Source of the DNA: Candidatus Magnetocorallium paracelense
Lineage (GTDB): Bacteria; Nitrospirota; Thermodesulfovibrionia; Thermodesulfovibrionales; Magnetobacteriaceae
DNA: 64,000 bases
NCBI GenBank assembly: GCA_029001845.1
Contig: JAREWP010000075.1
Location: 1-64,000, forward strand
Direction: 5' to 3'
Shown here: piece by piece, positions 1 through 64,000 of the stretch
Position numbering within the stretch: the first letter of the stretch is position 1
Layout: every line of letters starts with the position of its first letter
Translations under genes and position numbers: made by a program
Notes under the pieces: model-generated
Database searches by the model: none
Seen by the model: the letters and a program-made list of their open reading frames with translations, nothing else
Told to the model about the DNA's origin: nothing

Positions 1-1
1 G

Positions 2-433
2 AGAGAGGATTTGGGAGAGAAATTAAGAGAAATATTCATGCTGTTGGCGGAGTTGAGCGATAAGGAGAGGGGCTTGGAATATCTTGAGGTGTTGCTGAGG
101 TATTTGAGTCAGGGAACGGAGAGAGTAGGAGAGGACGCAATCCTGGAGGCATTGAAACAGACAATCGGAGAAGGAGGTGAGAGACTAATGCCGACATTAG
201 CGGAGAAATGGTATCAAGAGGGAGAAGAGAAGGGTATGGAGAAAGGTCTGAAAAAGGGGATGGAAAAGGGAATAGAGAAAGGAATGGAAAAGGGTGTTTT
301 TAAAGCAAAGCAAGAGGATATAATAAAACTGCACAAAAGAGCGAATATGCAGGCCGAACATATAGCGGATGTATTGGAGATAGATCTTGATTTTGTCAGA
401 AGTGTATTGGAAGAGGAAGGTATATACAGGTAA
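2..433 (+). CDS. Rpn-family (PD-(D/E)XK) nuclease/transposase-like protein, C-terminal part
   Basis: This frame is open from the left edge, so the gene starts outside the window; a TTG at 11 is not a convincing start. What is visible is the tail typical of Rpn/YhgA-like recombination-promoting nucleases. A helical stretch is followed at window residues about 70-95 by a run of charged repeats of the EKGMEKG type, then a C-terminal segment (KLHKRANMQAEHIADVLEID) resembling the small helical motif that ends these proteins. The nuclease core would lie upstream and cannot be checked. A second, internally deleted member of the family lies at 63270-63569. The family is known for RecA-independent recombination; activity of this copy is unknown. 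Confidence 0.6.
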   Translation, partial: REDLGEKLREIFMLLAELSDKERGLEYLEVLLRYLSQGTERVGEDAILEALKQTIGEGGERLMPTLAEKWYQEGEEKGMEKGLKKGMEKGIEKGMEKGVFKAKQEDIIKLHKRANMQAEHIADVLEIDLDFVRSVLEEEGIYR

Positions 434-610
434 TCGTTTACAGAGGAGTGGGGACATACTTTCTGTTTAACCCTCTTGGCAAACCTGCATAAAAAAATGA
501 AAATTCCTATGTAATAACTTACATGGAACCATAAAGTACCACATATAAATCCTGTAAATAATTCCAGCTTTTACCGGGTCGATGTAGTTTACGGCTGACA
601 GTTAACGGTT

Positions 611-638
611 GAGAGTCGCCTGTTGGCGGGCGACTCTC
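611..638. terminator. Perfect 10-bp hairpin between convergent genes
   Basis: GAGAGTCGCC at 611-620 pairs exactly with GGCGACTCTC at 629-638 around an 8-nt loop. It lies between the ends of the convergent Rpn-type gene and hcp, so it could stop transcription from both sides. There is no clear T-run on either side, so a plain repeat hairpin is an equal possibility. Confidence 0.35.
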
Positions 639-677
639 ATAATACAATTTGGCGAACCGGCATAAATAATATGGAAT

Positions 678-1964
678 TTATGCCGCTGCCTGCATATCAG
701 CGAGATCTTTGTCCGCCTCACCTGTAAGCTGGAGACCGAAGTTGTCTACAAGAACTTTAAGGACGTTTTCCGTAATAAAGGCTGGAGGTTTCGGGCCGAG
801 ATAAATATTCTTTACTCCAAGGCTCAAGAGACCCAGAAGTATAGCCACTGCCTTTTGCTCAAACCATGAAAGGACAATATGCAGAGGTAAATCGTTTACT
901 GAACAATTAAAAGCCTCTGCAAGAGCGGCAGCTACTTTAACGGCGGAAACTGAATTATTGCACTGGCCGAAATCGATATACCTTGGAATACCGTCTATCG
1001 ACTGGAAATCATGGTCATTAAATCTGTATTTCCCGCACGATGTTGTAATAATAACGGAATCCGAAGGCACTGACAAAGCCAGTTCTCTGTAGTATTCCCC
1101 TCCCTTTCCGGGAGCGTCGCAGCCTGCGATAACAAAGAACTTCTTAATCTTGCCGGCTTTTACAGCGTCAATAATCTGAGGTGCGATAGAGAGTACTGTT
1201 TCATGGTGAAAACCGGTTGTCAACGTTTTATCGGACGAAATATTTGCATCCTCAAGGGACAGGGCTTTCTCGATAACAGGGCCGAAATCGTCATTTTCTA
1301 TTTTCTTTACTCCTTCCACTCCCGCAACTCCGTAAGAGTATGTCCTGTCGGCATATGAACCTTTAATAGGCATTACACAATTCGTAGTCACCAGAATCGC
1401 GCCCGGAAACTCCTCGAAAACCTTACGCTGATCGAACCATGCTTTACCGACATTGCCTTTTAAATGGCCGAATTTTTTAAGCTCCGGATATCCGTGAGCA
1501 GGAAGCATCTCGGAGTGAGTATAAATATTTACTCCCTTACCTTCGGTCTGTTTCAGGAGCTCTTTAAGGGCCAGAAGGTTGTGCCCTGTAACGAGGATGG
1601 CCTTACCTTCGACTTTGTCCTGAGATACCTGCTCCGGTGAAGGGACCCCCAGCGTTTCGGTATGAGCCTTATCGAGAAGCTCCATCACTTTAATTGTGGC
1701 AGTACCTACATCCATTGCCATTGCGATATGTTCCTGCAGGTTAAAGTTGGAGTTTGTAAGGGTCATATAAAGGGCCTTGTGAGTAATTTCATCAACATAG
1801 GGGTCTGTATAGCCAAGTTCCCTGGCATGCATTGCATAGGCCGAGATCCCTTTAAGAGCGAAAATTATGGTATCCTGAAGGGCGGCGATATCTTCATTTT
1901 TACCGCAAATTCCTATCTTCGTACAGCCCTTTTCCGGTGTCTGTTCGCACTGATAACAAAACAT
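678..1964 (-). CDS. hcp: Hybrid-cluster protein (hydroxylamine reductase / NO-stress protein), short class III type
   Basis: Hybrid-cluster (prismane) protein of 428 residues. The family carries a [4Fe-4S] cluster and an unusual Fe-S-O cluster, and is linked to NO and hydroxylamine reduction in the cytoplasm of anaerobes. The N-terminal cluster motif is clear: C3, C6, C14 and C20, spaced C-x2-C-x7-C-x5-C. Further cysteines in GCDAPGKGGEYY, TTSCGKYRF and FGQCNNS fit the hybrid-cluster ligands. Length is well below the roughly 540-residue class I/II proteins, matching the short class that lacks the central three-helix bundle. The start is supported by AGGAGG just upstream. No reductase partner (hcr) is adjacent. 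A CRP/FNR-type site and promoter lie upstream. Confidence 0.95.
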   Translation of the reverse strand: MFCYQCEQTPEKGCTKIGICGKNEDIAALQDTIIFALKGISAYAMHARELGYTDPYVDEITHKALYMTLTNSNFNLQEHIAMAMDVGTATIKVMELLDKAHTETLGVPSPEQVSQDKVEGKAILVTGHNLLALKELLKQTEGKGVNIYTHSEMLPAHGYPELKKFGHLKGNVGKAWFDQRKVFEEFPGAILVTTNCVMPIKGSYADRTYSYGVAGVEGVKKIENDDFGPVIEKALSLEDANISSDKTLTTGFHHETVLSIAPQIIDAVKAGKIKKFFVIAGCDAPGKGGEYYRELALSVPSDSVIITTSCGKYRFNDHDFQSIDGIPRYIDFGQCNNSVSAVKVAAALAEAFNCSVNDLPLHIVLSWFEQKAVAILLGLLSLGVKNIYLGPKPPAFITENVLKVLVDNFGLQLTGEADKDLADMQAAA

Positions 1965-2033
1965 TTTATATACCTCCTGATTAATTGGATTAAATTTGCA
2001 AAATCATTAAATTAACCGAACTTTGATACGATT

Positions 2034-2075
2034 ATTATACAAGAGTGAGAGAAACGATGAAATGATTTAGATCAT
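2034..2075 (-). promoter_or_regulatory. Candidate class II CRP/FNR-type promoter of hcp
   Basis: Read on the minus strand, a perfect TATAAT lies at 2039-2034. The palindrome ATGATTTAGATCAT lies at 2062-2075 and its core fits the FNR-type pattern TGAT-N4-ATCA. If the start point is 7 nt after the -10 box (about 2027), the palindrome is centred at -41.5, the classic class II activator position. No good -35 box is present, as expected for an activated promoter. hcp genes are commonly controlled by CRP/FNR-family regulators (FNR, HcpR, Dnr). No such regulator gene is in the window. Confidence 0.6.
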
Positions 2076-2185
2076 AAAAACGATTTATAATAGTAGGATT
2101 CCTTATTTTTCATGCACAATTTTTTATAACTTGAATGCGCAGGAATTTTCATTTTTTTTATGCAGGTTTGCATGCCATAAACAAA

Positions 2186-2290
2186 AAATGTAGCCGCAGG
2201 CTTCAGCTTGCGCGAACCGTTGGTCAGCCGAACCCGGCGCAGGCTGAAGCCTGTGGCTACATTTAAAGATATCCGCCGAAGGCGTTAAAT
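2186..2290. repeat. Palindromic intergenic repeat, family A copy 1
   Basis: An imperfect inverted repeat begins with TGTAGCCGCAGGCTTCAGC and ends with its complement near 2262. An asymmetric tail, AAAGATATCCGCCGAAGGCG, runs to 2290. The same unit including the tail recurs inverted at 8750-8855 and in shortened form at 40586-40630. Confidence 0.8.
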
Positions 2291-2461
2291 TGAATAGAAT
2301 CTTCCGTTTTTCGATGAAAACGTAAAAAAGTACTTGAGACTCTTACGAAAGGTTTAATATAATGTACTATCAGGCTACAGAACCAACCCCGTGTCTTGAG
2401 GGATCGGTGTAGTAAATCATTTCATATGATTACTCACCAAAATATACGATTTTAGATAAGA

Positions 2462-2686
2462 TTAGTCGCTTACAAGTAAAATTGCGCGCGAAAAAGCACC
2501 AATATTTAAGAATGTCAAATTTCAAAGGTCAAAGGCCAAATGAATGTCAAAGCTCAAATGCCAAAAAAGGGAAGGGAGCAGGTTTTGACATTTAGTCATT
2601 TGGATTTGATTTGACATTTGAATTTTGTCATTTGTCATTAAAACGCAACAGGAAGTCTGTTTGGTTCCGGCTTTGCCGGGTTAGGA
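2462..2686. repeat. Modular composite repeat, copy 1 (inner tgtcaaa element)
   Basis: The left module (TTAGTCGCTTACAAGTAAAA and following bases, 2462-2506) and right module (TGTTTGGTTCCGGCT and following bases, 2658-2686) match those at 3360-3404 and 3501-3529. The inner part, about 2510-2641, is an inverted-repeat block built from TGTCAAA/CAAATG words. The outer modules are shared with copy 2 but the inner block differs. Together with families A and B this fills the 978-nt gap between hcp and the CoA-binding gene. Confidence 0.7.
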
Positions 2687-2815
2687 TTAAGAGTTTGGTA
2701 AATCGGCTCATTTTAGTACTTAGTACGCTGTTGTTTATTTCCGGATAAACGTCCATGACCTCTCCGGATCACCACAAAGCATGAAAATTTATATTGATTG
2801 AAGAACATGATGTAT

Positions 2816-2894
2816 TTAACCACGAAGCTCACGAAGGGCACGAAGTTTTAAAGAATTCTTTTTTCTTCGCGCCCTTCGTGAGCTTCGTGGTTAA
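2816..2894. repeat. Palindromic repeat, family B copy 1, perfect 24-bp stem
   Basis: The 24 bases at 2816-2839 (core CCACGAAGCTCACGAAGG) are the exact complement of 2871-2894, with a 31-nt loop. Related units lie at 3410-3493, 41005-41072 and 44657-44720. This copy ends 48 nt before the CoA-binding protein gene and would fold in its leader RNA. Confidence 0.85.
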
Positions 2895-2942
2895 TTAAAT
2901 TAATTTCTTTTTGGCTTATTTTCGGAGCAAAGATTTGATTAT

Positions 2943-3341
2943 ATGATAAAAATAGCAGAGGCATTAAAGCTTATTGAAAAAGAAAAAAAAGTTGCGATAG
3001 TGGGTCTTTCACCCAAAAAGGACAGACCCAGTTACAGAGTGGGCAAATTTCTGCAGGACCGAGGTTATAAAATTTATCCGATCAACCCTTTTTATAACGA
3101 GATACTGGGTGAGAAATCTTCCGCGAAATTGAGCGATCTTAGCCCGGGAACCGTTGGCTGGGTGGATATGTTTGTAAAATCATCGCGTTTAATTGATTTT
3201 ACAGATGAAATTATCGAGCTGAGACCTGTTTTGGTATGGTGCCAGATCGGGGTAGTATCGATGGAGTTCGAAAGAAAACTTGAAGATGCAGGCATCAGGG
3301 TTATTATGGACCGCTGTCCTGCAATAGACCTTGGAAGGTAG
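2943..3341 (+). CDS. CoA-binding domain protein (YccU-like)
   Basis: A 132-residue protein consisting of a single CoA_binding_2 Rossmann domain. Recognisable elements are KVAIVGLSPKKDRPSYRVG near residues 16-34, GYKIYPINP at about 41-49, and the C-terminal IRVIMDRCPAIDL, which matches the family's VMDRCP ending. Homologues are standalone cytoplasmic proteins related to the CoA-binding domain of succinyl-CoA synthetase; their role is poorly defined. The gene stands alone between two modular repeats and is not obviously co-transcribed with gltX, 282 nt downstream. No strong ribosome site is visible before the ATG. Confidence 0.88.
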   Translation: MIKIAEALKLIEKEKKVAIVGLSPKKDRPSYRVGKFLQDRGYKIYPINPFYNEILGEKSSAKLSDLSPGTVGWVDMFVKSSRLIDFTDEIIELRPVLVWCQIGVVSMEFERKLEDAGIRVIMDRCPAIDLGR

Positions 3342-3359
3342 GATTATAAATTTATTAAT

Positions 3360-3529
3360 TTAGTCGCTTATAAGTAAAATTGTGCGCGAAAAAGCACCAA
3401 TATTTTTTTATTAACACGAAGTTCACGAAGAGCACGAAGAAAAATCTGAAATTATCTTTTCAACTTCGTGATCCTCGTGAACTTTGTGGTTAAAAAATCT
3501 TGTTTGGTTCCGGCTACGCCAGGTTTGGA
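3360..3529. repeat. Modular composite repeat, copy 2 (inner family B palindrome)
   Basis: The outer modules (3360-3404 and 3501-3529) match copy 1 at 2462-2686. The inner block is a different element: a diverged family B palindrome at 3410-3493 built from CACGAAG words. The unit fills most of the gap before gltX. Confidence 0.7.
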
Positions 3530-3623
3530 ATTGAGGGATTTTCAATTAAAAAAAGAAACATACCTTGAATCCTGAACCAGAAACATAAGTAGTTACAATT
3601 TTTAAATAAAAAAGGAGTCGATT

Positions 3624-5033
3624 TTGTCGAGAGAAGTACGAGTCAGATTTGCACCGAGCCCTACAGGTTATTTACATATAGGCGGAGCGAGAACCGCTCT
3701 TTTTAACTATCTTTTCGCCACGCATAATAAAGGTGTCTTTATCTTACGAATCGAAGACACTGACAGATCGAGATCAACGGACGAGTTTATCGACGCAATC
3801 CTTGACGGCATGAGCTGGCTTGGTCTGGCCTTTGACGAAGGTCCTTACAGACAGACGGATCGAAGCGAGGTCTATAAAAAATACCTGAATAAACTCATTG
3901 ACAGCGGAAAGGCCTATTATTGTTATTGTTCCGCCGAAGAGCTGGAAGAGAGGCGAAAAAAGGCTCTGACAGAGGGCGGCTCGATCAAGTATGACGGAAG
4001 GTGCAGAAATCTGACCTCACCGCCCCCTGATCGCCCCCCCACTGTCAGATTCGAAATGCCTCGTACAGGAGAAACTGTAATCAACGACCTGATTAAGGGC
4101 TCTGTATCTTTTGACAATGAAACTCTCGACGATTTTATCATCATGCGCTCAGACGGCACATTTACATATAATTTTGTAGTTGTAGCTGACGATATGGACA
4201 TGGGGATCACTCATATTATCAGAGGAGACGACCACCTCAATAATACGCCAAAGCAGATTCATATGTACAAAGCCCTTGGCGGAGAATCGCCGGAATTCGC
4301 CCATTTGCCTATGATTATGGGCTCCGACAAGTCACGCCTGAGTAAAAGACACGGCGCCACATCCGTACAGGCGTACAGAGACCTTGGTTATCTCCCTGAA
4401 TCTCTTATAAACTACCTGGCCCGTCTGGGATGGTCATCAGGGGATCAGGAGGTTTTTTCAAAAGATGAGTTGATCGAAAAATTTTCTCTCCAAAATGTCG
4501 GTAAGTCTGCTGCCGTATTCAACCCGGAAAAACTTCTGTGGTTAAACTCGGAGTATATAAAGGATTGTAATTCCGATAAACTGTCGTCCCTGGTCCTTCC
4601 CTTTCTCAAAAGCGAAGGCGTTGCGCCACCGGACTACAGCCCTGACAAGGAGTGGCTTTCAAAATCCGTGTCAACTCTCCGGGAACGATCCAAAACCCTC
4701 ATAGAGCTTGCCGATTCCATGAGTTATTATATCAAAGAAGAGATAGAGATGGATGAAAAGGCAAAGAAGAAATTCATCAACGAAAAAACCGTACGCTATT
4801 TAACAGATGTGCATGAGGGCTTGTCAGGACTGGCGGAGTTCTCTGAAAAGAGCCTTGAGGAGTTATTTCTCTCGATAATGGAAAAAAACGATGTGAAGCT
4901 CGGTAAGATAGCTCAACCTGTCAGAGTAGCTCTTACGGGAAATACAGCGAGCCCCGGAATATTTGAAGTAATCGAGATAATCGGGAAAGAGAGAGCTCTG
5001 AAAAGGTTAAAAAAAGCCATAGAGTCGATATGA
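3624..5033 (+). CDS. gltX: Glutamyl-tRNA synthetase
   Basis: Class I aminoacyl-tRNA synthetase that charges tRNA-Glu in the cytoplasm; 469 residues, normal for the family. The HIGH-type signature PSPTGYLHIGG is at residues 11-21 and the KMSKS-type signature SRLSKR at 237-242. Other family landmarks are RIEDTDRSRST near 42 and IRGDDHLNNTPKQ near 199. The start is a TTG, chosen because AAGGAG lies about 8 nt upstream and the PSPTG motif sits at its usual distance from the N-terminus. The stop overlaps the gpsA start by 4 nt (ATGA), so the two genes are translationally coupled. I cannot tell from sequence whether it is discriminating or also charges tRNA-Gln. Confidence 0.97.
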   Translation: MSREVRVRFAPSPTGYLHIGGARTALFNYLFATHNKGVFILRIEDTDRSRSTDEFIDAILDGMSWLGLAFDEGPYRQTDRSEVYKKYLNKLIDSGKAYYCYCSAEELEERRKKALTEGGSIKYDGRCRNLTSPPPDRPPTVRFEMPRTGETVINDLIKGSVSFDNETLDDFIIMRSDGTFTYNFVVVADDMDMGITHIIRGDDHLNNTPKQIHMYKALGGESPEFAHLPMIMGSDKSRLSKRHGATSVQAYRDLGYLPESLINYLARLGWSSGDQEVFSKDELIEKFSLQNVGKSAAVFNPEKLLWLNSEYIKDCNSDKLSSLVLPFLKSEGVAPPDYSPDKEWLSKSVSTLRERSKTLIELADSMSYYIKEEIEMDEKAKKKFINEKTVRYLTDVHEGLSGLAEFSEKSLEELFLSIMEKNDVKLGKIAQPVRVALTGNTASPGIFEVIEIIGKERALKRLKKAIESI

Positions 5034-6025
5034 ACTACATAAGCGTTATAGGGGCAGGGAGCTGGGGTACGGCTCTTGCGAATCATTTAGGAGATAAAGG
5101 GCTGGATGTTATGCTCTGGGCCCGTGAAAAAGAAGTTGTCGATGAGATAGCCGGACATGGAATGAATAGTCTATATCTTCCGGGAGTCGGGCTTTCGGAG
5201 AATATCGTCCCTGTAAACGATCTTAAAGAGGCTGCTGCAAAGGCCAGATATCTCGTTATAGTCGTACCGACTCAATTTGTGAGAAGCGTTTTTAATGAAC
5301 TTGCCGCCTATATTCGTAAAGAAGCTGTTATCGTTTCCGCAGCAAAGGGAATCGAAAGAGAATCGCTGAAACCGGTTACTGAAATAATCGAAGAGTATAC
5401 CGGTAATGACGTTTCGGTGCTATCGGGCCCCAGCTTTGCTCATGAAGTCGCTGCAAAGAAACCTACCGCCGTTACGCTTGCCGTTCAGGAGAGGTCAACA
5501 GGTATTATCCTCCAGGAGATATTTAATACGAACTATTTCAGGGTCTATACTCACGACGATATACTTGGTGTCGAATTAAGCGGAGCGTTAAAAAATGTAA
5601 TCGCCATAGCCGCCGGCATATCGGACGGTCTCGATCTCGGCCTTAACGCAAGAGCCGCTTTAATTACAAGAGGGCTTTCTGAAATTATGAGGCTGGGAGT
5701 GAAAATGGGAGCCAAGGAGATGACCTTCACCGGATTAAGCGGCATGGGAGACTTGGTTCTCACCTGCACCGGAAGACTCTCAAGAAACTACTCCACAGGC
5801 GTCAGGCTCGGAAAGGGGGAGAAACTGGACGACATTCTGAGCAGCATGAAAAGTGTTGTCGAGGGAATCGCAACAGCAGATTCGGCTTATAAACTCTCCA
5901 AGTCACATAGTGTTGAAATGCCTATCGTGGAGCAGGTTTATGAAGTGATCCACAACGGAAAAGACCCTGAAACAGCAGTGATCGAACTTATGTCAAGAAA
6001 TCTTAAACAGGAATTCGAAATCTAA
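5030..6025 (+). CDS. gpsA: NAD(P)-dependent glycerol-3-phosphate dehydrogenase
   Basis: Reduces dihydroxyacetone phosphate to sn-glycerol-3-phosphate for phospholipid synthesis; soluble cytoplasmic enzyme of 331 residues. The nucleotide-binding GAGSWGTAL is at residues 8-16, the conserved SGPSFAHEVA begins at 132, and the catalytic lysine is K188 in ELSGALKNV. The C-terminal helical domain carries TFTGLSGMGDL and the usual SVVEGIATA. Its ATG overlaps the gltX stop by 4 nt. A palindromic element (6055-6163) separates it from the convergent histidine kinase gene and could act as a shared transcription end. Confidence 0.97.
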   Translation: MNYISVIGAGSWGTALANHLGDKGLDVMLWAREKEVVDEIAGHGMNSLYLPGVGLSENIVPVNDLKEAAAKARYLVIVVPTQFVRSVFNELAAYIRKEAVIVSAAKGIERESLKPVTEIIEEYTGNDVSVLSGPSFAHEVAAKKPTAVTLAVQERSTGIILQEIFNTNYFRVYTHDDILGVELSGALKNVIAIAAGISDGLDLGLNARAALITRGLSEIMRLGVKMGAKEMTFTGLSGMGDLVLTCTGRLSRNYSTGVRLGKGEKLDDILSSMKSVVEGIATADSAYKLSKSHSVEMPIVEQVYEVIHNGKDPETAVIELMSRNLKQEFEI

Positions 6026-6054
6026 CTTGGTCTACATTTTACATTTTACATTTT

Positions 6055-6163
6055 ACGGTTTACAGTTTACGGTTAAACAGAATATATTGTATTCATGATT
6101 GAGTGGCGTGGCTGTTAAGGTATGTGTTCGATTTTTTTCTGTAAACTGTTAACCGTAAACCGT
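6055..6163. repeat. Imperfect inverted repeat between convergent genes
   Basis: ACGGTTTACAGTTTACGG at 6055-6072 is mirrored by CTGTAAACTG...CCGTAAACCGT at 6139-6163. The right arm runs into the stop codon of the minus-strand histidine kinase. The TTTACA/TTTACG words recur near 588. Confidence 0.6.
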
Positions 6164-7800
6164 TACCCCCGGTTGTTTAACTCAATAGTAAAGACCGCGC
6201 CCATATCGCCGTTTTCTACATAAAGCTTCCCCCCCATATTGTTTTCGATTATTACTTTGGACATATAAAGACCTATTCCTGTCCCCTTTTTAGTTGTTTT
6301 AGTGGAAAAGTAAGGATCAAATATTTTTTCTATTATTTCTTCCCCTATCCCGCCTCCGTTATCGGTTATCGTGATCCTGATTATTCCCTCTTTCTCCAGA
6401 GAGAGGTTTATCTCTATAAAACCTTTGCTTTCCTTGCTGAGAAACCCCTTTTGCTTTTGATTGGCGATAGCATCTCCGGAATTATTTAAAAGATTTAAAA
6501 CCACATGTTTAAACTCGTTAGGGTAGCCGCTGACTGTCATGTAGCTGAGATCACATGGCCCGATCTCTTCTATATCCTCAGTCATTTTAGACAGTTTATG
6601 GCAACGGCACTTAATTTTTACAAATATCATTCGATTGGCAAGGCTGCATGAAAAAAGCTTTAGGACCTCTTCAATCGCCACTTTGATGTCAAAGGACGAT
6701 TTCTGTTTACTGGGGACAAAAAAACTTCTGAAATCGTCGATCGTATGTGACATATATCCTGTTTGCAGCATTATTTTATCAACGCTTTCCTTTATATAAC
6801 TTTCATCTGCTTCATGATATTCATATGCATCCATGATATCCTGAGCTATTGCACTGACAGCATTCAGAGGTTGTTTCCACTGATGAGCAATGACGTTTAT
6901 CATCTCACCCATGGCAGCCATCTTGGACTGCTGAATCAATAACTCTTCTTTTTGTCTCCGAATTCTGACTTCCTCTTCTACTCTTTTAACGAGATTGTCA
7001 TTCAACTCCCGAAGCTTCCTGTTCGTTGCTCTCAGCTCGTTCGTTTTTTCTCTTATTTCATTGTTTAAATTCTCATTCCAGTTGGCGATCCTGTTATGAA
7101 GTCTTGCAAGAGTAATCATCTGGCCAACAAAATTGGAAAGCAAAAGCATAAGGTTGATAATATTCGCATCAAAGGCCTCGATAAAGGGGTGGCTGAAATT
7201 AATGACGCCTATCGTTCCTTCGTCGTTCTTCACCGGTATGGAAAGTATGGACGAAATATTCACTGATTTATTAAACTGTTTAAATCTTTTGTCTTCTTTC
7301 ACATCGGCAATAAAAATGTGCTCTCCAGTTTGAACCACCTTTCCCGCTATCCCTTCTCCAATCTTGATTGTCATTTCCCTCTGCCTGTTCTCATTCTCCA
7401 AAAACCTGTCTCCCCTTCCTCTGCCGGCTACGAGAATGAGATGTTCGCCCTCTTCGTCTTTAAGCATAATGGAGCAGTTTTCGAATTCCAGTTCCTGAGA
7501 GAATACATCGAGAGCGTTTTTACACAGAGCGTCTATCTCCTTTACCTCTCTGCCAATATTACCGACTTTAATGAGCGCCGAAAGCGCTCTGATCGACATC
7601 TCATAGTATCGCTCCGTTCCGTTAAGCGCCTGAAGATATATTTTCGAATAATTCTCAAAGATTTTAACCTTATTACACTCCTCCATAACCTTTTTCGCAA
7701 TTTCACGTTCTTCTTCAGACAGAGCGTTAAGAGGTCCGGGGTTGTATGAGCCCTTGGCAAAGGTGTCTGAAAGCCAGTTATAGAGAGAATGGTCACTCAT
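6163..7800 (-). CDS. GAF-domain sensor histidine kinase
   Basis: Soluble 545-residue histidine kinase. A helical N-terminus is followed by a GAF domain at about 85-235 (KIGEGIAGKVVQTGEHIFIADV is typical). A coiled coil spans about 238-290, then a dimerization/phosphoacceptor domain with H306 in IAHQWKQPLNA and an HATPase domain to the end. The ATPase boxes are intact: N-box EFKHVVLNLLNNSGDA, G1 ITDNGGGI and G2 KGTGIGLYM. No membrane segment is visible, so it senses a cytoplasmic signal through GAF. Its start overlaps the stop of the upstream HDOD gene by 8 nt. No response regulator is adjacent, so the partner is unknown. The HQW-type phosphoacceptor box is shared with the kinase at 14932. Confidence 0.93.
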   Translation of the reverse strand: MSDHSLYNWLSDTFAKGSYNPGPLNALSEEEREIAKKVMEECNKVKIFENYSKIYLQALNGTERYYEMSIRALSALIKVGNIGREVKEIDALCKNALDVFSQELEFENCSIMLKDEEGEHLILVAGRGRGDRFLENENRQREMTIKIGEGIAGKVVQTGEHIFIADVKEDKRFKQFNKSVNISSILSIPVKNDEGTIGVINFSHPFIEAFDANIINLMLLLSNFVGQMITLARLHNRIANWNENLNNEIREKTNELRATNRKLRELNDNLVKRVEEEVRIRRQKEELLIQQSKMAAMGEMINVIAHQWKQPLNAVSAIAQDIMDAYEYHEADESYIKESVDKIMLQTGYMSHTIDDFRSFFVPSKQKSSFDIKVAIEEVLKLFSCSLANRMIFVKIKCRCHKLSKMTEDIEEIGPCDLSYMTVSGYPNEFKHVVLNLLNNSGDAIANQKQKGFLSKESKGFIEINLSLEKEGIIRITITDNGGGIGEEIIEKIFDPYFSTKTTKKGTGIGLYMSKVIIENNMGGKLYVENGDMGAVFTIELNNRG

Positions 7801-8623
7801 CCTTTAAAAACCTTTTTTTTATTTTCAATTCCATTTCGCCGAATTCTTCCTCCTTTATACTCAATATTTCGAGAGCTGTCCGGTCCAGTGGAAAATTAGC
7901 GGATTCGGCTGTGACGCCGACAAAACTACGGGTTACGATGTAATCAGCCAGATGTATGAGAGCTGTCTGTTCTATATGAGATTTTGCCGCAGAAGGTGAG
8001 TGATGGTAGAGTACGGTATTTATGATCTGATCGGGAAGCTTCCATTTATCGGCCAGCCATGCCCCTATCTCCGCATGAGTAACACCGGATGCGCTCATTT
8101 CCGCCTGGTAGAGATTTTTTTGTATCCTAAATTCCTCCATAATCTTTTGTGATATTTCAGGGAAGTAGCTGTCCAGTATTAGAAAACCAATATCATGAAG
8201 TATACCGCTGAGAGAAATATCGTCTATGCCGTCGATTTTTAAAAATTTTCCAAGATAGTCCGAAGTCATGCTCACTGCAAGGGAGTGTTGAAATATCTGT
8301 TCAAAGTTTAAAAATTTCCGGCTTCCCTTTGTCTCAAGCACAGTCATCATGGCGATACCGATTGCAATATTTTTAACGTTTAACAATCCGATCCTTATTA
8401 TCGCCTTTTTGATTGTAGATGTACTGCCTCCGAGCCCGAAAAAAGCTGAATTGGAGAGGCTGAGAATTTTGGCCGTTGTAACAGGATCTTTTCGTATGAT
8501 CTGCTCCAGCTTGCCGGCGGAACTTGAATCATGGCTTATAACACTTAAAATTTTATGTGCAATGCCCGGTATTGTAGGAAGTTTGGTTATTTTTTGAACC
8601 AGAAGCCTGAGGGAATCGTTCAT
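7793..8623 (-). CDS. HDOD-domain signalling protein
   Basis: A single HDOD domain, the catalytically silent relative of HD hydrolases used in bacterial signalling. Family landmarks from the chosen start are LPTIPGIAHKILSVIS, the IIRKDPVTTAKILSLSNSAFFG block, DYLGKFL and ISGILHDIGFLILD-like text, and LADKWKLPDQIINTVLYHH. I chose the ATG at 8623 because homologues begin just before this block. A TTG at 8671 with a GGGAG upstream would add 16 residues, but those lie next to a repeat-like hairpin. The gene overlaps the histidine kinase start, and the two proteins probably share a pathway. Confidence 0.88.
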   Translation of the reverse strand: MNDSLRLLVQKITKLPTIPGIAHKILSVISHDSSSAGKLEQIIRKDPVTTAKILSLSNSAFFGLGGSTSTIKKAIIRIGLLNVKNIAIGIAMMTVLETKGSRKFLNFEQIFQHSLAVSMTSDYLGKFLKIDGIDDISLSGILHDIGFLILDSYFPEISQKIMEEFRIQKNLYQAEMSASGVTHAEIGAWLADKWKLPDQIINTVLYHHSPSAAKSHIEQTALIHLADYIVTRSFVGVTAESANFPLDRTALEILSIKEEEFGEMELKIKKRFLKDE

Positions 8624-8686
8624 TATTAAAGAAATCTTCTTTCCGTCCAAATTAAGCTGCGAAAGCAGCAATTTATCTCTTACTCC

Positions 8687-8745
8687 CTCTCCCCCTTTGA
8701 AGGGGGAGAGGAGACCTGAAAGGAATTTCTTTGAAATTCCTTTTT
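8687..8745. repeat. Two stacked hairpins upstream of the HDOD gene
   Basis: CTCTCCCCCTT (8687-8697) pairs with 8700-8710. AAAGGAATTTC (8719-8729) pairs with GAAATTCCTTT (8733-8743) and a T-run follows to 8745. The second looks like an intrinsic terminator read on the plus strand, but no plus-strand gene precedes it. On the minus strand both would fold in the HDOD gene's leader. Confidence 0.5.
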
Positions 8746-8749
8746 ATAA

Positions 8750-8855
8750 ATTTAACGCCTTCAGCGGATGTCTTTAAATGTAGCCGCAGGCTTCAGCTTG
8801 CGCCCGCGTTCGGCTGACCAACGGTTCGTGCAGGCTAAAGCCTGCGACTACATTT
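8750..8855. repeat. Palindromic intergenic repeat, family A copy 2 (inverted)
   Basis: The reverse complement matches 2186-2290, including the asymmetric TTTAACGCCTTCAGCGGATG side. Flanking bases out to about 8895 also resemble the outside of copy 1. It occupies the gap before the corrinoid operon. Confidence 0.8.
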
Positions 8856-9072
8856 TTTTATCACCTGCAAAGCCGCATTAAAAATAAAAACTCCCGTGCA
8901 TTAAAGTATAACTCCCACACACACAGATTGTAGCACATACTGCCTGGCGTTTAGGCAATGCAAAAAATGGAGACAGGCACATTTCATTTTACCTCAGTTG
9001 GAGGGAATAATACAAAGAAATTTTGTAATTATTAATAAGAGAAAAACGCATCTGTCACAGACAATTTAACCT

Positions 9073-9102
9073 TTGTAAATAGGAAAGGAAAACTGCTATA
9101 GT
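9073..9102 (+). promoter_or_regulatory. Candidate sigma-70 promoter of the corrinoid operon
   Basis: TTGTAA at 9073-9078 and TATAGT at 9097-9102 are separated by 18 nt, about 55 nt before the first ATG of the operon. The match is moderate. I saw no cobalamin riboswitch fold in the leader. Confidence 0.35.
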
Positions 9103-9157
9103 AATTAAGAGGCAAAAAGCCGGGATATGTAATGGTTGTCCTTTTTTTTGTTTTCTT

Positions 9158-9781
9158 ATGAAAAAGTTAATCGATAATTTTATTAATGCTCTTCAATCAA
9201 TGGACAGGCTTGCCGTAAAGAGGCATATCGAAGAGCTGTCCGGGGAGCATAAACCTCTTTGGCTTATAGAAAATTTAATTGCTCCTGCACTTACTGCTTT
9301 AGGAGAAGGATGGGAAAGGGGTGACGTCGCTCTTTCTCAGGTATATATGAGCGGCAGAATTTGTGAGGAGCTTGTCGATTCCATTCTTCCGCCTGCCGAC
9401 AATGAGAGAAAAAATCAGCCTCCAATGGCGATAACCGTGCTTGAAGACTATCATATGCTTGGCAAACGTATTGTATACTCTGTGTTACGGGCAGGGGGCT
9501 TCGAGTTGACGGATTACGGAAGGCTTTCAACAGACGAACTCGTTGACAGAATAAATTCCGACAAACCTGAAGTGGTGCTCATTTCAGTGCTAATGCTGCC
9601 CTCTGCGTTGAAAATCGGAAAGGTAAAAGAGAATATAAATACAAGCACTAAAATAATAGCAGGAGGAGCGCCTTTTATTTTCGATAATGACTTGGGGAAA
9701 GAGGTGGGCGTGGACGAGGTCGGTAAAAACGCGTCGGACGCCATTGATATACTAAATAAACTGTCAAGGGTAAGCTCATAA
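9158..9781 (+). CDS. Corrinoid (B12-binding) methyltransferase-type protein
   Basis: A 207-residue protein with the two-part architecture of methyltransferase corrinoid proteins (MtaC/MtbC type). A helical cap spans about 1-80, then a B12-binding Rossmann domain. The cobalt-ligand motif DxHxxG is present as D97-Y-H99-M-L-G102, followed by the expected S143-V-L and G169-G-A-P. These proteins carry a methyl group on cobalt between two methyltransferases. It is the first gene of a six-gene operon, and its stop shares one base with the ATG of the UroD/MtaA-like gene. No substrate methyltransferase (MtaB type) or RamA-type activase is nearby, so a catabolic role is doubtful. The following three kinases suggest a sensory role, which is inference. 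Confidence 0.9.
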   Translation: MKKLIDNFINALQSMDRLAVKRHIEELSGEHKPLWLIENLIAPALTALGEGWERGDVALSQVYMSGRICEELVDSILPPADNERKNQPPMAITVLEDYHMLGKRIVYSVLRAGGFELTDYGRLSTDELVDRINSDKPEVVLISVLMLPSALKIGKVKENINTSTKIIAGGAPFIFDNDLGKEVGVDEVGKNASDAIDILNKLSRVSS

Positions 9782-10842
9782 TGTCTTCATATACTTCATT
9801 GACACGTGTTTTAACAACTTTAAGTCACAAAGAGCCTGACAGGGTTCCCTTTTTTCTCCTGGTGACCATGCACGGCGCAAAGGAGCTTGGAGTAACGATT
9901 AAGGAGTACTTTTCTAAAGCTGAAAACGTGGTTGAAGGTCAGACCCGCCTCAGAGAAAAATACAGACACGACTGTATCTACTCCTTTTTCTATGCACCCG
10001 TAGAGACAGAGGCTTTTGGAGGTGAAGTAATATACCATGATGACTGCCCTCCTAATTCGGGGATGCCGATTATCTCTTCTGAAAAGGACATAAAAAATCT
10101 TGTCGCTCCCAATGTTTATGACACAAAGTGTTTACTCAAAGTCCTGAAGGCAACTGAGATGCTGAAAGGGCGGACAGGCGACGATGCTCCTTTGATAGGC
10201 GTTGTAATGTCTCCTTTTTCTCTGCCTGTAATGCAAATGGGATTCGATAAATATTTAGAGATCATATATGAAAGACCTGACCTTTTCGATCTGTTGATGA
10301 AAATAAACGAGGATTTCTGTGTTCAATGGGCCAATGCTCAGATAGAAGCAGGTGCAACGGCAATCTGTTATTTTGATCCTCTCTCCTCACCGACAGTGAC
10401 AGATAGAAAAATTTTTCTGAAAACAGGCTTTGAAATCGCCAAACGGACCATAGCACAAATCAAAGGGCCTGTCGCCACTCATCTGGCGTCGGGGAGATGT
10501 CTCCCGATAATCGATGATCTGGTTAAAACCGGAACTGCCGTAGTCGGGACAAGCGCGATGGAAGATATTTCCCTTCTTAAGAATTCATGTCGAGGAAAAC
10601 TTACTGTTCTTGGTAATCTGAACGGCATCGAGATGCGCAGATGGACGTCCGATCAGGCAGAAGAGATTGTAAAAAACACTCTGGCAGGAGCCGGTCACGG
10701 CGGAGGGTTCATACTTTCCGATAATCACGGAGAAATCCCCTGGCAGGTTCCTGACAACGTCTTAATGGCGATTTCCGATGCAGTCCATAAGTGGGGAGTC
10801 TATCCTTTGGATTGGGTAGAGGATTATTACTCAAGTGTATAA
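9781..10842 (+). CDS. UroD/MtaA-family protein, likely partner of the corrinoid protein
   Basis: A 353-residue TIM-barrel protein of the uroporphyrinogen decarboxylase superfamily, in the branch that includes the corrinoid:coenzyme methyltransferases MtaA, MtbA and CmuA. Supporting text is LTRVLTTLSHKEPDRVPFF at the N-terminus, CYFDPLSSPT near 196, and LTVLGNLNGIEM near 274. In zinc methyltransferases of the family an HxCG motif binds zinc; here the position reads H234-L-A-S-G-R-C240, so the usual cysteine is alanine. The late cysteine is also replaced, by SDNHGEIPW near 313. The protein may therefore bind metal differently or not transfer methyl to a thiol. It overlaps its neighbours by 1 nt upstream and 8 nt downstream. 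Heme biosynthesis is unlikely given the context. Confidence 0.85.
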   Translation: MSSYTSLTRVLTTLSHKEPDRVPFFLLVTMHGAKELGVTIKEYFSKAENVVEGQTRLREKYRHDCIYSFFYAPVETEAFGGEVIYHDDCPPNSGMPIISSEKDIKNLVAPNVYDTKCLLKVLKATEMLKGRTGDDAPLIGVVMSPFSLPVMQMGFDKYLEIIYERPDLFDLLMKINEDFCVQWANAQIEAGATAICYFDPLSSPTVTDRKIFLKTGFEIAKRTIAQIKGPVATHLASGRCLPIIDDLVKTGTAVVGTSAMEDISLLKNSCRGKLTVLGNLNGIEMRRWTSDQAEEIVKNTLAGAGHGGGFILSDNHGEIPWQVPDNVLMAISDAVHKWGVYPLDWVEDYYSSV

Positions 10843-12697
10843 TCATTTATTAATGGTTTGTGACAACTTTGTCGATGAAATTGCTTCACTGAACCTTGAT
10901 TCGGACTTTGAGGGAATCGTTACAGCCTCCTTTCCCGCCCATTGCGGTATTCCTTCCATCTCATCCAGTAAACTGACCGATGTCATCAGGGAATATGATG
11001 GTGCTTATACCTGCTGCGATGTCTTTAGCGGCTCTTGCATTTATACAAACGATGGAGTCAATTTACAGGACTGCACCCTTACCAGACTGCCACAGTGTTT
11101 TTATCTGTTTGCAAACCACAAAATTATTGACGGATATCTTGAAAAGGGGGCCTACCTTTTAACACCCGGATGGCTGGGAAAGTGGAGAGATAAAATCGGC
11201 GCCATGGGGTTTGATCAGGAGCAGGCTCGTGAATTTTATGGCGAATCGATCAAAAGGCTTACTTTGCTGAATACGGGAGTAGGCGTCGATACATACGATA
11301 ATTTTTCCGATTTTGCGAATTTTCTGAACCTGCCGACCGATGTCGTACCTGTTGGCACAGAATACTTTCGTTTGTTTCTGACCAATTTTATTTTACAAAG
11401 AAAGCTCTCAGTCAATGAAAAAAGGAACAAAAAAGACTTATTGCACGAGAGGGAGAAATCATCAGGGTATGCAACAGCCATAGATCTTCTGAATACGCTG
11501 GCCCTCACAAAAAATGAGCCTAAAGTAATCCGACATATCATGGATGTCTTTAAAATGCTCTTTTCTCCCGGAAAACTCTTTTTTTTACCCCTCTATAATG
11601 GAAAACCCGGAGAAATCATCTCTGCACAGGATTCCAAATCTTTTAATACAAACATTGCGGAGAGTCTTGCCGTTTTTAATAAAGAATACCAACATACCTT
11701 ATCGGGCGCCGGTTTTCGCCTTTCCTTAAAAAACAGGGATGAAGTACTTGCCGTTATGGAAATAGACGATATCGCATTCCCCCAATACCTGGAGCCTTAC
11801 CTGAATATGGCTCTTAATATAGTGAATGTGTGTGCAATGGCCCTGGACAATGCCCGTGTCTATGAAAAACTATATATGCAAAACGCAGAGATAGTTGCTC
11901 AAAACAATCACTTACAGGAAACGCTCGACGAATTGCGTCTTACGCAACAACAGCTCATAGAAGCCGAAAAAATGGCCTATTTGGGAAACCTGGTGGCGGA
12001 AGTGGCCCATGAGATCAACACCCCTGTAGGAGTTGGCATAACCGCTGCCTCTGGTCTGACGGAAAAAACAAAAACCCTGGACGGCCTTTTCGGGGAGAAA
12101 AAAATGAAACGCTCCGATCTGGAGAGCTACCTCCTTTTTGCAGATAAAGCAGGCGCTCTCATCCTGAACAATCTGCAAAGAACCGCAGAACTGGTTAAAA
12201 GTTTCAAACAGGTTGCAGTCGATCAGGCCTGTGAAGAAAAAAGGCGCTTTCATTTTAGAAGTCACATACAAAAAATCATAGACTCACTTGAGCCGAAATT
12301 AAACTCGAAAAATATTATGATAAATCTCGATTGTGAAGAGCAAATAGAGATAGAGAGTTGTCCCGGACTATATGCGAAAATTTTTTCCAACTTGCTGCTT
12401 AATTCCTTTATTCACGGTTTTTCCGGCAGGGACAAGGGATATATAAATATAGATGTTGAATTTGTTAACAATACTCTCCACATAAGCTACAGGGACAACG
12501 GCTGCGGCATACCTGAGGATTTCCTGCCGCGAATATTCGATCCCTTTTTCACCACAGATAAGCAGACAGGCTCCGGACTCGGTATGCACATCGTGTATAA
12601 TATCATTATTCAAAAATTGAATGGCGTCATTAACTGTAACAGCGAACAAGGAAAAGGCGTATTATTTAATATCAATATTCCTATGAGCGAAATATAG
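10835..12697 (+). CDS. Histidine kinase with DUF1638-like N-terminal domain and GAF
   Basis: A 620-residue soluble histidine kinase. Residues 1-190 resemble DUF1638, a cysteine-rich domain of unknown function found with corrinoid methyltransferase genes. Seven cysteines lie in the first 90 residues (C9, C37, C60, C61, C68, C80, C88), and the family-like ending GAYLLTPGWLGKW is at 105-117. A divergent GAF domain covers about 205-345 and a coiled coil 345-380. Then comes the kinase core with H392 in AEVAHEINTPVGV, N-box SNLLLNSFIHGF, G1 YRDNGCGIP and G2 GSGLGMHIV. The start overlaps the UroD-like gene by 8 nt. Fusing a corrinoid-associated domain to a kinase suggests it reads the state of the upstream protein pair. 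The DUF1638 assignment comes from remembered motifs. Confidence 0.85.
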   Translation: MYNHLLMVCDNFVDEIASLNLDSDFEGIVTASFPAHCGIPSISSSKLTDVIREYDGAYTCCDVFSGSCIYTNDGVNLQDCTLTRLPQCFYLFANHKIIDGYLEKGAYLLTPGWLGKWRDKIGAMGFDQEQAREFYGESIKRLTLLNTGVGVDTYDNFSDFANFLNLPTDVVPVGTEYFRLFLTNFILQRKLSVNEKRNKKDLLHEREKSSGYATAIDLLNTLALTKNEPKVIRHIMDVFKMLFSPGKLFFLPLYNGKPGEIISAQDSKSFNTNIAESLAVFNKEYQHTLSGAGFRLSLKNRDEVLAVMEIDDIAFPQYLEPYLNMALNIVNVCAMALDNARVYEKLYMQNAEIVAQNNHLQETLDELRLTQQQLIEAEKMAYLGNLVAEVAHEINTPVGVGITAASGLTEKTKTLDGLFGEKKMKRSDLESYLLFADKAGALILNNLQRTAELVKSFKQVAVDQACEEKRRFHFRSHIQKIIDSLEPKLNSKNIMINLDCEEQIEIESCPGLYAKIFSNLLLNSFIHGFSGRDKGYINIDVEFVNNTLHISYRDNGCGIPEDFLPRIFDPFFTTDKQTGSGLGMHIVYNIIIQKLNGVINCNSEQGKGVLFNINIPMSEI

Positions 12698-12699
12698 AA

Positions 12700-14865
12700 A
12701 TGTTTGATTCCGATATAGAAGATATCTTTGCCGAAGAGGATCCCGTCGATTCCTCGAAAAAACCTGAATCATGGAAAATTTTGGTAGTTGATGATGACGA
12801 AGACGTACATACAGTCACTCATCTCTCTCTTGAAGATGTCGTTTTTAAAGATAAATCAATAGAGATACTGGACGCCTATTCTGCGCAAGAGGGAATGAAT
12901 ATCTTTCGTGAGCAACAGGATATCGCCCTGATACTCTTGGATGTTGTGATGGAGGCTTACACCTCAGGACTCGATTTGATTAAATTTATACGTGAAGAGC
13001 TGAAAAACAATATCGTCAGAATAGTCCTGAGAACCGGTCAGCCCGGATACGCCCCTGAGAAAAAGGTAATGCTCGATTACGAGATAGACGATTACAAGAC
13101 AAAAACCGAATTGACTCACGACCATTTGTTTACAGTGGTTATTTCCAATCTTCGTTCATATAATGCTCTTAAAAGACTTGATGAATATAACAGGAGACTG
13201 GAAAACATGGTGGAAGAGAAGGTCGGGGAACTAAAAAGAATTAATTCCTATCTCCAAAAGGCGGAAGAGGAATTAAGACGGTCTAACATCCAATTGGAAC
13301 TGCGAGTGAAAGAAAGAACTGTTGAGCTTATAGAAGCCAACAAAAAACTCCGTGAAGCTCAACGCATTGCACGTCTTGGAAGTTGGGAGTGGGACATAGA
13401 AAAAAATACATTCAAATGCTCCAATGAAATATGCAGTATATTCGGTTTAAAAGGACAAGAGTATAAAGCAACTTATGATACTTTTCTAAATGCCATGCAT
13501 CCTGAAGATATGGCCTATGTAAAAAAAACCGTAAATAATGCTTTAAATAACAGCACCCCATATTCTATGGACTATCGAATCATATTGCCGGACAACTCAA
13601 TCTGTTTTGCCCATGAGGAAGGGAAGGTCTTTTGCGATGAAAAGGGAAATCCGATACGAATGATAGGAACGGTTAATGATGTGACTGCCATCAGGAAAGC
13701 TCATATAAAAATCGAAGAAGAGATCAGGTATCGTTTACATATAGAAGACAGTCTGGTCCTGTTATCAAGAACATTCGCAGCGACAGAAAGTCCTGACTTT
13801 TCGAAAACTCTTGTTTTTTTAAGAGACCTCTTTAAAATACATAATGCATGGATATTTATTTTTAATGGTGATGACGCTTGCGTGAGGAAAATGTATTCTA
13901 TCGGTGAGGGAGAAAAGAATCAGCCGGAGAATTTTCAAGAACAAAGAAATCATTTCCCCTGGTTTTATAAAAGAGTCATGCAACTTGAAAACATCGTAAT
14001 ATACGATACCGATAACATGTTGGAGGAAGCCGGGAGGGAAAAGCAATTTCTATTAACTCACAATGTAAAATCTTTCTTAGGTGTTCCCATTAACATTAGC
14101 AGAGACAGGATTTACGGATTTACGGCAATAGGATCAATCGACAGAGGTCATGATTGGTCTAAAGAGAATTTACGAGTACTCCGTATTGTTAATGAAATGA
14201 TGGCGAATTATTTTAATAGAAAGGAATCACAGGAAGAGATTATAAGACGTCTTGGAGAAAAAGAGGTGCTTCTAAAGGAAATCCATCACCGGGTTAAAAA
14301 TAATCTGCAGCTGGTTACTTCTTTGCTCTATCTTCAATCAACAAGGATAACTAACAAGGAAGTAAAAGAGATTCTTAATGAGAGTCAAAACCGAATACAA
14401 TCAATGGCAATCATTCATGAAAAACTCTATCAATCGGAAAACTTCGCGAGCATTAATGTCAGAGACTATTTTGAAGAATTAAGTAGTATGCTTTTTAATA
14501 CATATAGAGATAAATTAGGGGTTGTAAACTTAAAGTTAAGTATTGATAACATACAGATTGGCATTACGCAGGCAATTCCCTGTGGATTGATTATAAACGA
14601 GCTGATATCCAACTCCTTGAAATATGCATTCTCCAATATAGATAAGCAACAGGGAGAGATTGAGATTCGTATGACACAAAACAAGAATGAAAAAAAGTAT
14701 ACTTTAGTCGTCAAAGATAATGGAATCGGTTTCCCTGAAGAGATAGACTTTAGAAAAGCAAAATCATTGGGAATGACACTTTTAACAGCACTTTCCACAA
14801 AACAACTCAGAGGGAACATAGAACTTAATAATACAAATGGAACAGAGTTTATCATTGTTTTCTAA
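12700..14865 (+). CDS. REC-PAS-GAF histidine kinase of the HisKA_2 type
   Basis: A 721-residue cytoplasmic kinase that begins with a receiver. The REC domain (about 25-155) has acidic residues in VVDDDEDVH and phosphoacceptor D81. It is the variant, with RTGQPGYAPEKKV and DDYKTKTELT, that usually precedes DUF3369 regions. A coiled coil covers about 160-215, a PAS domain 222-340 (RIARLGSWEWDIEKN) and a GAF domain about 350-510. The HisKA_2 phosphoacceptor EIHHRVKNNLQ has H530 next to R531, and an HATPase domain with VKDNGIGFP closes the protein. It begins 2 nt after the preceding kinase. The receiver could take phosphate from the DUF1638-like kinase and control this kinase's output. Its first 155 residues are nearly duplicated in the next gene. 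Confidence 0.92.
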   Translation: MFDSDIEDIFAEEDPVDSSKKPESWKILVVDDDEDVHTVTHLSLEDVVFKDKSIEILDAYSAQEGMNIFREQQDIALILLDVVMEAYTSGLDLIKFIREELKNNIVRIVLRTGQPGYAPEKKVMLDYEIDDYKTKTELTHDHLFTVVISNLRSYNALKRLDEYNRRLENMVEEKVGELKRINSYLQKAEEELRRSNIQLELRVKERTVELIEANKKLREAQRIARLGSWEWDIEKNTFKCSNEICSIFGLKGQEYKATYDTFLNAMHPEDMAYVKKTVNNALNNSTPYSMDYRIILPDNSICFAHEEGKVFCDEKGNPIRMIGTVNDVTAIRKAHIKIEEEIRYRLHIEDSLVLLSRTFAATESPDFSKTLVFLRDLFKIHNAWIFIFNGDDACVRKMYSIGEGEKNQPENFQEQRNHFPWFYKRVMQLENIVIYDTDNMLEEAGREKQFLLTHNVKSFLGVPINISRDRIYGFTAIGSIDRGHDWSKENLRVLRIVNEMMANYFNRKESQEEIIRRLGEKEVLLKEIHHRVKNNLQLVTSLLYLQSTRITNKEVKEILNESQNRIQSMAIIHEKLYQSENFASINVRDYFEELSSMLFNTYRDKLGVVNLKLSIDNIQIGITQAIPCGLIINELISNSLKYAFSNIDKQQGEIEIRMTQNKNEKKYTLVVKDNGIGFPEEIDFRKAKSLGMTLLTALSTKQLRGNIELNNTNGTEFIIVF

Positions 14866-14931
14866 AGAGGCGGCAAAAAAATGCTCTTCCACAAATCCTT
14901 CATTTTATATGAACACTGAAAAAATATAAAC

Positions 14932-16233
14932 ATGTCCGCTTTCGATATAGAAGAAATTTTTGCAGAAGAGAATTCCGTCGATTCCTCGAATAAATCTGAA
15001 TCGTGGAAAATTCTGGTAGTCGACGATGACGAAGACGTACATACAGTCACTCATCTTTCTTTAGATGATGTCGTCTTTAAAAAAAAATCGATAGAGATAC
15101 TGGACGCCTATTCTGCTCAAGAGGGGATGAACATCTTTCGTGAGCAACAGGATATTGCTCTGATACTCCTGGATGTTGTGATGGAAGCCTACTCCTCAGG
15201 ACTCGATTTAATTAAGTTTATACGTGAAGACTTGAAAAACAATATCGTCCGTATCGTACTGAGAACCGGTCAGCCCGGATACGCCCCGGAGAAAAAGGTA
15301 ATTCTCGATTACGAGATAGATGATTACAGAACAAAAACCGAATTGACTCACGAACATTTGTTTACATTGGTCATTTCCAATCTTCGTTCATATAATGCTT
15401 TTAAAAGACTTGATGAATACGGCAGGAGACTTGAAGATATGGTGGAGGAAAAAACAAAGGAACTAAAAAAAATCAATTCCGATCTTCAAAGCGAGAAGGA
15501 AAAACGTATGGAAAAGGAGATGATGTTAATGCAGCAGTCCAGGCTGGCTTCTGTTGGGGAGATGATAGCAGCGATCGCTCATCAGTGGAGACAGCCTTTG
15601 AATGCCGTGGGCCTCGTTATTCAGGATCTGAAAGACGCCTATGTTCATAATGAATTTACAGCGGAATATCTCTATAAGGCTGTAAACAAAAGCATGACGC
15701 AGCTTAATTACATGTCAAATACAATCAATGACTTCAAGAACTTTTTTAAGCCCTCAAAGACAGAGAGTCTCTTTAAACCCGATCAAGCGATAAAGGACTC
15801 TCTATCCATCATTTCTGCTCAACTAAAAAATAATTTTATCAAAATCGACTATCAAAACAAAGCAATGAAGGAGACACTTATTAGGGGTTATCCCAGCGAA
15901 TTCGCACAGGTCATAATCAATATATTGAACAATGCCAGAGACGCCATTCTCGATGCAAGGGAAAAAGGAACCTTATCGAGGAACGAGGGAGAGATCGCTA
16001 TTGAGATGTATAATAATGACAAAGGCACGGTTATCGACATAAGTGACGATGCAGGTGAGATTCCTGATCAGATATTAAATAGAATATTCGATCCCTACTT
16101 TACAACAAAGGAATCGCACAAAGGAACGGGAATAGGATTATATGTAGCAAAAACGATAATAGAGACCAATATGGGCGGAAAGCTTTTAGTGGAAAACAGA
16201 GAAGGAAGCGTGACTTTTACAATTGAACTGTGA
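14932..16233 (+). CDS. REC-histidine kinase with duplicated receiver
   Basis: A 433-residue protein with a receiver at 25-155 (phosphoacceptor D81) that is nearly identical to that of the preceding gene. A coiled coil covers about 155-200, followed by a HisKA domain with H217 in IAHQWRQPLNA and an HATPase domain. The N-box EFAQVIINILNNARDA and G2 KGTGIGLYV are normal. The G1 box reads SDDAGEIP instead of the usual DNGGGI, so two of its glycines are replaced and ATP binding may be weak. It begins 66 nt after the previous stop with no strong ribosome site. The pair looks like a branch or sink in one phosphorelay. No DNA-binding response regulator occurs in the operon. Confidence 0.9.
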   Translation: MSAFDIEEIFAEENSVDSSNKSESWKILVVDDDEDVHTVTHLSLDDVVFKKKSIEILDAYSAQEGMNIFREQQDIALILLDVVMEAYSSGLDLIKFIREDLKNNIVRIVLRTGQPGYAPEKKVILDYEIDDYRTKTELTHEHLFTLVISNLRSYNAFKRLDEYGRRLEDMVEEKTKELKKINSDLQSEKEKRMEKEMMLMQQSRLASVGEMIAAIAHQWRQPLNAVGLVIQDLKDAYVHNEFTAEYLYKAVNKSMTQLNYMSNTINDFKNFFKPSKTESLFKPDQAIKDSLSIISAQLKNNFIKIDYQNKAMKETLIRGYPSEFAQVIINILNNARDAILDAREKGTLSRNEGEIAIEMYNNDKGTVIDISDDAGEIPDQILNRIFDPYFTTKESHKGTGIGLYVAKTIIETNMGGKLLVENREGSVTFTIEL

Positions 16234-16261
16234 ACATGACTGTCTGTGGTACGTACGATAA

Positions 16262-17836
16262 TTGAAAAACAGTATTCAGTCGGAAATTCAATCTTGGTTT
16301 AATCACATTTATGAAAAGAAGTCTCTAAACTATCTGAGACCTCCCGAAGCGTATTCTGTCTTTCTTGATCTCATGAAGCCGGTTAAAGGTTGCGCCATGC
16401 TGGATGTAGCCTGTGGTCCCGGATTGTTGCTGAAAGAGGCATCCAAAAGAGAACTCACAGCTTACGGAGTGGATATCTCCGATAAAGCCTTGGCAATGTC
16501 TCACGATATCGCTCCCGAAGCAAATGTGTTTATCGGAAATGCCGAGAGCCTTCCTTTCAGAGCGGAGAGCTTCGATTATATTACCTGCATAGGATCACTG
16601 GAGAGAATAATCGATCTCCGAGCGGCGCTGAAGGAGCAGCTGAGAGTCGCCGCGCCGAATGCGCTTTTTTGTTTTATGACTCGAAATTCCCATACATTTA
16701 CATGGCAGGTATTTATGAGATTACTAAGGCTTAGAAACCGCAGAGCCCGTCAAAACGCCGCAAGCCTCGGTAAGTGGAAAAGCGTTTTTCATGATCAGGG
16801 ATTCAAGATATTACGTATAATTCCCGATCAATGGCCTCTTATAAAAAGAAATCGTCTTTGGGAAAAAATCGGCTTCACTGGAAAAAAAAATGGCCTACTA
16901 AAGGGCGTATTACCCCTTAGATTTTCAAATGAGTTTATTTTTCTTCTAAAAAGAGCATCCAAAGATGAAGCTGAGAATCGTAAAGGCGCCGGCGAATTGT
17001 ACGACTACTTATCAAAATATATGTATTTGATGAATCTTATTTCGCCGGCAGTCGGAACTTCACCGCCTGTTCACAAAAGACTGCGCCTTCAGGGAACGGG
17101 ACGGCTAAAGGCAATAGATTCCGGGGTGATTGTAAATACAGACCGCTGGATATCGAGACAATTGGATATTCCCGACAAAGAGATAAATGTCCTTGACACA
17201 GGATGCGGATTCGGCTCGACACTCTTTGAAATCAGTAAGACTATCAAAGGCCGATTCGAAGGCCTGTCGACCAGTCCCTTTCAGATAGAAAAGGCCTCGA
17301 ATTTCGCCAAAGGACTTGGAGCCGTCGACAAATTCAAATTTTGCTGCCAAAGCTATGACGAACCATTAGAGAAAAAATATGACTTAATTATTTCAGTCGA
17401 ATCACTTATCCACTCAAAAGATCTACAGTCAACAATAAAGAATATCGCCTCTGCTTTGAGACCGGGAGGCGTATTCATGGTGCTTGAGGATATGGCCACC
17501 CATAATGCAGACATGGAAACAGGCGAGGCTGAGGCTTTCAAACTTGCCTGGAGTCTTTATAGTATCTACACAGTCGATGACTTTACATCCGCCATCTCTT
17601 CGGCAGAACTTGAGATCGTAGAAAAACGCGACCTCACATACATGACGCCACACAGGAGCCTCGCAACTCTGAACCTGCTTTTAAGAGTATTCTCAACCCT
17701 TACGCCATCTCCTCGCTTCCGACCATTAAGACACCTGCACCGCGCTTTTTATGGAGGATTTATACTTGAATCGTTTTATGCGAAAAAAATGTTCCACTAC
17801 ATCTTTTTAAAGGCCAGGAAAAATATTGCATCCTGA
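16262..17836 (+). CDS. Tandem class I SAM-dependent methyltransferase protein
   Basis: A 524-residue protein with two Rossmann-type methyltransferase domains. The first has LDVACGPGLL at residues 47-56 and YGVDIS near 68-73. The second has VLDTGCGFGS at 310-319 and later SVESLIHSKD and LRPGGVFMVLEDM. The two differ: the first resembles UbiE/type-11 enzymes, while the second resembles small-molecule C/O-methyltransferases. The linker, about 235-305, has no recognisable domain. The start is a TTG 28 nt after the previous stop with no clear Shine-Dalgarno sequence, so it is uncertain. As last gene of the corrinoid/kinase operon it could make or consume the methyl-related signal. Substrate unknown. 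Confidence 0.8.
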   Translation: MKNSIQSEIQSWFNHIYEKKSLNYLRPPEAYSVFLDLMKPVKGCAMLDVACGPGLLLKEASKRELTAYGVDISDKALAMSHDIAPEANVFIGNAESLPFRAESFDYITCIGSLERIIDLRAALKEQLRVAAPNALFCFMTRNSHTFTWQVFMRLLRLRNRRARQNAASLGKWKSVFHDQGFKILRIIPDQWPLIKRNRLWEKIGFTGKKNGLLKGVLPLRFSNEFIFLLKRASKDEAENRKGAGELYDYLSKYMYLMNLISPAVGTSPPVHKRLRLQGTGRLKAIDSGVIVNTDRWISRQLDIPDKEINVLDTGCGFGSTLFEISKTIKGRFEGLSTSPFQIEKASNFAKGLGAVDKFKFCCQSYDEPLEKKYDLIISVESLIHSKDLQSTIKNIASALRPGGVFMVLEDMATHNADMETGEAEAFKLAWSLYSIYTVDDFTSAISSAELEIVEKRDLTYMTPHRSLATLNLLLRVFSTLTPSPRFRPLRHLHRAFYGGFILESFYAKKMFHYIFLKARKNIAS

Positions 17837-17964
17837 ATTTTGCAGATACTTCATCCCCCCAAAAGCCATCAGCTATTTATTACAATACTTTACATTTCAA
17901 AACACATTCACTGAAAGTTGGTATTAAGTTTGTTTTTCTTGCATTTTTTTTATAAAAAAGGATA

Positions 17965-18005
17965 GTAACTACTTAGGTGTATAGACTGAATAACTGAGTA
18001 GTTAC
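17965..18005. repeat. Short palindromic element, family H (minimal copy)
   Basis: GTAACTACTTAGGTGTATAG opens the element and AGTAGTTAC closes it at 18005. The same ends flank a longer copy at 33692-33831. Single ends occur at 3587-3597, 33422-33444 and 35738-35749. It lies 47 nt before the GNAT gene, just behind a T-rich stretch. Confidence 0.7.
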
Positions 18006-18051
18006 AACTTAACTATATATTATGTTTTTTCAACATCTCATTTAACAGCAA

Positions 18052-18609
18052 ATGATTGAGACAGAAAATTTAATCCTACGAGATTACACATTAAACGATC
18101 TGGAAAAATTCTCTGAAATGAATGAAGACCCAAAGTTTCAGAGATTCTATAGCGAAGAAGATTGTTCTCCTGAAAAATGCCGTGAACTTATAGCTATCTT
18201 CAGTTTGGAGAAAAATACGACCCCACGCACAAATTACAATCTTGTTATTACTTTAAAATCTGACCCAGGTTTCATTGGGTGTACAGGGATAAGATTGGAG
18301 AGAGATTATCAGGCATCGGTTGGTTGTGCTTTGACGAGAAAATTCCAAAATATAAAAATCGCTAAGGAAGCAATGCTTGCTATAGCAGACTTTGGATTTA
18401 ATCACCTGAATGCTCATAGAATTTATGCTGAAACAATCTCAGATAATAAAGCGGCAATCGCTTTATGTCGTAAAATAGGTATGCGAAGAGAAGCTGAATT
18501 TGTTCAGCACAGGTACTTCAAAAACAAGTGGTGGAACACATCAGTTTTTGCGTTGTTAAAGTCCGAGTTCCACGAACAAAGATGGAGGATGGATGGAGTC
18601 AGCCCTTGA
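18052..18609 (+). CDS. GNAT-family N-acetyltransferase (RimJ/RimL-like)
   Basis: A 185-residue acetyltransferase of the RimJ/RimL group, which acetylate protein N-termini, amino sugars or antibiotics using acetyl-CoA. The opening IETENLILRDYTLNDLEKF is typical. The CoA-binding stretch lies near KFQNIKIAKEAMLAIADFGF (about 102-121), and the closing strand region ETISDNKAAIALCRKIGMRR is highly characteristic. The usual QxxGxA acetyl-CoA loop is weak here (RKFQNIKIAKEA). The gene stands alone, with repeats on one side and a toxin remnant on the other. Substrate cannot be assigned. Confidence 0.85.
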   Translation: MIETENLILRDYTLNDLEKFSEMNEDPKFQRFYSEEDCSPEKCRELIAIFSLEKNTTPRTNYNLVITLKSDPGFIGCTGIRLERDYQASVGCALTRKFQNIKIAKEAMLAIADFGFNHLNAHRIYAETISDNKAAIALCRKIGMRREAEFVQHRYFKNKWWNTSVFALLKSEFHEQRWRMDGVSP

Positions 18610-18798
18610 ATATTGAGGTATAGGGGGAAAGGGACATGCAAACAATTAAGGAATGAGAGGGGGAGGACAGGCAAAAACAATTAACCTCTGATTTTTCAGT
18701 AATTTAAAAGTTACTATACATAAACATCAGTTATTTTTTCATTTTAACAAAAAAACTGTTTTAGATAGTGCTTCAACTTAGTTAAACTGCCATTAATG

Positions 18799-18960
18799 AT
18801 GGAACCAATACTTTCAGTTATCTTTTTTTTGACAGGATATGGTTATGAACCAGTTAGAGAATGGCTGAAAAGCTTAGAGAAGGAAGATAGGAAAAAAATC
18901 GGTGAGGATATAAAGCTAACGTGGGGTAGCAGTGAATCCATTCGTTTTTACTACTACTGA
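18799..18960 (+). pseudogene. Remnant of a HigB/RelE-type (Gp49-like) toxin gene
   Basis: A 53-codon frame whose middle, GYEPVREWLKSLEKEDRKKI followed by GEDIKLT, matches the conserved N-terminal third of phage Gp49-like/HigB toxins (REPVREWLKSLPKEDRKAIGEDI type). The expected continuation (FGWPxGMPLVRKL...LWEVR) is missing; instead unrelated residues run to a stop at 18958. No antitoxin gene follows. The frame's first residues are also atypical. It is best read as a truncated toxin-antitoxin relic, not a working gene. Confidence 0.65.
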
Positions 18961-19049
18961 AACACTTTTTCCGGGTACAAATCTGCGCCTGATTTATGAA
19001 TTGGTGTCATAATATTTTCCTTGAGGTCAGGTGTTCTGAAATTACCCTC

Positions 19050-19247
19050 TTTGCATTTCATACTCATATCATCTTCGACTGAACTTCAATCGCAAAATGC
19101 TCAAAAGAGCTCTGCTATTCCTCCGCTTTTGCTCAATCAGTTCAACCGAATATGATACAATTCTGAACGCCAACAGACCAATTTATTTTTGCGCAGACCC
19201 TTAGTTGAAGGCTGACCGCTGACCGCTGATAGCTGACTGCTGTTTTT
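19050..19247. repeat. Repeat E (copy 1) joined to the right end of repeat D
   Basis: The 154-nt E unit (19050-19203, starting TTTGCATTTCATACTCATAT) recurs at 21416-21569 in the same orientation. It carries internal inverted repeats such as ATCATCTTCGACTGAA versus TTCAACCGAATATGAT. It is followed at 19206-19247 by the right terminal arm of element D (GAAGGCTGACCGCTG ... CTGACTGCTG). The D arm ends a few bases before the wzt stop codon. Confidence 0.75.
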
Positions 19248-19252
19248 CGGTT

Positions 19253-20443
19253 TTAAATAACTGCCCATTTGCGTTTTAAATTCGTCAGACCCAGTTCTCC
19301 GGTCGGATTTTCCAGGGAAAACATTCCGGTCCTGTGCATGTCGTATTGATGACCGGAGTGCTCGTCAGTAAATATCACTATGAAATAATATTGCCCGGAC
19401 AGCAGCGGTAACGACGGAAATCTGATGGTCACCTCCCGGCCGTCACAGAGAGGCAGAGCTGTCAGTCCGTCTGTTTTTGTGCTGAAGCAGAGTATGGGCA
19501 GATCATCGTTTCTGTTGATCTCTATTCCTATATTTATTCTTTTTCCCGACGCCTGTGCAGTCATACGTATTTTTATGTTTAAAATCACTTCGGAACCGCT
19601 CTCTAATGAATGTACATGTCGGCCTTCTTTGTCGGTTACTCTGACCTCTTCGGTCCATACTTTTTTTTGCGCGTTTCTGTCCTTCTCTGTTTCTGAACGC
19701 GATATATTCGTTTCCGAGTCTCTCTCCCTCACTTGGTCAAGGTAAGCGTTTATTACATCAAAGGAATTGCCGGCCTCTGCGATTGTTCCTTTTTTTAACC
19801 AAATCGCTTTTTTACACAATTCCTGAACCAAATAGAGGGAGTGGCTGCAAAACAAAATCGATTTGCCGCGGTTTTTGAAATCCACTATCCTGTCAACGCA
19901 CTTTTTCTGGAAGTGTTGATCGCCTACGGACAATGCCTCGTCTATGATCAGAATATCGGGATCGATACTTGTCACTATCGAGAAAGCCAGGCGTACATAC
20001 ATCCCCGATGAGTACGTTTTTACCGGTCTTTCGATAAAATCTCCAAGTTCCGAGAAATCGTAGATATCCTCCTTTTTCACTTCAATCTCATGCTTTGTCA
20101 GACCCATTAAGTATGCATTGAGATAGATATTTTCCTCGCCTGTTAGTTCGGGATTAAAACCTGCTCCCAGCTCAAGAAGGGCAGCTGCTTTACCGTTAAT
20201 TGCGATTCGGCCTGACGTATGTTTCAGCACGCCTGCCATTATTTTTAAAAGCGTGCTCTTCCCGGCGCCGTTTTCTCCGATAATACCCAATGTCTCACCT
20301 TTGGACACTGAGAAAGAAAGGTCTTTTAGGGCGAAAAATTTTTTGTGGAGAGGTTTTCTCAGGAGTATCTCTTTGACTCTTTGCCGTGGTGATTGATAAA
20401 TCCTGTATACCTTGCTAAGTTCCTCAGCTTCGATGACATTCAT
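19253..20443 (-). CDS. wzt: Polysaccharide ABC exporter, ATP-binding subunit (Wzt-like)
   Basis: ATPase of an ABC-2 type exporter for O-antigen, capsule or teichoic-type polymers; 396 residues on the inner face of the inner membrane. Walker A GENGAGKS is at 56-63, the signature YSSGMYVRLAF follows at about 163, and Walker B is DILIIDEAL. A C-terminal extension from about 250 forms a beta-sandwich-like region (VTDKEGRHVHSLESG ... IRMTAQ) like the Wzt domain that recognises the modified glycan end. It overlaps the permease gene by 4 nt. No glycosyltransferase or other polymer genes are nearby, so substrate is unknown. The gene pair is bracketed by repeats. Confidence 0.92.
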   Translation of the reverse strand: MNVIEAEELSKVYRIYQSPRQRVKEILLRKPLHKKFFALKDLSFSVSKGETLGIIGENGAGKSTLLKIMAGVLKHTSGRIAINGKAAALLELGAGFNPELTGEENIYLNAYLMGLTKHEIEVKKEDIYDFSELGDFIERPVKTYSSGMYVRLAFSIVTSIDPDILIIDEALSVGDQHFQKKCVDRIVDFKNRGKSILFCSHSLYLVQELCKKAIWLKKGTIAEAGNSFDVINAYLDQVRERDSETNISRSETEKDRNAQKKVWTEEVRVTDKEGRHVHSLESGSEVILNIKIRMTAQASGKRINIGIEINRNDDLPILCFSTKTDGLTALPLCDGREVTIRFPSLPLLSGQYYFIVIFTDEHSGHQYDMHRTGMFSLENPTGELGLTNLKRKWAVI

Positions 20444-21270
20444 AACCAGTCCGCAAATTCGTCTCTGAGCTTATAAAATGTGATTGCGCCAAAAATAAAA
20501 AAGAATAGCGCCCATAATCCTGTCAGTATCAGTAAATGTCTTTCTCCCAGGGAGCCTTGTAAAAAAAGCGCCTGATAAATTGAAACAAGGGGGTACAAAG
20601 GATTTATATACATGACTTTTTTTGCCCACTCAGGGAGCATGGGAATCGAATAGAGAATAGGAGTGAGAAAGAGCCAGAAATTTGTTACAATGTGTACGAG
20701 CTGAATGACATCTCTGAACAAGACGGAGATGGCGGAGGTGAAAAAGACGATTCCCAAAGTGAAGAATATTTGTAATGCTACTGCCAGAGGGAATTTATAA
20801 AGCGCTTCCACAACGCCTCCAATGATTACCTTATACAGCATCAGGGCCAGAAGCGCAACTCCATAGCTCAAAAAAGGAGTAAGCACTGCTTTGGCAGTCA
20901 GTATTTCTGCGGGAATGGTCGTTTTCTGAATGAGATTTGCGTTTTCAAGGAGTGAGGAAGTGCCTCTTAATAATCCCTCGGACATAATAATCCATGGGAA
21001 AAGACCGGCCATCATGTAAATTGCCGACATGTCCTGGCCGGAAAAGGAGCTTACGCGCAGTTTAAAAATATAGAGGAAAACAAAAAGATATACGCCGATC
21101 ATTAATACGGGATGAACGAAATTCCAGAGCAGTCCCCCTATCGAGCCGGCGAATCTCCCTTTTATCTCCCTCACGATCATCTGCCACAATATGTGACGAC
21201 AGCGATATAGATTAGCCGGGATGATGAAAGGTGCTGAAAAGAGATCTTTGAAGTATGCAATTTTAGACAT
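20440..21270 (-). CDS. wzm: Polysaccharide ABC exporter, permease subunit (Wzm-like)
   Basis: ABC-2 type integral membrane permease of 276 residues with about six hydrophobic segments. Characteristic text is LWQMIVREIKGRFAGSIGGL near the start, where the amphipathic interface helix leads into the first membrane span, and FRDVIQLVHIVTNFWLFLTP in the second half. LYSIPMLP and the following INPLYPLVSIYQ match Wzm/RfbD/TagG proteins. It forms the channel for the polymer with the ATPase, which overlaps it by 4 nt downstream. Repeats D and E begin 68 nt upstream of its start. Confidence 0.92.
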   Translation of the reverse strand: MSKIAYFKDLFSAPFIIPANLYRCRHILWQMIVREIKGRFAGSIGGLLWNFVHPVLMIGVYLFVFLYIFKLRVSSFSGQDMSAIYMMAGLFPWIIMSEGLLRGTSSLLENANLIQKTTIPAEILTAKAVLTPFLSYGVALLALMLYKVIIGGVVEALYKFPLAVALQIFFTLGIVFFTSAISVLFRDVIQLVHIVTNFWLFLTPILYSIPMLPEWAKKVMYINPLYPLVSIYQALFLQGSLGERHLLILTGLWALFFFIFGAITFYKLRDEFADWL

Positions 21271-21337
21271 AATTAACGGACTTTAAGTTTAACTCAAGTC
21301 TTTGACTCTTATCAATCGTTATATTGGTTATAAATAT

Positions 21338-21569
21338 TAAAAACAGCATTTAGCTGTCAGCCATCAGCTATCAGCTCTTTAATCGCAACACTTTATGGTT
21401 CAAAACAGATTCACCTTTGCATTTCATACTCATATCATCTTCGACTGAATTTCAATCGCAAAATGCTCAAAAGAGCTCTGCTATTCCTCCGCTTTTGCTC
21501 AATCAGTTCAGCCGAATATGATACAATTATGAACGCCAACAGACCAATTTATTTTTGCGCAGACCCTTA
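21338..21569. repeat. Left end of repeat D joined to repeat E (copy 2)
   Basis: The left arm of element D (AAACAGCATTTAGCTGTCAG and following) at 21338-21414 runs straight into repeat E at 21416-21569. The E unit matches 19050-19203 almost base for base. With copy 1 it frames the wzm-wzt pair. The rest of the 644-nt gap up to 21914 holds one REP hairpin and no gene that I can see. Confidence 0.75.
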
Positions 21570-21661
21570 TGATATAATAGCAAGAGTGAGATTTGTATGT
21601 CTGATTCGAGTATTTACCTAAACATTGCATAAAATAACCATAAAATTAAAAACGATACGTA

Positions 21662-21682
21662 GGACAGGCGAGACGCCTGTCC
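21662..21682. repeat. REP-like palindrome, family C
   Basis: GGACAGGCG and CGCCTGTCC pair around a three-base centre. The same core occurs at 25410-25430, 25461-25481 and 40841-40861, where it is part of larger mobile-looking units. Confidence 0.75.
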
Positions 21683-21914
21683 TACGGCCCATTAGTCATA
21701 TAACGATGGGAATACAATAGAGATATTAGATAATATTATTGTTTCAGTGAATTTCAGGCTATTCCTGAAATCCACTTTTAATGTAGTTCTGTGGCAGCTC
21801 TTATATCTCTTTATCTCCTTGATTTATAAGGTTTTTTAAACTTTTTAATCGATTTTTATGCAACTGTAAGGTTTACATGCAAGGGATTTTCATATTATAA
21901 AAGGAGGTTTTACT

Positions 21915-22385
21915 ATGGTGAGAAGACTTTTTTTATCATTTCTTTTGATCAATCTGTTGTTTGCCGGCGTTGCTTTTGGCGTCATTACAGAAAAACAGGT
22001 GGTCGATCTTGTACAACAAACCTGCTCAGATATGGCCGGTAATGCAAATAAGACGATACAGGGGATCAACGACGGGCGCCATCCGTATAAAAACAAGGAC
22101 GATAACACTCTGTATGTATATGTATTCGATACGGATTTAAATATTATTGCCCATTATAAGAGCTCTCTGGTCGGTGAGAATCACAGGGGAAAGCCAGATG
22201 CCGGGGGGAAATTGTTTAGGGACGAGATACTGGAAGGAGCGTTAAAAAATGGTGAAGGATGGGTGGAATATGTTTATGAAAAGCCCGGTGAAGAGGGAAT
22301 ATTCAATAAAAAGGCGTATTACAGATTAATTAAGGGAAGCGATGGAAAGAGATATATCGTTGCCTCCGGTTTGTATTTGAACTAA
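21915..22385 (+). CDS. Secreted single-Cache sensor-domain protein
   Basis: A 156-residue protein with a signal peptide (hydrophobic stretch at about 6-22) and one Cache-type sensor domain. Family-like text is LYVYVFDTDLNIIAHYKSSLVGEN in the middle and GWVEYVYEKPG ... KKAYYRLIKGSDGKRYIVAS at the end. Cache domains bind small extracellular ligands such as organic acids. Here no transmembrane anchor, kinase or chemoreceptor domain follows, so it is probably a free periplasmic binding protein. The start is supported by AAGGAGG 8 nt before the ATG. The next gene begins 62 nt downstream on the same strand. Confidence 0.85.
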   Translation: MVRRLFLSFLLINLLFAGVAFGVITEKQVVDLVQQTCSDMAGNANKTIQGINDGRHPYKNKDDNTLYVYVFDTDLNIIAHYKSSLVGENHRGKPDAGGKLFRDEILEGALKNGEGWVEYVYEKPGEEGIFNKKAYYRLIKGSDGKRYIVASGLYLN

Positions 22386-22447
22386 ACAGCGGTTACACAA
22401 AAGAGAGGCTTCCAGCCTCAAAGTGAACCCCAAGATGAGGAACCATA

Positions 22448-23788
22448 ATGAAACCCCTGTGTTTTGTTTTAATACCTTTGGGAAATAAGACGGACCTCTC
22501 CGGGAAGACGATCGACTTTGACGCCCTGTACAATGATTTCATGGTGCCGGCAATCAAGGACGCCGGTCTTAAACCGCTACGCGCCGATGAGGAGATGACC
22601 GGCGACATTATACATAAGCCGATGTCTGAGCGTTTTATTCTTTGCGAATATGCCGTGGTCGATCTCACAACTGCCGGCGCCAATGTTTTTTACGAACTGG
22701 GTATCCGCCATGCTCTACGAAATTGGAGCACCGTACTTGTTTACTCTGAGGGAGGCGGCCGGTTGCCATTTGATGTATCGTCTCTCAGAGCACTACCCTA
22801 TAAGCTGACGGGAGATGGTAAGCCGACAGATATTGCTTCCATAAAAGTTGCTTTGCGATCTCGCTTGAACGAGGCAAAGGAAGCGAAAGGCGGCAGTTCT
22901 CTTTATCAGCTTGTTGAAGACTTTCCCGATATCGATCACACCAAGACCGATGTTTTCAGAGACCGCGCCAAATACTCGCAACAACTGAAAGAGAGATTGG
23001 CGGAAGCGCGAAAGGATGGGCTCGATGCACTGAAGGCAATTGAAGTATATCTCGGTACGATAGGAAACATCGAATCAGGCGTGGTCCTCGATTTGTTTTT
23101 GTCATACAGGGCAGTCAAAGGATGGCGGGAGATGATTGATTTGGCTGGGAGAATGGCGCCCCCTCTTGCAGCAACGGTAATGGTCCGGGAACAATTGGCC
23201 CTGGCGCTGAACAGGAAAGGGGAGCGGGACAAAGCAGAGAGCATCCTTCTTCGCTTGATTGAAAGGAGAGACCCCGGCAGTGAAACGTACGGTATACTCG
23301 GGCGCATTTATAAAGATCGCCATGAAGAGGCCATGAAAAAAGGAGAGAATTCAGCGGCTAAAGCATTTCTCGACAGGGCGATCGATTTTTATCTGAAAGG
23401 TTACGATGCAGACATGCGTGACGCTTATCCCGGAATCAATGCTGCAACGATGATGGAACTTCAAGAACCGCCCGATCCGAGAAGGGAGGCTTTGATTCCT
23501 GCCGTGACCTATGCCGTTCAGTTAAAAATTAAATCGGGCAAGCCTGATTATTGGGATTATGCGAGCCTTTTGGAACTGGCCGTGCTTGCCAATCACAAAC
23601 AATCGGCAATAGACGCCCTTGGTAACGTCCTTACATCAGTTCGGGAAATCTGGGAGCCCGAGACAACGGCAAGGAATCTGAGACTCATTCAGGAAGCAAG
23701 AAAAGCAAGAGGTGATGACGTTGATTGGACGTCAGAGATTATAGAGGAATTAAAAAGAAAGGCGGAGTCAATGGAGGATTTACATTGA
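22448..23788 (+). CDS. TRAFs-binding-domain/DUF4071-like protein
   Basis: A 446-residue cytoplasmic protein. Residues 1-140 form a Rossmann-like domain with PLCFVLIPLGNKTD, FDALYNDFMVPAIKDAGL, the E-containing RADEEMTGDIIHKPMSERF and a DLTTAGANVFYELGIRHA block. This is the pattern of nucleotide/nucleoside-handling domains related to 2-deoxyribosyltransferases and conflict-system sensors. The rest is helical and TPR-like and corresponds to the TRAFs-binding region (DUF4071). In bacteria such proteins are often discussed with signalling or defence systems; here there is no obvious effector. The ATG follows GATGAGG by about 8 nt. Its 3' end overlaps the convergent dusB gene by 9 nt. Confidence 0.75.
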   Translation: MKPLCFVLIPLGNKTDLSGKTIDFDALYNDFMVPAIKDAGLKPLRADEEMTGDIIHKPMSERFILCEYAVVDLTTAGANVFYELGIRHALRNWSTVLVYSEGGGRLPFDVSSLRALPYKLTGDGKPTDIASIKVALRSRLNEAKEAKGGSSLYQLVEDFPDIDHTKTDVFRDRAKYSQQLKERLAEARKDGLDALKAIEVYLGTIGNIESGVVLDLFLSYRAVKGWREMIDLAGRMAPPLAATVMVREQLALALNRKGERDKAESILLRLIERRDPGSETYGILGRIYKDRHEEAMKKGENSAAKAFLDRAIDFYLKGYDADMRDAYPGINAATMMELQEPPDPRREALIPAVTYAVQLKIKSGKPDYWDYASLLELAVLANHKQSAIDALGNVLTSVREIWEPETTARNLRLIQEARKARGDDVDWTSEIIEELKRKAESMEDLH

Positions 23789-24760
23789 GTTTGTATTTGC
23801 CGGTTCTTTTGACACTTCCTTTATAAGACGCTCCATTTCGTTTTTACCGTCTATACTGAAGACTCTTCGTTTCAGATCCTTTGACGGCATTCCCCTTACA
23901 TACCAGGCAAAAAACTTTCTGAATCCGATTACACCCCGCCTCTCTCCGTAAACGGATATATTTAAATCAAGATGATCTTTCATGATTTGTACCGTATCGC
24001 TGATTTCACGACGGGGAGGAAGTTTCCCGCTGATCAGATAGTCGGCAGTGTCACGAAATATCCAGGGGTTACCAAGTCCTCCCCTTGCAATGCCGACACC
24101 GTCGCATCCTGTTTCGTCAAATATCTTTTTAATGAGAACAGGCGAAAGGGCGTCGCCGTTTGCAATGACCGGTATATGGAGAGCGTCTTTTACTTGTCTT
24201 ATTATATTATAATCTACATGACCGCTGTACCCCTGAGAGCGTGTCCTGCCATGTATGAACAGGGCGCTTACACCTGCATCCTCCGCCATCAGGGCGACAT
24301 CCCGCGCGTTAATCGACGTTTCGTCCCAGCCTGAACGTATTTTTACCGTGACAGGTCTGTTTGTACAACGGACAATCGTTTTTAAGATTTTTTGAAGTTT
24401 CAGAGGGTCCTTGAGAAGACCGGCGCCTCTGCTTTTGGATACGACTTTTCTTACCGGACAGGCGGCATTAAAATCGATTATATCGAATGAGCGTGGCGCC
24501 GCCATTTCGACGGCCCGTTCGACAATATCGGGGTCGTCTCCCATAAACTGCACGCCCAAAGGTCTGTCATCTACAGAGGAGTTCATCATATGAAATGTGT
24601 TTTTATTGCCGTGGACAAGCGCATTGCTGCTTATCATTTCAGTAAAGGCAAGACGACAGCCAAAGGTCCTGTTGATCAGGCGGAAAGGGAGATCGCTGAT
24701 ACCGGACATGGGAGAGAGGACGATAGGGAAGGGAAGTGAAATATCGCCGATTCTAAGCAC
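23780..24760 (-). CDS. dus: tRNA-dihydrouridine synthase (Dus family)
   Basis: FMN-dependent enzyme that reduces uridine in the tRNA D-loop; 326 residues. The N-terminal LPFPIVLSPMSGISDLPFR is typical, and the catalytic cysteine is C101 in DFNAACPVRKVVSKSRGAGL. The flavin/substrate strand VTVKIRSGWDE and the IHGRTRSQGYSGHVD block are intact. The C-terminal domain is shorter than in long Dus proteins. The start is a GTG that overlaps the maf stop by 8 nt, so the two are coupled. Which uridine it modifies (DusB-type is most likely) is inferred from general similarity only. Confidence 0.92.
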   Translation of the reverse strand: MLRIGDISLPFPIVLSPMSGISDLPFRLINRTFGCRLAFTEMISSNALVHGNKNTFHMMNSSVDDRPLGVQFMGDDPDIVERAVEMAAPRSFDIIDFNAACPVRKVVSKSRGAGLLKDPLKLQKILKTIVRCTNRPVTVKIRSGWDETSINARDVALMAEDAGVSALFIHGRTRSQGYSGHVDYNIIRQVKDALHIPVIANGDALSPVLIKKIFDETGCDGVGIARGGLGNPWIFRDTADYLISGKLPPRREISDTVQIMKDHLDLNISVYGERRGVIGFRKFFAWYVRGMPSKDLKRRVFSIDGKNEMERLIKEVSKEPANTNSM

Positions 24761-25340
24761 AGGTCGTTAAAATATCTATGCCGAACTCTCCAAGGTTCTT
24801 CGATAGTTCGCACAGTGGCAATCCTACAACATTAAAAAAGTCGCCTTTGATTTTCTCTACAAAAAGCGCCCCCATACCTTGAATGGCATATGCGCCGGCC
24901 TTGTCGAGCGGCTCTTTTGTGTTTATATAGGCTTTTATTTCTCTGCTGTCAATCTTTCTGAAATATACTTTTGTAGACACCGATTGGGAGAATATATTGC
25001 CGCTTTTGCTGTCAATAATGGTAAAACCGGTGATTACCCGGTGTTTTTCTCCGCTCAACATCAGCAGCATCTCTTCCGCCCGTTCGGGAGTGTGAGGTTT
25101 GCCGAGGAGGTTATCATTAAATACGATAAACGTATCGGCAGCAATTATTACGGAGTCTTCATATTTCACTGCCACAGTTTCGGCTTTTTTGAGAGAAATA
25201 TGTTTTGCAAGCTCTCCGGGTTTTAAGGGCAGAGTAAGGTCCTCTTCATAATCACTTACATGCACATCGAATTTTAAGCCCGTTATTTCCAATATCTCCC
25301 TTCTCCTGGGAGAAGCCGATGCAAGGATTATTTTTCGCAT
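24753..25340 (-). CDS. maf: Maf-family nucleoside triphosphate pyrophosphatase
   Basis: A 195-residue house-cleaning pyrophosphatase that hydrolyses non-canonical or pyrimidine nucleoside triphosphates. The N-terminal LASASPRRREIL is the family signature. ADTFIVFNDNLLGKPHTPE and the EKHRVITGFTI strand follow in order, and the ending GDFFNVVGLPL is typical. It starts 12 nt before an A/T-rich gap that contains a MITE-like element and is translationally coupled to the dus gene. Earlier literature linked Maf to septum inhibition; that role is not implied here. Confidence 0.93.
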   Translation of the reverse strand: MRKIILASASPRRREILEITGLKFDVHVSDYEEDLTLPLKPGELAKHISLKKAETVAVKYEDSVIIAADTFIVFNDNLLGKPHTPERAEEMLLMLSGEKHRVITGFTIIDSKSGNIFSQSVSTKVYFRKIDSREIKAYINTKEPLDKAGAYAIQGMGALFVEKIKGDFFNVVGLPLCELSKNLGEFGIDILTTCA

Positions 25341-25370
25341 TAAATATTAACGTATTTTTAAGCCGGCCTT

Positions 25371-25529
25371 TAATTTTACTTTGTCACATTATGATTGGGA
25401 AGCGACCATGGACAGGCGAGACGCCTGTCTTACCGACAATTTTAGCAATTACAGACCGGAGAACAGGCGTCCCGCCTGTCCTTATATTGATAAACGTTGC
25501 TTTTTGAGTAATGTAACAAAGTAGAATTA
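25371..25529. mobile_element. MITE-like element with terminal inverted repeats and two REP cores
   Basis: The left end TAATTTTACTTTGTCACATT is mirrored at the right by ATGTAACAAAGTAGAATTAA. Inside are two GGACAGGCG-type palindromes at 25410-25430 and 25461-25481. The stop codon of the adjacent lipoprotein gene (25527-25529) lies within the right terminal repeat. A partial copy in inverted orientation is at 40792-40876. There is no transposase, so it would be non-autonomous. Confidence 0.6.
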
Positions 25530-26129
25530 ACAGGGAACTCCTTTAATATCGAGGTCGCACAATTTTTTGGCTATAGAGCGAGCCGTACTTTCTATCAACT
25601 CATTCAGCTGTTCGCTTAATGCCATGGCAAGGTCTTTTATGTCGTTGCCGGCGATGCTCTTTTGTCTCGAAAGTCTTTCACTGTATATTTTCCGGCCCTC
25701 CGGGGAGATTAGTTCTGCATTAAACTCTATAAATCCGAAAACGTTTTCCCTCTCCTCTATTCTTTCAAAACGTTTCAGCTCAACCTTCAATTTATAGGCA
25801 TCGGCCGGTAGTACTCTTTTTATATCCACATCTCCGAAAGTGGCGTTTAATAAGGGATTCGCTTTAATTTCCGATGCAGTCATTTTAACGGGACTTGACT
25901 CCCATTTGGAATAATTCAACAGGGTCAATTCATATTTGGACGAACGGACAGCGATAAATGGCTGGGTCAGATACTTAGGGCCGCTTACGTCAACAGCCAA
26001 TGTGAGGTCGTTGTTTTTTTCATACCTTATCTCTTCGTGGGGAATGTAAATACTGTATATACGCGCACTTGGGGCCGAACATGAAGTTGTTACGATTATT
26101 AAAAATATCGATAAAAATAAATGCTTCAT
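25527..26129 (-). CDS. ABC-type transport auxiliary lipoprotein (PqiC/LptE-like role)
   Basis: A roughly 200-residue predicted lipoprotein. From the ATG at 26129 it opens MKHLFLSIFLIIVTTSCSAP, a signal peptide ending at a lipobox-like TTSC with C17 as the likely lipid anchor. I prefer this start over the ATG at 26159 because AGGAGC lies at the right distance and the longer form would overlap the MCE gene. The body (YSIYIPHEEIRYEK, then RYLTQP-like QPFIAVRSS and SEQLNELIESTARSIAKKL) fits the ABC_trans_aux/PqiC family that works with MCE proteins in lipid movement between membranes. Its TAA stop lies in the end of a mobile-looking repeat. Confidence 0.7.
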   Translation of the reverse strand: MKHLFLSIFLIIVTTSCSAPSARIYSIYIPHEEIRYEKNNDLTLAVDVSGPKYLTQPFIAVRSSKYELTLLNYSKWESSPVKMTASEIKANPLLNATFGDVDIKRVLPADAYKLKVELKRFERIEERENVFGFIEFNAELISPEGRKIYSERLSRQKSIAGNDIKDLAMALSEQLNELIESTARSIAKKLCDLDIKGVPC

Positions 26130-26148
26130 TTGGATGCTCCTATATTTC

Positions 26149-27099
26149 TTACTCAACACCTTCTCCTTCTCTGTAAATAATCCTCCATGGATTTGTCTTT
26201 AACTCGACAAGAACTTCATTAAGTTGCTCTGTAGAGAGTATCATCTCTTCAAAGAGTACATCGAGATTCGCGGAATGGAGTTCAATTACGGTTTTCAAAG
26301 TATCGGAGGTGGTGTCAATTGCAGCCGATGTATCTTCAATGCTCTCTATCGTCTCCCTGGAAGCTTTGGCCGCGTCTTCTATCGCCACAATCGCGGCTGT
26401 CGCCGACTCGGCGGCTTCATTGGTTTTGGCGATTAAACTTGTTATCTCCTCTTTATTGTCTTTTATTAGATCGTCCAAATCGCCAAGTACTTCACTGACT
26501 CCTTCTGTCGTTTCCAGGAGAGCGCCTGTGATTTTGTTTATATTCGCAGTTCCTGTTTCCAGTGTCATGTTGAGGTTGTCGAACAGTAAGTTTATGTTTT
26601 CAATGGAGTTATCGGTGACAAGTTTGTCGATCTTCTCCATCACGGCATTGATTCTTTCCGATATTTCAATAAGTTTGAGCAGCACCATATTGAATTGTAC
26701 AGGTATGCCCGAAGGCAGGGTGTCGCCGTCTTTGTGGAGCTCTTTGGAGAGATTGTCAATAGTGAGAAGGAGGTAAATTTCGCCAATAAATCCCTGTTGA
26801 GCGATCATTACCTTCGTGCCCTTAAATATTCTTGTATCCTTTTTTACTTTGAATACAATCGTTACATTACTGTCAGGAGTTTCGGGAGGTATAACAGAGG
26901 ATACTTTACCGATCTTTACGCCACCGAGCCGCACGTGAGCACCGGGCTCAAGACCGGATGTGTTGATGACATTTATCTTATAGGTGTCAAATTCATTGGT
27001 AAAATCCCTTCCGCTTAAGAGTATGACAGAGGCTGTCAGTAACGTCAGGGCCGAGAGAACGATTACGCCTGCTTTAATTTCCTCTTTCATATAAGCCAT
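26149..27099 (-). CDS. MCE-domain (MlaD-like) lipid-transport protein
   Basis: A 316-residue protein with an N-terminal membrane anchor (GVIVLSALTLLTASVILLSG, about 11-30). One MCE domain follows at about 38-115, with INTSGLEPGAHVRLGGVKIG and a FIGEIYLLL strand. A long helical C-terminal region (about 130-300) follows, rich in alanine, glutamate and isoleucine, that could form the needle or coiled-coil assembly seen in MCE proteins. Such proteins carry phospholipids across the periplasm. The lipoprotein gene follows directly. The permease and ATPase (MlaE, MlaF) normally encoded upstream are absent; an aldo/keto reductase gene sits there instead. Confidence 0.88.
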   Translation of the reverse strand: MAYMKEEIKAGVIVLSALTLLTASVILLSGRDFTNEFDTYKINVINTSGLEPGAHVRLGGVKIGKVSSVIPPETPDSNVTIVFKVKKDTRIFKGTKVMIAQQGFIGEIYLLLTIDNLSKELHKDGDTLPSGIPVQFNMVLLKLIEISERINAVMEKIDKLVTDNSIENINLLFDNLNMTLETGTANINKITGALLETTEGVSEVLGDLDDLIKDNKEEITSLIAKTNEAAESATAAIVAIEDAAKASRETIESIEDTSAAIDTTSDTLKTVIELHSANLDVLFEEMILSTEQLNEVLVELKTNPWRIIYREGEGVE

Positions 27100-27123
27100 G
27101 TTTACATATTATATTTTCAATGT

Positions 27124-27981
27124 TTATTCGATCAGTTCGTCAATGCGGTGCAACTCATTTTCCTCTAAATTGAACTCAAAAATCTCTACATCCTCGATCA
27201 TATGCTCTTCATTGCACGTACCTGTCAACGGGGTAATTTCTTTTTGAGTCAGGTAGCGGAAGAGTATCTGTTCCCTGGTTTTTTCGTATCTTTCGGCGCA
27301 TTGTCCGATTATATAGCTGCTTAAAATATGAGGATTGGCAGTGAGTGTCCAAAAGCTCTGATACCTTATCCCTTTTTTGTTACACCAGATTCTTAAATCG
27401 CGGTCATAGTCCGTTTGTGAATTAAAACGGTTCTGTACCACGGCAGGCTTTATTTTCGCCATGGACCAAAGATACTCCAAAATTGGTAAGTGGTAGCAGT
27501 TGCTGATACCTAGCTGCCGGCTTCCCCCATTGTTATATACATCCTCCATTGCACGCCATATCTCTGTCAACGATTCTAAAGGTTCTACAGGAGAGTGAAG
27601 CACATAAGAATCGACATAGGGAATACCAAGGTTCTTCCGAGTCATGGCAAAAGACTGACTGACCTGTTCTTTTAAGGGGGCATTCGGATCGTAGGGAATG
27701 CTTTGAGGATTGTGGCCTCCGATCGGAGTGAATTTGGTTTGGATAAAAAGATTTTCCCTGGAAACGTTCTGTTGTCGGAACAAGTGATTCAGTGCTTCTC
27801 CTACAAGGTCTTCCCGGTAATGACGCGGCTGGCAGGCCGTATCGATTGCGCTAAAACCCAGTGTTACAGCCTGAACAACTAAATCTGCCGTTCGCTCTTT
27901 TTTCCACGCCGTGCCGTAAATTAACTGTGGCATGTCGATATTGGCAATTGTTTTTATGGTGCTTATTTTTTTCGACGTCAT
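27124..27981 (-). CDS. Aldo/keto reductase
   Basis: A 285-residue NAD(P)H-dependent oxidoreductase of the aldo/keto reductase superfamily (TIM barrel). The catalytic tetrad positions are visible: D in FSAIDTACQPRHY, Y in the same stretch (RHYREDLVGEAL), K in FIQTKFTP and H in VDSYVLHSPVEP. QLGISNCYHLPILEYL and the following VVQNRFNSQTDYDRDLR fit the family's C-terminal half. It lies 24 nt upstream of the MCE gene on the same strand but has no evident functional link to it. Substrate unknown. Confidence 0.9.
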   Translation of the reverse strand: MTSKKISTIKTIANIDMPQLIYGTAWKKERTADLVVQAVTLGFSAIDTACQPRHYREDLVGEALNHLFRQQNVSRENLFIQTKFTPIGGHNPQSIPYDPNAPLKEQVSQSFAMTRKNLGIPYVDSYVLHSPVEPLESLTEIWRAMEDVYNNGGSRQLGISNCYHLPILEYLWSMAKIKPAVVQNRFNSQTDYDRDLRIWCNKKGIRYQSFWTLTANPHILSSYIIGQCAERYEKTREQILFRYLTQKEITPLTGTCNEEHMIEDVEIFEFNLEENELHRIDELIE

Positions 27982-28152
27982 AATTTTTTCACCTGTCCCC
28001 GAACTCTGTGAACAGTTACTTGTTTGCTTATCATTACTCTGTGTCTTTGCGTCTTAGGCTATGAGATAGAAATGAGATATAACAGAACTATTACAAATAA
28101 TATTTATGAAAAATCTCTCTGCACCAAATATTCACATTACCTGTAAGTAGGA

Positions 28153-29061
28153 TTAAGGAGGGCATTCCGCGCATATCGAAGCAAAGAGGGATGTACTCAG
28201 GTAGCGGTCACCTCGATCGGGCAGTATTACGACTATTGTTCCGTCTTTCATCTCTTTTGCTTTTTCCAGAGCAACTTGTATTGCCGCTCCGCTGCTCATT
28301 CCCACGAAAAGTCCTTCCTGAAGCGCCAGTTTTCTTGCCATGTCAAAGGCGTCATTGTCATGGACCGTTCGTTTTTCGTCAAGGTTTTCAATATTATATA
28401 TGCCGGGCACAATTGATTCGGTCATGTTTTTTAAACCCTGTATCTTGTGTCCCAATAGAGGTTCCACTCCCACGATCTCTATGGAACTGTCATACTCCTT
28501 AAGTCTCTTACTGGTCCCCATCAGAGTACCGGTTGTTCCCATGCCCGCCACAAAGGTGCTGATTTCGCCATTTGTCTGATTAAATACTTCAACTCCCGTG
28601 GTTTCATAGTGGGCTTTTATGTTTGAAGGGTTGTTAAACTGATCGGGCATAAAATAAGGTTCGTCCGATTCATCGTAAAGTTTGTGGGCAAGCCTTATTG
28701 CTCCGTCGGTTGCCTCCTGTCCGGGGCTTAAAATGAGTTCGGCGCCAAAGGCCTCGAGTACTTTTCTCCGTTCAAGGCTGACACATTCCGGCATGACCAG
28801 TTTGACTTTGTAGCCCTTTGCCGAGCCTACCATGGCAAGACCTATACCGGTATTACCGCTTGTAGGTTCCAAAATTATATGCTCCTTTGTCAGGCTCCCC
28901 GACTCTTCGGCGTCCTTGATCATGTAATAGGCGATTCGATCCTTGACCGAGCCGCCGGGGTTGTTCCCCTCAAGTTTTGCATAAAGCCTGATTTTCGGAT
29001 TGGGATTAAGATTGTCGAGACTGACTAAGGGTGTATTTCCTATTGCGTCTATAATACTCAT
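28153..29061 (-). CDS. cysM: PLP-dependent cysteine synthase
   Basis: O-acetylserine (thiol)-lyase family enzyme of 302 residues, fold type II PLP enzyme making cysteine. The PLP lysine is in LEGNNPGGSVKDRIAYY, the phosphate-binding/substrate loop is LEPTSGNTGIGLA, and the C-terminal LFVGMSSGAAIQVAL is typical. The LEGNNPGGSVKDR form resembles CysM more than CysK, so I use that symbol with reservation. It stands alone; a ribosome site GGAACG lies 8 nt upstream. The 358-nt gap to the next gene (29062-29419) is AT-rich and shows nothing I can name. Confidence 0.88.
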   Translation of the reverse strand: MSIIDAIGNTPLVSLDNLNPNPKIRLYAKLEGNNPGGSVKDRIAYYMIKDAEESGSLTKEHIILEPTSGNTGIGLAMVGSAKGYKVKLVMPECVSLERRKVLEAFGAELILSPGQEATDGAIRLAHKLYDESDEPYFMPDQFNNPSNIKAHYETTGVEVFNQTNGEISTFVAGMGTTGTLMGTSKRLKEYDSSIEIVGVEPLLGHKIQGLKNMTESIVPGIYNIENLDEKRTVHDNDAFDMARKLALQEGLFVGMSSGAAIQVALEKAKEMKDGTIVVILPDRGDRYLSTSLFASICAECPP

Positions 29062-29419
29062 ATAACGTTCCTTTTTTATTTTTTATGATAAGCTTAATAT
29101 TGTAACATCAATCTGGTTGAAAAATACAGCTTCACCTTGCTCTTTCATTTACTTAGAGGAGAATATCTGGCAGCAATGTTTAGTTAGCGTTTCTCAGTCT
29201 GGTTGTAAAGATATCATTTAGTTAAAAAAAATTTATGAATCTTCATTGTGTATAAAAACCTTAAGATAAGATTTATAGAGTATCATTCTGACTGACATAG
29301 AATGTTTATGAGAAAAGCTATGACGTGTATAACAGATGAAGACAAAGACGACAATCTTTCAACTATATGTTGAAAGATGTTATTCTGAAAAGACTTTAAG
29401 GTAGCTGCTTATCTAATAA

Positions 29420-30369
29420 ATGGAAATATTAAGATTCATAGTAGATAGTTCTCTTTTAAGAGAGATTTGTGAGAGACTTGTAGAGCATGTCCATTATGCT
29501 CTTGTTGAACTTGTGAAAAATTCCTATGATGCTGATGCAAAAGCTGTAACGATCCAATTCATTGATGACAATAATGCCATAAAAGAAATCCATATTGTTG
29601 ACGATGGTTTGGGGACGAACCTTGATGCAGTTCAAAATTATTGGATGCGCATTGCAACAACAAACAAAGAAACGAATAGTTTCTCGCAGGGTGGGGCACT
29701 CTTAAAGCATTTATTAATAATCAGCATCACGCAGTGTGCGAACTTGAAGCATTAGGAATTGGCAGAAAAACTATTGTGTCTGAGAAAAAGTTTGAGCATT
29801 TGAATGATATTTCATTGAAATTGGGAATTATGGTACATAAAAAAGAACAAATCCGCGATGCTTCTATTGTGTCAAAAAGCACTTTGCAGGAAATACTAAA
29901 ACAGTATGGCGGGGTACAGGTTAGATGGAAAGGTTTCAGAGTCTTTCCATATGGGGATGATGATTGGCTGGCAATAGACTTTGATAGAGGCCGAAGATTG
30001 GGAGCTGTAAAGATTGAATATCAAAAAGATTTGTATGCATTTTCTCAATCGTTGAGAGGTGTTGATCCCCACAGGGTTCTACTAAGCATGCTTTCAAATA
30101 ATAGTTATTTGGGCAGTGTGGAGATTGGTCCGGATTCGAATGAGTTTGAACTAAAGGTCAATAGAGAAGGTTTCATTGATAATGCAGCTTTCAATGAACT
30201 AAAAAATTTTGTTCGCTATGCCATTGATTGGTCAACTATTTACCGTGATTTCAACCTCAGAGATAATGCCAGGAAAGAAGCCGAATCAAGTCGAAATGAG
30301 TTTGAGAAGGAGGCCGGGTTGGAGTTAAATGAACGAATTCAAATTAAAACAAATTCATCAATTACAGCT
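29420..30369 (+). pseudogene. Decayed GHKL (HSP90/MORC-like) ATPase gene
   Basis: Two overlapping frames (29420-29755 and 29734-about 30360) together resemble one ATP-binding protein. The first has LRE...RLVEHVHYALVELVKNS and the Bergerat N-box SYDADAKAVTIQF, then G1-like IVDDGLGT and NYWMRIATTNKE. The sequence then jumps from NSFSQGG to unrelated residues, and the second frame resumes further downstream in the family. The loop that normally carries KGIGRFA (the G2 box and lid) is missing, so the gene has a frame-breaking deletion of the central ATPase part. The 3' end runs into the sigma-54 regulator and lacks a natural end. Such ATPases occur in defence-type islands; this one is inactive. 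Confidence 0.7.
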
Positions 30370-31776
30370 TCAGTTTGTCTCTTTATTCACCTTTCTGCGC
30401 AGAGTACGAAGGCCGATACCGAGTAGTTTGGCGGCTTTTGTCCGGTTACCTCCCGTGTACTCCAGGGTGGCGTCGATCAGCATATCGTGAACCCTGGCCA
30501 TGGGGGTGCCTATTGGTATAAACAGGCCGTTTGTATTATTACCGCCATTATTTCCCGGGTCAATTTTTTCCCTGTCCTCCAGGTGCGGTATGATATGTAT
30601 GGGAAGCACCTGATTAACTCTGTCAGGGAGAAAAGTGGCCACTCTTGTTATGACATTTCTCAGCTCCCTTACATTCCCTTTCCATGCAAGACTCTCGATA
30701 AGATCTATCGTTGCAGGGGAGAGGCGCGGATAGGGATGAGGCATTCCAAGTTCGGAAAAGGCTCGTTCAAGAAAATGTCTTGCCAGAAAAGAGATGTCCT
30801 CTGTACGCTCTCTTAAAGGAGGGAGTTTAAGTCGAAGGATATTCAGACGATAATAAAGATCGTCCCTGAACAACCCCTCTTTAACGGATCGATAGAGGTC
30901 TCTCCTTGTCGCGCTTATCACACGTACATTTACCGGTACAGGGTCTTCTCCGCCAACTCTGTATAAGACGCCCTCTTCAAGGACTCGTAATAAACGCACC
31001 TGGAGATTTAAGGGCATGTCGCCGATTTCGTCAAGAAGGAGGGTTCCGCCGTCAGCGGTCTCGAACTTTCCTTTTCTCATTTTATGAGCACCGGTAAAAG
31101 CGCCCTTTTCATGGCCAAACAACTCTCCCTCAATCAATCCTTCCGGAATGGCACCGCAGTTCAGTGCTACAAAAGGTCCGTTCGCCCTGGGGCTGAGGAC
31201 GTGTATGGCCCTGGATATAATCTCCTTTCCTGTACCTGTTTCGCCTGTTATGAGAACGGCTTCATTGGAGGCGGCAATTTTCGGCAGATTATCGAGAGCG
31301 ATTCGCATGGCAGGCGATCGGAATTGAAAATAGGGACGAATTTTTGTCACCAGGGGGTCCATAACGGCAAGAGCCGTGCTGCCGCTGTACGGGTCCGGGA
31401 ATTTCATCTTTATCATCTGTGCAAATTTTACGGGATCGAGAGGCTTTTTCAGATAATCTTCAACACCGATTTTTTCAAGATCGAGGTTTGTCTCTATAGA
31501 GCCGTAATCATGCTCGATAACGAGATAAAACAATCCCTCCGGATGACCTGATTTGTAGAAATCGATAAAATCGAAACATTTCCCGTCAGCAAGGTTCAAA
31601 TCAACGATAACCGTATTTATCAGGTTAAAGGAAACTATTTTCTCCGCTTCATCGATACTGTTCGATGTAAACACCGAAGCGCCGAAATTTTCAAGACCCT
31701 CTCCGATCTCATTAAGAAAAAGAGCATCCTCGCTGACGAATAAAAGAGAAAGTCCTTTTAAATCACTAATATTCAT
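30370..31776 (-). CDS. Sigma-54-dependent response regulator (NtrC family)
   Basis: A 468-residue transcription activator. A receiver domain covers about 8-125, with acidic residues in VSEDALFL, phosphoacceptor D59 and the lysine in DYLKKPLDP. The conserved Ser/Thr strand is replaced by YLVIEHD, so the receiver is slightly atypical. The AAA+ domain follows, with GETGTGKE (Walker A), the sigma-54 contact loop GAFTGA and GGTLLLDEIGD (Walker B). A Fis-type helix-turn-helix ends the protein (GGNRTKAAKLLGIGLRTLRRK). It activates sigma-54 promoters after phosphorylation. No histidine kinase is adjacent and I found no convincing sigma-54 promoter in the window. It overlaps the neighbouring AAA/nuclease gene by 11 nt. 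Confidence 0.95.
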   Translation of the reverse strand: MNISDLKGLSLLFVSEDALFLNEIGEGLENFGASVFTSNSIDEAEKIVSFNLINTVIVDLNLADGKCFDFIDFYKSGHPEGLFYLVIEHDYGSIETNLDLEKIGVEDYLKKPLDPVKFAQMIKMKFPDPYSGSTALAVMDPLVTKIRPYFQFRSPAMRIALDNLPKIAASNEAVLITGETGTGKEIISRAIHVLSPRANGPFVALNCGAIPEGLIEGELFGHEKGAFTGAHKMRKGKFETADGGTLLLDEIGDMPLNLQVRLLRVLEEGVLYRVGGEDPVPVNVRVISATRRDLYRSVKEGLFRDDLYYRLNILRLKLPPLRERTEDISFLARHFLERAFSELGMPHPYPRLSPATIDLIESLAWKGNVRELRNVITRVATFLPDRVNQVLPIHIIPHLEDREKIDPGNNGGNNTNGLFIPIGTPMARVHDMLIDATLEYTGGNRTKAAKLLGIGLRTLRRKVNKETN

Positions 31777-33355
31777 TTCTGAATTTCTCCACTTTCCAAT
31801 CGGTAATGTTTCTGTGGGAGGTGTTAAAATTAATACCCATTAAAAAAATCTCTTTACCGGTTATCAGATATTTTTCGAAGTACCCTTTCTCTTTTATCTG
31901 ATCGATTGCAGTGTCGGCGCTCTGATTGCATTTAAATTCGATAATAAATATCTTATCTGCATATATGATCGCCATGTTTATTCGTCCCCTGCATGTAATT
32001 ACTTCGTTATGAGTCTCTAAACCGGAAGCGAACAGCATCAGGTAAAAAAGAGTGTGAAAGTACCCTTCATCTGTTTTTCGGCTTAACGTATACGGGACAG
32101 CCGCAAAGAGCGACGTCGCTGTTGCAAAGAACTCTTCATAATTTTCAGTATGAAGATATTTGGAAAGGAGTAAGAATCTCGATCTCTCGGCTTCACTTTT
32201 AATCTCCGAAATATGTCTTAAAAGGTGATTCAGGAAAGAAAGTCTGACTTCTCTGTTAGGGTATCCAAGGGTGAAGCAGGGATAGTCTGTTTTCAGGATT
32301 GTGAGATAACCTGTCTGAAACAAAATTGCTTCGATCTTTATATCCTCGATTTCATATGTTGAAAATGTTTCGACGTCAACTCTCAGTTTCTCGAGCTCAG
32401 GTATGTTAAAGTTTCTCTCCTTAATAAGATTAAGAAGAAATCCGGGCGTACCTGTTTCGAACCAGAAATTCTTAAAGGCTTTTTCGTCCAGACATTTAAG
32501 AATGGAAAAGGGATTATAAACTCTGATCGTGCTGTCGGAAAATCTATATCCGTTATAGTTGTCTTTTAAACCTTCCAGGGCAGCCTCAACAGTCAAGTTT
32601 TGTTTGTCCGCCAACATTGTCAGTCTGTCTTTAAAATGAGATGTAATTTCTTCCTCTGTCCAACCTAAAAGAGAAGTGAAATCAGTATGCATCGTCAAAT
32701 CGTCGAGATTGTTCAGTTCAGAAAAGACAGAAACCTTGCTAAACTTCGATACGCCTGTGAAAAATACAAAATTGAGATTAGGGGCCGCATCCGTTTCTTT
32801 TACGATGCCAAAAAAATCTCTTAACACATCTCTGTTGCCCATACTTGCGCTCAATCTCTCTTTCCCCTTGCCCAAGTGCTCAATTATCGGCTTATCGTAC
32901 TCGTCAACAAGGATTACGACACCTTTTCCGGTTTTTTCTTTTAAGTTTAGTATAAGCTCTTTAAATCTGTCTTTTAGCAGACGCTTTTTTAAAACCACTC
33001 CATATTGGTTCGCCACATCATCCAGTCTGTCATTCAGACTCATCTTGAGATGTTCCGTACTGTCAATGGTTATTCCGTTAAAATCGAAGATAACGACAGG
33101 GTGATTCGACCACTTCCATTTACTGTTTTTCTCTATCCATAAATCTTTAAACAGTTCTCTTCTTCCTTCAAAAATGTTTCTAAGTGTTGAAATTAGTAGA
33201 GATTTTCCGAATCTGCGCGGTCTTGATAAAAAGAAAAACTTTCCCTTTTGAAGCAAATTATATATTATCCTGGTTTTGTCAATTTATAAATAACCTTCCT
33301 CAATGATAGTTTGAAAAGCCTGAATTCCGATCGGTAATTTTCTTAATTCTTCCAT
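31766..33355 (-). pseudogene. AAA-ATPase-like / DUF1703 nuclease protein with one in-frame stop
   Basis: The usual N-terminus (MEELRKLPIGIQAFQTIIEE, then GYL) is present, starting with an ATG at 33355. A TAA at 33286-33284 (codon 24) interrupts it exactly where homologues read YxYxDKT. After the stop the same frame continues with IDKTRIIYNLLQKGK and the Walker-like FFFLSRPRRFGKSLL. From there 496 codons are open to 31766, ending in the PD-(D/E)XK region (MAIIYADKIFIIEFKCNQSAD). One base change would restore a full-length protein. A TTG at 33256 could restart translation, so a slightly short product remains possible. The family's role is unclear; it is common and often multicopy in anaerobes. 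Confidence 0.8.
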
Positions 33356-33421
33356 TCCGTTATTTGAAACTCCTTAATAGCCGTAAATAAAAATAGAGTC
33401 AGCTGTCAGTCATCAGCCTTC

Positions 33422-33444
33422 AGTCTATTCATCTGAGTAGTTAC
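33422..33444. repeat. Single family H end
   Basis: The reverse complement reads GTAACTACTCAG and continues ATGAATAGACT, matching the left arm of the family H elements. It is preceded by an AGCTGTCAGTCATCAGCCTT-type stretch from repeat family D. Confidence 0.6.
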
Positions 33445-33691
33445 AAAAAAAAGTTTATTATATTTAGTGTGATTATAACACAGAATTGTTTTACTTGAAT
33501 ATATGTGAAGCTCTGTCGTGAATTTGAAGTCTTCCATATTAACCGGTTGAAAGTCTGTTTATTGAAAATGGCACCTTTTCTCATATAAAACTAATGGTTC
33601 TATGCATTTATCTGAAGACTTTTGTAAGCGACAAATATTATAATAGTAACTTTATTTAGAAAGCTGTCTGTCTTATTAAGCTGTAGAACTC

Positions 33692-33831
33692 GTAACTACT
33701 TAGGTGTATAGACTGAAGGCTGAAGACTATTAGGTAAAACATACGTTATCGATAAAAATCTAAGTTTTTTCTTGGCTGACACACCCAAGCTATCAGTTTT
33801 TTTGCTTCAACCTAAATACCTTAGTAGTTAC
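33692..33831. mobile_element. Family H element, 140 bp with terminal inverted repeats
   Basis: GTAACTACTTAGGTGTATAG at the left is mirrored by CTAAATACCTTAGTAGTTAC at the right. The interior has no ORF or transposase. Together with 33422-33444 it accounts for part of the 549-nt gap before the carbamoyltransferase gene. The remainder is AT-rich with no feature that I can name. The ends suggest a non-autonomous element. Confidence 0.6.
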
Positions 33832-33904
33832 GAGAACTCTTTAATATGGAATTGTCCATCGAAACGGTGCTGTTTCCCTTTTTTTATCCGATAAAGCCGA
33901 TAAT

Positions 33905-35620
33905 ATGGTAATACTTGGAATTAATAATATGCATGACGCCTCCGCCGTTCTTGTGGCAGACGGTAAAATCGTTGCCGCCGCAGAGGAGGAGCGTTTCAGC
34001 AGGATAAAACATACAAAGGGTTTTCCCGAAAATGCGATAGCCTTTTGCCTTAAACAGGGGGGTCTGGGAATTGGAGACATTGATATAATCTGTGCTTCCT
34101 GGAAACCGTGGATCCTTAAAACCAGAGTAACGCAGGCATTTAAGAGCTTCATAAAATCCCCCTCAATCTTTATGGCAAAAGCTGAAAGAGGTATGGGACA
34201 GATGGCGAACGAGTGGTCGGAACTTTTCCGATTGAAATCGCTTGTTACCGACAGGTTCGGAAAAGGTAAATATAAAATAACATATTTGGACCACCATCTC
34301 TCCCATGCTGCATCGACCTTTTTGTGTTCTCCCTTTGACAGCGCCGCAATCATGACAATTGACGGTGCCGGAGAATCGTGTACGACTTCTTTTTATAAAG
34401 GAGAGGGCCTGTCGATAAAAAAATTAGGTTCCGTTTTTCTGCCTCACTCTTTGGGTCACTTCTACTCTTCGATCACAGCCTTTTTAGGCTTTAAAATTCA
34501 CTCTGACGAATATAAAATTATGGCCCTCGCTGCTTATGGCGAACCTGTATATGCCGATTTCTTGAGAAAAGAGGTTTTAAGAATTCAGGATCGCGGTCTC
34601 TATACTTTAAATCCCCATTTTATTGATTACCATTTGGCCAGGAAGGGCGTTTTCAGAAGTGAAACTACGGACATTCTGGGTTTACCAAGAGAAAAGGGGG
34701 AGGAAATATCAAAACGCCATACTGATGTGGCGGCCAGCGCCCAAAGGGTGCTCGAGGAAGTCATTTTCCATATGGCCGGAAATCTTTATAACGAAACAGG
34801 AAGCAAAAACCTGTGCCTCGCCGGAGGCGTTGCATTTAACAGCGTAGCTGCCGGTAAGTTGATTAAACACACGCCATTCCAACGCATTTTTACTCAGCCC
34901 GCAGCCGGCGACGCCGGAAGCGCCCTTGGGGCAGCGCTCTATTTGGAAAACAAAAACGGAGCAGGCGACAGGACTTCAGAGTTTGACAATATTTACCTCG
35001 GACCGGGATTTCGTTCCGACGAATGCGAGAAAGAGCTGACACGATTGGAAATACCTTACAAGAAATTAGAAGAAGGCAAACTTCTTTCCGAAACCGCCGG
35101 TCATCTGGCTGAAGGTAAACTGATTTACTGGTTTCAGGGCAGAATGGAATGGGGCGCCAGAGCCCTTGGATCGAGAAGCCTTTTGGCAGACCCCAGAAGA
35201 GCAGAGATGAAGGATGTTATTAATGCAAAAATCAAAAAGCGAGAGTATTTCAGACCTTTTGCTCCATCCATACTCTCAGAGAACATTGACGATTTATTCG
35301 ATTACTATTTTGACTCTCCATTTATGCTTTACACCTTTCCCATAAAAAAGGAGTTTGCAGAGAAGATACCCGCCGTAACTCATATAGACAGAACAGCTCG
35401 TCCTCAGTCTGTATCAAAGGAGAGAAATCCAAGATATTGGAGGCTTATAGACGAGTTTAGAAAGACCACAAATATCCCTCTCCTTCTCAACACATCCTTT
35501 AATATCCAGGAGCCTATCGTCTGTACCCCTCAAGATGCAATAAAAACGTTTTTGAATACAGGCGGAGATTACCTTATACTGGAAGACTGTATTGCACAAC
35601 TGCCGGATAAAAACGAATGA
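33905..35620 (+). CDS. NodU/CmcH-family carbamoyltransferase
   Basis: A 571-residue enzyme of the family that transfers a carbamoyl group from carbamoyl phosphate to sugars or small molecules. The N-terminal MVILGINNMHDASAVLVADG and AAEEERFSRIKHTKG blocks are typical. Metal and adenylate-site text follows: LDHHLSHAASTFLCSPF, TIDGAGE and KIMALAAYGEP. The C-terminal domain has FQGRMEWGARALGSRSLLAD, KKREYFRPFAPSIL and LNTSFNIQEPIV, all strongly conserved. The phosphodiesterase gene lies 143 nt downstream on the same strand, which suggests work on a glycan or secreted small molecule. No strong ribosome site is visible. Confidence 0.93.
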   Translation: MVILGINNMHDASAVLVADGKIVAAAEEERFSRIKHTKGFPENAIAFCLKQGGLGIGDIDIICASWKPWILKTRVTQAFKSFIKSPSIFMAKAERGMGQMANEWSELFRLKSLVTDRFGKGKYKITYLDHHLSHAASTFLCSPFDSAAIMTIDGAGESCTTSFYKGEGLSIKKLGSVFLPHSLGHFYSSITAFLGFKIHSDEYKIMALAAYGEPVYADFLRKEVLRIQDRGLYTLNPHFIDYHLARKGVFRSETTDILGLPREKGEEISKRHTDVAASAQRVLEEVIFHMAGNLYNETGSKNLCLAGGVAFNSVAAGKLIKHTPFQRIFTQPAAGDAGSALGAALYLENKNGAGDRTSEFDNIYLGPGFRSDECEKELTRLEIPYKKLEEGKLLSETAGHLAEGKLIYWFQGRMEWGARALGSRSLLADPRRAEMKDVINAKIKKREYFRPFAPSILSENIDDLFDYYFDSPFMLYTFPIKKEFAEKIPAVTHIDRTARPQSVSKERNPRYWRLIDEFRKTTNIPLLLNTSFNIQEPIVCTPQDAIKTFLNTGGDYLILEDCIAQLPDKNE

Positions 35621-35763
35621 CTCTCCGGAGTCGCTGCAAAGCATGAAAAATTTTCATGATGATTCGTAGGAGCGAACCTGTGTGTTCGCCCCGGACAGTG
35701 CGTCGGTACTCTGGTGCGTGTGTCTGTCCGCTGCTGCCTAAGTAGTTACGATTAAACATCTCA

Positions 35764-37440
35764 ATGGCAATAAAAAATAAAATTATAGTTATCGGGCTGG
35801 ACGGGGCTACTATGGATATCATAAATCCTCTGGTCGATTCGGGGAGACTGCCTGCATTTTCAAAAATCATGCGCGAAGGGGCGTCAGGCAAACTCGACTC
35901 CACGGTCCTTCCCATCACTCCTCCTGCCTGGTCGTCATTCATGACCGGTAAAAATCCCGGTAAGCACGGTGTGTACGGTTTTTTCAAAAGTAAAACCGAC
36001 TCCTATGAAACCGAATTCGCCACAGGCTATTCCATAAGAGCGAAAAAGTTGTGGGAATATTTTGATAAAGATAAGCGCATTGCTCTTATCGATATTCCTC
36101 TGACTTTCCCTCCTGAAGAAGTAAACGGCTATATGATTTCAGGAATGCCCGTGCCCTCGAGAGAGAGTATTTTTACATTCCCCCCTGAATTGCATACAGA
36201 ACTCATCAGGGAAGCAGGGGACTATATGATAGACATCGAACTACGAAAATTGACATCGGAACACGGCATAGATGCTTTGGTCCATCTCTATGCATACACG
36301 GAGATGAGAATGAAAGCGATTCGATATCTGATAAATAAAAAGGGTCCTTTCGATTTTACGATGGTTGTTTTTCGGGGCACTGATTTTATTCAACACGCCG
36401 CTTTCAAATACCTCGATCGTTCCTATGCCGAAAAACACAGAGATGAAGTAAAGAAGTACGGTGAGATCATCTTTCAATTTTATGAGAAAATGGACAGCTA
36501 TCTGTCAGAGATCATGCAGCTTTCAGGCGAGGATACAACGCTTATTATAATGTCGGACCATGGAGCGGGTCCGCTGAAAAAATTTTTTTATATAAACAGG
36601 TGGCTTGGGAAAGAAGGCTTCCTGGCGCTTAAAAGGGGTGTGACAGTAACCAGAAAGGGATTGGACTTTCGTAAAAAGAGTGTAGAGGGAATTCTGAAAA
36701 AAACGGGGCTCGAATTTTTTAATCACTTTATTCCGACTTTCATTAGGAATATTCATCTCCCTTACTTTATCCCCTATGAGAAACATCCCTCCGGGATCGT
36801 GGACTGGAAGAAAACAAAAGCCTATGCCAACCTCACCTGGACCGACGGTTTGATAAAAATTAACCTGAAAGGCAGAGAACCGGACGGTTCTGTGGATGAG
36901 GGGGATTATGAGGATGTTCGAGACAAATTAATAGAGAGGCTGCTTTCTCTTACAGATCCAGATACAGGTACAGATGTTTTTGACGCAGTTTACAGAAGAG
37001 AGGAAATCTATCAAGGCCCTTATTTGAAAGAAGCTCCCGACATCATTGCATTAACAAAAAACATCGAATACTCATACAGGGTAACCCTTCATGGAGAGGA
37101 GATCTTTGAGACGCCGGAAAATCCGGTTCCGGCAAACCACAGAATGAAGGGAGTGTTTATGATAAAAGGCCCTGATATTATAAATGGCGTCTCCCTTGAA
37201 AATACGAAAATCATTGATATCGCACCTGTGATTTTGTATTTAACAGGTCATCAAATCCCCGGCGATATGGACGGCAGGCTTGTAACGGAAGCGATAAAAG
37301 AGGAGACATTAAAGAGAAATCCGCCTGTGACCGTCGATGAAGAGACCTTGCAAATAAAAGACGATAAAGAGGTGGATTTCAATGCGGAAGATCGTAAACA
37401 AATTGAAGAGAGCCTGAGAAATCTGGGTTATATGGCATAG
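35764..37440 (+). CDS. Type I phosphodiesterase / nucleotide pyrophosphatase-family protein
   Basis: A 558-residue alkaline-phosphatase-superfamily enzyme. Metal-binding IVIGLDGATMD opens the protein. The nucleophile region is LPITPPAWSSFMTGKNPGKH, a second metal site is IIMSDHGAG, and the last is VPANHRMKGVFMI. No signal peptide is evident, so it appears cytoplasmic or exported by another route. Family members hydrolyse phosphodiesters or transfer phospho-groups onto glycans and lipids. Its position behind the carbamoyltransferase suggests a shared small-molecule or glycan pathway. A family H end (35738-35749) lies just before the gene. Substrate unknown. Confidence 0.88.
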   Translation: MAIKNKIIVIGLDGATMDIINPLVDSGRLPAFSKIMREGASGKLDSTVLPITPPAWSSFMTGKNPGKHGVYGFFKSKTDSYETEFATGYSIRAKKLWEYFDKDKRIALIDIPLTFPPEEVNGYMISGMPVPSRESIFTFPPELHTELIREAGDYMIDIELRKLTSEHGIDALVHLYAYTEMRMKAIRYLINKKGPFDFTMVVFRGTDFIQHAAFKYLDRSYAEKHRDEVKKYGEIIFQFYEKMDSYLSEIMQLSGEDTTLIIMSDHGAGPLKKFFYINRWLGKEGFLALKRGVTVTRKGLDFRKKSVEGILKKTGLEFFNHFIPTFIRNIHLPYFIPYEKHPSGIVDWKKTKAYANLTWTDGLIKINLKGREPDGSVDEGDYEDVRDKLIERLLSLTDPDTGTDVFDAVYRREEIYQGPYLKEAPDIIALTKNIEYSYRVTLHGEEIFETPENPVPANHRMKGVFMIKGPDIINGVSLENTKIIDIAPVILYLTGHQIPGDMDGRLVTEAIKEETLKRNPPVTVDEETLQIKDDKEVDFNAEDRKQIEESLRNLGYMA

Positions 37441-37554
37441 AGCTATTTTAAACTACAGATTTACACCGATTATACTGATTCGCACAGATTTTTTTGTTTT
37501 TTATAATCTATGAAATCTGTGTTTACATTTTGCTTTGTGTCGGCATGTCGGATT

Positions 37555-39537
37555 TTATTTATTACGATTATGCTCTTTCAAGGCTTGAACCCACTGAGCT
37601 TTGCCCAGCGCCTTTATTTTTCCATAGAGCTTTTTGTACGACTCCTCGCACTTCGAATCATACTCTCTCTTATTCCTTCCGCCGAACCTGGCTTTGCCGT
37701 AACAGCTGTAAAATTCTCTGAAACATGCGGCCGTTTCCATATCGACAGCTTCCAGACGAAAGGCTATTTCAGATGCAGTAAAAGATTCTTTTATCGGCAG
37801 TTTTCTGCTTATGACAGCTCTGATATTATTATAATAACGACTTATCCCGGAGTATCTCTGTCGTCTTTTCCCAAACAAGAAAAAAAGGAGTATTAAGATA
37901 GAGGCCATCGAAATGAGAGCTGCTATCGTTATCGGATTTACTCCGATTTTAATGTAAGGTCTTAATGGCATATTTACTGGGCTTGTGACGAATCGAAAAA
38001 TTTTTTGCTGATCCTGTTTACTGAACCTGACGATGTACCTGTTCCAATTGTGTTTCAGGAGATCCAGAAAGAGCAGCGCGGCATGTCTTTTTTCCGGTAC
38101 ATATGGAGGTGTCGGCTCCAGGCTCACCCATTTGCCATCGACTGCCGCCTCCACCCAGGTATGGGCGTCACTTTGGCGAACGATTATGTAGTCTCCATAC
38201 TGATTATACTCCCCTCCCCAGAAGCCTGACACCACCCTTGCCGGAACGCCTGCAGCCCTGAGCATTAAAACCATGGCAGTGGCGTAGTGCTCGCAATAAC
38301 CTCTTTTTGTCGTAAACAGGAAATATTCAACAGAGCTCCTTCCCTCGGGAGGTTTTGAAGTGCTTAAGGAATAGACAAAGTCTTTTCTAAAAAAGGCGGA
38401 CATTTTTTCAGTCTTTTCAAGAGCCGTTACCGAATCTTCGGTAAGGGATAATGCAAGTTGCATTGTCTCTTTCTCGCTTTCCGGAAATTGCAGGTATGCA
38501 GAAAGAGATTCGTTGACCAAAAGGGGCTCCCCTGTACTGTAAACCGTATATTTCATCTGCCTTCTCTTTTTAAAGGGCAGGGAGAAAGTTCCGTCATTGT
38601 CTGTGTTTATGTATCGGAAATATCCCTCCAGAGAGGATACGTTTTTAATAGTAAATAATATGTTTGTGTCAAGAGGTTCCAGAATGATCTCCTGCTTAAT
38701 TAAGTTATTCCTCTCTTTGTCGTCAATCGTGAAGAGGTTTTCCTTTTTATTGATTCTCCTTGTGTCGTTGCCTCTGTCTCGCCAGGTGTTGTCATTATAG
38801 GTTTCAAATGTAATTCCTCTCCAATAGGGCCGGTTTTTCAGAGATGGCTCAAGAGATACTCTCATTACAATCGTCGAGTCCAGCTTCACCTCTCCAAAAG
38901 TTCCCAGCTCCACATTTTCCGAAAAACCTGACTTTATGGCCCTTTGATTGCTCCATCCCCACAAACCGCTTCTCAGTCTTGGTATTGTCATAAAAAATAA
39001 CGTCGTTAACAGGAAGGTCAAAATAACGATCCCAATGGCAGGCTTTATGAATGGTTTTATGCTTTCGTTATTTTCTTTAATTACATGGGAGTAGGTCATT
39101 AAAAAGACCAGCAAAACGAGAAATATGATAAAAAATACGGCAAAGGCCATTGAATTGGTGAGATCCGATGTGATCAGAAGCTGTAGAAGCGCAATAAACA
39201 CTACCTGCAATGAATCCCAGGGGATTCTCAAATCAAAGCTTTTTAAGGCATGAAAGATTATTGTAAGATGGGCCACAGCCAGTATAACGTCCCCTGAAAT
39301 GACGATTGCGTCAAGAAAAAACAATATCATCGTTATTATGGACAGCGTGCTTATCAGTTTTGAATCTGCATTCTCAAACCCCTTAATACTTCTGTAATAA
39401 CCTGTAAACAGAAGCAAACCGGGTATAAGAAAAAAGGTGTTGATTTCACCTGTTATAATGAGGCTGATGTCCCCTGTAAGTGCAATGAGCGCAGTGATTA
39501 ACTTATAACGAGTCGACATAATAGGTTTTTGACGCAA
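37555..39537 (-). CDS. Transglutaminase-like membrane protein (TgpA type)
   Basis: A 660-residue inner-membrane protein. About six hydrophobic segments fill the first 190 residues (DUF3488 region). A periplasmic segment leads to a transglutaminase core with C415 in TTKRGYCEHYAT, H459 in SDAHTWVEA and the third residue near VSLEPTPPY. One more membrane helix (ITIAALISMASILILLFFLFG) and a cytoplasmic tail (DUF4129-like) end it. Its start overlaps the upstream DUF58 gene by 35 nt. Such pairs usually follow a MoxR AAA+ gene, which is missing here. Role: probably maturation or crosslinking of periplasmic or cell-wall proteins. Confidence 0.9.
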   Translation of the reverse strand: MRQKPIMSTRYKLITALIALTGDISLIITGEINTFFLIPGLLLFTGYYRSIKGFENADSKLISTLSIITMILFFLDAIVISGDVILAVAHLTIIFHALKSFDLRIPWDSLQVVFIALLQLLITSDLTNSMAFAVFFIIFLVLLVFLMTYSHVIKENNESIKPFIKPAIGIVILTFLLTTLFFMTIPRLRSGLWGWSNQRAIKSGFSENVELGTFGEVKLDSTIVMRVSLEPSLKNRPYWRGITFETYNDNTWRDRGNDTRRINKKENLFTIDDKERNNLIKQEIILEPLDTNILFTIKNVSSLEGYFRYINTDNDGTFSLPFKKRRQMKYTVYSTGEPLLVNESLSAYLQFPESEKETMQLALSLTEDSVTALEKTEKMSAFFRKDFVYSLSTSKPPEGRSSVEYFLFTTKRGYCEHYATAMVLMLRAAGVPARVVSGFWGGEYNQYGDYIIVRQSDAHTWVEAAVDGKWVSLEPTPPYVPEKRHAALLFLDLLKHNWNRYIVRFSKQDQQKIFRFVTSPVNMPLRPYIKIGVNPITIAALISMASILILLFFLFGKRRQRYSGISRYYNNIRAVISRKLPIKESFTASEIAFRLEAVDMETAACFREFYSCYGKARFGGRNKREYDSKCEESYKKLYGKIKALGKAQWVQALKEHNRNK

Positions 39538-40513
39538 AGGATGATAATTTACTCAAAGGAGAGGCTTTGGAAGAGAGTATGAGAACAAAAGAGCTGCCGG
39601 TTGGTTCCTCAAAAAGGCAGTCATCAATTTTTTGCTGTCTTAAAAGAGCCAGTAAATCCAGTATTTTGTATTTATGCGCCATACCTGACCCAACGGGAAT
39701 TGACTCGGCCCCGGTAATAAAAGCAATTGAAAAACCATTGGTAAGCAGAGCCGTCGCCATAGACGCAGCAAAGGAGACTGCCTTTTCGAAATGGTCGTCT
39801 CTCTCATAGGAGATATTGTCCAGGACCAGGGTGATTTTATCCGGTTCGTTCAGAGAGTGTTCTTTCACCATGACATCGCCTCTCTTTGCAGTCGCTTTCC
39901 AGTGAATATTCCTCACATCGTCGCCATACTCGAACTCTCTTATATAAAAAAACTCCTCCCCCCTTGCGCTCCTCTGCCGTTGCACTTCTGCAACAGCGGT
40001 GGTTACAGCGTCAATCTTCTCCTTAACTTCAAATATTTCCGGATAGACAAGGAGTGTGTTTTCTCCTTGCGGCTTTTTTCTATGGTAAAAAAAAATAAAG
40101 GGAAACTGAGTACTCAAAATCGTCTCCATTAAAGAGTAAGCCCCTCTGGATGGAAATAACAATCTGTGAGTTTTCGTTATTTTACTCCGGCCATCGATCT
40201 TTTCGATATATAATCCTTTGTCATCGATAAGGGGGATGGAAAATCTGAATGAATAGGATGAAAATTTTTTTTTATGGTTGACTATAGTTACACCTGCCAA
40301 TGCAGGGGTTCGCGCATATACAGGCTCATCGAACTTCAGGGATGCGGTAATTCCTCTTAAGTTGATGTAAGGAATAATAAGAGATAGGAGAAGTATGGAA
40401 GTGAGCATGGCAAAGATCATATACATCAAATTGTTTCCCGTATTCAAAGAAGCGAATCCGGTTACAAAAACAGCGACGAAAAGTCTCTTGCCTTCGGGGG
40501 TTACAGTGAACAT
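39503..40513 (-). CDS. DUF58 protein
   Basis: A 336-residue protein with two N-terminal membrane helices (LFVAVFVTGFASLNTGNNLM and the following IFAMLTSILLLSLIIPYI). Then comes the DUF58 hallmark EFFYIREFEYGDDVRNIHWKATAKRGDVMVKEH. The C-terminal part is vWA-like (ITLVLDNISYERDDHFEKAV) and keeps a D but not an obvious full MIDAS. DUF58 proteins work with MoxR ATPases and TgpA-type transglutaminases. Only the TgpA partner is present, overlapping it by 35 nt. The 632-nt gap upstream of its start contains repeats and no MoxR gene. Confidence 0.88.
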   Translation of the reverse strand: MFTVTPEGKRLFVAVFVTGFASLNTGNNLMYMIFAMLTSILLLSLIIPYINLRGITASLKFDEPVYARTPALAGVTIVNHKKKFSSYSFRFSIPLIDDKGLYIEKIDGRSKITKTHRLLFPSRGAYSLMETILSTQFPFIFFYHRKKPQGENTLLVYPEIFEVKEKIDAVTTAVAEVQRQRSARGEEFFYIREFEYGDDVRNIHWKATAKRGDVMVKEHSLNEPDKITLVLDNISYERDDHFEKAVSFAASMATALLTNGFSIAFITGAESIPVGSGMAHKYKILDLLALLRQQKIDDCLFEEPTGSSFVLILSSKASPLSKLSSFASKTYYVDSL

Positions 40514-40585
40514 ATTAATATTAATTCAGGAATTGTCGAATTAAGAGTTAAACAATTAGATAACTATCCCGGCGCGGGTTTAAAA

Positions 40586-40630
40586 TAACGCCTTCGGCTG
40601 ACCAACGCTAAAGCCTGCGGCTACATTTTT
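40586..40630. repeat. Palindromic repeat family A, shortened copy 3
   Basis: ATAACGCCTTCGGCTGACCA and the following AACGCTAAAGCCTGCGGCTAC keep one tail and one arm of the family A unit seen at 2186 and 8750. The region between is deleted. Confidence 0.65.
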
Positions 40631-40791
40631 TGCCGGCGGCCCGCAAACCCGCATTTAAAAAACGAAAAATCCAGTGCGATCAAGTTAGTAATTGGTAATT
40701 TCCAATAAATCCCTTTAATTCATTTTTATTATAGCTTTTCAGTACCTTTTCTGTAATGTTGAGTTATTCAAAACCCAATGATTTGTACGCC

Positions 40792-40876
40792 TTAATTCTA
40801 CTTTGCCATATTACATAAAAAGCAACGTTGATCAATATAAGGACAGGCGAGACGCCTGTCCATGGTCGTGCTGTGA
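40792..40876. repeat. Partial inverted copy of the 25371-25529 MITE-like element
   Basis: TTAATTCTACTTTG, AAAGCAACGTTGATCAATAT and a GGACAGGCG/CGCCTGTCC palindrome at 40841-40861 match the reverse complement of the right half of the element at 25371. The far end has lost its terminal repeat. Confidence 0.65.
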
Positions 40877-41004
40877 AAGCTACATGCCTACAGCTTTCCC
40901 TGGTGACTTTTTGTTTTTTTTTATGTTATTTTTGATTAAATATAGAAAAGACATCCTAAAACTGAAAAAATAATCGCAAATCAAATGTACTCAAAAAATA
41001 ATTT

Positions 41005-41072
41005 AATAACCACGAAGCTCACCAGGGCACGAAGAAATAAGAAAAAAATCAAAAACTTCGTGACCTGGTTAA
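41005..41072. repeat. Palindromic repeat family B, copy 3
   Basis: AACCACGAAGCTCACC and CTTCGTGACCTGGTTAA form an imperfect stem about 75 nt before the propeller-protein start. Both arms carry shortened CACGAAG words relative to 2816-2894. Confidence 0.7.
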
Positions 41073-41145
41073 TTTTTATTTGCGATTGTTATAGCAAAAT
41101 TTGGTCAAATTACTGAGTTTTGAATTTTTAAATGGGAGGTTTGAA

Positions 41146-42885
41146 ATGAATCGCTACAAAATCTTATTTACTCTTTTTTTTGTAATCCTATCGTCCATTC
41201 TATGTACATCTTCAATTTTAGCGATTGTTGGAGGCGTCATAGAATCAATTGACTCACCGGGTGAAAAATCCACAGGCCTGGCTTATGATGGAACCTATCT
41301 TTGGAACGCCGATGAAGCTGACGACAAGATATACAAACTGGACACGAGCGGAAATATTCTCGATTCATTCGACTCGCCAGGTGCGCAGCCTACAGGTTTA
41401 ACTTACGACGGGGCCTATCTTTGGAATGCCGATCAAAGCGATCGCAGGATATATAAGCTGGACACAAATGGCAATATCATTGATTCATTCGACTCTCCCG
41501 GTGGAGAGCCCAGAGGATTAACTTATGACGGAACTTATCTTTGGAATGCCGATCAAAGTGACGACAAGATATACAAGCTGGACACAAAGGGAAATGTCAT
41601 CGATTCATTCGACTCTCCCGGCGACGACCCTTATGGCCTGGCCTATGACGGAACTTATCTCTGGAATGCCGACGACGGCAACGGAATTATTTATAAGTTG
41701 GATACAAGAGGTAAAATTATCGATTTATCGGAGTCCTTCGAATATCCTGCAGGTTTGACATTTGACGGAACGGATCTTTGGAATGTCGATGGGAATGAAG
41801 ACAAGATATTCAGGAGAGATACAGATGCATATGATTCAGCCGGGAATGTTCTTGACTCATTTGAGGCATGGAATGCGGCCCCTCATGGCTTAACTTACGA
41901 CGGCTCATATCTTTGGCAAACCGGTAGTTCATATGAAGATAAGCTGTATAAAATGGATACCAACGGCAACCTTATCGACTCCTTTGACTCTCCGGAAGAT
42001 GGTCCTGCCGGATTGGCCTTTGACGGAACCTATCTTTGGAATGCCAATGATGGCGACGAATATACGGACAAAATTTACAAACTGGACACCGGCGGCAATG
42101 TCATTGATTCCTTTTGGGCTCCAGGTGAGCGTCCAAGGGGATTAACTTTTGACGGTGCATATCTTTGGCATAGTGACAGTAGAGAGGATAAGATATACAA
42201 ATTGGACACCAATGGATATGTCATCGACTCCTTTGACTCCCCCGGACCGGATCCTTACGGCCTGGCTTACGACGGAGAATTTCTTTGGCATGCAGATAAC
42301 GAATATAAAAGGATATACAAGTTAGATACCGGCGGCCGTATCGTCGACTCCTTTTACTCTCCCGGCGAAGGTCCAAAGGGGTTGGCCTTTGACGGCGTCT
42401 ATCTCTGGAATGTGAACAGCGGTTCCTCCGATGAAGACTTGATATACAAGATAGACATAGGGTATGAAGATACCGGCGGAGATAATGGAGACGATGAAGG
42501 CATGACTGATTTCCATGGATCGACCTCGGACGTTACTTTTGACGAAAACAACTTGTGCCACAACTCGACCTCACAGGATGAGTTCGAATGGGGAGACCAG
42601 GTGGCCTTTAGCATCTTTTTTACTGATCATGCAAATTCTGACGGTGTAAACGAATACGATACGACTATATATGTAAATCATGGCGACGGTTTGGAGTTGT
42701 GTTCATGGAGAGCTGCTTTCGAAGGACTTACATCAGGTCTTCCATACAATTTCTGTATTGCATGCAAGTACCGGACTCCCTATTTAAATGCAACAATATC
42801 GACCACATGGGGCGCTGAGGTGAGTAAGGTTGGAGCAGACGATTATGTGAATGAAACGCTTGGTACCGTTTCGGCGTTTCCTTGA
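41146..42885 (+). CDS. Secreted propeller-repeat protein
   Basis: A 579-residue protein. The ATG at 41146 is chosen because GGGAGG lies 6 nt upstream and the product then opens with a signal peptide (YKILFTLFFVILSSILCTSS). Residues about 30-450 hold around ten repeats of about 38-45 residues with the pattern GLxYDGTYLWNADxxDDKIY, then KLDTxGNVIDSFDSPG. This is a beta-propeller-like arrangement. The C-terminal 130 residues (from MTDFHGSTSDVTFDENN) form a separate, cysteine-containing domain that I do not recognise. It is likely a surface or secreted protein; ligand unknown. The repeats are similar enough at DNA level to allow expansion or contraction. Confidence 0.82.
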   Translation: MNRYKILFTLFFVILSSILCTSSILAIVGGVIESIDSPGEKSTGLAYDGTYLWNADEADDKIYKLDTSGNILDSFDSPGAQPTGLTYDGAYLWNADQSDRRIYKLDTNGNIIDSFDSPGGEPRGLTYDGTYLWNADQSDDKIYKLDTKGNVIDSFDSPGDDPYGLAYDGTYLWNADDGNGIIYKLDTRGKIIDLSESFEYPAGLTFDGTDLWNVDGNEDKIFRRDTDAYDSAGNVLDSFEAWNAAPHGLTYDGSYLWQTGSSYEDKLYKMDTNGNLIDSFDSPEDGPAGLAFDGTYLWNANDGDEYTDKIYKLDTGGNVIDSFWAPGERPRGLTFDGAYLWHSDSREDKIYKLDTNGYVIDSFDSPGPDPYGLAYDGEFLWHADNEYKRIYKLDTGGRIVDSFYSPGEGPKGLAFDGVYLWNVNSGSSDEDLIYKIDIGYEDTGGDNGDDEGMTDFHGSTSDVTFDENNLCHNSTSQDEFEWGDQVAFSIFFTDHANSDGVNEYDTTIYVNHGDGLELCSWRAAFEGLTSGLPYNFCIACKYRTPYLNATISTTWGAEVSKVGADDYVNETLGTVSAFP

Positions 42886-42949
42886 ACTTAAGAACCAAAC
42901 ACGGTTTCAGGCATAAATTCAGGACTCTTGATCGGGACGGAAAATAACT

Positions 42950-43098
42950 AAAAAACAGCATTTAGCTGTCAGCTCTTTAATTGCAACACTTTATGGCTCA
43001 AAACAAGTTCACCCATAAGGTGAAGCTTATTATTGGCATAACATCAATTCTTTCTTTAGCTGAAGGCTGATCACTGATAGCTGACTGCTGTTTTTTTA
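42950..43098. mobile_element. Repeat D, full-length MITE-like element
   Basis: A 149-bp unit with terminal inverted repeats, AAAAAACAGCATTTAGCTGT at the left and ATAGCTGACTGCTGTTTTTT at the right. A close copy lies inverted at 55574-55719. Split halves occur at 19206-19247 and 21338-21414. No coding capacity. It fills half of the gap between the propeller protein and the kinase. Confidence 0.7.
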
Positions 43099-43191
43099 GA
43101 TAATTTGACACCGACTCGTTCAAAAAAAACCAAAGGATATTGTCATTCCGATGAAAACCGGAATCAGGAGGTAGAACCCAATTTTTATCCT

Positions 43192-44598
43192 ATGAAATTT
43201 AAAATATTAATTGTCGATGACAACAAGTTGAACTTGAAAATGATTGAGGATTTTATTTTTTCCCTTGATCATTCGCCTCTATTGGCCTGTAATGGTGCAA
43301 AAGCTTTTGAGGAAGTAAAGAAACAACAGGTGGATTTGATTCTTCTTGATATAGAGATGCCTGTAATGAACGGGATAGAACTATTAAGGCAGTTAAAGAG
43401 AGATAAATCATACAGCCAAATTCCCGTAATTATGTTGACTGCTCTTGACGATGTGAAAAGCGCCGTAGAGAGTATTAAATTGGGAGCAGAGGATTATTTA
43501 ACCAAACCTCTTAATTTTACTCTCCTGGAAAACAGAATCAAAGGCGTTCTTGAAAAAAGAAAAGCCATTGTAAAGGCCCAACGGCTCGGTCAATATACGA
43601 TAGAAGGAATCATCGGCGAGGGAGGCATGTCTCAGGTCTATAAAGCGAATCACATTATGATGTGCAGACCTGCCGCAGTAAAAGTTCTCAAACCTGAAAG
43701 GACAGACCAAAATTCTTTTACACTTTTTGAAAGAGAAGTTAAAATTACAAGTCTTCTTTCCCATCCGAACACGATTGTTGTTTACGATTATGGAAGCTCT
43801 TCGGACGGATCATTTTATTATGTAATGGAGTACCTTCCCGGTGTCAACTTAAAAGAGCTGGTAGAGACATGGGGTACATTAAATGAAGAGCGGGTCATTC
43901 ACATAATTACGCAGGCCTGCGGCTCCCTTGGAGAGGCCCATCAGAAAGGTCTTCTTCACAGAGATGTTAAACCCGCCAATATTATGTTATGCGAAAGAGG
44001 CGGGATTTACGACTTTGTCAAGGTCCTTGACTTCGGTATTGGAGTGTTTAGGGATGAGCCCGAAAAAAATCTATCTGACAAGAACCGGCAGTATATAATC
44101 GGTACTCCCGGTTTTTTATCCCCCGAGGCCATACAAGGCTCTGACCGGATGGATGTAAGTTCCGATATTTACTCATTAGGCGCAGTGGCCTATTATTTAT
44201 TGACAGGTAAACGAATATTTGAGGAAAAGAGCTTACAAAAGCTCTTATTATGCCACATTCAAGAAAATCCCCCTCCTCTTTCATCTATATGTCATCATCT
44301 TTCACCCGATCTGGAGATAGTTATTATGTCTTGTCTTGAAAAAGAAAAAAGCAAACGGCCTCAATCTGCAGAAAAATTGAGAGATATGCTTCTTAAATGT
44401 CAAAGAGCAGGTAAATGGCGGCAGTCCGGAGCCGAAAAGCAATGGAAAAAAATTATGGAGGAAAGTAAAATTTCTCCCGTAAAAGAGAAGAGAAGCACAA
44501 TTATAAAAGCACTTAATATAAATTTAGAAAAAAAATTTTCAGATCCTCAAGACATTGCAGAAGAAAAAACAGCAAAATTGATTCAACAGAACGAGTAG
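43192..44598 (+). CDS. Receiver-Ser/Thr protein kinase fusion
   Basis: A soluble 468-residue protein. A receiver domain (about 1-125) opens with KILIVDDNKLN, and its phosphoacceptor is in LILLDIEMPVMNG. The linker RLGQYTIEGIIGEGGMSQVY leads into a Hanks-type kinase domain with the glycine loop, AVKVLKPE lysine, LLHRDVKPANIML catalytic loop, VLDFGIG metal loop and GTPGFLSPEA. The short C-terminal tail has no PASTA or membrane part. I start at the ATG at 43192 because the receiver begins there; a TTG at 43105 would add 29 unconserved residues that run through repeat-derived sequence. Two-component phosphorylation probably switches the kinase. No cognate histidine kinase is adjacent. Confidence 0.9.
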   Translation: MKFKILIVDDNKLNLKMIEDFIFSLDHSPLLACNGAKAFEEVKKQQVDLILLDIEMPVMNGIELLRQLKRDKSYSQIPVIMLTALDDVKSAVESIKLGAEDYLTKPLNFTLLENRIKGVLEKRKAIVKAQRLGQYTIEGIIGEGGMSQVYKANHIMMCRPAAVKVLKPERTDQNSFTLFEREVKITSLLSHPNTIVVYDYGSSSDGSFYYVMEYLPGVNLKELVETWGTLNEERVIHIITQACGSLGEAHQKGLLHRDVKPANIMLCERGGIYDFVKVLDFGIGVFRDEPEKNLSDKNRQYIIGTPGFLSPEAIQGSDRMDVSSDIYSLGAVAYYLLTGKRIFEEKSLQKLLLCHIQENPPPLSSICHHLSPDLEIVIMSCLEKEKSKRPQSAEKLRDMLLKCQRAGKWRQSGAEKQWKKIMEESKISPVKEKRSTIIKALNINLEKKFSDPQDIAEEKTAKLIQQNE

Positions 44599-44656
44599 TT
44601 TATATGTTGTCGTTCCGGTCTCAGGGTCTGAGGTAAAACAATACCCGAACTCATTG

Positions 44657-44720
44657 AATGAAGATCACGGCACGAAGAAAACTGAAAATTCTTTAAAACT
44701 TCGCGCCCTTCGTGGTAAAT
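44657..44720. repeat. Palindromic repeat family B, copy 4
   Basis: GAAGATCACGGCACGAAG and CTTCGCGCCCTTCGTGG flank an AT-rich centre between the converging kinase and SulP genes. Nothing else is visible in the 308-nt gap. Confidence 0.65.
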
Positions 44721-44906
44721 TTTAACGTAACTGTTCACTGTGATCTGATGTCAGATGTCAGTTGAAGGTGAAAGAGACTTTATTTATTGAATTTCATGAG
44801 TATAACAGGCATTTCCAATCTTTTCGGAATTCTTACCGTGAAAGATAAGGCAAATCTCTTGAAATAGACCACCGATCCCTGATCTCTGTGAACAGTTACT
44901 TTTTTA

Positions 44907-47417
44907 TTACATGGCCGCTTTATGTTCCTCGTTTATCTTATCGTAGGCGTCATTAATCGTCTTGAGCAGATCGTTTAAGTCAAAGGGTTTTCTTAAAAAT
45001 GCGAAGGCTCCCGCCTCATCGACATCCTTTTGAACTTTATCGCCTTCTTCACCGGTAATGATGATAACCTTTAAATGCGGTTCTTCCTCTCTTGCCGTTT
45101 TTAGCACCTCAAGACCGCTTATGTCCGGCAGATTAATATCAAGAACAATAACTTCGGGCCCTTCGTTTTTAATAAAATCGAGCGCCGAATTTCCGTCATT
45201 CACTACATGAGACTCAATATTCCTTAGCTGTAAACGTTTTGACAGGGTAAGGGCGTAATCCGATTCGTCATCTACGAGAAGAACCCTGGTCTGATAAGCA
45301 AGCTCTCTTAAAGGGCAGTTCTTTTCATCGCTGTTAGCGTGAAGTTTCGGGTAAATGGCGCGTAAGACACGATAGGGAGAAGTAAAAAGATTGGCCTCGG
45401 AAAGTTTCTTTATAGCTCCCGTATGTTTCATAACTTCCAAGACCTGCTCTTTCAGGCCGCAGAAATAGACCTCTATCTCTCTTTCTCGGAAGCGGCTTAT
45501 TAGATTTGAAAGCATATCCTCTCCCGATGCATCGAGCTCGTTGATTCCGTCAGCCACCAACACGACTGCCTTAAGATGGGGTTTAACAGAGAGACGCTCC
45601 AAAATCTGATCTTCAAGATAACTGGTGTTTGCAAAGATAAGGGAACCGTCGAATCGGATTATGGAAGTATGTATGCAGGTGGGGAGATTATACATCTCTA
45701 TATCTTTCAGAGTATTGTCGTCACCCTTGGACAAAACAGCGACTCTGGGCTTCATAGTACGATAGACATAGTGGCCCACTGTAAAGAGTACGCCGATCAT
45801 AATACCCTTGTCCAGATGCGGAGCAAAAGCCAAAGTGAAGAAAAAGGTCATCACAGCTGCAACTCCGTCATATCTTTGAGCATGCCATGAATGCATCATG
45901 CTCTTTACATTCACCAGACCGACAACGGCCATCATTATGACTGCCGCAAGTACTGCCTGGGGGAGATGATAGAGAAGGGGAGTGAAAAAAAGCAGTGTTA
46001 TAATTACGACACAACTGGTAAACACGCTTGAAAGACCGGAGAAAGCCCCTGCCTGAATATTGACTGCAGACCTAGAAAAAGAACCGGATATTGCGTAGCT
46101 CTGCCCGAATGAACCTAAAATGTTTGCAAGCCCCTGACCTATTAATTCCTGGTTTGGATCCAGACGCTGCCCTGTTCGTACAGCCATGGCTTTAGCTATA
46201 GAGATCGCCTCCATAAAACCCAGGAGAGAAATGATTACAGCAGCTGAAAACAATCTTAACACCATGGAGAAATCGATCGATGGTATCGATATTTTGGGTA
46301 ACCCCTCGGGAATCGTACCTACTACGGCGCCGCCGCCGGCAACGTTAAGGCTGTCTTCATTCAGGGCGGTATTTCCGACTTTCAGTCGCCATATCCCCCC
46401 CTCCTTTTCCTTACCGGCCGGAATCTCTCCCTTTTTAAAGAGTATTACGCTTTCGTCCTTCTCTTTCACGGCGTTAAAGTGAAGACCTCTTAACTCCTTT
46501 CTGTATTTACGAACTTTCTCCTTCATTTCATCCATTTGAAGGTTTACGGTATTTAAACGATGGCTTATCTCGTTCACTTCCAGAGAGTGCTCTCCATGTT
46601 CTTTAATTGCCTTTTCCAACTCCGGATTAATCGATGTTCTCGTTATGGCCATAGCTTCCAATTCCGTTACGGACTCATTGAAACCTCTGATTTTTTCTAT
46701 AGCAGCCTCATATTTAATTGCAGATATTTTTATATTGGCTTTTTTCTCGAAACCGATTCCCCAGGATATGAGTATAGTTACAACCACAGCTACCAGAACA
46801 TTTGGTATTTTCGGGTTAATACGCTTTAAAACAACCATAATGGTAAACGCCAGTACGCCAAGCGCCAATGTAGGCAAATGGGTATACTCGAACGCCGCTT
46901 TGATTACATTTATGATTGTCTCATAGTGATGTTCCGACTTATCGACATAAACACCAAAAAGCTTTGAGAGCTGAGATGTGGCGATTATTATTGCAGCAGC
47001 GTTTGTAAAGCCTATTACCACGGGGTGAGCAAGAAGATTTACAACCGCGCCCAATCTGAGGAGACCCAGCGTGAATTGAAAAATACCGACAATTAAAGCC
47101 AGGAGAATCGAATAAGCAATAAACGCTTCGCCCCCGGCAGTCGCAAGAGGTTCCAGAGTTGCGGCGCTCATGAGTGAAACGACGGCAACCGGTCCGGTTG
47201 CAAGTTGTCGGCTCGATCCGAACAAGGAGGCGACCATAGGCGGAAGGAATGCGGCGTATAAACCGTAATACGCAGGAAGTCCGGCCAGTTGAGCATAGGC
47301 CATGGATTGAGGAATTAAAACCAGAGCGACTGTGATACCTGCCAGTAAATCGTCACGAAACTTACCTCCGTCGTAACCTTTAAACCAAGTCAAAAATGGA
47401 AATATACGGGAAATCAT
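44907..47417 (-). CDS. SulP/SLC26 anion transporter with STAS and C-terminal receiver domain
   Basis: An 836-residue inner-membrane transporter. The SulP core begins WFKGYDGGKFRDDLLAGITV and LVLIPQSMAYAQLAGLPAYY, and later shows the GLANILGSFGQSYAISGSFS and SRSAVN block. An insertion of about 130 residues (about 225-360), predicted soluble and coiled-coil-like, splits the membrane domain; typical SulP proteins lack it. A STAS domain (about 580-700) follows. Uniquely, a complete receiver comes at the end, with VLLVDDESDYA, phosphoacceptor D760 and the lysine in FLRKPFDL. SulP proteins carry sulfate, bicarbonate or other anions. A carbonic anhydrase candidate and a PAS kinase lie upstream on the same strand, suggesting bicarbonate transport under phospho-control. 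GGAG lies 8 nt before the ATG. Confidence 0.92.
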   Translation of the reverse strand: MISRIFPFLTWFKGYDGGKFRDDLLAGITVALVLIPQSMAYAQLAGLPAYYGLYAAFLPPMVASLFGSSRQLATGPVAVVSLMSAATLEPLATAGGEAFIAYSILLALIVGIFQFTLGLLRLGAVVNLLAHPVVIGFTNAAAIIIATSQLSKLFGVYVDKSEHHYETIINVIKAAFEYTHLPTLALGVLAFTIMVVLKRINPKIPNVLVAVVVTILISWGIGFEKKANIKISAIKYEAAIEKIRGFNESVTELEAMAITRTSINPELEKAIKEHGEHSLEVNEISHRLNTVNLQMDEMKEKVRKYRKELRGLHFNAVKEKDESVILFKKGEIPAGKEKEGGIWRLKVGNTALNEDSLNVAGGGAVVGTIPEGLPKISIPSIDFSMVLRLFSAAVIISLLGFMEAISIAKAMAVRTGQRLDPNQELIGQGLANILGSFGQSYAISGSFSRSAVNIQAGAFSGLSSVFTSCVVIITLLFFTPLLYHLPQAVLAAVIMMAVVGLVNVKSMMHSWHAQRYDGVAAVMTFFFTLAFAPHLDKGIMIGVLFTVGHYVYRTMKPRVAVLSKGDDNTLKDIEMYNLPTCIHTSIIRFDGSLIFANTSYLEDQILERLSVKPHLKAVVLVADGINELDASGEDMLSNLISRFREREIEVYFCGLKEQVLEVMKHTGAIKKLSEANLFTSPYRVLRAIYPKLHANSDEKNCPLRELAYQTRVLLVDDESDYALTLSKRLQLRNIESHVVNDGNSALDFIKNEGPEVIVLDINLPDISGLEVLKTAREEEPHLKVIIITGEEGDKVQKDVDEAGAFAFLRKPFDLNDLLKTINDAYDKINEEHKAAM

Positions 47418-47748
47418 ATTTTTCTCCTGTCATAAGAAATTTTCGAGAATTGTCCGAAAAATTTCCGGAGCCGGAAGGGATGCCAAAAGTTTATCATATC
47501 CTTTGAAACATTTACAAACACAGGCTTACTTATCATAACTTCGATGACAGGTTAATCACTGAAATTTATAAAAAATTAACAGACTTCTCCCTCTGTTTAA
47601 AATATTTTAATAATTACCATCTTCGTTCATCTCGGATTATGGATATTTTACTCATACAAACGTAAAAACACTCTGATAGCAAATACAAAATCACGATTAA
47701 CCTGTCAAAAAGAAGGGGTGAACATTTACAAAAAAAATTCCATGAATG

Positions 47749-48879
47749 TCAAACAGATGTCCTTATCTGAATTTCTTTCGCTTCCTCCATAACCTGCATA
47801 GCCTTTTCCAGGTCGATCTGGTCAGGATTGTCCGTGGTTTGTCCCTTTAGCTGCTCGACGATATCCGCCTGTTCGAGAGTGTAAAAGGAGTCGTCGATAT
47901 TTTGAATATATGCAGCCCAGGGAACAAACTTTGTAAGCGGAAATATCTGGCCCTCTCCGGGAGAGATATCGATATTGACGCCGGATATTAAAACAAGACG
48001 TTTCCCCCTGTAATCATCTGATTTTACAATCGTCCGGAAGCTCCGATCGAACTCGATCTGCGTGTTGGCGACAGCAGCTGTCAGGGATGGTGAATTGGAA
48101 GTAACAATGTCCGGCATGTAGGGTAACAAATTGGTTTCAAGATGATCCTTTCCCTCTGTATCGCCGGTAACTGCCTTCTTAAAAAAAATCATATCCTTTG
48201 CAAGGCTATCTCCTATAGGGTTTCCCTTGCTGGTTTCCCAGGAAAAATCGGGCAGGCTCTTTACAAAAGAATCAACCAAAAGAAAAGATTTAGAAGTACT
48301 CAAAGACATTAAAGGATGGTATTCGCCGTCTTCATCGGGCTTTATTATTTTGTCGAGCCTGAGGAAGACACCTGCCTGCCTCTCTTTTTTCAGCAAGTGA
48401 TTATCTATTGTTATCAAATATTTGTCGTCCTCTCTGTGAAGAAAAATATTATTTTTAGCAAAGTCATACTCTTTCAAATACCAATCTGTCACATGGGCGA
48501 TCTTTCCGCAGTCCGTGGTGTATTCGTTATGTTCCGTTTGCAATCTGCGGTAAGAGCCGAAATTGCCTGCATCGGGATCATAACCTACATGACTTGCATG
48601 GATGATGACCATGTCCTTTCCGTGGTGAGCGTGAGGACCGTGACGGTCCGTGGCGACTATACCGCCGACCCTGCCGTGATTAAAGGGGAAAGTACCGAAG
48701 TGTTTGGTAATCAGGATAATAGGGAATCCCTGATTTTCGTCGGAACAAAAAGCACGAGAGGGCATTATTTTTTTTCTCTCAAAACCGAGAGACCTGCAAA
48801 AATTGTAAAACCGCGGCATAAAGACATTATATCTCGATGCCATGCCATCAATTTTGAAATCGCCTAGTTTTTCTTTCAT
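47749..48879 (-). CDS. LCIB-like (beta/theta-type) carbonic anhydrase candidate
   Basis: A 376-residue cytoplasmic protein that is not a classical carbonic anhydrase. It shows the layout of the LCIB family, a beta-carbonic-anhydrase-like group: C45-S-D47-E in SRAFCSDENQG, a glycine-rich FNHGRVGGIVATDRHGPHAH block, H97 in IIHASHVGYDP and C124 in YTTDCGKIAHV. These would give the Cys-His-Cys zinc site with the nearby Asp. The arginine expected two residues after D47 is N49, so the proton-relay pair is altered. Location between a PAS kinase (45 nt upstream) and a SulP transporter (331 nt downstream) supports CO2/bicarbonate work. Assignment rests on motif memory; homologues are often labelled hypothetical. 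Confidence 0.62.
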   Translation of the reverse strand: MKEKLGDFKIDGMASRYNVFMPRFYNFCRSLGFERKKIMPSRAFCSDENQGFPIILITKHFGTFPFNHGRVGGIVATDRHGPHAHHGKDMVIIHASHVGYDPDAGNFGSYRRLQTEHNEYTTDCGKIAHVTDWYLKEYDFAKNNIFLHREDDKYLITIDNHLLKKERQAGVFLRLDKIIKPDEDGEYHPLMSLSTSKSFLLVDSFVKSLPDFSWETSKGNPIGDSLAKDMIFFKKAVTGDTEGKDHLETNLLPYMPDIVTSNSPSLTAAVANTQIEFDRSFRTIVKSDDYRGKRLVLISGVNIDISPGEGQIFPLTKFVPWAAYIQNIDDSFYTLEQADIVEQLKGQTTDNPDQIDLEKAMQVMEEAKEIQIRTSV

Positions 48880-48924
48880 AACCGTTCTCCAGATACTATA
48901 AAATTATTGTAATTACTTCAGGAC

Positions 48925-50265
48925 TCACTCTTCAACCTGACTGCCTGAACCGGTTAAAGGAAAGGTAATCTTAAAAACCGTACCTTTGCCGACTTCGCTT
49001 TCTATGTCTATCTTACCCTTATGTTTGTCGATAATGTCTTTCACTATAGCCATTCCCAACCCGATGCCCTTATCGTTTGTTGTAAAAAGGGGTTGAAAAA
49101 TCTTACATAAATTATCTTCGCAGATGCCTACACCGGAATCGGCGAAAGAAATTTGCAGGCACTCGTTTTTTTCTGATGAAGAAGCGTTGTTTTCGTCACT
49201 GCCGGGCAAACAGCAGGAGTTTATAGTAAGAGAGCCGCCTTCGGGCATGGCTCTGTAGGCATTGGAAATGAGATTCAGAAAAACACGCTGCGTCTGGTAC
49301 GGGTCCACCAATGCATTGGGTATGTCTTTACTTAGCTGTAAATTTACATTTATATTTTCAGGTTTTTCGCAGTTATTAAGAGCATCACATACAAGAGTGT
49401 TTATGTCGGACTTTTCTAAAGCAGGAGGTTTCGTCTTTGAAAGATCGAGTATATCGGTTATCATCCTTGTCGATCTTTCGACAGCATTGTGAATAATCGT
49501 CAGCTGTTTCTTTATTTTTTCTTCGGCGTACTCAAATATTTCATCTACATAGGCTGTCGAGTTTGCGATTATGCCAAGGGGATTTCTAAGATCATGACTG
49601 ATGCCGCCTGCTATTGTCCCGATAGCGGCCAATTTTTCCGACTGAAGAAGCCTTTCCTGCATATCCCGTCGCTCGTTTATCTCCGCTCTGAGCAGTTCGT
49701 TCGCCTTGGTAAGCTCAATTGTACGATCCTTTACCTTCTCGGCCAACTGATCTCTGGACTGACGCAGAGCCTCTTCCATCTCCTTTCTCTCGGTAATGTC
49801 TCTGACGATACCGATGGAATTCCATTTCCCTTTAATCTTAACGGCTGAAAGCGACACCTCCACGGGGAACTCTTTATTCGCTTTACCGATTGCATTAATT
49901 TCCAGACGTTTGGCCACGATCCTTCTTTGTCCTGTCTCTATGAAACTCCTGAATCCCTCTTTATGGGCGTCTCTGTACTTTTCCGGTATTATTAATGTCA
50001 GATCCTTTCCTATGGCTTCCTCGTTTGTATAGCCGAATATCTCCTCAGCGGTTTTGTTCCAAAAGTAGATCGTCGCCTTGTGATCTATAATAATGATAGC
50101 GTCATTCGCTGTATCGCTGATCCTCTTAAACTTCTCCTCGCTCTCCTGTAAGCTGTCCTTTAAAGCAATCTCCCTGGCCAGCTCGTTTTCGAGGTCATTG
50201 ATTTTTTTACGCAGTTCGGCGTTTTCGCTTAAAAGAAGGTCTTTTGTCTTATTTTCGTCGCTCAT
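48925..50265 (-). CDS. PAS-domain sensor histidine kinase
   Basis: A soluble 446-residue kinase. A coiled coil covers 5-45, then a PAS domain at about 47-165 (FKRISDTANDAIIIIDHKAT, then the PAC region KGKWNSIGIVRDITERKEME). A second coiled coil leads to HisKA with the histidine in GGISHDLRNPLGIIANS. HATPase boxes are N QRVFLNLISNAYRAMP, G1 FADSGVGI and G2 DKGIGLGMAIV. No response regulator gene follows; the next two genes are the carbonic anhydrase candidate and the SulP protein with its own receiver. The receiver is the obvious in-cluster phosphate acceptor, which is inference. The PAS fold could sense redox, a small ligand or inorganic carbon state. Confidence 0.94.
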   Translation of the reverse strand: MSDENKTKDLLLSENAELRKKINDLENELAREIALKDSLQESEEKFKRISDTANDAIIIIDHKATIYFWNKTAEEIFGYTNEEAIGKDLTLIIPEKYRDAHKEGFRSFIETGQRRIVAKRLEINAIGKANKEFPVEVSLSAVKIKGKWNSIGIVRDITERKEMEEALRQSRDQLAEKVKDRTIELTKANELLRAEINERRDMQERLLQSEKLAAIGTIAGGISHDLRNPLGIIANSTAYVDEIFEYAEEKIKKQLTIIHNAVERSTRMITDILDLSKTKPPALEKSDINTLVCDALNNCEKPENINVNLQLSKDIPNALVDPYQTQRVFLNLISNAYRAMPEGGSLTINSCCLPGSDENNASSSEKNECLQISFADSGVGICEDNLCKIFQPLFTTNDKGIGLGMAIVKDIIDKHKGKIDIESEVGKGTVFKITFPLTGSGSQVEE

Positions 50266-50501
50266 TTAAGTTAAATATGCAAATACTATTGAGTATAAAA
50301 TAGATTATAGATTTAAGGTTTTTTCTGACTCACACTTACTATGCAAAGTTTAGCACATCTTTCGGAAGATTTACAATCAGATGATATCACTATTCAGGAG
50401 AATAGGTGGAAGAGAGATTTAGAGTGTCTGTGGTTTGTTGAATTCCTATACTTTTGAATTACACTGTCAGGTTATTCCAAAAACAAAGGGACATCGAACC
50501 G

Positions 50502-50630
50502 AAAGGAGCCGTAATATCCTGAAGAAACAAGTTGAACTCACAAGCTCAGACACCACCTTGTATTGGCAGGATATCACGACTCCTTCACAACTGTTTTCAT
50601 GCTTTGTGTCGAGCCGGAAGGTCGCGTGGG
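50502..50630. repeat. Palindromic repeat family I, copy 1
   Basis: AAGGAGCCGTAATATCCTGA pairs imperfectly with the TTGGCAGGATATCACGACTC region. A tail (TTTTCATGCTTTGTG and following) completes the unit. A second copy lies at 62432-62560, and tail fragments appear at about 2755-2790 and 35625-35655. It ends at the stop codon of the SBBP protein. Confidence 0.7.
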
Positions 50631-50632
50631 CT

Positions 50633-52474
50633 TTACTCTACAATAGCCTCCACATAATCATAGTACAATTCATTGCTTAAAATTCCGTCCATCTCCATAT
50701 CGACAGCAAAATAAAACATATAGCTGCCTTGCATTAAGTCGGAAACAGACATCATCTCCGTTATTGGAAAGCTCATCAGCGGTCCCTGATATGTTAATAC
50801 TAAATCGACGATGTTATCGAGATAATCCCACTCCCAGGTAAAGGCGTTAAAATAGTACCAATTGTCGCCAGGTGAGTATTGAATTATCCACCAATCTGAA
50901 TCCACGCCTTCGTAACTCTCTCCTTCCAACCCTAAAGAGAGGGTTACAGTATCGGTAGTTTTTATTTTTATAGGGCCATCGGAACCATTCGCTTTTATAT
51001 TAGGAAGAGGTGCGGAAAAAGCACTTTCGACAATGGCGGCGACATAGGCGTTTTCATAATTATCGCCGGTCTTTCCTACAATAAAAATCGACTCTCCGGC
51101 AATGGCGATATCGTTTACATTTTCGTTTGAAGAGGTACCTATAAGCTCTACCCATTGCAGCTCTCCGACGGGGTCGTATTTCGCCACAAAGGCGTCATAA
51201 AATCCTGCTTTGCTATTCCCGCCGAGATCGCCATATGTACTGCCTGTTATATAAATGTTATTACCGCTATCTATGGCGATAGCCTTTCCATTATCCGAAG
51301 ATGCGGTTCCTAAAAGCCTGACCCACTGTTTATCGCCCTTTGAATCGTATTTTGCTATAAAAGCGTCGGAGCCGCCGGCATTGGCGTTTCCGTCCAGATC
51401 TCCATAAGTACTGCCGGTAATATAAATATTGTTATTGGAATCGACTGCAATATCCGAACCCGAATCCCAGCCTGAAAAATAATCGGAAGAATCGGTAATC
51501 GGTGTCCCCAAAAGTTTAAACCAGAGATTATTACCATTCTTGTCATATTTCGCCAAAAGGATATCGTTATTTCCGGTATTGATGTTCCCGGCAAAATCAC
51601 CATCGGTATAACCGGTAATATAAATATTGTCGCTTTCATCCAGGGTGACAGCCAAAGCCTGCTCGTTTGCTTCTTCTCCGCTTTGAACAAGCCACTGTCT
51701 GTTGCCGTTAAAATCGTAAGCAGCAAGAAATATGTCGGTTCCTCCTCCATATTTTCCTGTAATTTTGAGAGGGGCTTCCATACCGCCGTTTAAACTTTCA
51801 TTTATTACATCGTCACCGATAAGTCCCGAAGTGGTCCCGACAACATAAAGCGATCCGGAATCAGAACCGGAAGAGGAGCAGCCGGTGTTATTTGTAACGG
51901 CGTCTACAATTGTAGTTGTAAAAGGCTCATCATTGTCAGATGGAGTAATGGATATAGAAGAACCAATCTCATAAACAGGAACACTATCTGAACTATCTAA
52001 AGAAATCGTACTATTTACTAATACCAAATAGGCAGTACGTTCCGATTCTCCAAGTGGTGTAAAACCATATAGTACAAAGGTATCTTCATTATCTCCGGCA
52101 GTACTATTATTACAATTCACTACACCTCCTGTGGCGCCTAATTGAGGGATTGGTACAGTAAAGGAGCCATTCGTCAAAGTAAATTCAGCGTTAAAAACAA
52201 GTGCTGCTGCTGAACCTGCATCATAATCGACAGTATAACCTTCGATAACACTCTCCTCTTCCCCTCCTTCGTCGGAACTAAATACAACTGTCACCTCATC
52301 GCTCCCGACACCGGAATTCTCGATATCGGGCTGATTACTCTGACTTATTTCACCTAAAACCTCCATCATAGTATCCGCCCACAAACAGTTCGGACTACCG
52401 ATGAAAAGAACAGAACATGTGAAAGCAATCATGACAGCATTCCTCAGGGTAGTAATGATTGAAATCCTCTTCAT
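50633..52474 (-). CDS. Secreted SBBP-repeat protein
   Basis: A 613-residue exported protein. The signal peptide is visible (VMIAFTCSVLFIGSPNCLWA, about 14-33), followed by a 170-residue acidic N-terminal region with no recognised domain. From about 205 to 490 come SBBP beta-propeller repeats of the form DNIYITGSTYGDLDGN and DAFIAKYDxxGxxQWVxLxGT. The C-terminal 120 residues include a tryptophan-rich WWIIQYSPGDNWYYFN and a hydrophobic end. It probably faces the outside of the cell; function unknown. Upstream, a 324-nt divergent gap to the tolC-type gene holds a repeat D-like palindrome at 52511-52615. Confidence 0.85.
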   Translation of the reverse strand: MKRISIITTLRNAVMIAFTCSVLFIGSPNCLWADTMMEVLGEISQSNQPDIENSGVGSDEVTVVFSSDEGGEEESVIEGYTVDYDAGSAAALVFNAEFTLTNGSFTVPIPQLGATGGVVNCNNSTAGDNEDTFVLYGFTPLGESERTAYLVLVNSTISLDSSDSVPVYEIGSSISITPSDNDEPFTTTIVDAVTNNTGCSSSGSDSGSLYVVGTTSGLIGDDVINESLNGGMEAPLKITGKYGGGTDIFLAAYDFNGNRQWLVQSGEEANEQALAVTLDESDNIYITGYTDGDFAGNINTGNNDILLAKYDKNGNNLWFKLLGTPITDSSDYFSGWDSGSDIAVDSNNNIYITGSTYGDLDGNANAGGSDAFIAKYDSKGDKQWVRLLGTASSDNGKAIAIDSGNNIYITGSTYGDLGGNSKAGFYDAFVAKYDPVGELQWVELIGTSSNENVNDIAIAGESIFIVGKTGDNYENAYVAAIVESAFSAPLPNIKANGSDGPIKIKTTDTVTLSLGLEGESYEGVDSDWWIIQYSPGDNWYYFNAFTWEWDYLDNIVDLVLTYQGPLMSFPITEMMSVSDLMQGSYMFYFAVDMEMDGILSNELYYDYVEAIVE

Positions 52475-52510
52475 ATTAAAACCTCCTGTCAGTTAAACAA
52501 TGTAATAATA

Positions 52511-52615
52511 ACTAAAAACAGCAGTCAGCAGTCAGCATTCTGAGGTCAGCTCTCTGTTTTCAACGCTTTGATTTTTCTAAGCTGACTGCTGATTGCTGAC
52601 CGCTAACAGCTTTAG
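52511..52615. repeat. Palindromic D-related repeat in a divergent promoter region
   Basis: AACAGCAGTCAGCAGTCAGC at the left and GCTGACTGCTGATTGCTGAC at the right are complementary. The words match the right arm of element D. It lies between the divergent SBBP gene and the efflux operon. Confidence 0.6.
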
Positions 52616-52798
52616 GATAATTTGCTTTGCGAAATTTAAAAGAAAGAGTAGCAGAACAAAATATAAAAGTCAACCTATTCCGAGTTGCTAAATTCTATTT
52701 AAGAAGGGTAACAAAGGCAACGGACACGAAAGTAATATGATTTACATTTAAAAATGTAAGAGAGCATTGAAAACTTTAAACATGAAGAGTTAAAATCT

Positions 52799-54220
52799 AT
52801 GAATATGAATAACAGAGTTTTAAATTTACCTATTGCCGTTCCTTTCATTGCGCTTTTTATTTTAACAGTCACTGTTACAGTCTCAGCAACCGGTAAGGAT
52901 ATAACGAACAAAGAGATCGTTAAGGCAAGAGAGATCAATATATTCGAGGCCATTAATATCGCCATGTCATCCAATCCTGAATTGATGTCACGAGAGGCGC
53001 GTATAAGAGCGGCAGAGGCCAAAAGGGGACAGGTGAAGTCAGCCTTTTGGCCCCGCCTTACGCTTGAAAGCGAATATATGAGAACCGATGCGCCTAGATG
53101 GATATTTTCAAAGATAATAGACTCCAGAGAGATTTCAATGCAGTCCGATTTTAACGACCCCCCGATACTGGATAATGTGGAAAACGGGATATCCTTTAAA
53201 TATAACCTCTACAGGGGGGGGATAGACAGACGGAGCCTGGATCAGTCGGAGTTTTTCAATAAAATAAGTAAGTTCCAATATGACGAAACGCTCAATTATA
53301 TAGTCCTCTCCGTTATTGTAAGCTATTATGACGTTCTGGCGGCCCGTGACCGAGTGAAGGTCGCCGAAGAGTCTGTAAATACCGTAAAAAGTCAGTTAAG
53401 GAGCACAGACATTCTCTATGAAAACGGTGCGGCATTGAAATCCGATGTTCTTTCTCTGAAGGTCAGACTTGCAGAAGCGAAAGATCTCCTCTTAACATCG
53501 AAAAACAGCTACGAACTGGCCATGGTGGCGTTTAAAACCATTTTAGGACAGTCCTTACATTCCTCATATTTATTATCGGACCACGAATGGAAACCCATGC
53601 CTGTTCCCGAAACCCCTGAAAAGGCCCTTGCCATGGCGAAAGAAAACAGGGGCATCGTCAATGCCGCAGCGGAAGGCATAAAAACGGCGGAAGCCGAAAT
53701 CAGTAAGGCCTTGGGCGGCTATCTTCCTGAAGCCAACATGTGGGGGAGTTACTATTATGACGACAGCAATCCGAAATTCGATATGGATGAAGAAAACTGG
53801 GTTGTTGCTTTTCGTATGGATTGGACAATCTTCGATGGTTTTCTGACAAAAAATCGGATCGCCGAAGCAAGGGCAGGTCTGGATGAAGCAGAGGCGGAGA
53901 TGAAAAAGGCCCTGCTCCATATAGAGAGAGATGTTCGTTCCGCATACCTCAATCTATCCGCTGCAAAAGACAAGCTTGCCGTTGCAGCGGTAAGTGTAGA
54001 GCAGGCGGAAGAGTCCCTGCGTCTCGTTAAGCTTTCATACGAAGGAGGCGCTGCCAATATTACAAGATATCTGGATGCCGAACTCGATCTTACAACAGCA
54101 CGCACTTTGAATATCAAGGCCTCCTATGATGTAAAAAAGGCCATTGCCAATTGTTTTTACGCCACAGGGTACTGCGGTATATGCGTTCAAATGGAGGCGG
54201 GAGAAAAAGATGAAAAATAA
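52799..54220 (+). CDS. TolC-family outer membrane efflux protein
   Basis: A 473-residue outer-membrane channel protein. It has an N-terminal signal (VLNLPIAVPFIALFILTVTV) and two OEP repeats. Landmarks are NIFEAINIAMSSNPELMSRE, AEAKRGQVKSAFWPRLTLES, the long helices with YENGAALKSDVLSLKVRLAEAKDLL, and the second-half copy YEGGAANITRYLDAELDLTTAR. It forms the exit duct of a tripartite efflux pump. The next gene (adaptor) overlaps its end by 11 nt, so they are co-translated. The start has no strong ribosome site, and a second in-frame ATG follows two codons later. Confidence 0.92.
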   Translation: MNMNNRVLNLPIAVPFIALFILTVTVTVSATGKDITNKEIVKAREINIFEAINIAMSSNPELMSREARIRAAEAKRGQVKSAFWPRLTLESEYMRTDAPRWIFSKIIDSREISMQSDFNDPPILDNVENGISFKYNLYRGGIDRRSLDQSEFFNKISKFQYDETLNYIVLSVIVSYYDVLAARDRVKVAEESVNTVKSQLRSTDILYENGAALKSDVLSLKVRLAEAKDLLLTSKNSYELAMVAFKTILGQSLHSSYLLSDHEWKPMPVPETPEKALAMAKENRGIVNAAAEGIKTAEAEISKALGGYLPEANMWGSYYYDDSNPKFDMDEENWVVAFRMDWTIFDGFLTKNRIAEARAGLDEAEAEMKKALLHIERDVRSAYLNLSAAKDKLAVAAVSVEQAEESLRLVKLSYEGGAANITRYLDAELDLTTARTLNIKASYDVKKAIANCFYATGYCGICVQMEAGEKDEK

Positions 54221-55367
54221 GAGCTTACGAATCCTATCGATGTTACTGGGAGCCTCATTGATTATCGCGGCTCTTCTATCTCTTGCAGGATTTCTTACGC
54301 CCGGAAGGATAGACCCCGGAAGAGCGAAACAAGGCAGTCACGCTGAAGCTTCCTTTCAAGCGAACAATACTTACACGGTTATCGAACAGGAACTTATCGA
54401 TTATCAGGAGGCTGTGGGAACGATACAGTCCAAATCCAAGATTCGGATATCGGCCCAGATAAACGGCCAAATCGAAGCAGTACTTGTTAAGAGCGGACAA
54501 ACGGTAAAGGCCGGTCAGCTTCTGGTTCGTATCGATAAAGAGGCCGCCCTGGCAGGACTCAGGCAGGCAGATGAATCCCTTAAAGCTGCAAAAGCAGCCG
54601 GACGACAGGCCCTCCACAATCTTGAAGGCGCCAAGGCTCTTTTGCTGAAATCAAAAACGAACTACGAGAGAATGAAAGAGTTTCACAGGAAAGAGGTAAT
54701 TACCGATCAGAAGATGGAAGCTGTACAGGCGGAGTATGACAACTCCGTAGCTGTCGTAGAACAGGCCAGGCAGCATCTTCAGGGGAGTGCCGCAAATGTA
54801 AAAGCCGCCGAGCAGGAGGTTCGCAGCGCGGAAATTCGAATGAGTTATACCGAAGTCAAGGCAACGGAAGACGGTATCATATCGGAAAGGCTGGTCGAGC
54901 CCGGCGATCTGGCGGGAGCCGGGAAGCCTTTACTTATCTTTTATAATCCCGAAAGACTGAGACTGGAGGCAAGTATAACTGAAAACCTGATAGGAAAAGT
55001 GAGTATCGGCAGTAAGCTTACAGTTGTTGTAGACGCATTAAAAAAAGAGCTTACAGGGGAGGTGACCGAGATCGTGCCTTCAGCCGACCCCGGAAGTCGC
55101 ACATTTCTGATCAAGGTTACTCTGCCGGTTTTAAAGGATCTCTATCCCGGAATGTTTGGGAGGCTCTTTTTGCCGAAAGGTGTAAAAAAGGTTTTTTTGG
55201 CGCCCAAATCATCCATATACAGAGTAGGTCAACTGGAAATGGTGAAAGTCCGGGTCGGAACATCCTGGCATGATCGCTACGTCCGAACAGGGAAAATCTA
55301 TGATCGTACAAAAGTGGAGATACTTTCAGGCTTGAGACCGGGTGATGTTGTAGCTGTCCGGGAATAA
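54210..55367 (+). CDS. RND efflux periplasmic adaptor (HlyD/AcrA family)
   Basis: Membrane fusion protein of a tripartite pump, 385 residues from the chosen ATG at 54210. GGAGG and GGGAG lie just upstream, and the product then opens KNKSLRILSMLLGASLIIAALL, a membrane anchor. A lipoyl/barrel-sandwich segment follows with ISAQINGQIEAVLVKSGQTVKAGQLLVRID and its partner AEDGIISERLVEPGDL-like stretch. A long alpha hairpin (about 100-180) lies between them, and beta-barrel text such as DLYPGMFGRLFLP comes later. It links the inner-membrane RND pump to the TolC-type channel. It is separated from the pump gene by 382 nt holding two repeat elements. Confidence 0.92.
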   Translation: MKNKSLRILSMLLGASLIIAALLSLAGFLTPGRIDPGRAKQGSHAEASFQANNTYTVIEQELIDYQEAVGTIQSKSKIRISAQINGQIEAVLVKSGQTVKAGQLLVRIDKEAALAGLRQADESLKAAKAAGRQALHNLEGAKALLLKSKTNYERMKEFHRKEVITDQKMEAVQAEYDNSVAVVEQARQHLQGSAANVKAAEQEVRSAEIRMSYTEVKATEDGIISERLVEPGDLAGAGKPLLIFYNPERLRLEASITENLIGKVSIGSKLTVVVDALKKELTGEVTEIVPSADPGSRTFLIKVTLPVLKDLYPGMFGRLFLPKGVKKVFLAPKSSIYRVGQLEMVKVRVGTSWHDRYVRTGKIYDRTKVEILSGLRPGDVVAVRE

Positions 55368-55412
55368 CGATGTCGCAAAGATAATGCTTCTTCATGAAAA
55401 TTATTAATCTAT

Positions 55413-55560
55413 GATAACTCACACAAAGACGCAAAGACACAAAGTTTTTAACTTATTCGACTTCTCCATTGACTATTCCGAATATACTGTCCACAGGCAA
55501 CGAATTACCAAAGCTTAATTTTCTCTCTGTTTTTTTTGTGCCTTAGTGTCTTTGTGTGAT
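55413..55560. repeat. Palindromic element inside the efflux operon
   Basis: CACACAAAGACGCAAAGACA at 55419-55438 is mirrored by TTGTGCCTTAGTGTCTTTGT at about 55536-55555. A half copy (CTCTGTGTCTTTGCGTC) occurs near 28037-28053. It resembles family B in design but differs in sequence. Confidence 0.65.
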
Positions 55561-55573
55561 ATTGATAATTTAA

Positions 55574-55719
55574 CTTAAAAAAACGGCAGTCAGCTATCAG
55601 CCTTCAGCAAAAGAAATTATTGATCTTATGCCAATAATAAGCTCACCTTACGGGTGAATGTATTTAGAACCGTAAGTGTTGCAAGTTAAAAGCTGACAGC
55701 TAAATGCTTTTTTTAGTTA
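55574..55719. mobile_element. Repeat D, inverted copy inside the efflux operon
   Basis: The reverse complement matches 42950-43098 along its whole length, including ends AAAAAGCATTTAGCTGTCAG and GCTGACTGCC(G). It lies between adaptor and pump genes, so it must be transcribed if the three genes form one operon. Confidence 0.7.
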
Positions 55720-55749
55720 AAATTATCGGGAATCGTGGAATTATAAAAA

Positions 55750-58700
55750 ATGCTTACAGGCCTTGTTAATACCTTTATAAAAGGAAAAATGGCGATTATT
55801 CTTGTAATAATCGGGCTTTGTCTGGGAATTTCCGCAGTAACGCTGACCCCTCGTGAGGAGGAGCCTCAGATTATCGTCCCCCTGGCCGATGTGTTTGTTC
55901 ATTTCCCCGGTTTTGATGCAGACGAGGTAGAGAGTCTCGTTTCCACCCCCCTGGAAAAGCTGCTATGGCAAATCGACGGTGTAGAATATGTGTATTCCAC
56001 TTCAAAACGGGACATGGCTGTTGTCACTGTACGCTTTTTTGTAGGACAAGACAGGGAACGCTCCCTTGTGAAACTCTATAATAAGATAAACTCCAACAGA
56101 GACACAGCGCCTCCGGGAGTCACCGGCTGGGTCGTCAAACCCATCGAAATAGACGATGTCCCCATAGTGACTCTCACCCTTCACTCTTCTGAGTATTCCG
56201 ATCATGAACTCAGACGCATAGGAGAAGAACTCCTTGCCCGGCTGGATACAATAGAGGATATATCGAAGTCTTATATTGTAGGCGGCAGGCCGAGAGAGGT
56301 TCGGGTGGAACTCGATCCCAGACGTCTCCATGGAAGCTCTATCTCGCCTCTCGAAGTTTCTCATGTCCTGAAGACGGCTGATTTTGCATTGACAACAGGA
56401 ACAATAACCCGCAGGGACAATACATACAATCTGAGAAGCGGTCCCTTCCTGGGATCGTTAAAGGAAATAGAATCTCTTGTTATTGGAAGCAACAAGGGCA
56501 GACCTGTTTATTTACGAGATGTGGCAGTTGTCTCCGACGTTCCTTCCGAGGCGGAAACCTATACCCGTTTCGGATATGGTCCCGTATCCGGCAAGAGAGG
56601 CGCCGAGCCTTCCGTTACACTTGCCCTTGCAAAGAAAAAGGGGACAAACGCCGTAAAAATCGCCAACGAGATCATACGCAGGGCAGACGAAATCAGAGAC
56701 TCCGTCGTGCCTGACGGCGTGGAAATCGAAGTAACCCGAAACTATGGAGAGACAGCCAACCAAAAGGTCAACGACCTGCTTATCTCCCTGGGTTTCGCCA
56801 TTATCACGGTCATCGCCCTGCTTGCCTATACACTGGGCTGGAGAGAGGGACTGGTTGTGGCCCTGGCTGTCCCTATTACGTTCTCTCTGTCCCTCTTTGT
56901 AAATCTTCTTGCAGGATATACAATAAACAGAGTCACTCTCTTCGCACTTATTTTGTCACTCGGGCTTGTCGTCGACGATCCGATTACAAATGTGGATAAT
57001 ATGCAGAGGCATATAATTACAGGGAGACGCTCCGTATTGGACGACGCCATATTCGGTGTTATGGAGGTAATGCCGCCTGTACTGATGTCTACTCTGACTA
57101 TCATCGTATCCTTTGCCCCGATGTTTTTTATTACCGGTATGATGGGTCCCTATATGGCCCCCATGGCGATCAATGTACCCCTTGCCGTATCCTTTTCGAC
57201 TCTCGTATCCCTGACCATTACTCCATGGGCCGCATACAACCTCCTGAAGGGAAGACGCGATTCCGGCCGGCCCGCCGATATGGAGGAGGAAAATTCAGGC
57301 GCCCTGAAAAAGGCATATCGTTTTATACTCACCCCCCTTCTCGAATCTAAGGCAAAGAGTTTTCTGGTCCTTGCTCTGGTCGTTTTACTCCTCATTCTCT
57401 CTGCAGGACTCGTCGTTTTCAGGAAAGTCCCCTTAAAAATGCTCCCCTTTGACAATAAAAACGAACTTCAGATTGTTCTTGACATGAAAGAAGGTACAAC
57501 ACTCGAATCGACGGACGGCGTTGTAAGAAGATTTGAAGAGTATCTCTCCGGTATTAACGAAGTCAAGGATTTTCAGTCCTATGTCGGTACTTCGGCCCCT
57601 ATTGACTTTAACGGCCTTGTACGCCATTACTACCTCAGAAACGCTCCTAATCTGGCCGATATCAGGATTAATCTGGCCGATAAGACGAAACGTAAACAGC
57701 AAAGTCACGCCATTGCACTCAGAATCAGAAAGGACTTACAGGCAATCGCAGATGAATCGGGAGCGGATTTAAAAATTGTGGAAGTACCTCCGGGCCCGCC
57801 CGTACTTTCTACGATTGTCGCAGAGATCGGCGGAGCGCCGGGTTCCGACTATAACACACTGATTCATGCGGCGAATATGGTGAAAAAGGAGATATCCGAA
57901 GAACCGGGAGTATCCGATGTGGATACATCGATCGAGGCGTCCCATAAATATATGAGTTTTATGATAGACAAAGAAAAGGCCGCGCTTCACGGTATATCCA
58001 CAAGAGATGTGGTTATGACTCTTCGCCTTGCCGTTAACGGCTTGACTCCCGGATTAATGCATGTCAAACATGAGAGACAACCGCTCTCCATCAGAGTTCG
58101 CCTGCCCCTACTGGAGCGGTCCGATATATCGGAGCTGTCGGGCCTGGCTGTAAAGGGAGCGGGAGGACGAATGATTGAACTTGCTGAATTGGGAAAATTT
58201 GTCGAACGTCCCGAGGATCAGCCTGTATATCATAAAAACCTCAAGAGAGTGGTTTATGTACTCGCTGAAGTAACGGGCAGGTCTCCCGGCGAAGTTGTTC
58301 TGGATTTGAAAAAGCGTCTTAGAGACATAGAACTGCCGGAGGGTATTACAATCGACTGGGCCGGAGAGGGAGAATGGAAGATAACGGTAGACGTATTCAG
58401 AGACCTGGGTATCGCTTTTGGAGCGGCTTTGATAATGATCTATATTCTACTTATCATGCAGACAGGTTCCTTTCTCATGCCTCTGGTAATTATGCAGGCA
58501 ATCCCCCTTACTGTAATCGGCATACTTCCCGGTTTTTACCTACTAAACCTGATAACCGCCGAGAGTGTGGGCGGTTATGACAATAGTGTATTTTTTACTG
58601 CAACCGCCATGATCGGCATGATCGCCTTGGGAGGCATCGTCGTCAGGAACTCGATCGTTTTAATAGAATTTATTGTAGGAGAGTTGCAAAAGGGAACTGC

Positions 58701-58920
58701 TTTGAAAGAAGCGATCATCGCAAGCGGCGCAGCCCGTCTTCGTCCCATACTGCTTACCGCGGCAACGACCCTGCTGGGCGCCTTACCTATCACCATTGAC
58801 CCTGTATTCAGCGGTCTGGCCTGGTCACTGATCTTCGGCCTCATCTCTTCGACTGTTTTTACCCTTGTCATTGTTCCTGTGATTTACAATCTTTTATACG
58901 GTAAAACGCAGACGGCTTAA
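55750..58920 (+). CDS. RND efflux transporter (AcrB/HAE1-like)
   Basis: A 1056-residue inner-membrane pump with about twelve membrane segments. N-terminal landmarks are KMAIILVIIGLCLGISAVTL and the FPGFDADEVESLVSTPLEKL porter motif. Membrane helix 4 carries LILSLGLVVDDPITNVDNMQ, where two acidic residues form the proton relay (one usual D followed by P instead of A). GGIVVRNSIVLIEFI marks the second half, and VFSGLAWSLIFGLISSTVFT the last helices. HAE1 or heavy-metal clade cannot be settled by eye. It belongs with the TolC-type and adaptor genes upstream despite the repeat-filled gap. No strong ribosome site precedes the ATG, so initiation may be weak. Confidence 0.94.
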   Translation: MLTGLVNTFIKGKMAIILVIIGLCLGISAVTLTPREEEPQIIVPLADVFVHFPGFDADEVESLVSTPLEKLLWQIDGVEYVYSTSKRDMAVVTVRFFVGQDRERSLVKLYNKINSNRDTAPPGVTGWVVKPIEIDDVPIVTLTLHSSEYSDHELRRIGEELLARLDTIEDISKSYIVGGRPREVRVELDPRRLHGSSISPLEVSHVLKTADFALTTGTITRRDNTYNLRSGPFLGSLKEIESLVIGSNKGRPVYLRDVAVVSDVPSEAETYTRFGYGPVSGKRGAEPSVTLALAKKKGTNAVKIANEIIRRADEIRDSVVPDGVEIEVTRNYGETANQKVNDLLISLGFAIITVIALLAYTLGWREGLVVALAVPITFSLSLFVNLLAGYTINRVTLFALILSLGLVVDDPITNVDNMQRHIITGRRSVLDDAIFGVMEVMPPVLMSTLTIIVSFAPMFFITGMMGPYMAPMAINVPLAVSFSTLVSLTITPWAAYNLLKGRRDSGRPADMEEENSGALKKAYRFILTPLLESKAKSFLVLALVVLLLILSAGLVVFRKVPLKMLPFDNKNELQIVLDMKEGTTLESTDGVVRRFEEYLSGINEVKDFQSYVGTSAPIDFNGLVRHYYLRNAPNLADIRINLADKTKRKQQSHAIALRIRKDLQAIADESGADLKIVEVPPGPPVLSTIVAEIGGAPGSDYNTLIHAANMVKKEISEEPGVSDVDTSIEASHKYMSFMIDKEKAALHGISTRDVVMTLRLAVNGLTPGLMHVKHERQPLSIRVRLPLLERSDISELSGLAVKGAGGRMIELAELGKFVERPEDQPVYHKNLKRVVYVLAEVTGRSPGEVVLDLKKRLRDIELPEGITIDWAGEGEWKITVDVFRDLGIAFGAALIMIYILLIMQTGSFLMPLVIMQAIPLTVIGILPGFYLLNLITAESVGGYDNSVFFTATAMIGMIALGGIVVRNSIVLIEFIVGELQKGTALKEAIIASGAARLRPILLTAATTLLGALPITIDPVFSGLAWSLIFGLISSTVFTLVIVPVIYNLLYGKTQTA

Positions 58921-58951
58921 TAACCCGAACTCTGTGAACTGTTAAGAATAG

Positions 58952-59734
58952 TTGAAGGAAAAAGACAACATAATCGCCCTCGATATTGGTAATACCAACA
59001 TTAAGGCCGCACTGTTTCAAGGAGAGAGATTTAAAAAGATTTCTTTGCCTACTGAGAGTTTACATAAAAAGAATGACTTTCTCGACGCAATGACAGAGCT
59101 TTCTGGCGCCCCCAATGTAGATCGTTCCATTGTTTCGTCTGTTGTCCCCGATTTCACCTCCCTGTGTCTGGAATTATTGAACTCTATTTCCATCAGGCCT
59201 TCTGTGCACGCCTCTGTCTCATGGCTCATCAATCAGGGTATAGATATCGCTGTAAACACTCCCCATACGCTTGGACCTGACAGAGTGCTCAGTGCGATAG
59301 CGGCATATGATTATTTTAAAGAGCCCTGCGTATCCGTTGATTTCGGCACAGCCACGACAGTTAATTTTATGGACAGTAAGAAGCGTTTTACCGGCGGAAC
59401 GATCATGCCCGGTGTCGATATGATGAACGCCTGTTTAAATGAAAAAACCGCAGCTCTGCCTTTAATCGATTTAAGGAGGACGACCTCCCTTCCGGGCAGA
59501 GATACCAATGAGAGTATTTTGTCAGGTATATTATTCGGTACTGCCGGGAGTGTTGAAAGAATAATAAGGGATGTCGGGGAAATGCAAGGGGTACCTCTGA
59601 GGGTGGCGATTACGGGCGGAAGGGTTGACATAGTAAGTCCCTATTTGAAAATTCCTCATCATAAGGATCATGATCTTGTGTTAAAGGGATTAAAGTATGT
59701 TTGTGGAATTCGGGATGTGTTAAACTACGGCTAA
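58952..59734 (+). CDS. coaX: Type III pantothenate kinase
   Basis: Phosphorylates pantothenate in the first step of CoA synthesis; 260-residue ASKHA-fold enzyme. The phosphate 1 motif ALDIGNTNIKAALF is at about 9-22. GPDRVLSAIAAYDYF near 108 is the family's GxDR block. VSVDFGTATTVNFM near 127 is phosphate 2, and GGTIMPGVDMM follows. The start is a TTG at 58952 only 31 nt after the pump gene; it was chosen because the DIGNT motif sits at the normal distance. No ATG is available there. It may be read from the same transcript as the efflux pump. Confidence 0.93.
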   Translation: MKEKDNIIALDIGNTNIKAALFQGERFKKISLPTESLHKKNDFLDAMTELSGAPNVDRSIVSSVVPDFTSLCLELLNSISIRPSVHASVSWLINQGIDIAVNTPHTLGPDRVLSAIAAYDYFKEPCVSVDFGTATTVNFMDSKKRFTGGTIMPGVDMMNACLNEKTAALPLIDLRRTTSLPGRDTNESILSGILFGTAGSVERIIRDVGEMQGVPLRVAITGGRVDIVSPYLKIPHHKDHDLVLKGLKYVCGIRDVLNYG

Positions 59735-59796
59735 GACCGGTGTCATAATATTATGTAAACAAAATATTTAACATTATAAAGAAGTGAGGTGCTGCC

Positions 59797-61899
59797 ATGA
59801 AATTGTTTTTGAATCATATCATAGTATCAATATTTTTTGTTCTTTTCATTGCACAACCGGCCTCTGCATATACAGAGCCGGAGAAGATCGGGAGTTTTAA
59901 CCTTCCTGCCGCCGGTTTTGTTGAAAACTATGGTCAGTTTCATGACAGTGTTAAATTCTTTGCTCATTTTCATACAGGCGATACTTTCATATCAAAAGAC
60001 GGAAATCTCCATTACACCTTACCGTTAAACGATAGGGAAGTGCAGGGAGCGAAAAAATTTGTAACCTTTAAAGAGACTTTTTTAAACGGACATCTTTCCG
60101 ATATTTCGGGAAGAAAACCGGGAAGGTTTCCCCTCTATTACCATAAAGGGAATAACAAAAGCACAAGACCCAAGGCTTTGACAACTTTTAACAGTGTAGA
60201 TATGGGCTATATATACGACGGAATCGGATGCCGTCTGCTTTTACAAAGAGGCGGACCGGAAAAAATATTTACTCTTGCCCCCGGGGCTGATCCCGATGAC
60301 ATAAAGATCGGGATTTCAGGGATCGAAAAGCTCTCAATAAACAATAAAGGCGAGTTATTACTCTTTGATAATGACCGCCCGATTCTGTTTACAGCTCCGA
60401 TTGCTTATCAGTTTATAGACAATAAAAAAAAGAGTGTCAACATAAAATACAGAATAAACGGCTTATCCTATGGATTTGAAGTTGATGATTATGACAGATC
60501 CGCAGAGCTGATTATCGATCCCCTTCTTGCCTCCACATATCTCGGAGGAAGCAATTCAGAGTGGAGCAGCGGAATAACAGTGGACAAAAAAGGCAGTGTC
60601 TACATTACGGGCACAACGATTTCTACTGACTTCCACATAAACGGAGGCGCCTACACAAGATTTAATGGAGGAGAAACTGACATATTCATATCGAAGCTGG
60701 ACTCAGACTTAAAAGTACTTTTGGGATCGACATATATTGGCGGAAGCGGATTGGGCTCTTTTGAGTACTCCCACGGAATAGTTGTAGACGATGAAGGAGA
60801 AGTGTTTGTTCTTGGTGAAACCAAATCGTCCGATTTTCCTGTTTCTAAAGAATCTTATGACTCAACATACAATGGAAAGTACGATATTGTTGTACTAAAG
60901 CTGAGCAATGACCTCTCCCGGATCATCTCCTCTACTTTTATCGGTGGCGGCGGTAACGATCGAGGCGGCTCTATCGCTTTGGATAATAAGGGAAGGGTAT
61001 ATATAACAGGCTCCACCACAAGTTCGACGGATTTCCCTGTTACCAATGGCAGTTCCTTTCATGGAGGAGACTCAGATACTTTTCTTACAATATTAAATAA
61101 TAACCTTACCAAGGTAATTTCATCGTTTTATGTCGGTGGAAGCAGCAGTGATACAGGTAAGTTTCTTAGTATATATGGAGAAGATAGTATCTATCTGGGC
61201 GGAGTAACAAAATCCTCCGATTTCCCGGGTAATAATGTAATAAAGCGTAAAGAGAAAGATGATTATGACTCCTTTGTAATCCTTTTTAACGGCACAACAG
61301 GAGCTCTGGTGACTTCAACGGTTATCGGAGGATCGAAGAGCGACACGTTAACTTCTATGGACATCAATGGTAAAGGTGATGTCTATATATCGGGCATCAC
61401 AAAATCCCATGACTTTCCTGTAAGCGAAAATGCCTTTGACAGAGAGTACAACGGAGGAGACCTGGACATTTTTATTACAAAACTGGACCGGAATCTTTCG
61501 GATATTATTTCCTCGACCTATGTCGGAGGTGTCAATTCCGATTTTAATTATGCTCTAAAGGTAAGCAGAGAGGGTGATCTCTATTTCTCGGGCGCGACCT
61601 ATTCAATTGACTTTCCTATAAAAGACAGAGCTTATGACAATTCGATTAACGGTCATTATGATATGTATATTTCTAAACTTACCGGCGATCTGTCGCAATT
61701 GTTATCCTCTACATACGTAGGAGGAGTGGGAGGTGACTGGGGAAGCGCCATTGCCTTTGATGACAGAGAAAATATTATTATCGCCGGAAAAACTTGGTCT
61801 ACAGATTTTCCAACATCTGAGGACTCTTTTGACACGACTTTTAACAGCGGGACATATGATGTCATTGTTATCAAAATGGATAAAGAATTATCTAAATAG
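59797..61899 (+). CDS. Secreted SBBP-repeat protein with N-terminal DUF7948-type region
   Basis: A 700-residue exported protein. The signal peptide covers about 1-24 (ending QPASAYT). Residues about 40-240 match the region that usually precedes SBBP repeats: GFVENYGQFHDSVKFFAH and ADPDDIKIGISGIEKLSINN, closing with ELIIDPLLASTYLGG. The rest holds about eight SBBP propeller repeats of around 52 residues, each ending STYVGGxxxD with YISGxTxSxDFPV inside. GAGGTG lies 7 nt before the ATG. Likely a surface-exposed propeller; ligand unknown. It is the third propeller-like secreted protein within 21 kb. Confidence 0.88.
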   Translation: MKLFLNHIIVSIFFVLFIAQPASAYTEPEKIGSFNLPAAGFVENYGQFHDSVKFFAHFHTGDTFISKDGNLHYTLPLNDREVQGAKKFVTFKETFLNGHLSDISGRKPGRFPLYYHKGNNKSTRPKALTTFNSVDMGYIYDGIGCRLLLQRGGPEKIFTLAPGADPDDIKIGISGIEKLSINNKGELLLFDNDRPILFTAPIAYQFIDNKKKSVNIKYRINGLSYGFEVDDYDRSAELIIDPLLASTYLGGSNSEWSSGITVDKKGSVYITGTTISTDFHINGGAYTRFNGGETDIFISKLDSDLKVLLGSTYIGGSGLGSFEYSHGIVVDDEGEVFVLGETKSSDFPVSKESYDSTYNGKYDIVVLKLSNDLSRIISSTFIGGGGNDRGGSIALDNKGRVYITGSTTSSTDFPVTNGSSFHGGDSDTFLTILNNNLTKVISSFYVGGSSSDTGKFLSIYGEDSIYLGGVTKSSDFPGNNVIKRKEKDDYDSFVILFNGTTGALVTSTVIGGSKSDTLTSMDINGKGDVYISGITKSHDFPVSENAFDREYNGGDLDIFITKLDRNLSDIISSTYVGGVNSDFNYALKVSREGDLYFSGATYSIDFPIKDRAYDNSINGHYDMYISKLTGDLSQLLSSTYVGGVGGDWGSAIAFDDRENIIIAGKTWSTDFPTSEDSFDTTFNSGTYDVIVIKMDKELSK

Positions 61900-62097
61900 T
61901 AATCTGAACCGTCAAACGGTCGCTTAAGGCAGTTTTGTAACAGGGGGCTGCGAAAAAATTAATTGGCCTGCCAGTATTCAGCCTTTCCATTGTTTTTTCA
62001 TTAAAGAATATCATTAAACATCCGATATATTACTTATCCATAACACAGGCCATTGACAGCAGGAAGCTGTCAGCCGCGATTTTACAAGGAGGTAACA

Positions 62098-62205
62098 ATG
62101 TCATATCTAAAAAGCATATCTTTCCATCTGCTCTTTATTTCAAAGAAAACTCGAGTCCTCTCTATCTGTGGTGTTCGATTTAAAGGGACCTCCGAATCTT
62201 TTTAA
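62098..62205 (+). CDS. Possible 35-residue small protein
   Basis: An ATG with a very good ribosome site (AAGGAGG 5-6 nt upstream) opens a 35-codon frame, MSYLKSISFHLLFISKKTRV and so on, ending at 62205. It is hydrophobic in the middle and basic. I do not recognise it. It could be the start of a lost longer gene or a true small membrane peptide. The rest of the 61900-62708 gap shows only repeat family I. Confidence 0.3.
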   Translation: MSYLKSISFHLLFISKKTRVLSICGVRFKGTSESF

Positions 62206-62431
62206 ACCGACGACAACGCAATGTAAGTAATCTGCACCGGCTCGACACCTCCCTTGAACCGGGATAGATTATATAGATTCTCTGAAAGGATTCTTACGCT
62301 TTAACGGATATTATGTTACCCTTTTTGTAAAACCCCTTACTAAACCCTGTTACCCTAAAAAGGCGGGAGAAAGAGACACTCCCGCCAACCTCCCTTTTCA
62401 TTTATCCCGAAAATAACCGGCATCGTGCCGG

Positions 62432-62560
62432 AAGGAGCAGCAATGTCCCGCCAAAACAAGCTGAAACTCGCAGACTCAAACACCACCTTGTTTTGGCAGG
62501 ACATCACTGCTCCTTCTTAACCATTTTCATGCTTTGTGGTGACTCGGAGAGTCATGGACG
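62432..62560. repeat. Palindromic repeat family I, copy 2
   Basis: AAGGAGCAGCAATGTCCCGC (from 62432) pairs with the segment ending at 62515 (GGACATCACTGCTCCTT) to give a stem of about 29 bp. The tail TTTTCATGCTTTGTGGTGAC follows. A broken third unit starts near 62594 (GGCAATGTCCTGACAG). Confidence 0.75.
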
Positions 62561-62708
62561 TTTTCTCAGAAAATAGACGAATGCGCACCGGAATGACCGG
62601 CAATGTCCTGACAGAAGAAACTGAAACTCGCAGTAAAGTACAGATAAATATTTAGAGGGATTTAGGACAGTTAGGACAGCTGCAATTCATATATAAGGCA
62701 ACGTTGAA

Positions 62709-63182
62709 TCACAGCGCTGTGTTCGGAGTGAAGATATCTTTAAGGACATCCTGATCTTTCACAGGCTTAGACGTTCTATGATCCATCATCGTAAGTCGAC
62801 CGAAATCATAGTCCCTAAGCTGCTTTTCGATGCTGTCGCGCAGGTGAACCCATACCGGATGAATTGTACATACATCACTCATATCGCACTTGTCTTTATC
62901 AATTGCGCATTTGTTTACTAAAATGGGTCCTTCCATAATCTCGATAATATCCAGCAAAGTAATGTCACTGGGCTTCTTTGCCAGAAGGAACCCCCCCTTA
63001 GCCCCCCTTATGGATTCAATTAGTCCGGCCTTTACAAGCTTCTGCATAATTTTTGCCAGAAAGCTCTTGGGGATGTCTCTGTTCTCCGATATCTCGGAAA
63101 CCCTGAATATCCTGTCAGGCTTACTCGATATACAAAGCACGCACCTGAGGGCGTATTCCGTTTCTATAGTTATTTTAAGCAT
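62709..63182 (-). CDS. Rrf2-family transcription regulator with Fe-S-type cysteines
   Basis: A 157-residue winged-helix repressor or activator. The N-terminal helix-turn-helix is clear (LKITIETEYALRCVLCISSK, then DIPKSFLAKIMQKLVKAGLI and RGAKGGFLLAKKPSDITLLD). Three cysteines in the dimerisation region, C92, C99 and C105, with H108 nearby, match the spacing used by IscR/NsrR/RsrR-like proteins to hold an Fe-S cluster. It probably senses iron, redox or NO. The gene is alone; no Isc or Suf genes are adjacent, so the target is unknown. hcp, an NO-linked gene, is about 60 kb away in the window and no link is implied. Confidence 0.92.
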   Translation of the reverse strand: MLKITIETEYALRCVLCISSKPDRIFRVSEISENRDIPKSFLAKIMQKLVKAGLIESIRGAKGGFLLAKKPSDITLLDIIEIMEGPILVNKCAIDKDKCDMSDVCTIHPVWVHLRDSIEKQLRDYDFGRLTMMDHRTSKPVKDQDVLKDIFTPNTAL

Positions 63183-63269
63183 CTCTATAGGTTAAAACAA
63201 AGGGTGGCAAAATATCAATGAAAGTTACGACAGTGCATAATTCGCATGTTTCAGGTATAATGAAACACA

Positions 63270-63569
63270 ATGAAAGCGAAATATATAAATCCATATACTG
63301 ATATATTCAGTGAGGAGATATTTCTGCAAGGGTTTAAGAGAGCTGAAATAGCCGGTTTTGACGAGAAACAGTTGGCTGAATATGAAGAGAGTCTGAAAGT
63401 ATACAGATATCTGAAAGGAGTTATAGATACTTCATATGAAGAAGGGAAGACAGAAGGGAAAATGGAAGGGAAGTTGGAAATCGCTGAAGCAATGAAGACG
63501 TCCGGCGAGAGTCCGGACAGGATAGTGAAATTTACAGGGTTGTCAAAAGAAGAGATAGATAGGATATGA
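63270..63569 (+). pseudogene. Rpn-family gene with its nuclease core deleted
   Basis: A 99-codon frame that joins the family N-terminus (MKAKYINPYTD) directly to the family's C-terminal part (FKRAEIAGFDEKQLAEYEES, LKVYRYLKGVIDTSYEEGK). The nuclease domain that normally fills the roughly 200 residues between them is gone. The join is in frame, so a small helical protein could still be made. TATAAT lies at 63256-63261, close to the ATG, so any transcript from it would be nearly leaderless. It is best called a deletion remnant; a role as a small regulator of full-length Rpn proteins is only a possibility. Confidence 0.7.
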
Positions 63570-63654
63570 ATATAATCCATCTCTGACAAACCCGAAAGAT
63601 TCATGGCATATATTTTCCTGTTTTAATTGACGGGGTCTATATCTGTTATAAGAA

Positions 63655-64000
63655 ATGGACGTTTATTCCGATATTATGCAACTCGCCCTGGAGGAAGCAT
63701 ACAAGGCCTATAAAAAAGGGGAGGTACCCATTGGCGCCGTTATTACAGACCGCGCCGGTAACATTATCTCCAAAGGACACAATGAAAAGGAGGGCCTTAA
63801 TGATCCCACTTCTCACGCCGAGGTCAATGCAATAAAAAGGGCCTGCTCTCGAACAGGAGACTGGCGGCTGAACGATCATACCCTCTATGTAACAAAGGAG
63901 CCTTGCATTATGTGTTCCGGCGCTATCCTTAATTCTCGTATCGAGCGTATTGTTTATGGTTGCAATGACTCTAAGGGCGGCGGAGTCGACAGCCTCTATA
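63655..64000 (+). CDS. tadA: tRNA-specific adenosine deaminase, cut by the window end
   Basis: The first 115 codons of a TadA-type deaminase that makes inosine at the wobble position of tRNA-Arg(ACG). The zinc site is complete: THE-type HAE in TSHAEVNAIKRA (H and catalytic E) and PCxMC as KEPCIMCSGAI. EVPIGAVI and IERIVYGCND are typical of the family. The gene starts 86 nt after the Rpn remnant, at an ATG with no strong ribosome site, and runs off the right edge. Confidence 0.92.
   Translation, partial: MDVYSDIMQLALEEAYKAYKKGEVPIGAVITDRAGNIISKGHNEKEGLNDPTSHAEVNAIKRACSRTGDWRLNDHTLYVTKEPCIMCSGAILNSRIERIVYGCNDSKGGGVDSLY

Follow-up and report, generated by a model that had tools for sequence, protein, structure and literature searches.

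Organization of the operon

Six open reading frames lie on the + strand of the 64-kb window (the whole stretch of DNA analysed), with gaps of -1, -8, +2, +66 and +28 nt between successive genes. The first (9158..9781) encodes a 207-aa corrinoid protein consisting of a cap domain (PF02607) and a Rossmann B12-binding domain (PF02310), with D97, H99 and G102 forming the DxHxxG motif and a tryptophan at position 52 (W52). The second (9781..10842) encodes a 353-aa TIM-barrel protein of the UroD/MtaA superfamily (type-1 sensory clade), in which H234 is kept and the cysteine ligands of MtaA are replaced by A236 and D314-N315-H316-G-E318. The product of the third gene (10835..12697, GTG start) is a 620-aa DUF1638-GAF-HisKA-HATPase sensor kinase, as deduced from Pfam matches and an AlphaFold2 model. 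Its alpha/beta DUF1638 domain covers residues 1-179 (10835..11371) and includes the conserved residues C9, C37, C68, C88, E15 and T147; the GAF domain and its flanking signalling helices were placed by the predicted structure at about residues 196-364 (11420..11926). According to Pfam, gene 4 (12700..14865) encodes a REC-PAS-GAF-HisKA_2-HATPase kinase of 721 aa, gene 5 (14932..16233) a REC-HisKA-HATPase kinase of 433 aa and gene 6 (16262..17836, TTG start) a tandem SAM-methyltransferase of 524 aa with two domains. The ORF list and the Pfam assignments thus bear out the six-gene layout, with gaps of -8 to 66 nt, and the domain content proposed in an earlier note on this DNA.

The gene-3 protein scored 43.5 bits for DUF1638 (cut-off 27) and contains an HATPase domain; its HisKA match, at 17.4 bits, was below the corresponding cut-off of 26.9, and the H-box (AHEINTP) was present. 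H and G boxes were found in the HisKA/HATPase kinases of the operon, which were accordingly classed as histidine kinases. A 559-bp receiver region (88% identity) is shared by genes 4 and 5, of which it forms the first 559 bp in gene 5, and receivers of the gene-4 type recur in other operons containing the module described below. No MttB or RamA gene was detected by Pfam among the six genes, in agreement with the earlier note, which had claimed that the operon contains no MtaB-type or RamA-type gene. Gene 6 had also been counted as part of the system, and this proposal did not hold: no relative of gene 6 was found in the other module loci. This gene is co-directional with the module but not conserved with it, and is probably a passenger.

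On its 5' side, the operon is 486 bp away from a divergent HDOD gene, and a dispersed repeat lies in this gap. Rfam gave no match at gathering scores in the whole window, and hence no cobalamin riboswitch was detected. The promoter scan showed no excess over shuffled sequences (19 vs 21.1), and the terminator scan gave 11 vs 7.8 in shuffles.

Conservation of the first three genes

With the UroD alignment (A1) as the query, 201 relatives were retrieved from 84,980 species genomes, and the best 80 were analysed. The UroD proteins of these 80 loci were 59-73% identical to that studied here, and their hosts belong to the Desulfobacterota, Chloroflexi, Bacteroidetes, Beta- and Gammaproteobacteria, Nitrospirota, Spirochaetes, Riflebacteria, Aminicenantes and Nitrospinota, with two archaeal MAGs. 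Most are organisms of redox-gradient sediments, and many are anoxic sediment bacteria. The common order was a corrinoid gene, a UroD gene (typically overlapping it by 4 nt) and a gene for a DUF1638-GAF-output protein. Adjacent to the UroD gene we found a corrinoid gene in 77 of 83 cases, a signalling domain in 73 of 83 and DUF1638 in 54 of 83. The gene directly downstream from UroD was a signalling or DUF1638 gene in 73 of the 78 readable loci vs 47 of 504 background genes, a ratio that is descriptive only, since closely related loci do not count as independent. The five exceptions comprised a UroD that was split, loci with short ORFs and genes that were unassigned or in reverse orientation; the UroD of one locus (L062) was left unassigned by the profile scan. 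As the 80 loci were retrieved with this UroD clade, their linkage partly reflects shared descent. In five loci from the family of Candidatus Magnetobacterium, to which this DNA also belongs (L010, L012, L013, L014 and L016), the corrinoid-UroD pair precedes genes for DUF1638-GAF-GGDEF proteins or GAF-kinases. One type-1 UroD (L190) is an orphan, having neither a corrinoid nor a kinase neighbour, and counts against the module model. An apparent UroD-DUF1638 fusion (L085) was not used as evidence, both proteins being truncated at the join or end.

The succession of corrinoid protein, UroD/MtaA-like protein and DUF1638-GAF-kinase is, judged from these comparisons, a conserved signalling module rather than a chance neighbourhood, and at the level of gene order the sensory linkage is well established. 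The co-occurrence check proposed for the first three genes in the earlier note therefore gave a clear answer, the order being conserved across 80 loci and many phyla. The opposite pattern, in which the pair would always accompany substrate methyltransferases and the kinases would be unlinked, was looked for, and the reverse was found.

Exchange of the output domain

Pfam analysis of 64 gene-3 proteins identified DUF1638 in 47, HATPase in 43 and GGDEF in seven. In 67 other proteins from the operons, REC (36 proteins), HATPase (31 proteins) and many PAS domains were found; neither MttB nor RACo was among the 25 families listed for these 67 proteins, a list from which families represented by no more than two members could be missing. 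No substrate methyltransferase family was listed for the module operons. The sensory reading put forward earlier was thus supported: the close homologues are linked to kinase or GGDEF genes, and no MttB/MtaB or RACo was among the families listed for the genes of their operons. At one locus (L171), the corrinoid-UroD pair precedes a DUF1638-PAS-HD-GYP fusion. This locus is one of three, with L172 and L173, that showed the succession of corrinoid or UroD, DUF1638 and output gene among 20 DUF1638 loci sampled from Desulfobacterota, and in all three the output is HD-GYP or a histidine kinase (the corrinoid gene of L173 being unresolved). The predicted output behind DUF1638 is therefore swappable (histidine kinase, GGDEF or HD-GYP), and such variation of the output, with the input unchanged, would be expected of a sensory module and not of an enzyme.

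The corrinoid protein

The corrinoid protein scored above the cut-offs for both PF02607 (44.3 bits) and PF02310 (51.3 bits), and below that for TIGR02370 (68 vs 215.3 bits). Its lower-ligand (His-on) motif is highly conserved (D97 95%, H99 99% and G102 99%). Tryptophan accounts for 82 of the 84 residues in the W52 column, a position at which methyl-type corrinoid proteins have a phenylalanine, and the GxxW of this protein is as in CarH-type proteins. This likeness of W52 to CarH and the photocobilins, and its difference from methyl carriers, counts against a role in methyl transfer. The photocobilin AbPcob (8j2y) was also among the PDB matches. Both the CarH-type GxxW and the AbPcob match are what would be expected of a light sensor, in which photolysis of adenosyl- or methylcobalamin would be read by DUF1638-GAF, as in CarH and the photocobilins. 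B12 photoreceptors, however, have a W-(10)x-EH motif (PMC10979010), and the Glu-His positions of this motif are occupied by V62 and Y63 in our protein. Many of the hosts come from anoxic sediments, and we know of no B12 photoreceptor in which a UroD partner plays a role. We consider light sensing very unlikely. The predicted corrinoid pocket is distinct both from that of the methyl-type proteins and from those of photoreceptors.

The UroD-like protein

Gene 2 encodes a clear member of the URO-D superfamily (PF01208, 184.9 bits vs a gathering score of 23.9) that remains below the curated cut-offs for MtaA (91.6 vs 400 bits), mtaA_cmuA (92.8 vs 235.4) and MtbA (66.7 vs 600); its scores against the MtaA/CmuA-type curated profiles were about 92-112 bits, for cut-offs of 235-400. 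Its closest solved relative is MtaA. The first zinc-binding cysteine of MtaA is replaced by alanine (A236) in 96% of the clade, with H234 kept, and the region of the second by a D-N-H-G-E motif (D314-E318) conserved at 96-99%; MtaA controls retain the HxC (LHIC) and Cys (GCGI) of the His-Cys-Cys zinc site. In this superfamily, His-Cys-Cys marks the S-methyltransferases, and O-methyltransferases have one or both cysteines replaced (PMC10418091). The loss of the zinc-site cysteines makes coenzyme M or another thiol an unlikely partner. The altered site would be consistent with donors in which the methyl group is O- or N-linked, an O-type donor being one possibility. The residues of the predicted pocket (H31, E77, D199, H234, D314, H316 and E318) are 95-99% conserved and map to the predicted ends of the barrel, although this pocket could be non-catalytic. 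Identification as MtaA or MtbA was rejected, given the curated cut-offs and the lost His-Cys-Cys site.

Assignment to HemE was also rejected. The HemE score was 53.8 bits for a cut-off of 302.95, and the arginine motif MRQAGR of HemE is replaced by TMHGAKELG. The suggestion in the earlier note that a tetrapyrrole might be the signal was not supported by these results. A tetrapyrrole sensor, in which uroporphyrinogen or a heme precursor would be the ligand of the UroD-like protein, with a related signal delivered by the corrinoid protein, draws on nothing but the name of the family (PF01208), and both the presence of a true HemE elsewhere in the genome and the structural proximity to MtaA argue against it; we regard it as extremely improbable.

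In the UroD phylogeny, type 1 formed a single clade (100/97), joined to the kinase-linked type 2 described below (99/96); the two types together lay apart from MtaA, HemE and the RamA-linked UroDs, in a tree in which some rows are long branches. Within Nitrospirota, the type-1 matches were 61-72% identical, with a wide gap to the next UroDs (≤30%).

The DUF1638-GAF input

In the AlphaFold2 model of DUF1638-GAF (pLDDT 93.5), an alpha/beta domain is followed by a signalling helix and a GAF domain, after which a coiled coil leads into the kinase. The GAF domain of this model, between DUF1638 and the kinase, matched solved GAF domains with a Z of about 13. DUF1638 modeled alone (pLDDT 93.6) had no Foldseek match at E≤0.001, and its best VIA match (Z 5.8 over about 80 residues) identified no clear solved relative. 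The domain contains four conserved cysteines (C9, C37, C68 and C88). In Phaeobacter inhibens, a free DUF1638 protein is needed with a split B12-dependent methionine synthase, and the presence of DUF1638 tracks that of a RamA-like protein (PMC5764234); the role of this free protein in methionine synthesis is probably reactivation.

Sister operons and genome context

Two related types of operon were identified. Type 2 has the order corrinoid-UroD-free DUF1638-histidine kinase (L129 from Desulfocicer vacuolatum, L149, L150 and L151), with RamA upstream in L151; type 3 (L152-L154) has the order corrinoid-UroD-DUF1638-RamA/RACo-histidine kinase, and L153 and L154 also encode an NtrC-type regulator. 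Sister operons with a RamA of their own were found in Nitrospirota, and several add an NtrC-type regulator. The absence of RamA noted earlier therefore holds for the operon studied here but fails for the wider family, in which RamA/RACo occurs in sister kinase-linked operons. Retrieval by similarity of UroD alone gave 16 loci; in 10 of these (L177, L179, L180, L181, L182, L184, L185, L187, L189 and L191), histidine kinase or GAF genes lay right behind the pair or behind RamA, and the other six lacked them. From the known role of RamA, its presence inside kinase operons points to a Co(I) cycle, and hence to methyl transfer.

Statements concerning whole genomes are based on family searches. The genome containing the operon has only HemE and this UroD in PF01208, a single DUF1638 and two RACo relatives, both outside the operon; neither MttB nor another MtaA-like protein was found in it. 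MttB was absent from nine of the 12 module genomes tested, this one included, and a RamA/RACo relative from four other module genomes. The module UroD was the only PF01208 protein found in five genomes, including the complete 8-Mb genome of Desulfonema magnum. The contents of our genome, of that of D. magnum and of the genomes without RACo suggest that the module needs no catabolic methyltransferase set.

These data also bear on whether the locus is an ordinary corrinoid methyltransferase set with methyl flux as its main function, its kinases merely regulating it or another pathway and the DUF1638-kinase providing feedback. The constituent families are indeed enzyme families, and most of 20 sampled DUF1638 loci from Desulfobacterota looked metabolic, with corrinoid and RACo genes and without kinases. 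Nevertheless, the lack of a listed substrate methyltransferase family, the rarity of MttB in the module genomes, the separation of the UroD clade from MtaA and the RamA-linked proteins and the interchangeable outputs render such a set unlikely.

The main rival is a redox or gas sensor with an unmethylated corrinoid, the cobalt state or upper ligand of which would report redox, oxygen, sulfide or NO to DUF1638-GAF, with UroD as a structural gate. The four DUF1638 cysteines, the four genomes without RACo, the predominance of hosts from redox-gradient sediments and the loss of the MtaA-type zinc ligands are all consistent with this possibility, but the conservation of the UroD pocket goes beyond the needs of a gate, and RamA in the sister operons is expected for a Co(I) catalytic cycle. 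We judge it rather unlikely.

Proposed mechanism

We consider it fairly probable that the three genes form an input module for signal transduction derived from corrinoid methyltransferases, operating by methyl transfer and with DUF1638 as the reader. This methyl-corrinoid mechanism is the best-supported of the readings that we infer. The UroD-like protein would move a methyl (or other alkyl) group between a small molecule and the Co(I) of the corrinoid protein, on which DUF1638 would dock to read its state, methyl-Co(III), Co(II) or Co(I). The GAF domain and the coiled coil would relay this reading to the output domain, which is a histidine kinase in our operon and GGDEF or HD-GYP elsewhere, and the receivers of kinases 4 and 5 may accept phosphate from the gene-3 kinase. 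The genomes without RACo count against this model: regeneration of Co(I) there lacks an explanation, unless performed by DUF1638. More tentatively, a class of catalytic sensors may exist in bacteria and archaea, in which a corrinoid methyl-transfer cycle (UroD-like protein, corrinoid protein, DUF1638 and sometimes RamA) would measure a methylated compound, or the methylation or redox state of a cobamide, and signal through phosphorelays or c-di-GMP.

The functions known for corrinoid methyltransferases are enzymatic, in methylotrophy, acetogenesis and the synthesis of methionine. If their use as the input of a signalling pathway is confirmed, many genes for UroD and cobalamin-binding proteins that are annotated as enzymes would find an explanation, and DUF1638 would gain a concrete, testable role as a reader of corrinoid state. 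It would also suggest a way in which microbes of sediments might sense methylated compounds or the redox state of cobamides. We found no earlier description of a corrinoid-UroD-DUF1638 signalling module in the open-access literature, nor a precedent there for such an input to two-component/c-di-GMP signalling; the module suggests a widespread and apparently undescribed form of microbial sensing via B12 chemistry.

Comparison with known systems

The MtaA/MtbA and MtaC/MtbC proteins of methylotrophic methanogenesis belong to the same superfamilies, combining a UroD-fold methyltransferase with an MtbC/MttC-like DxHxxG corrinoid protein; by contrast, the module remains under the cut-offs, lacks His-Cys-Cys and a substrate methyltransferase, and is fused or linked to kinases. 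Assignment to a catabolic corrinoid methyltransferase operon was rejected, with no MttB/MtmB type in the operon or in the families listed for its relatives, and no MttB in the genome. The type 1 mlp clusters (PMC10418091, Kountz and Balskus) likewise associate a corrinoid protein with MtaA-like proteins, in organisms other than methanogens, but they have three Mlps, Ram/RACE and His-Cys-Cys, whereas the module combines a single UroD, its site altered, with DUF1638 and kinases; neither “sensor” nor “histidine kinase” appears in the text of that paper. With a single UroD and no RACo in the operon, membership of these clusters was rejected.

DUF1638 works with a stand-alone corrinoid protein in the split methionine synthase system of P. 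inhibens, with its RamA-like protein (PMC5764234), and likewise accompanies one in the glycine betaine MtgC set (PMC12478193), as in the module; in both sets it is free and metabolic, whereas in the module it forms fusions with GAF-kinase, GGDEF or HD-GYP. CarH and the photocobilins (PMC10979010) share with the module a B12-binding sensory input, the cap-domain tryptophan and, sometimes, fusion to a GGDEF output. Unlike them, the module has no EH motif, globin/bilin or DNA-binding domain, its corrinoid protein is separate from the effector and it has a UroD partner; membership of this group was rejected on the basis of V62/Y63. Finally, HisKA/HATPase kinases, receiver domains and H and G boxes are shared with two-component phosphorelays, from which the module differs in its three-part corrinoid input.

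Variation among relatives of the module

The type-1 UroD gene of locus L190 (6709-7779), which lacks a corrinoid or kinase neighbour and adjoins ABC-transporter-like genes, is the clearest exception to the linkage of UroD with corrinoid and kinase genes. A GAF-kinase related to gene 3 of the operon stands alone at L015:4459-6129, and its genome (G006) carries the corrinoid-UroD pair at another site. At locus L011 (1551-2600), the module UroD is encoded by two ORFs (183 and 135 aa), split by a frameshift that is either real or a product of the assembly.

The gene order corrinoid-UroD-RamA/RACo-histidine kinase was found in Nitrospirota loci L181, L182, L184, L187 and L189. DUF1638 was not detected in these operons, which apparently constitute another branch of the signalling idea of the module. 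A Desulfobacterota protein of 978 aa (L161:5740-8676) combines DUF1638 with hydantoinase-A-type domains, and UroD and corrinoid genes adjoin its gene; genomes G064, G395 and G479 contain proteins of comparable length (950-985 aa).

Features of the operon and its surroundings

Genes 4 and 5 share a duplicated receiver-coil region (window 12700-13258 and 14932-15490) with 88% identity at the DNA level, whereas their kinase halves are unlike (HisKA_2 and HisKA, respectively). Upstream of the operon and divergent from it, the genes for a GAF histidine kinase and an HDOD protein (6163-7800 and 7793-8671, - strand) overlap by 8 nt. The region upstream of the operon also contains a palindromic element roughly 100 bp long (8760-8858), a second copy of which is located at 2183-2280; about 40 copies, with 75-94% identity, are dispersed through the genome.
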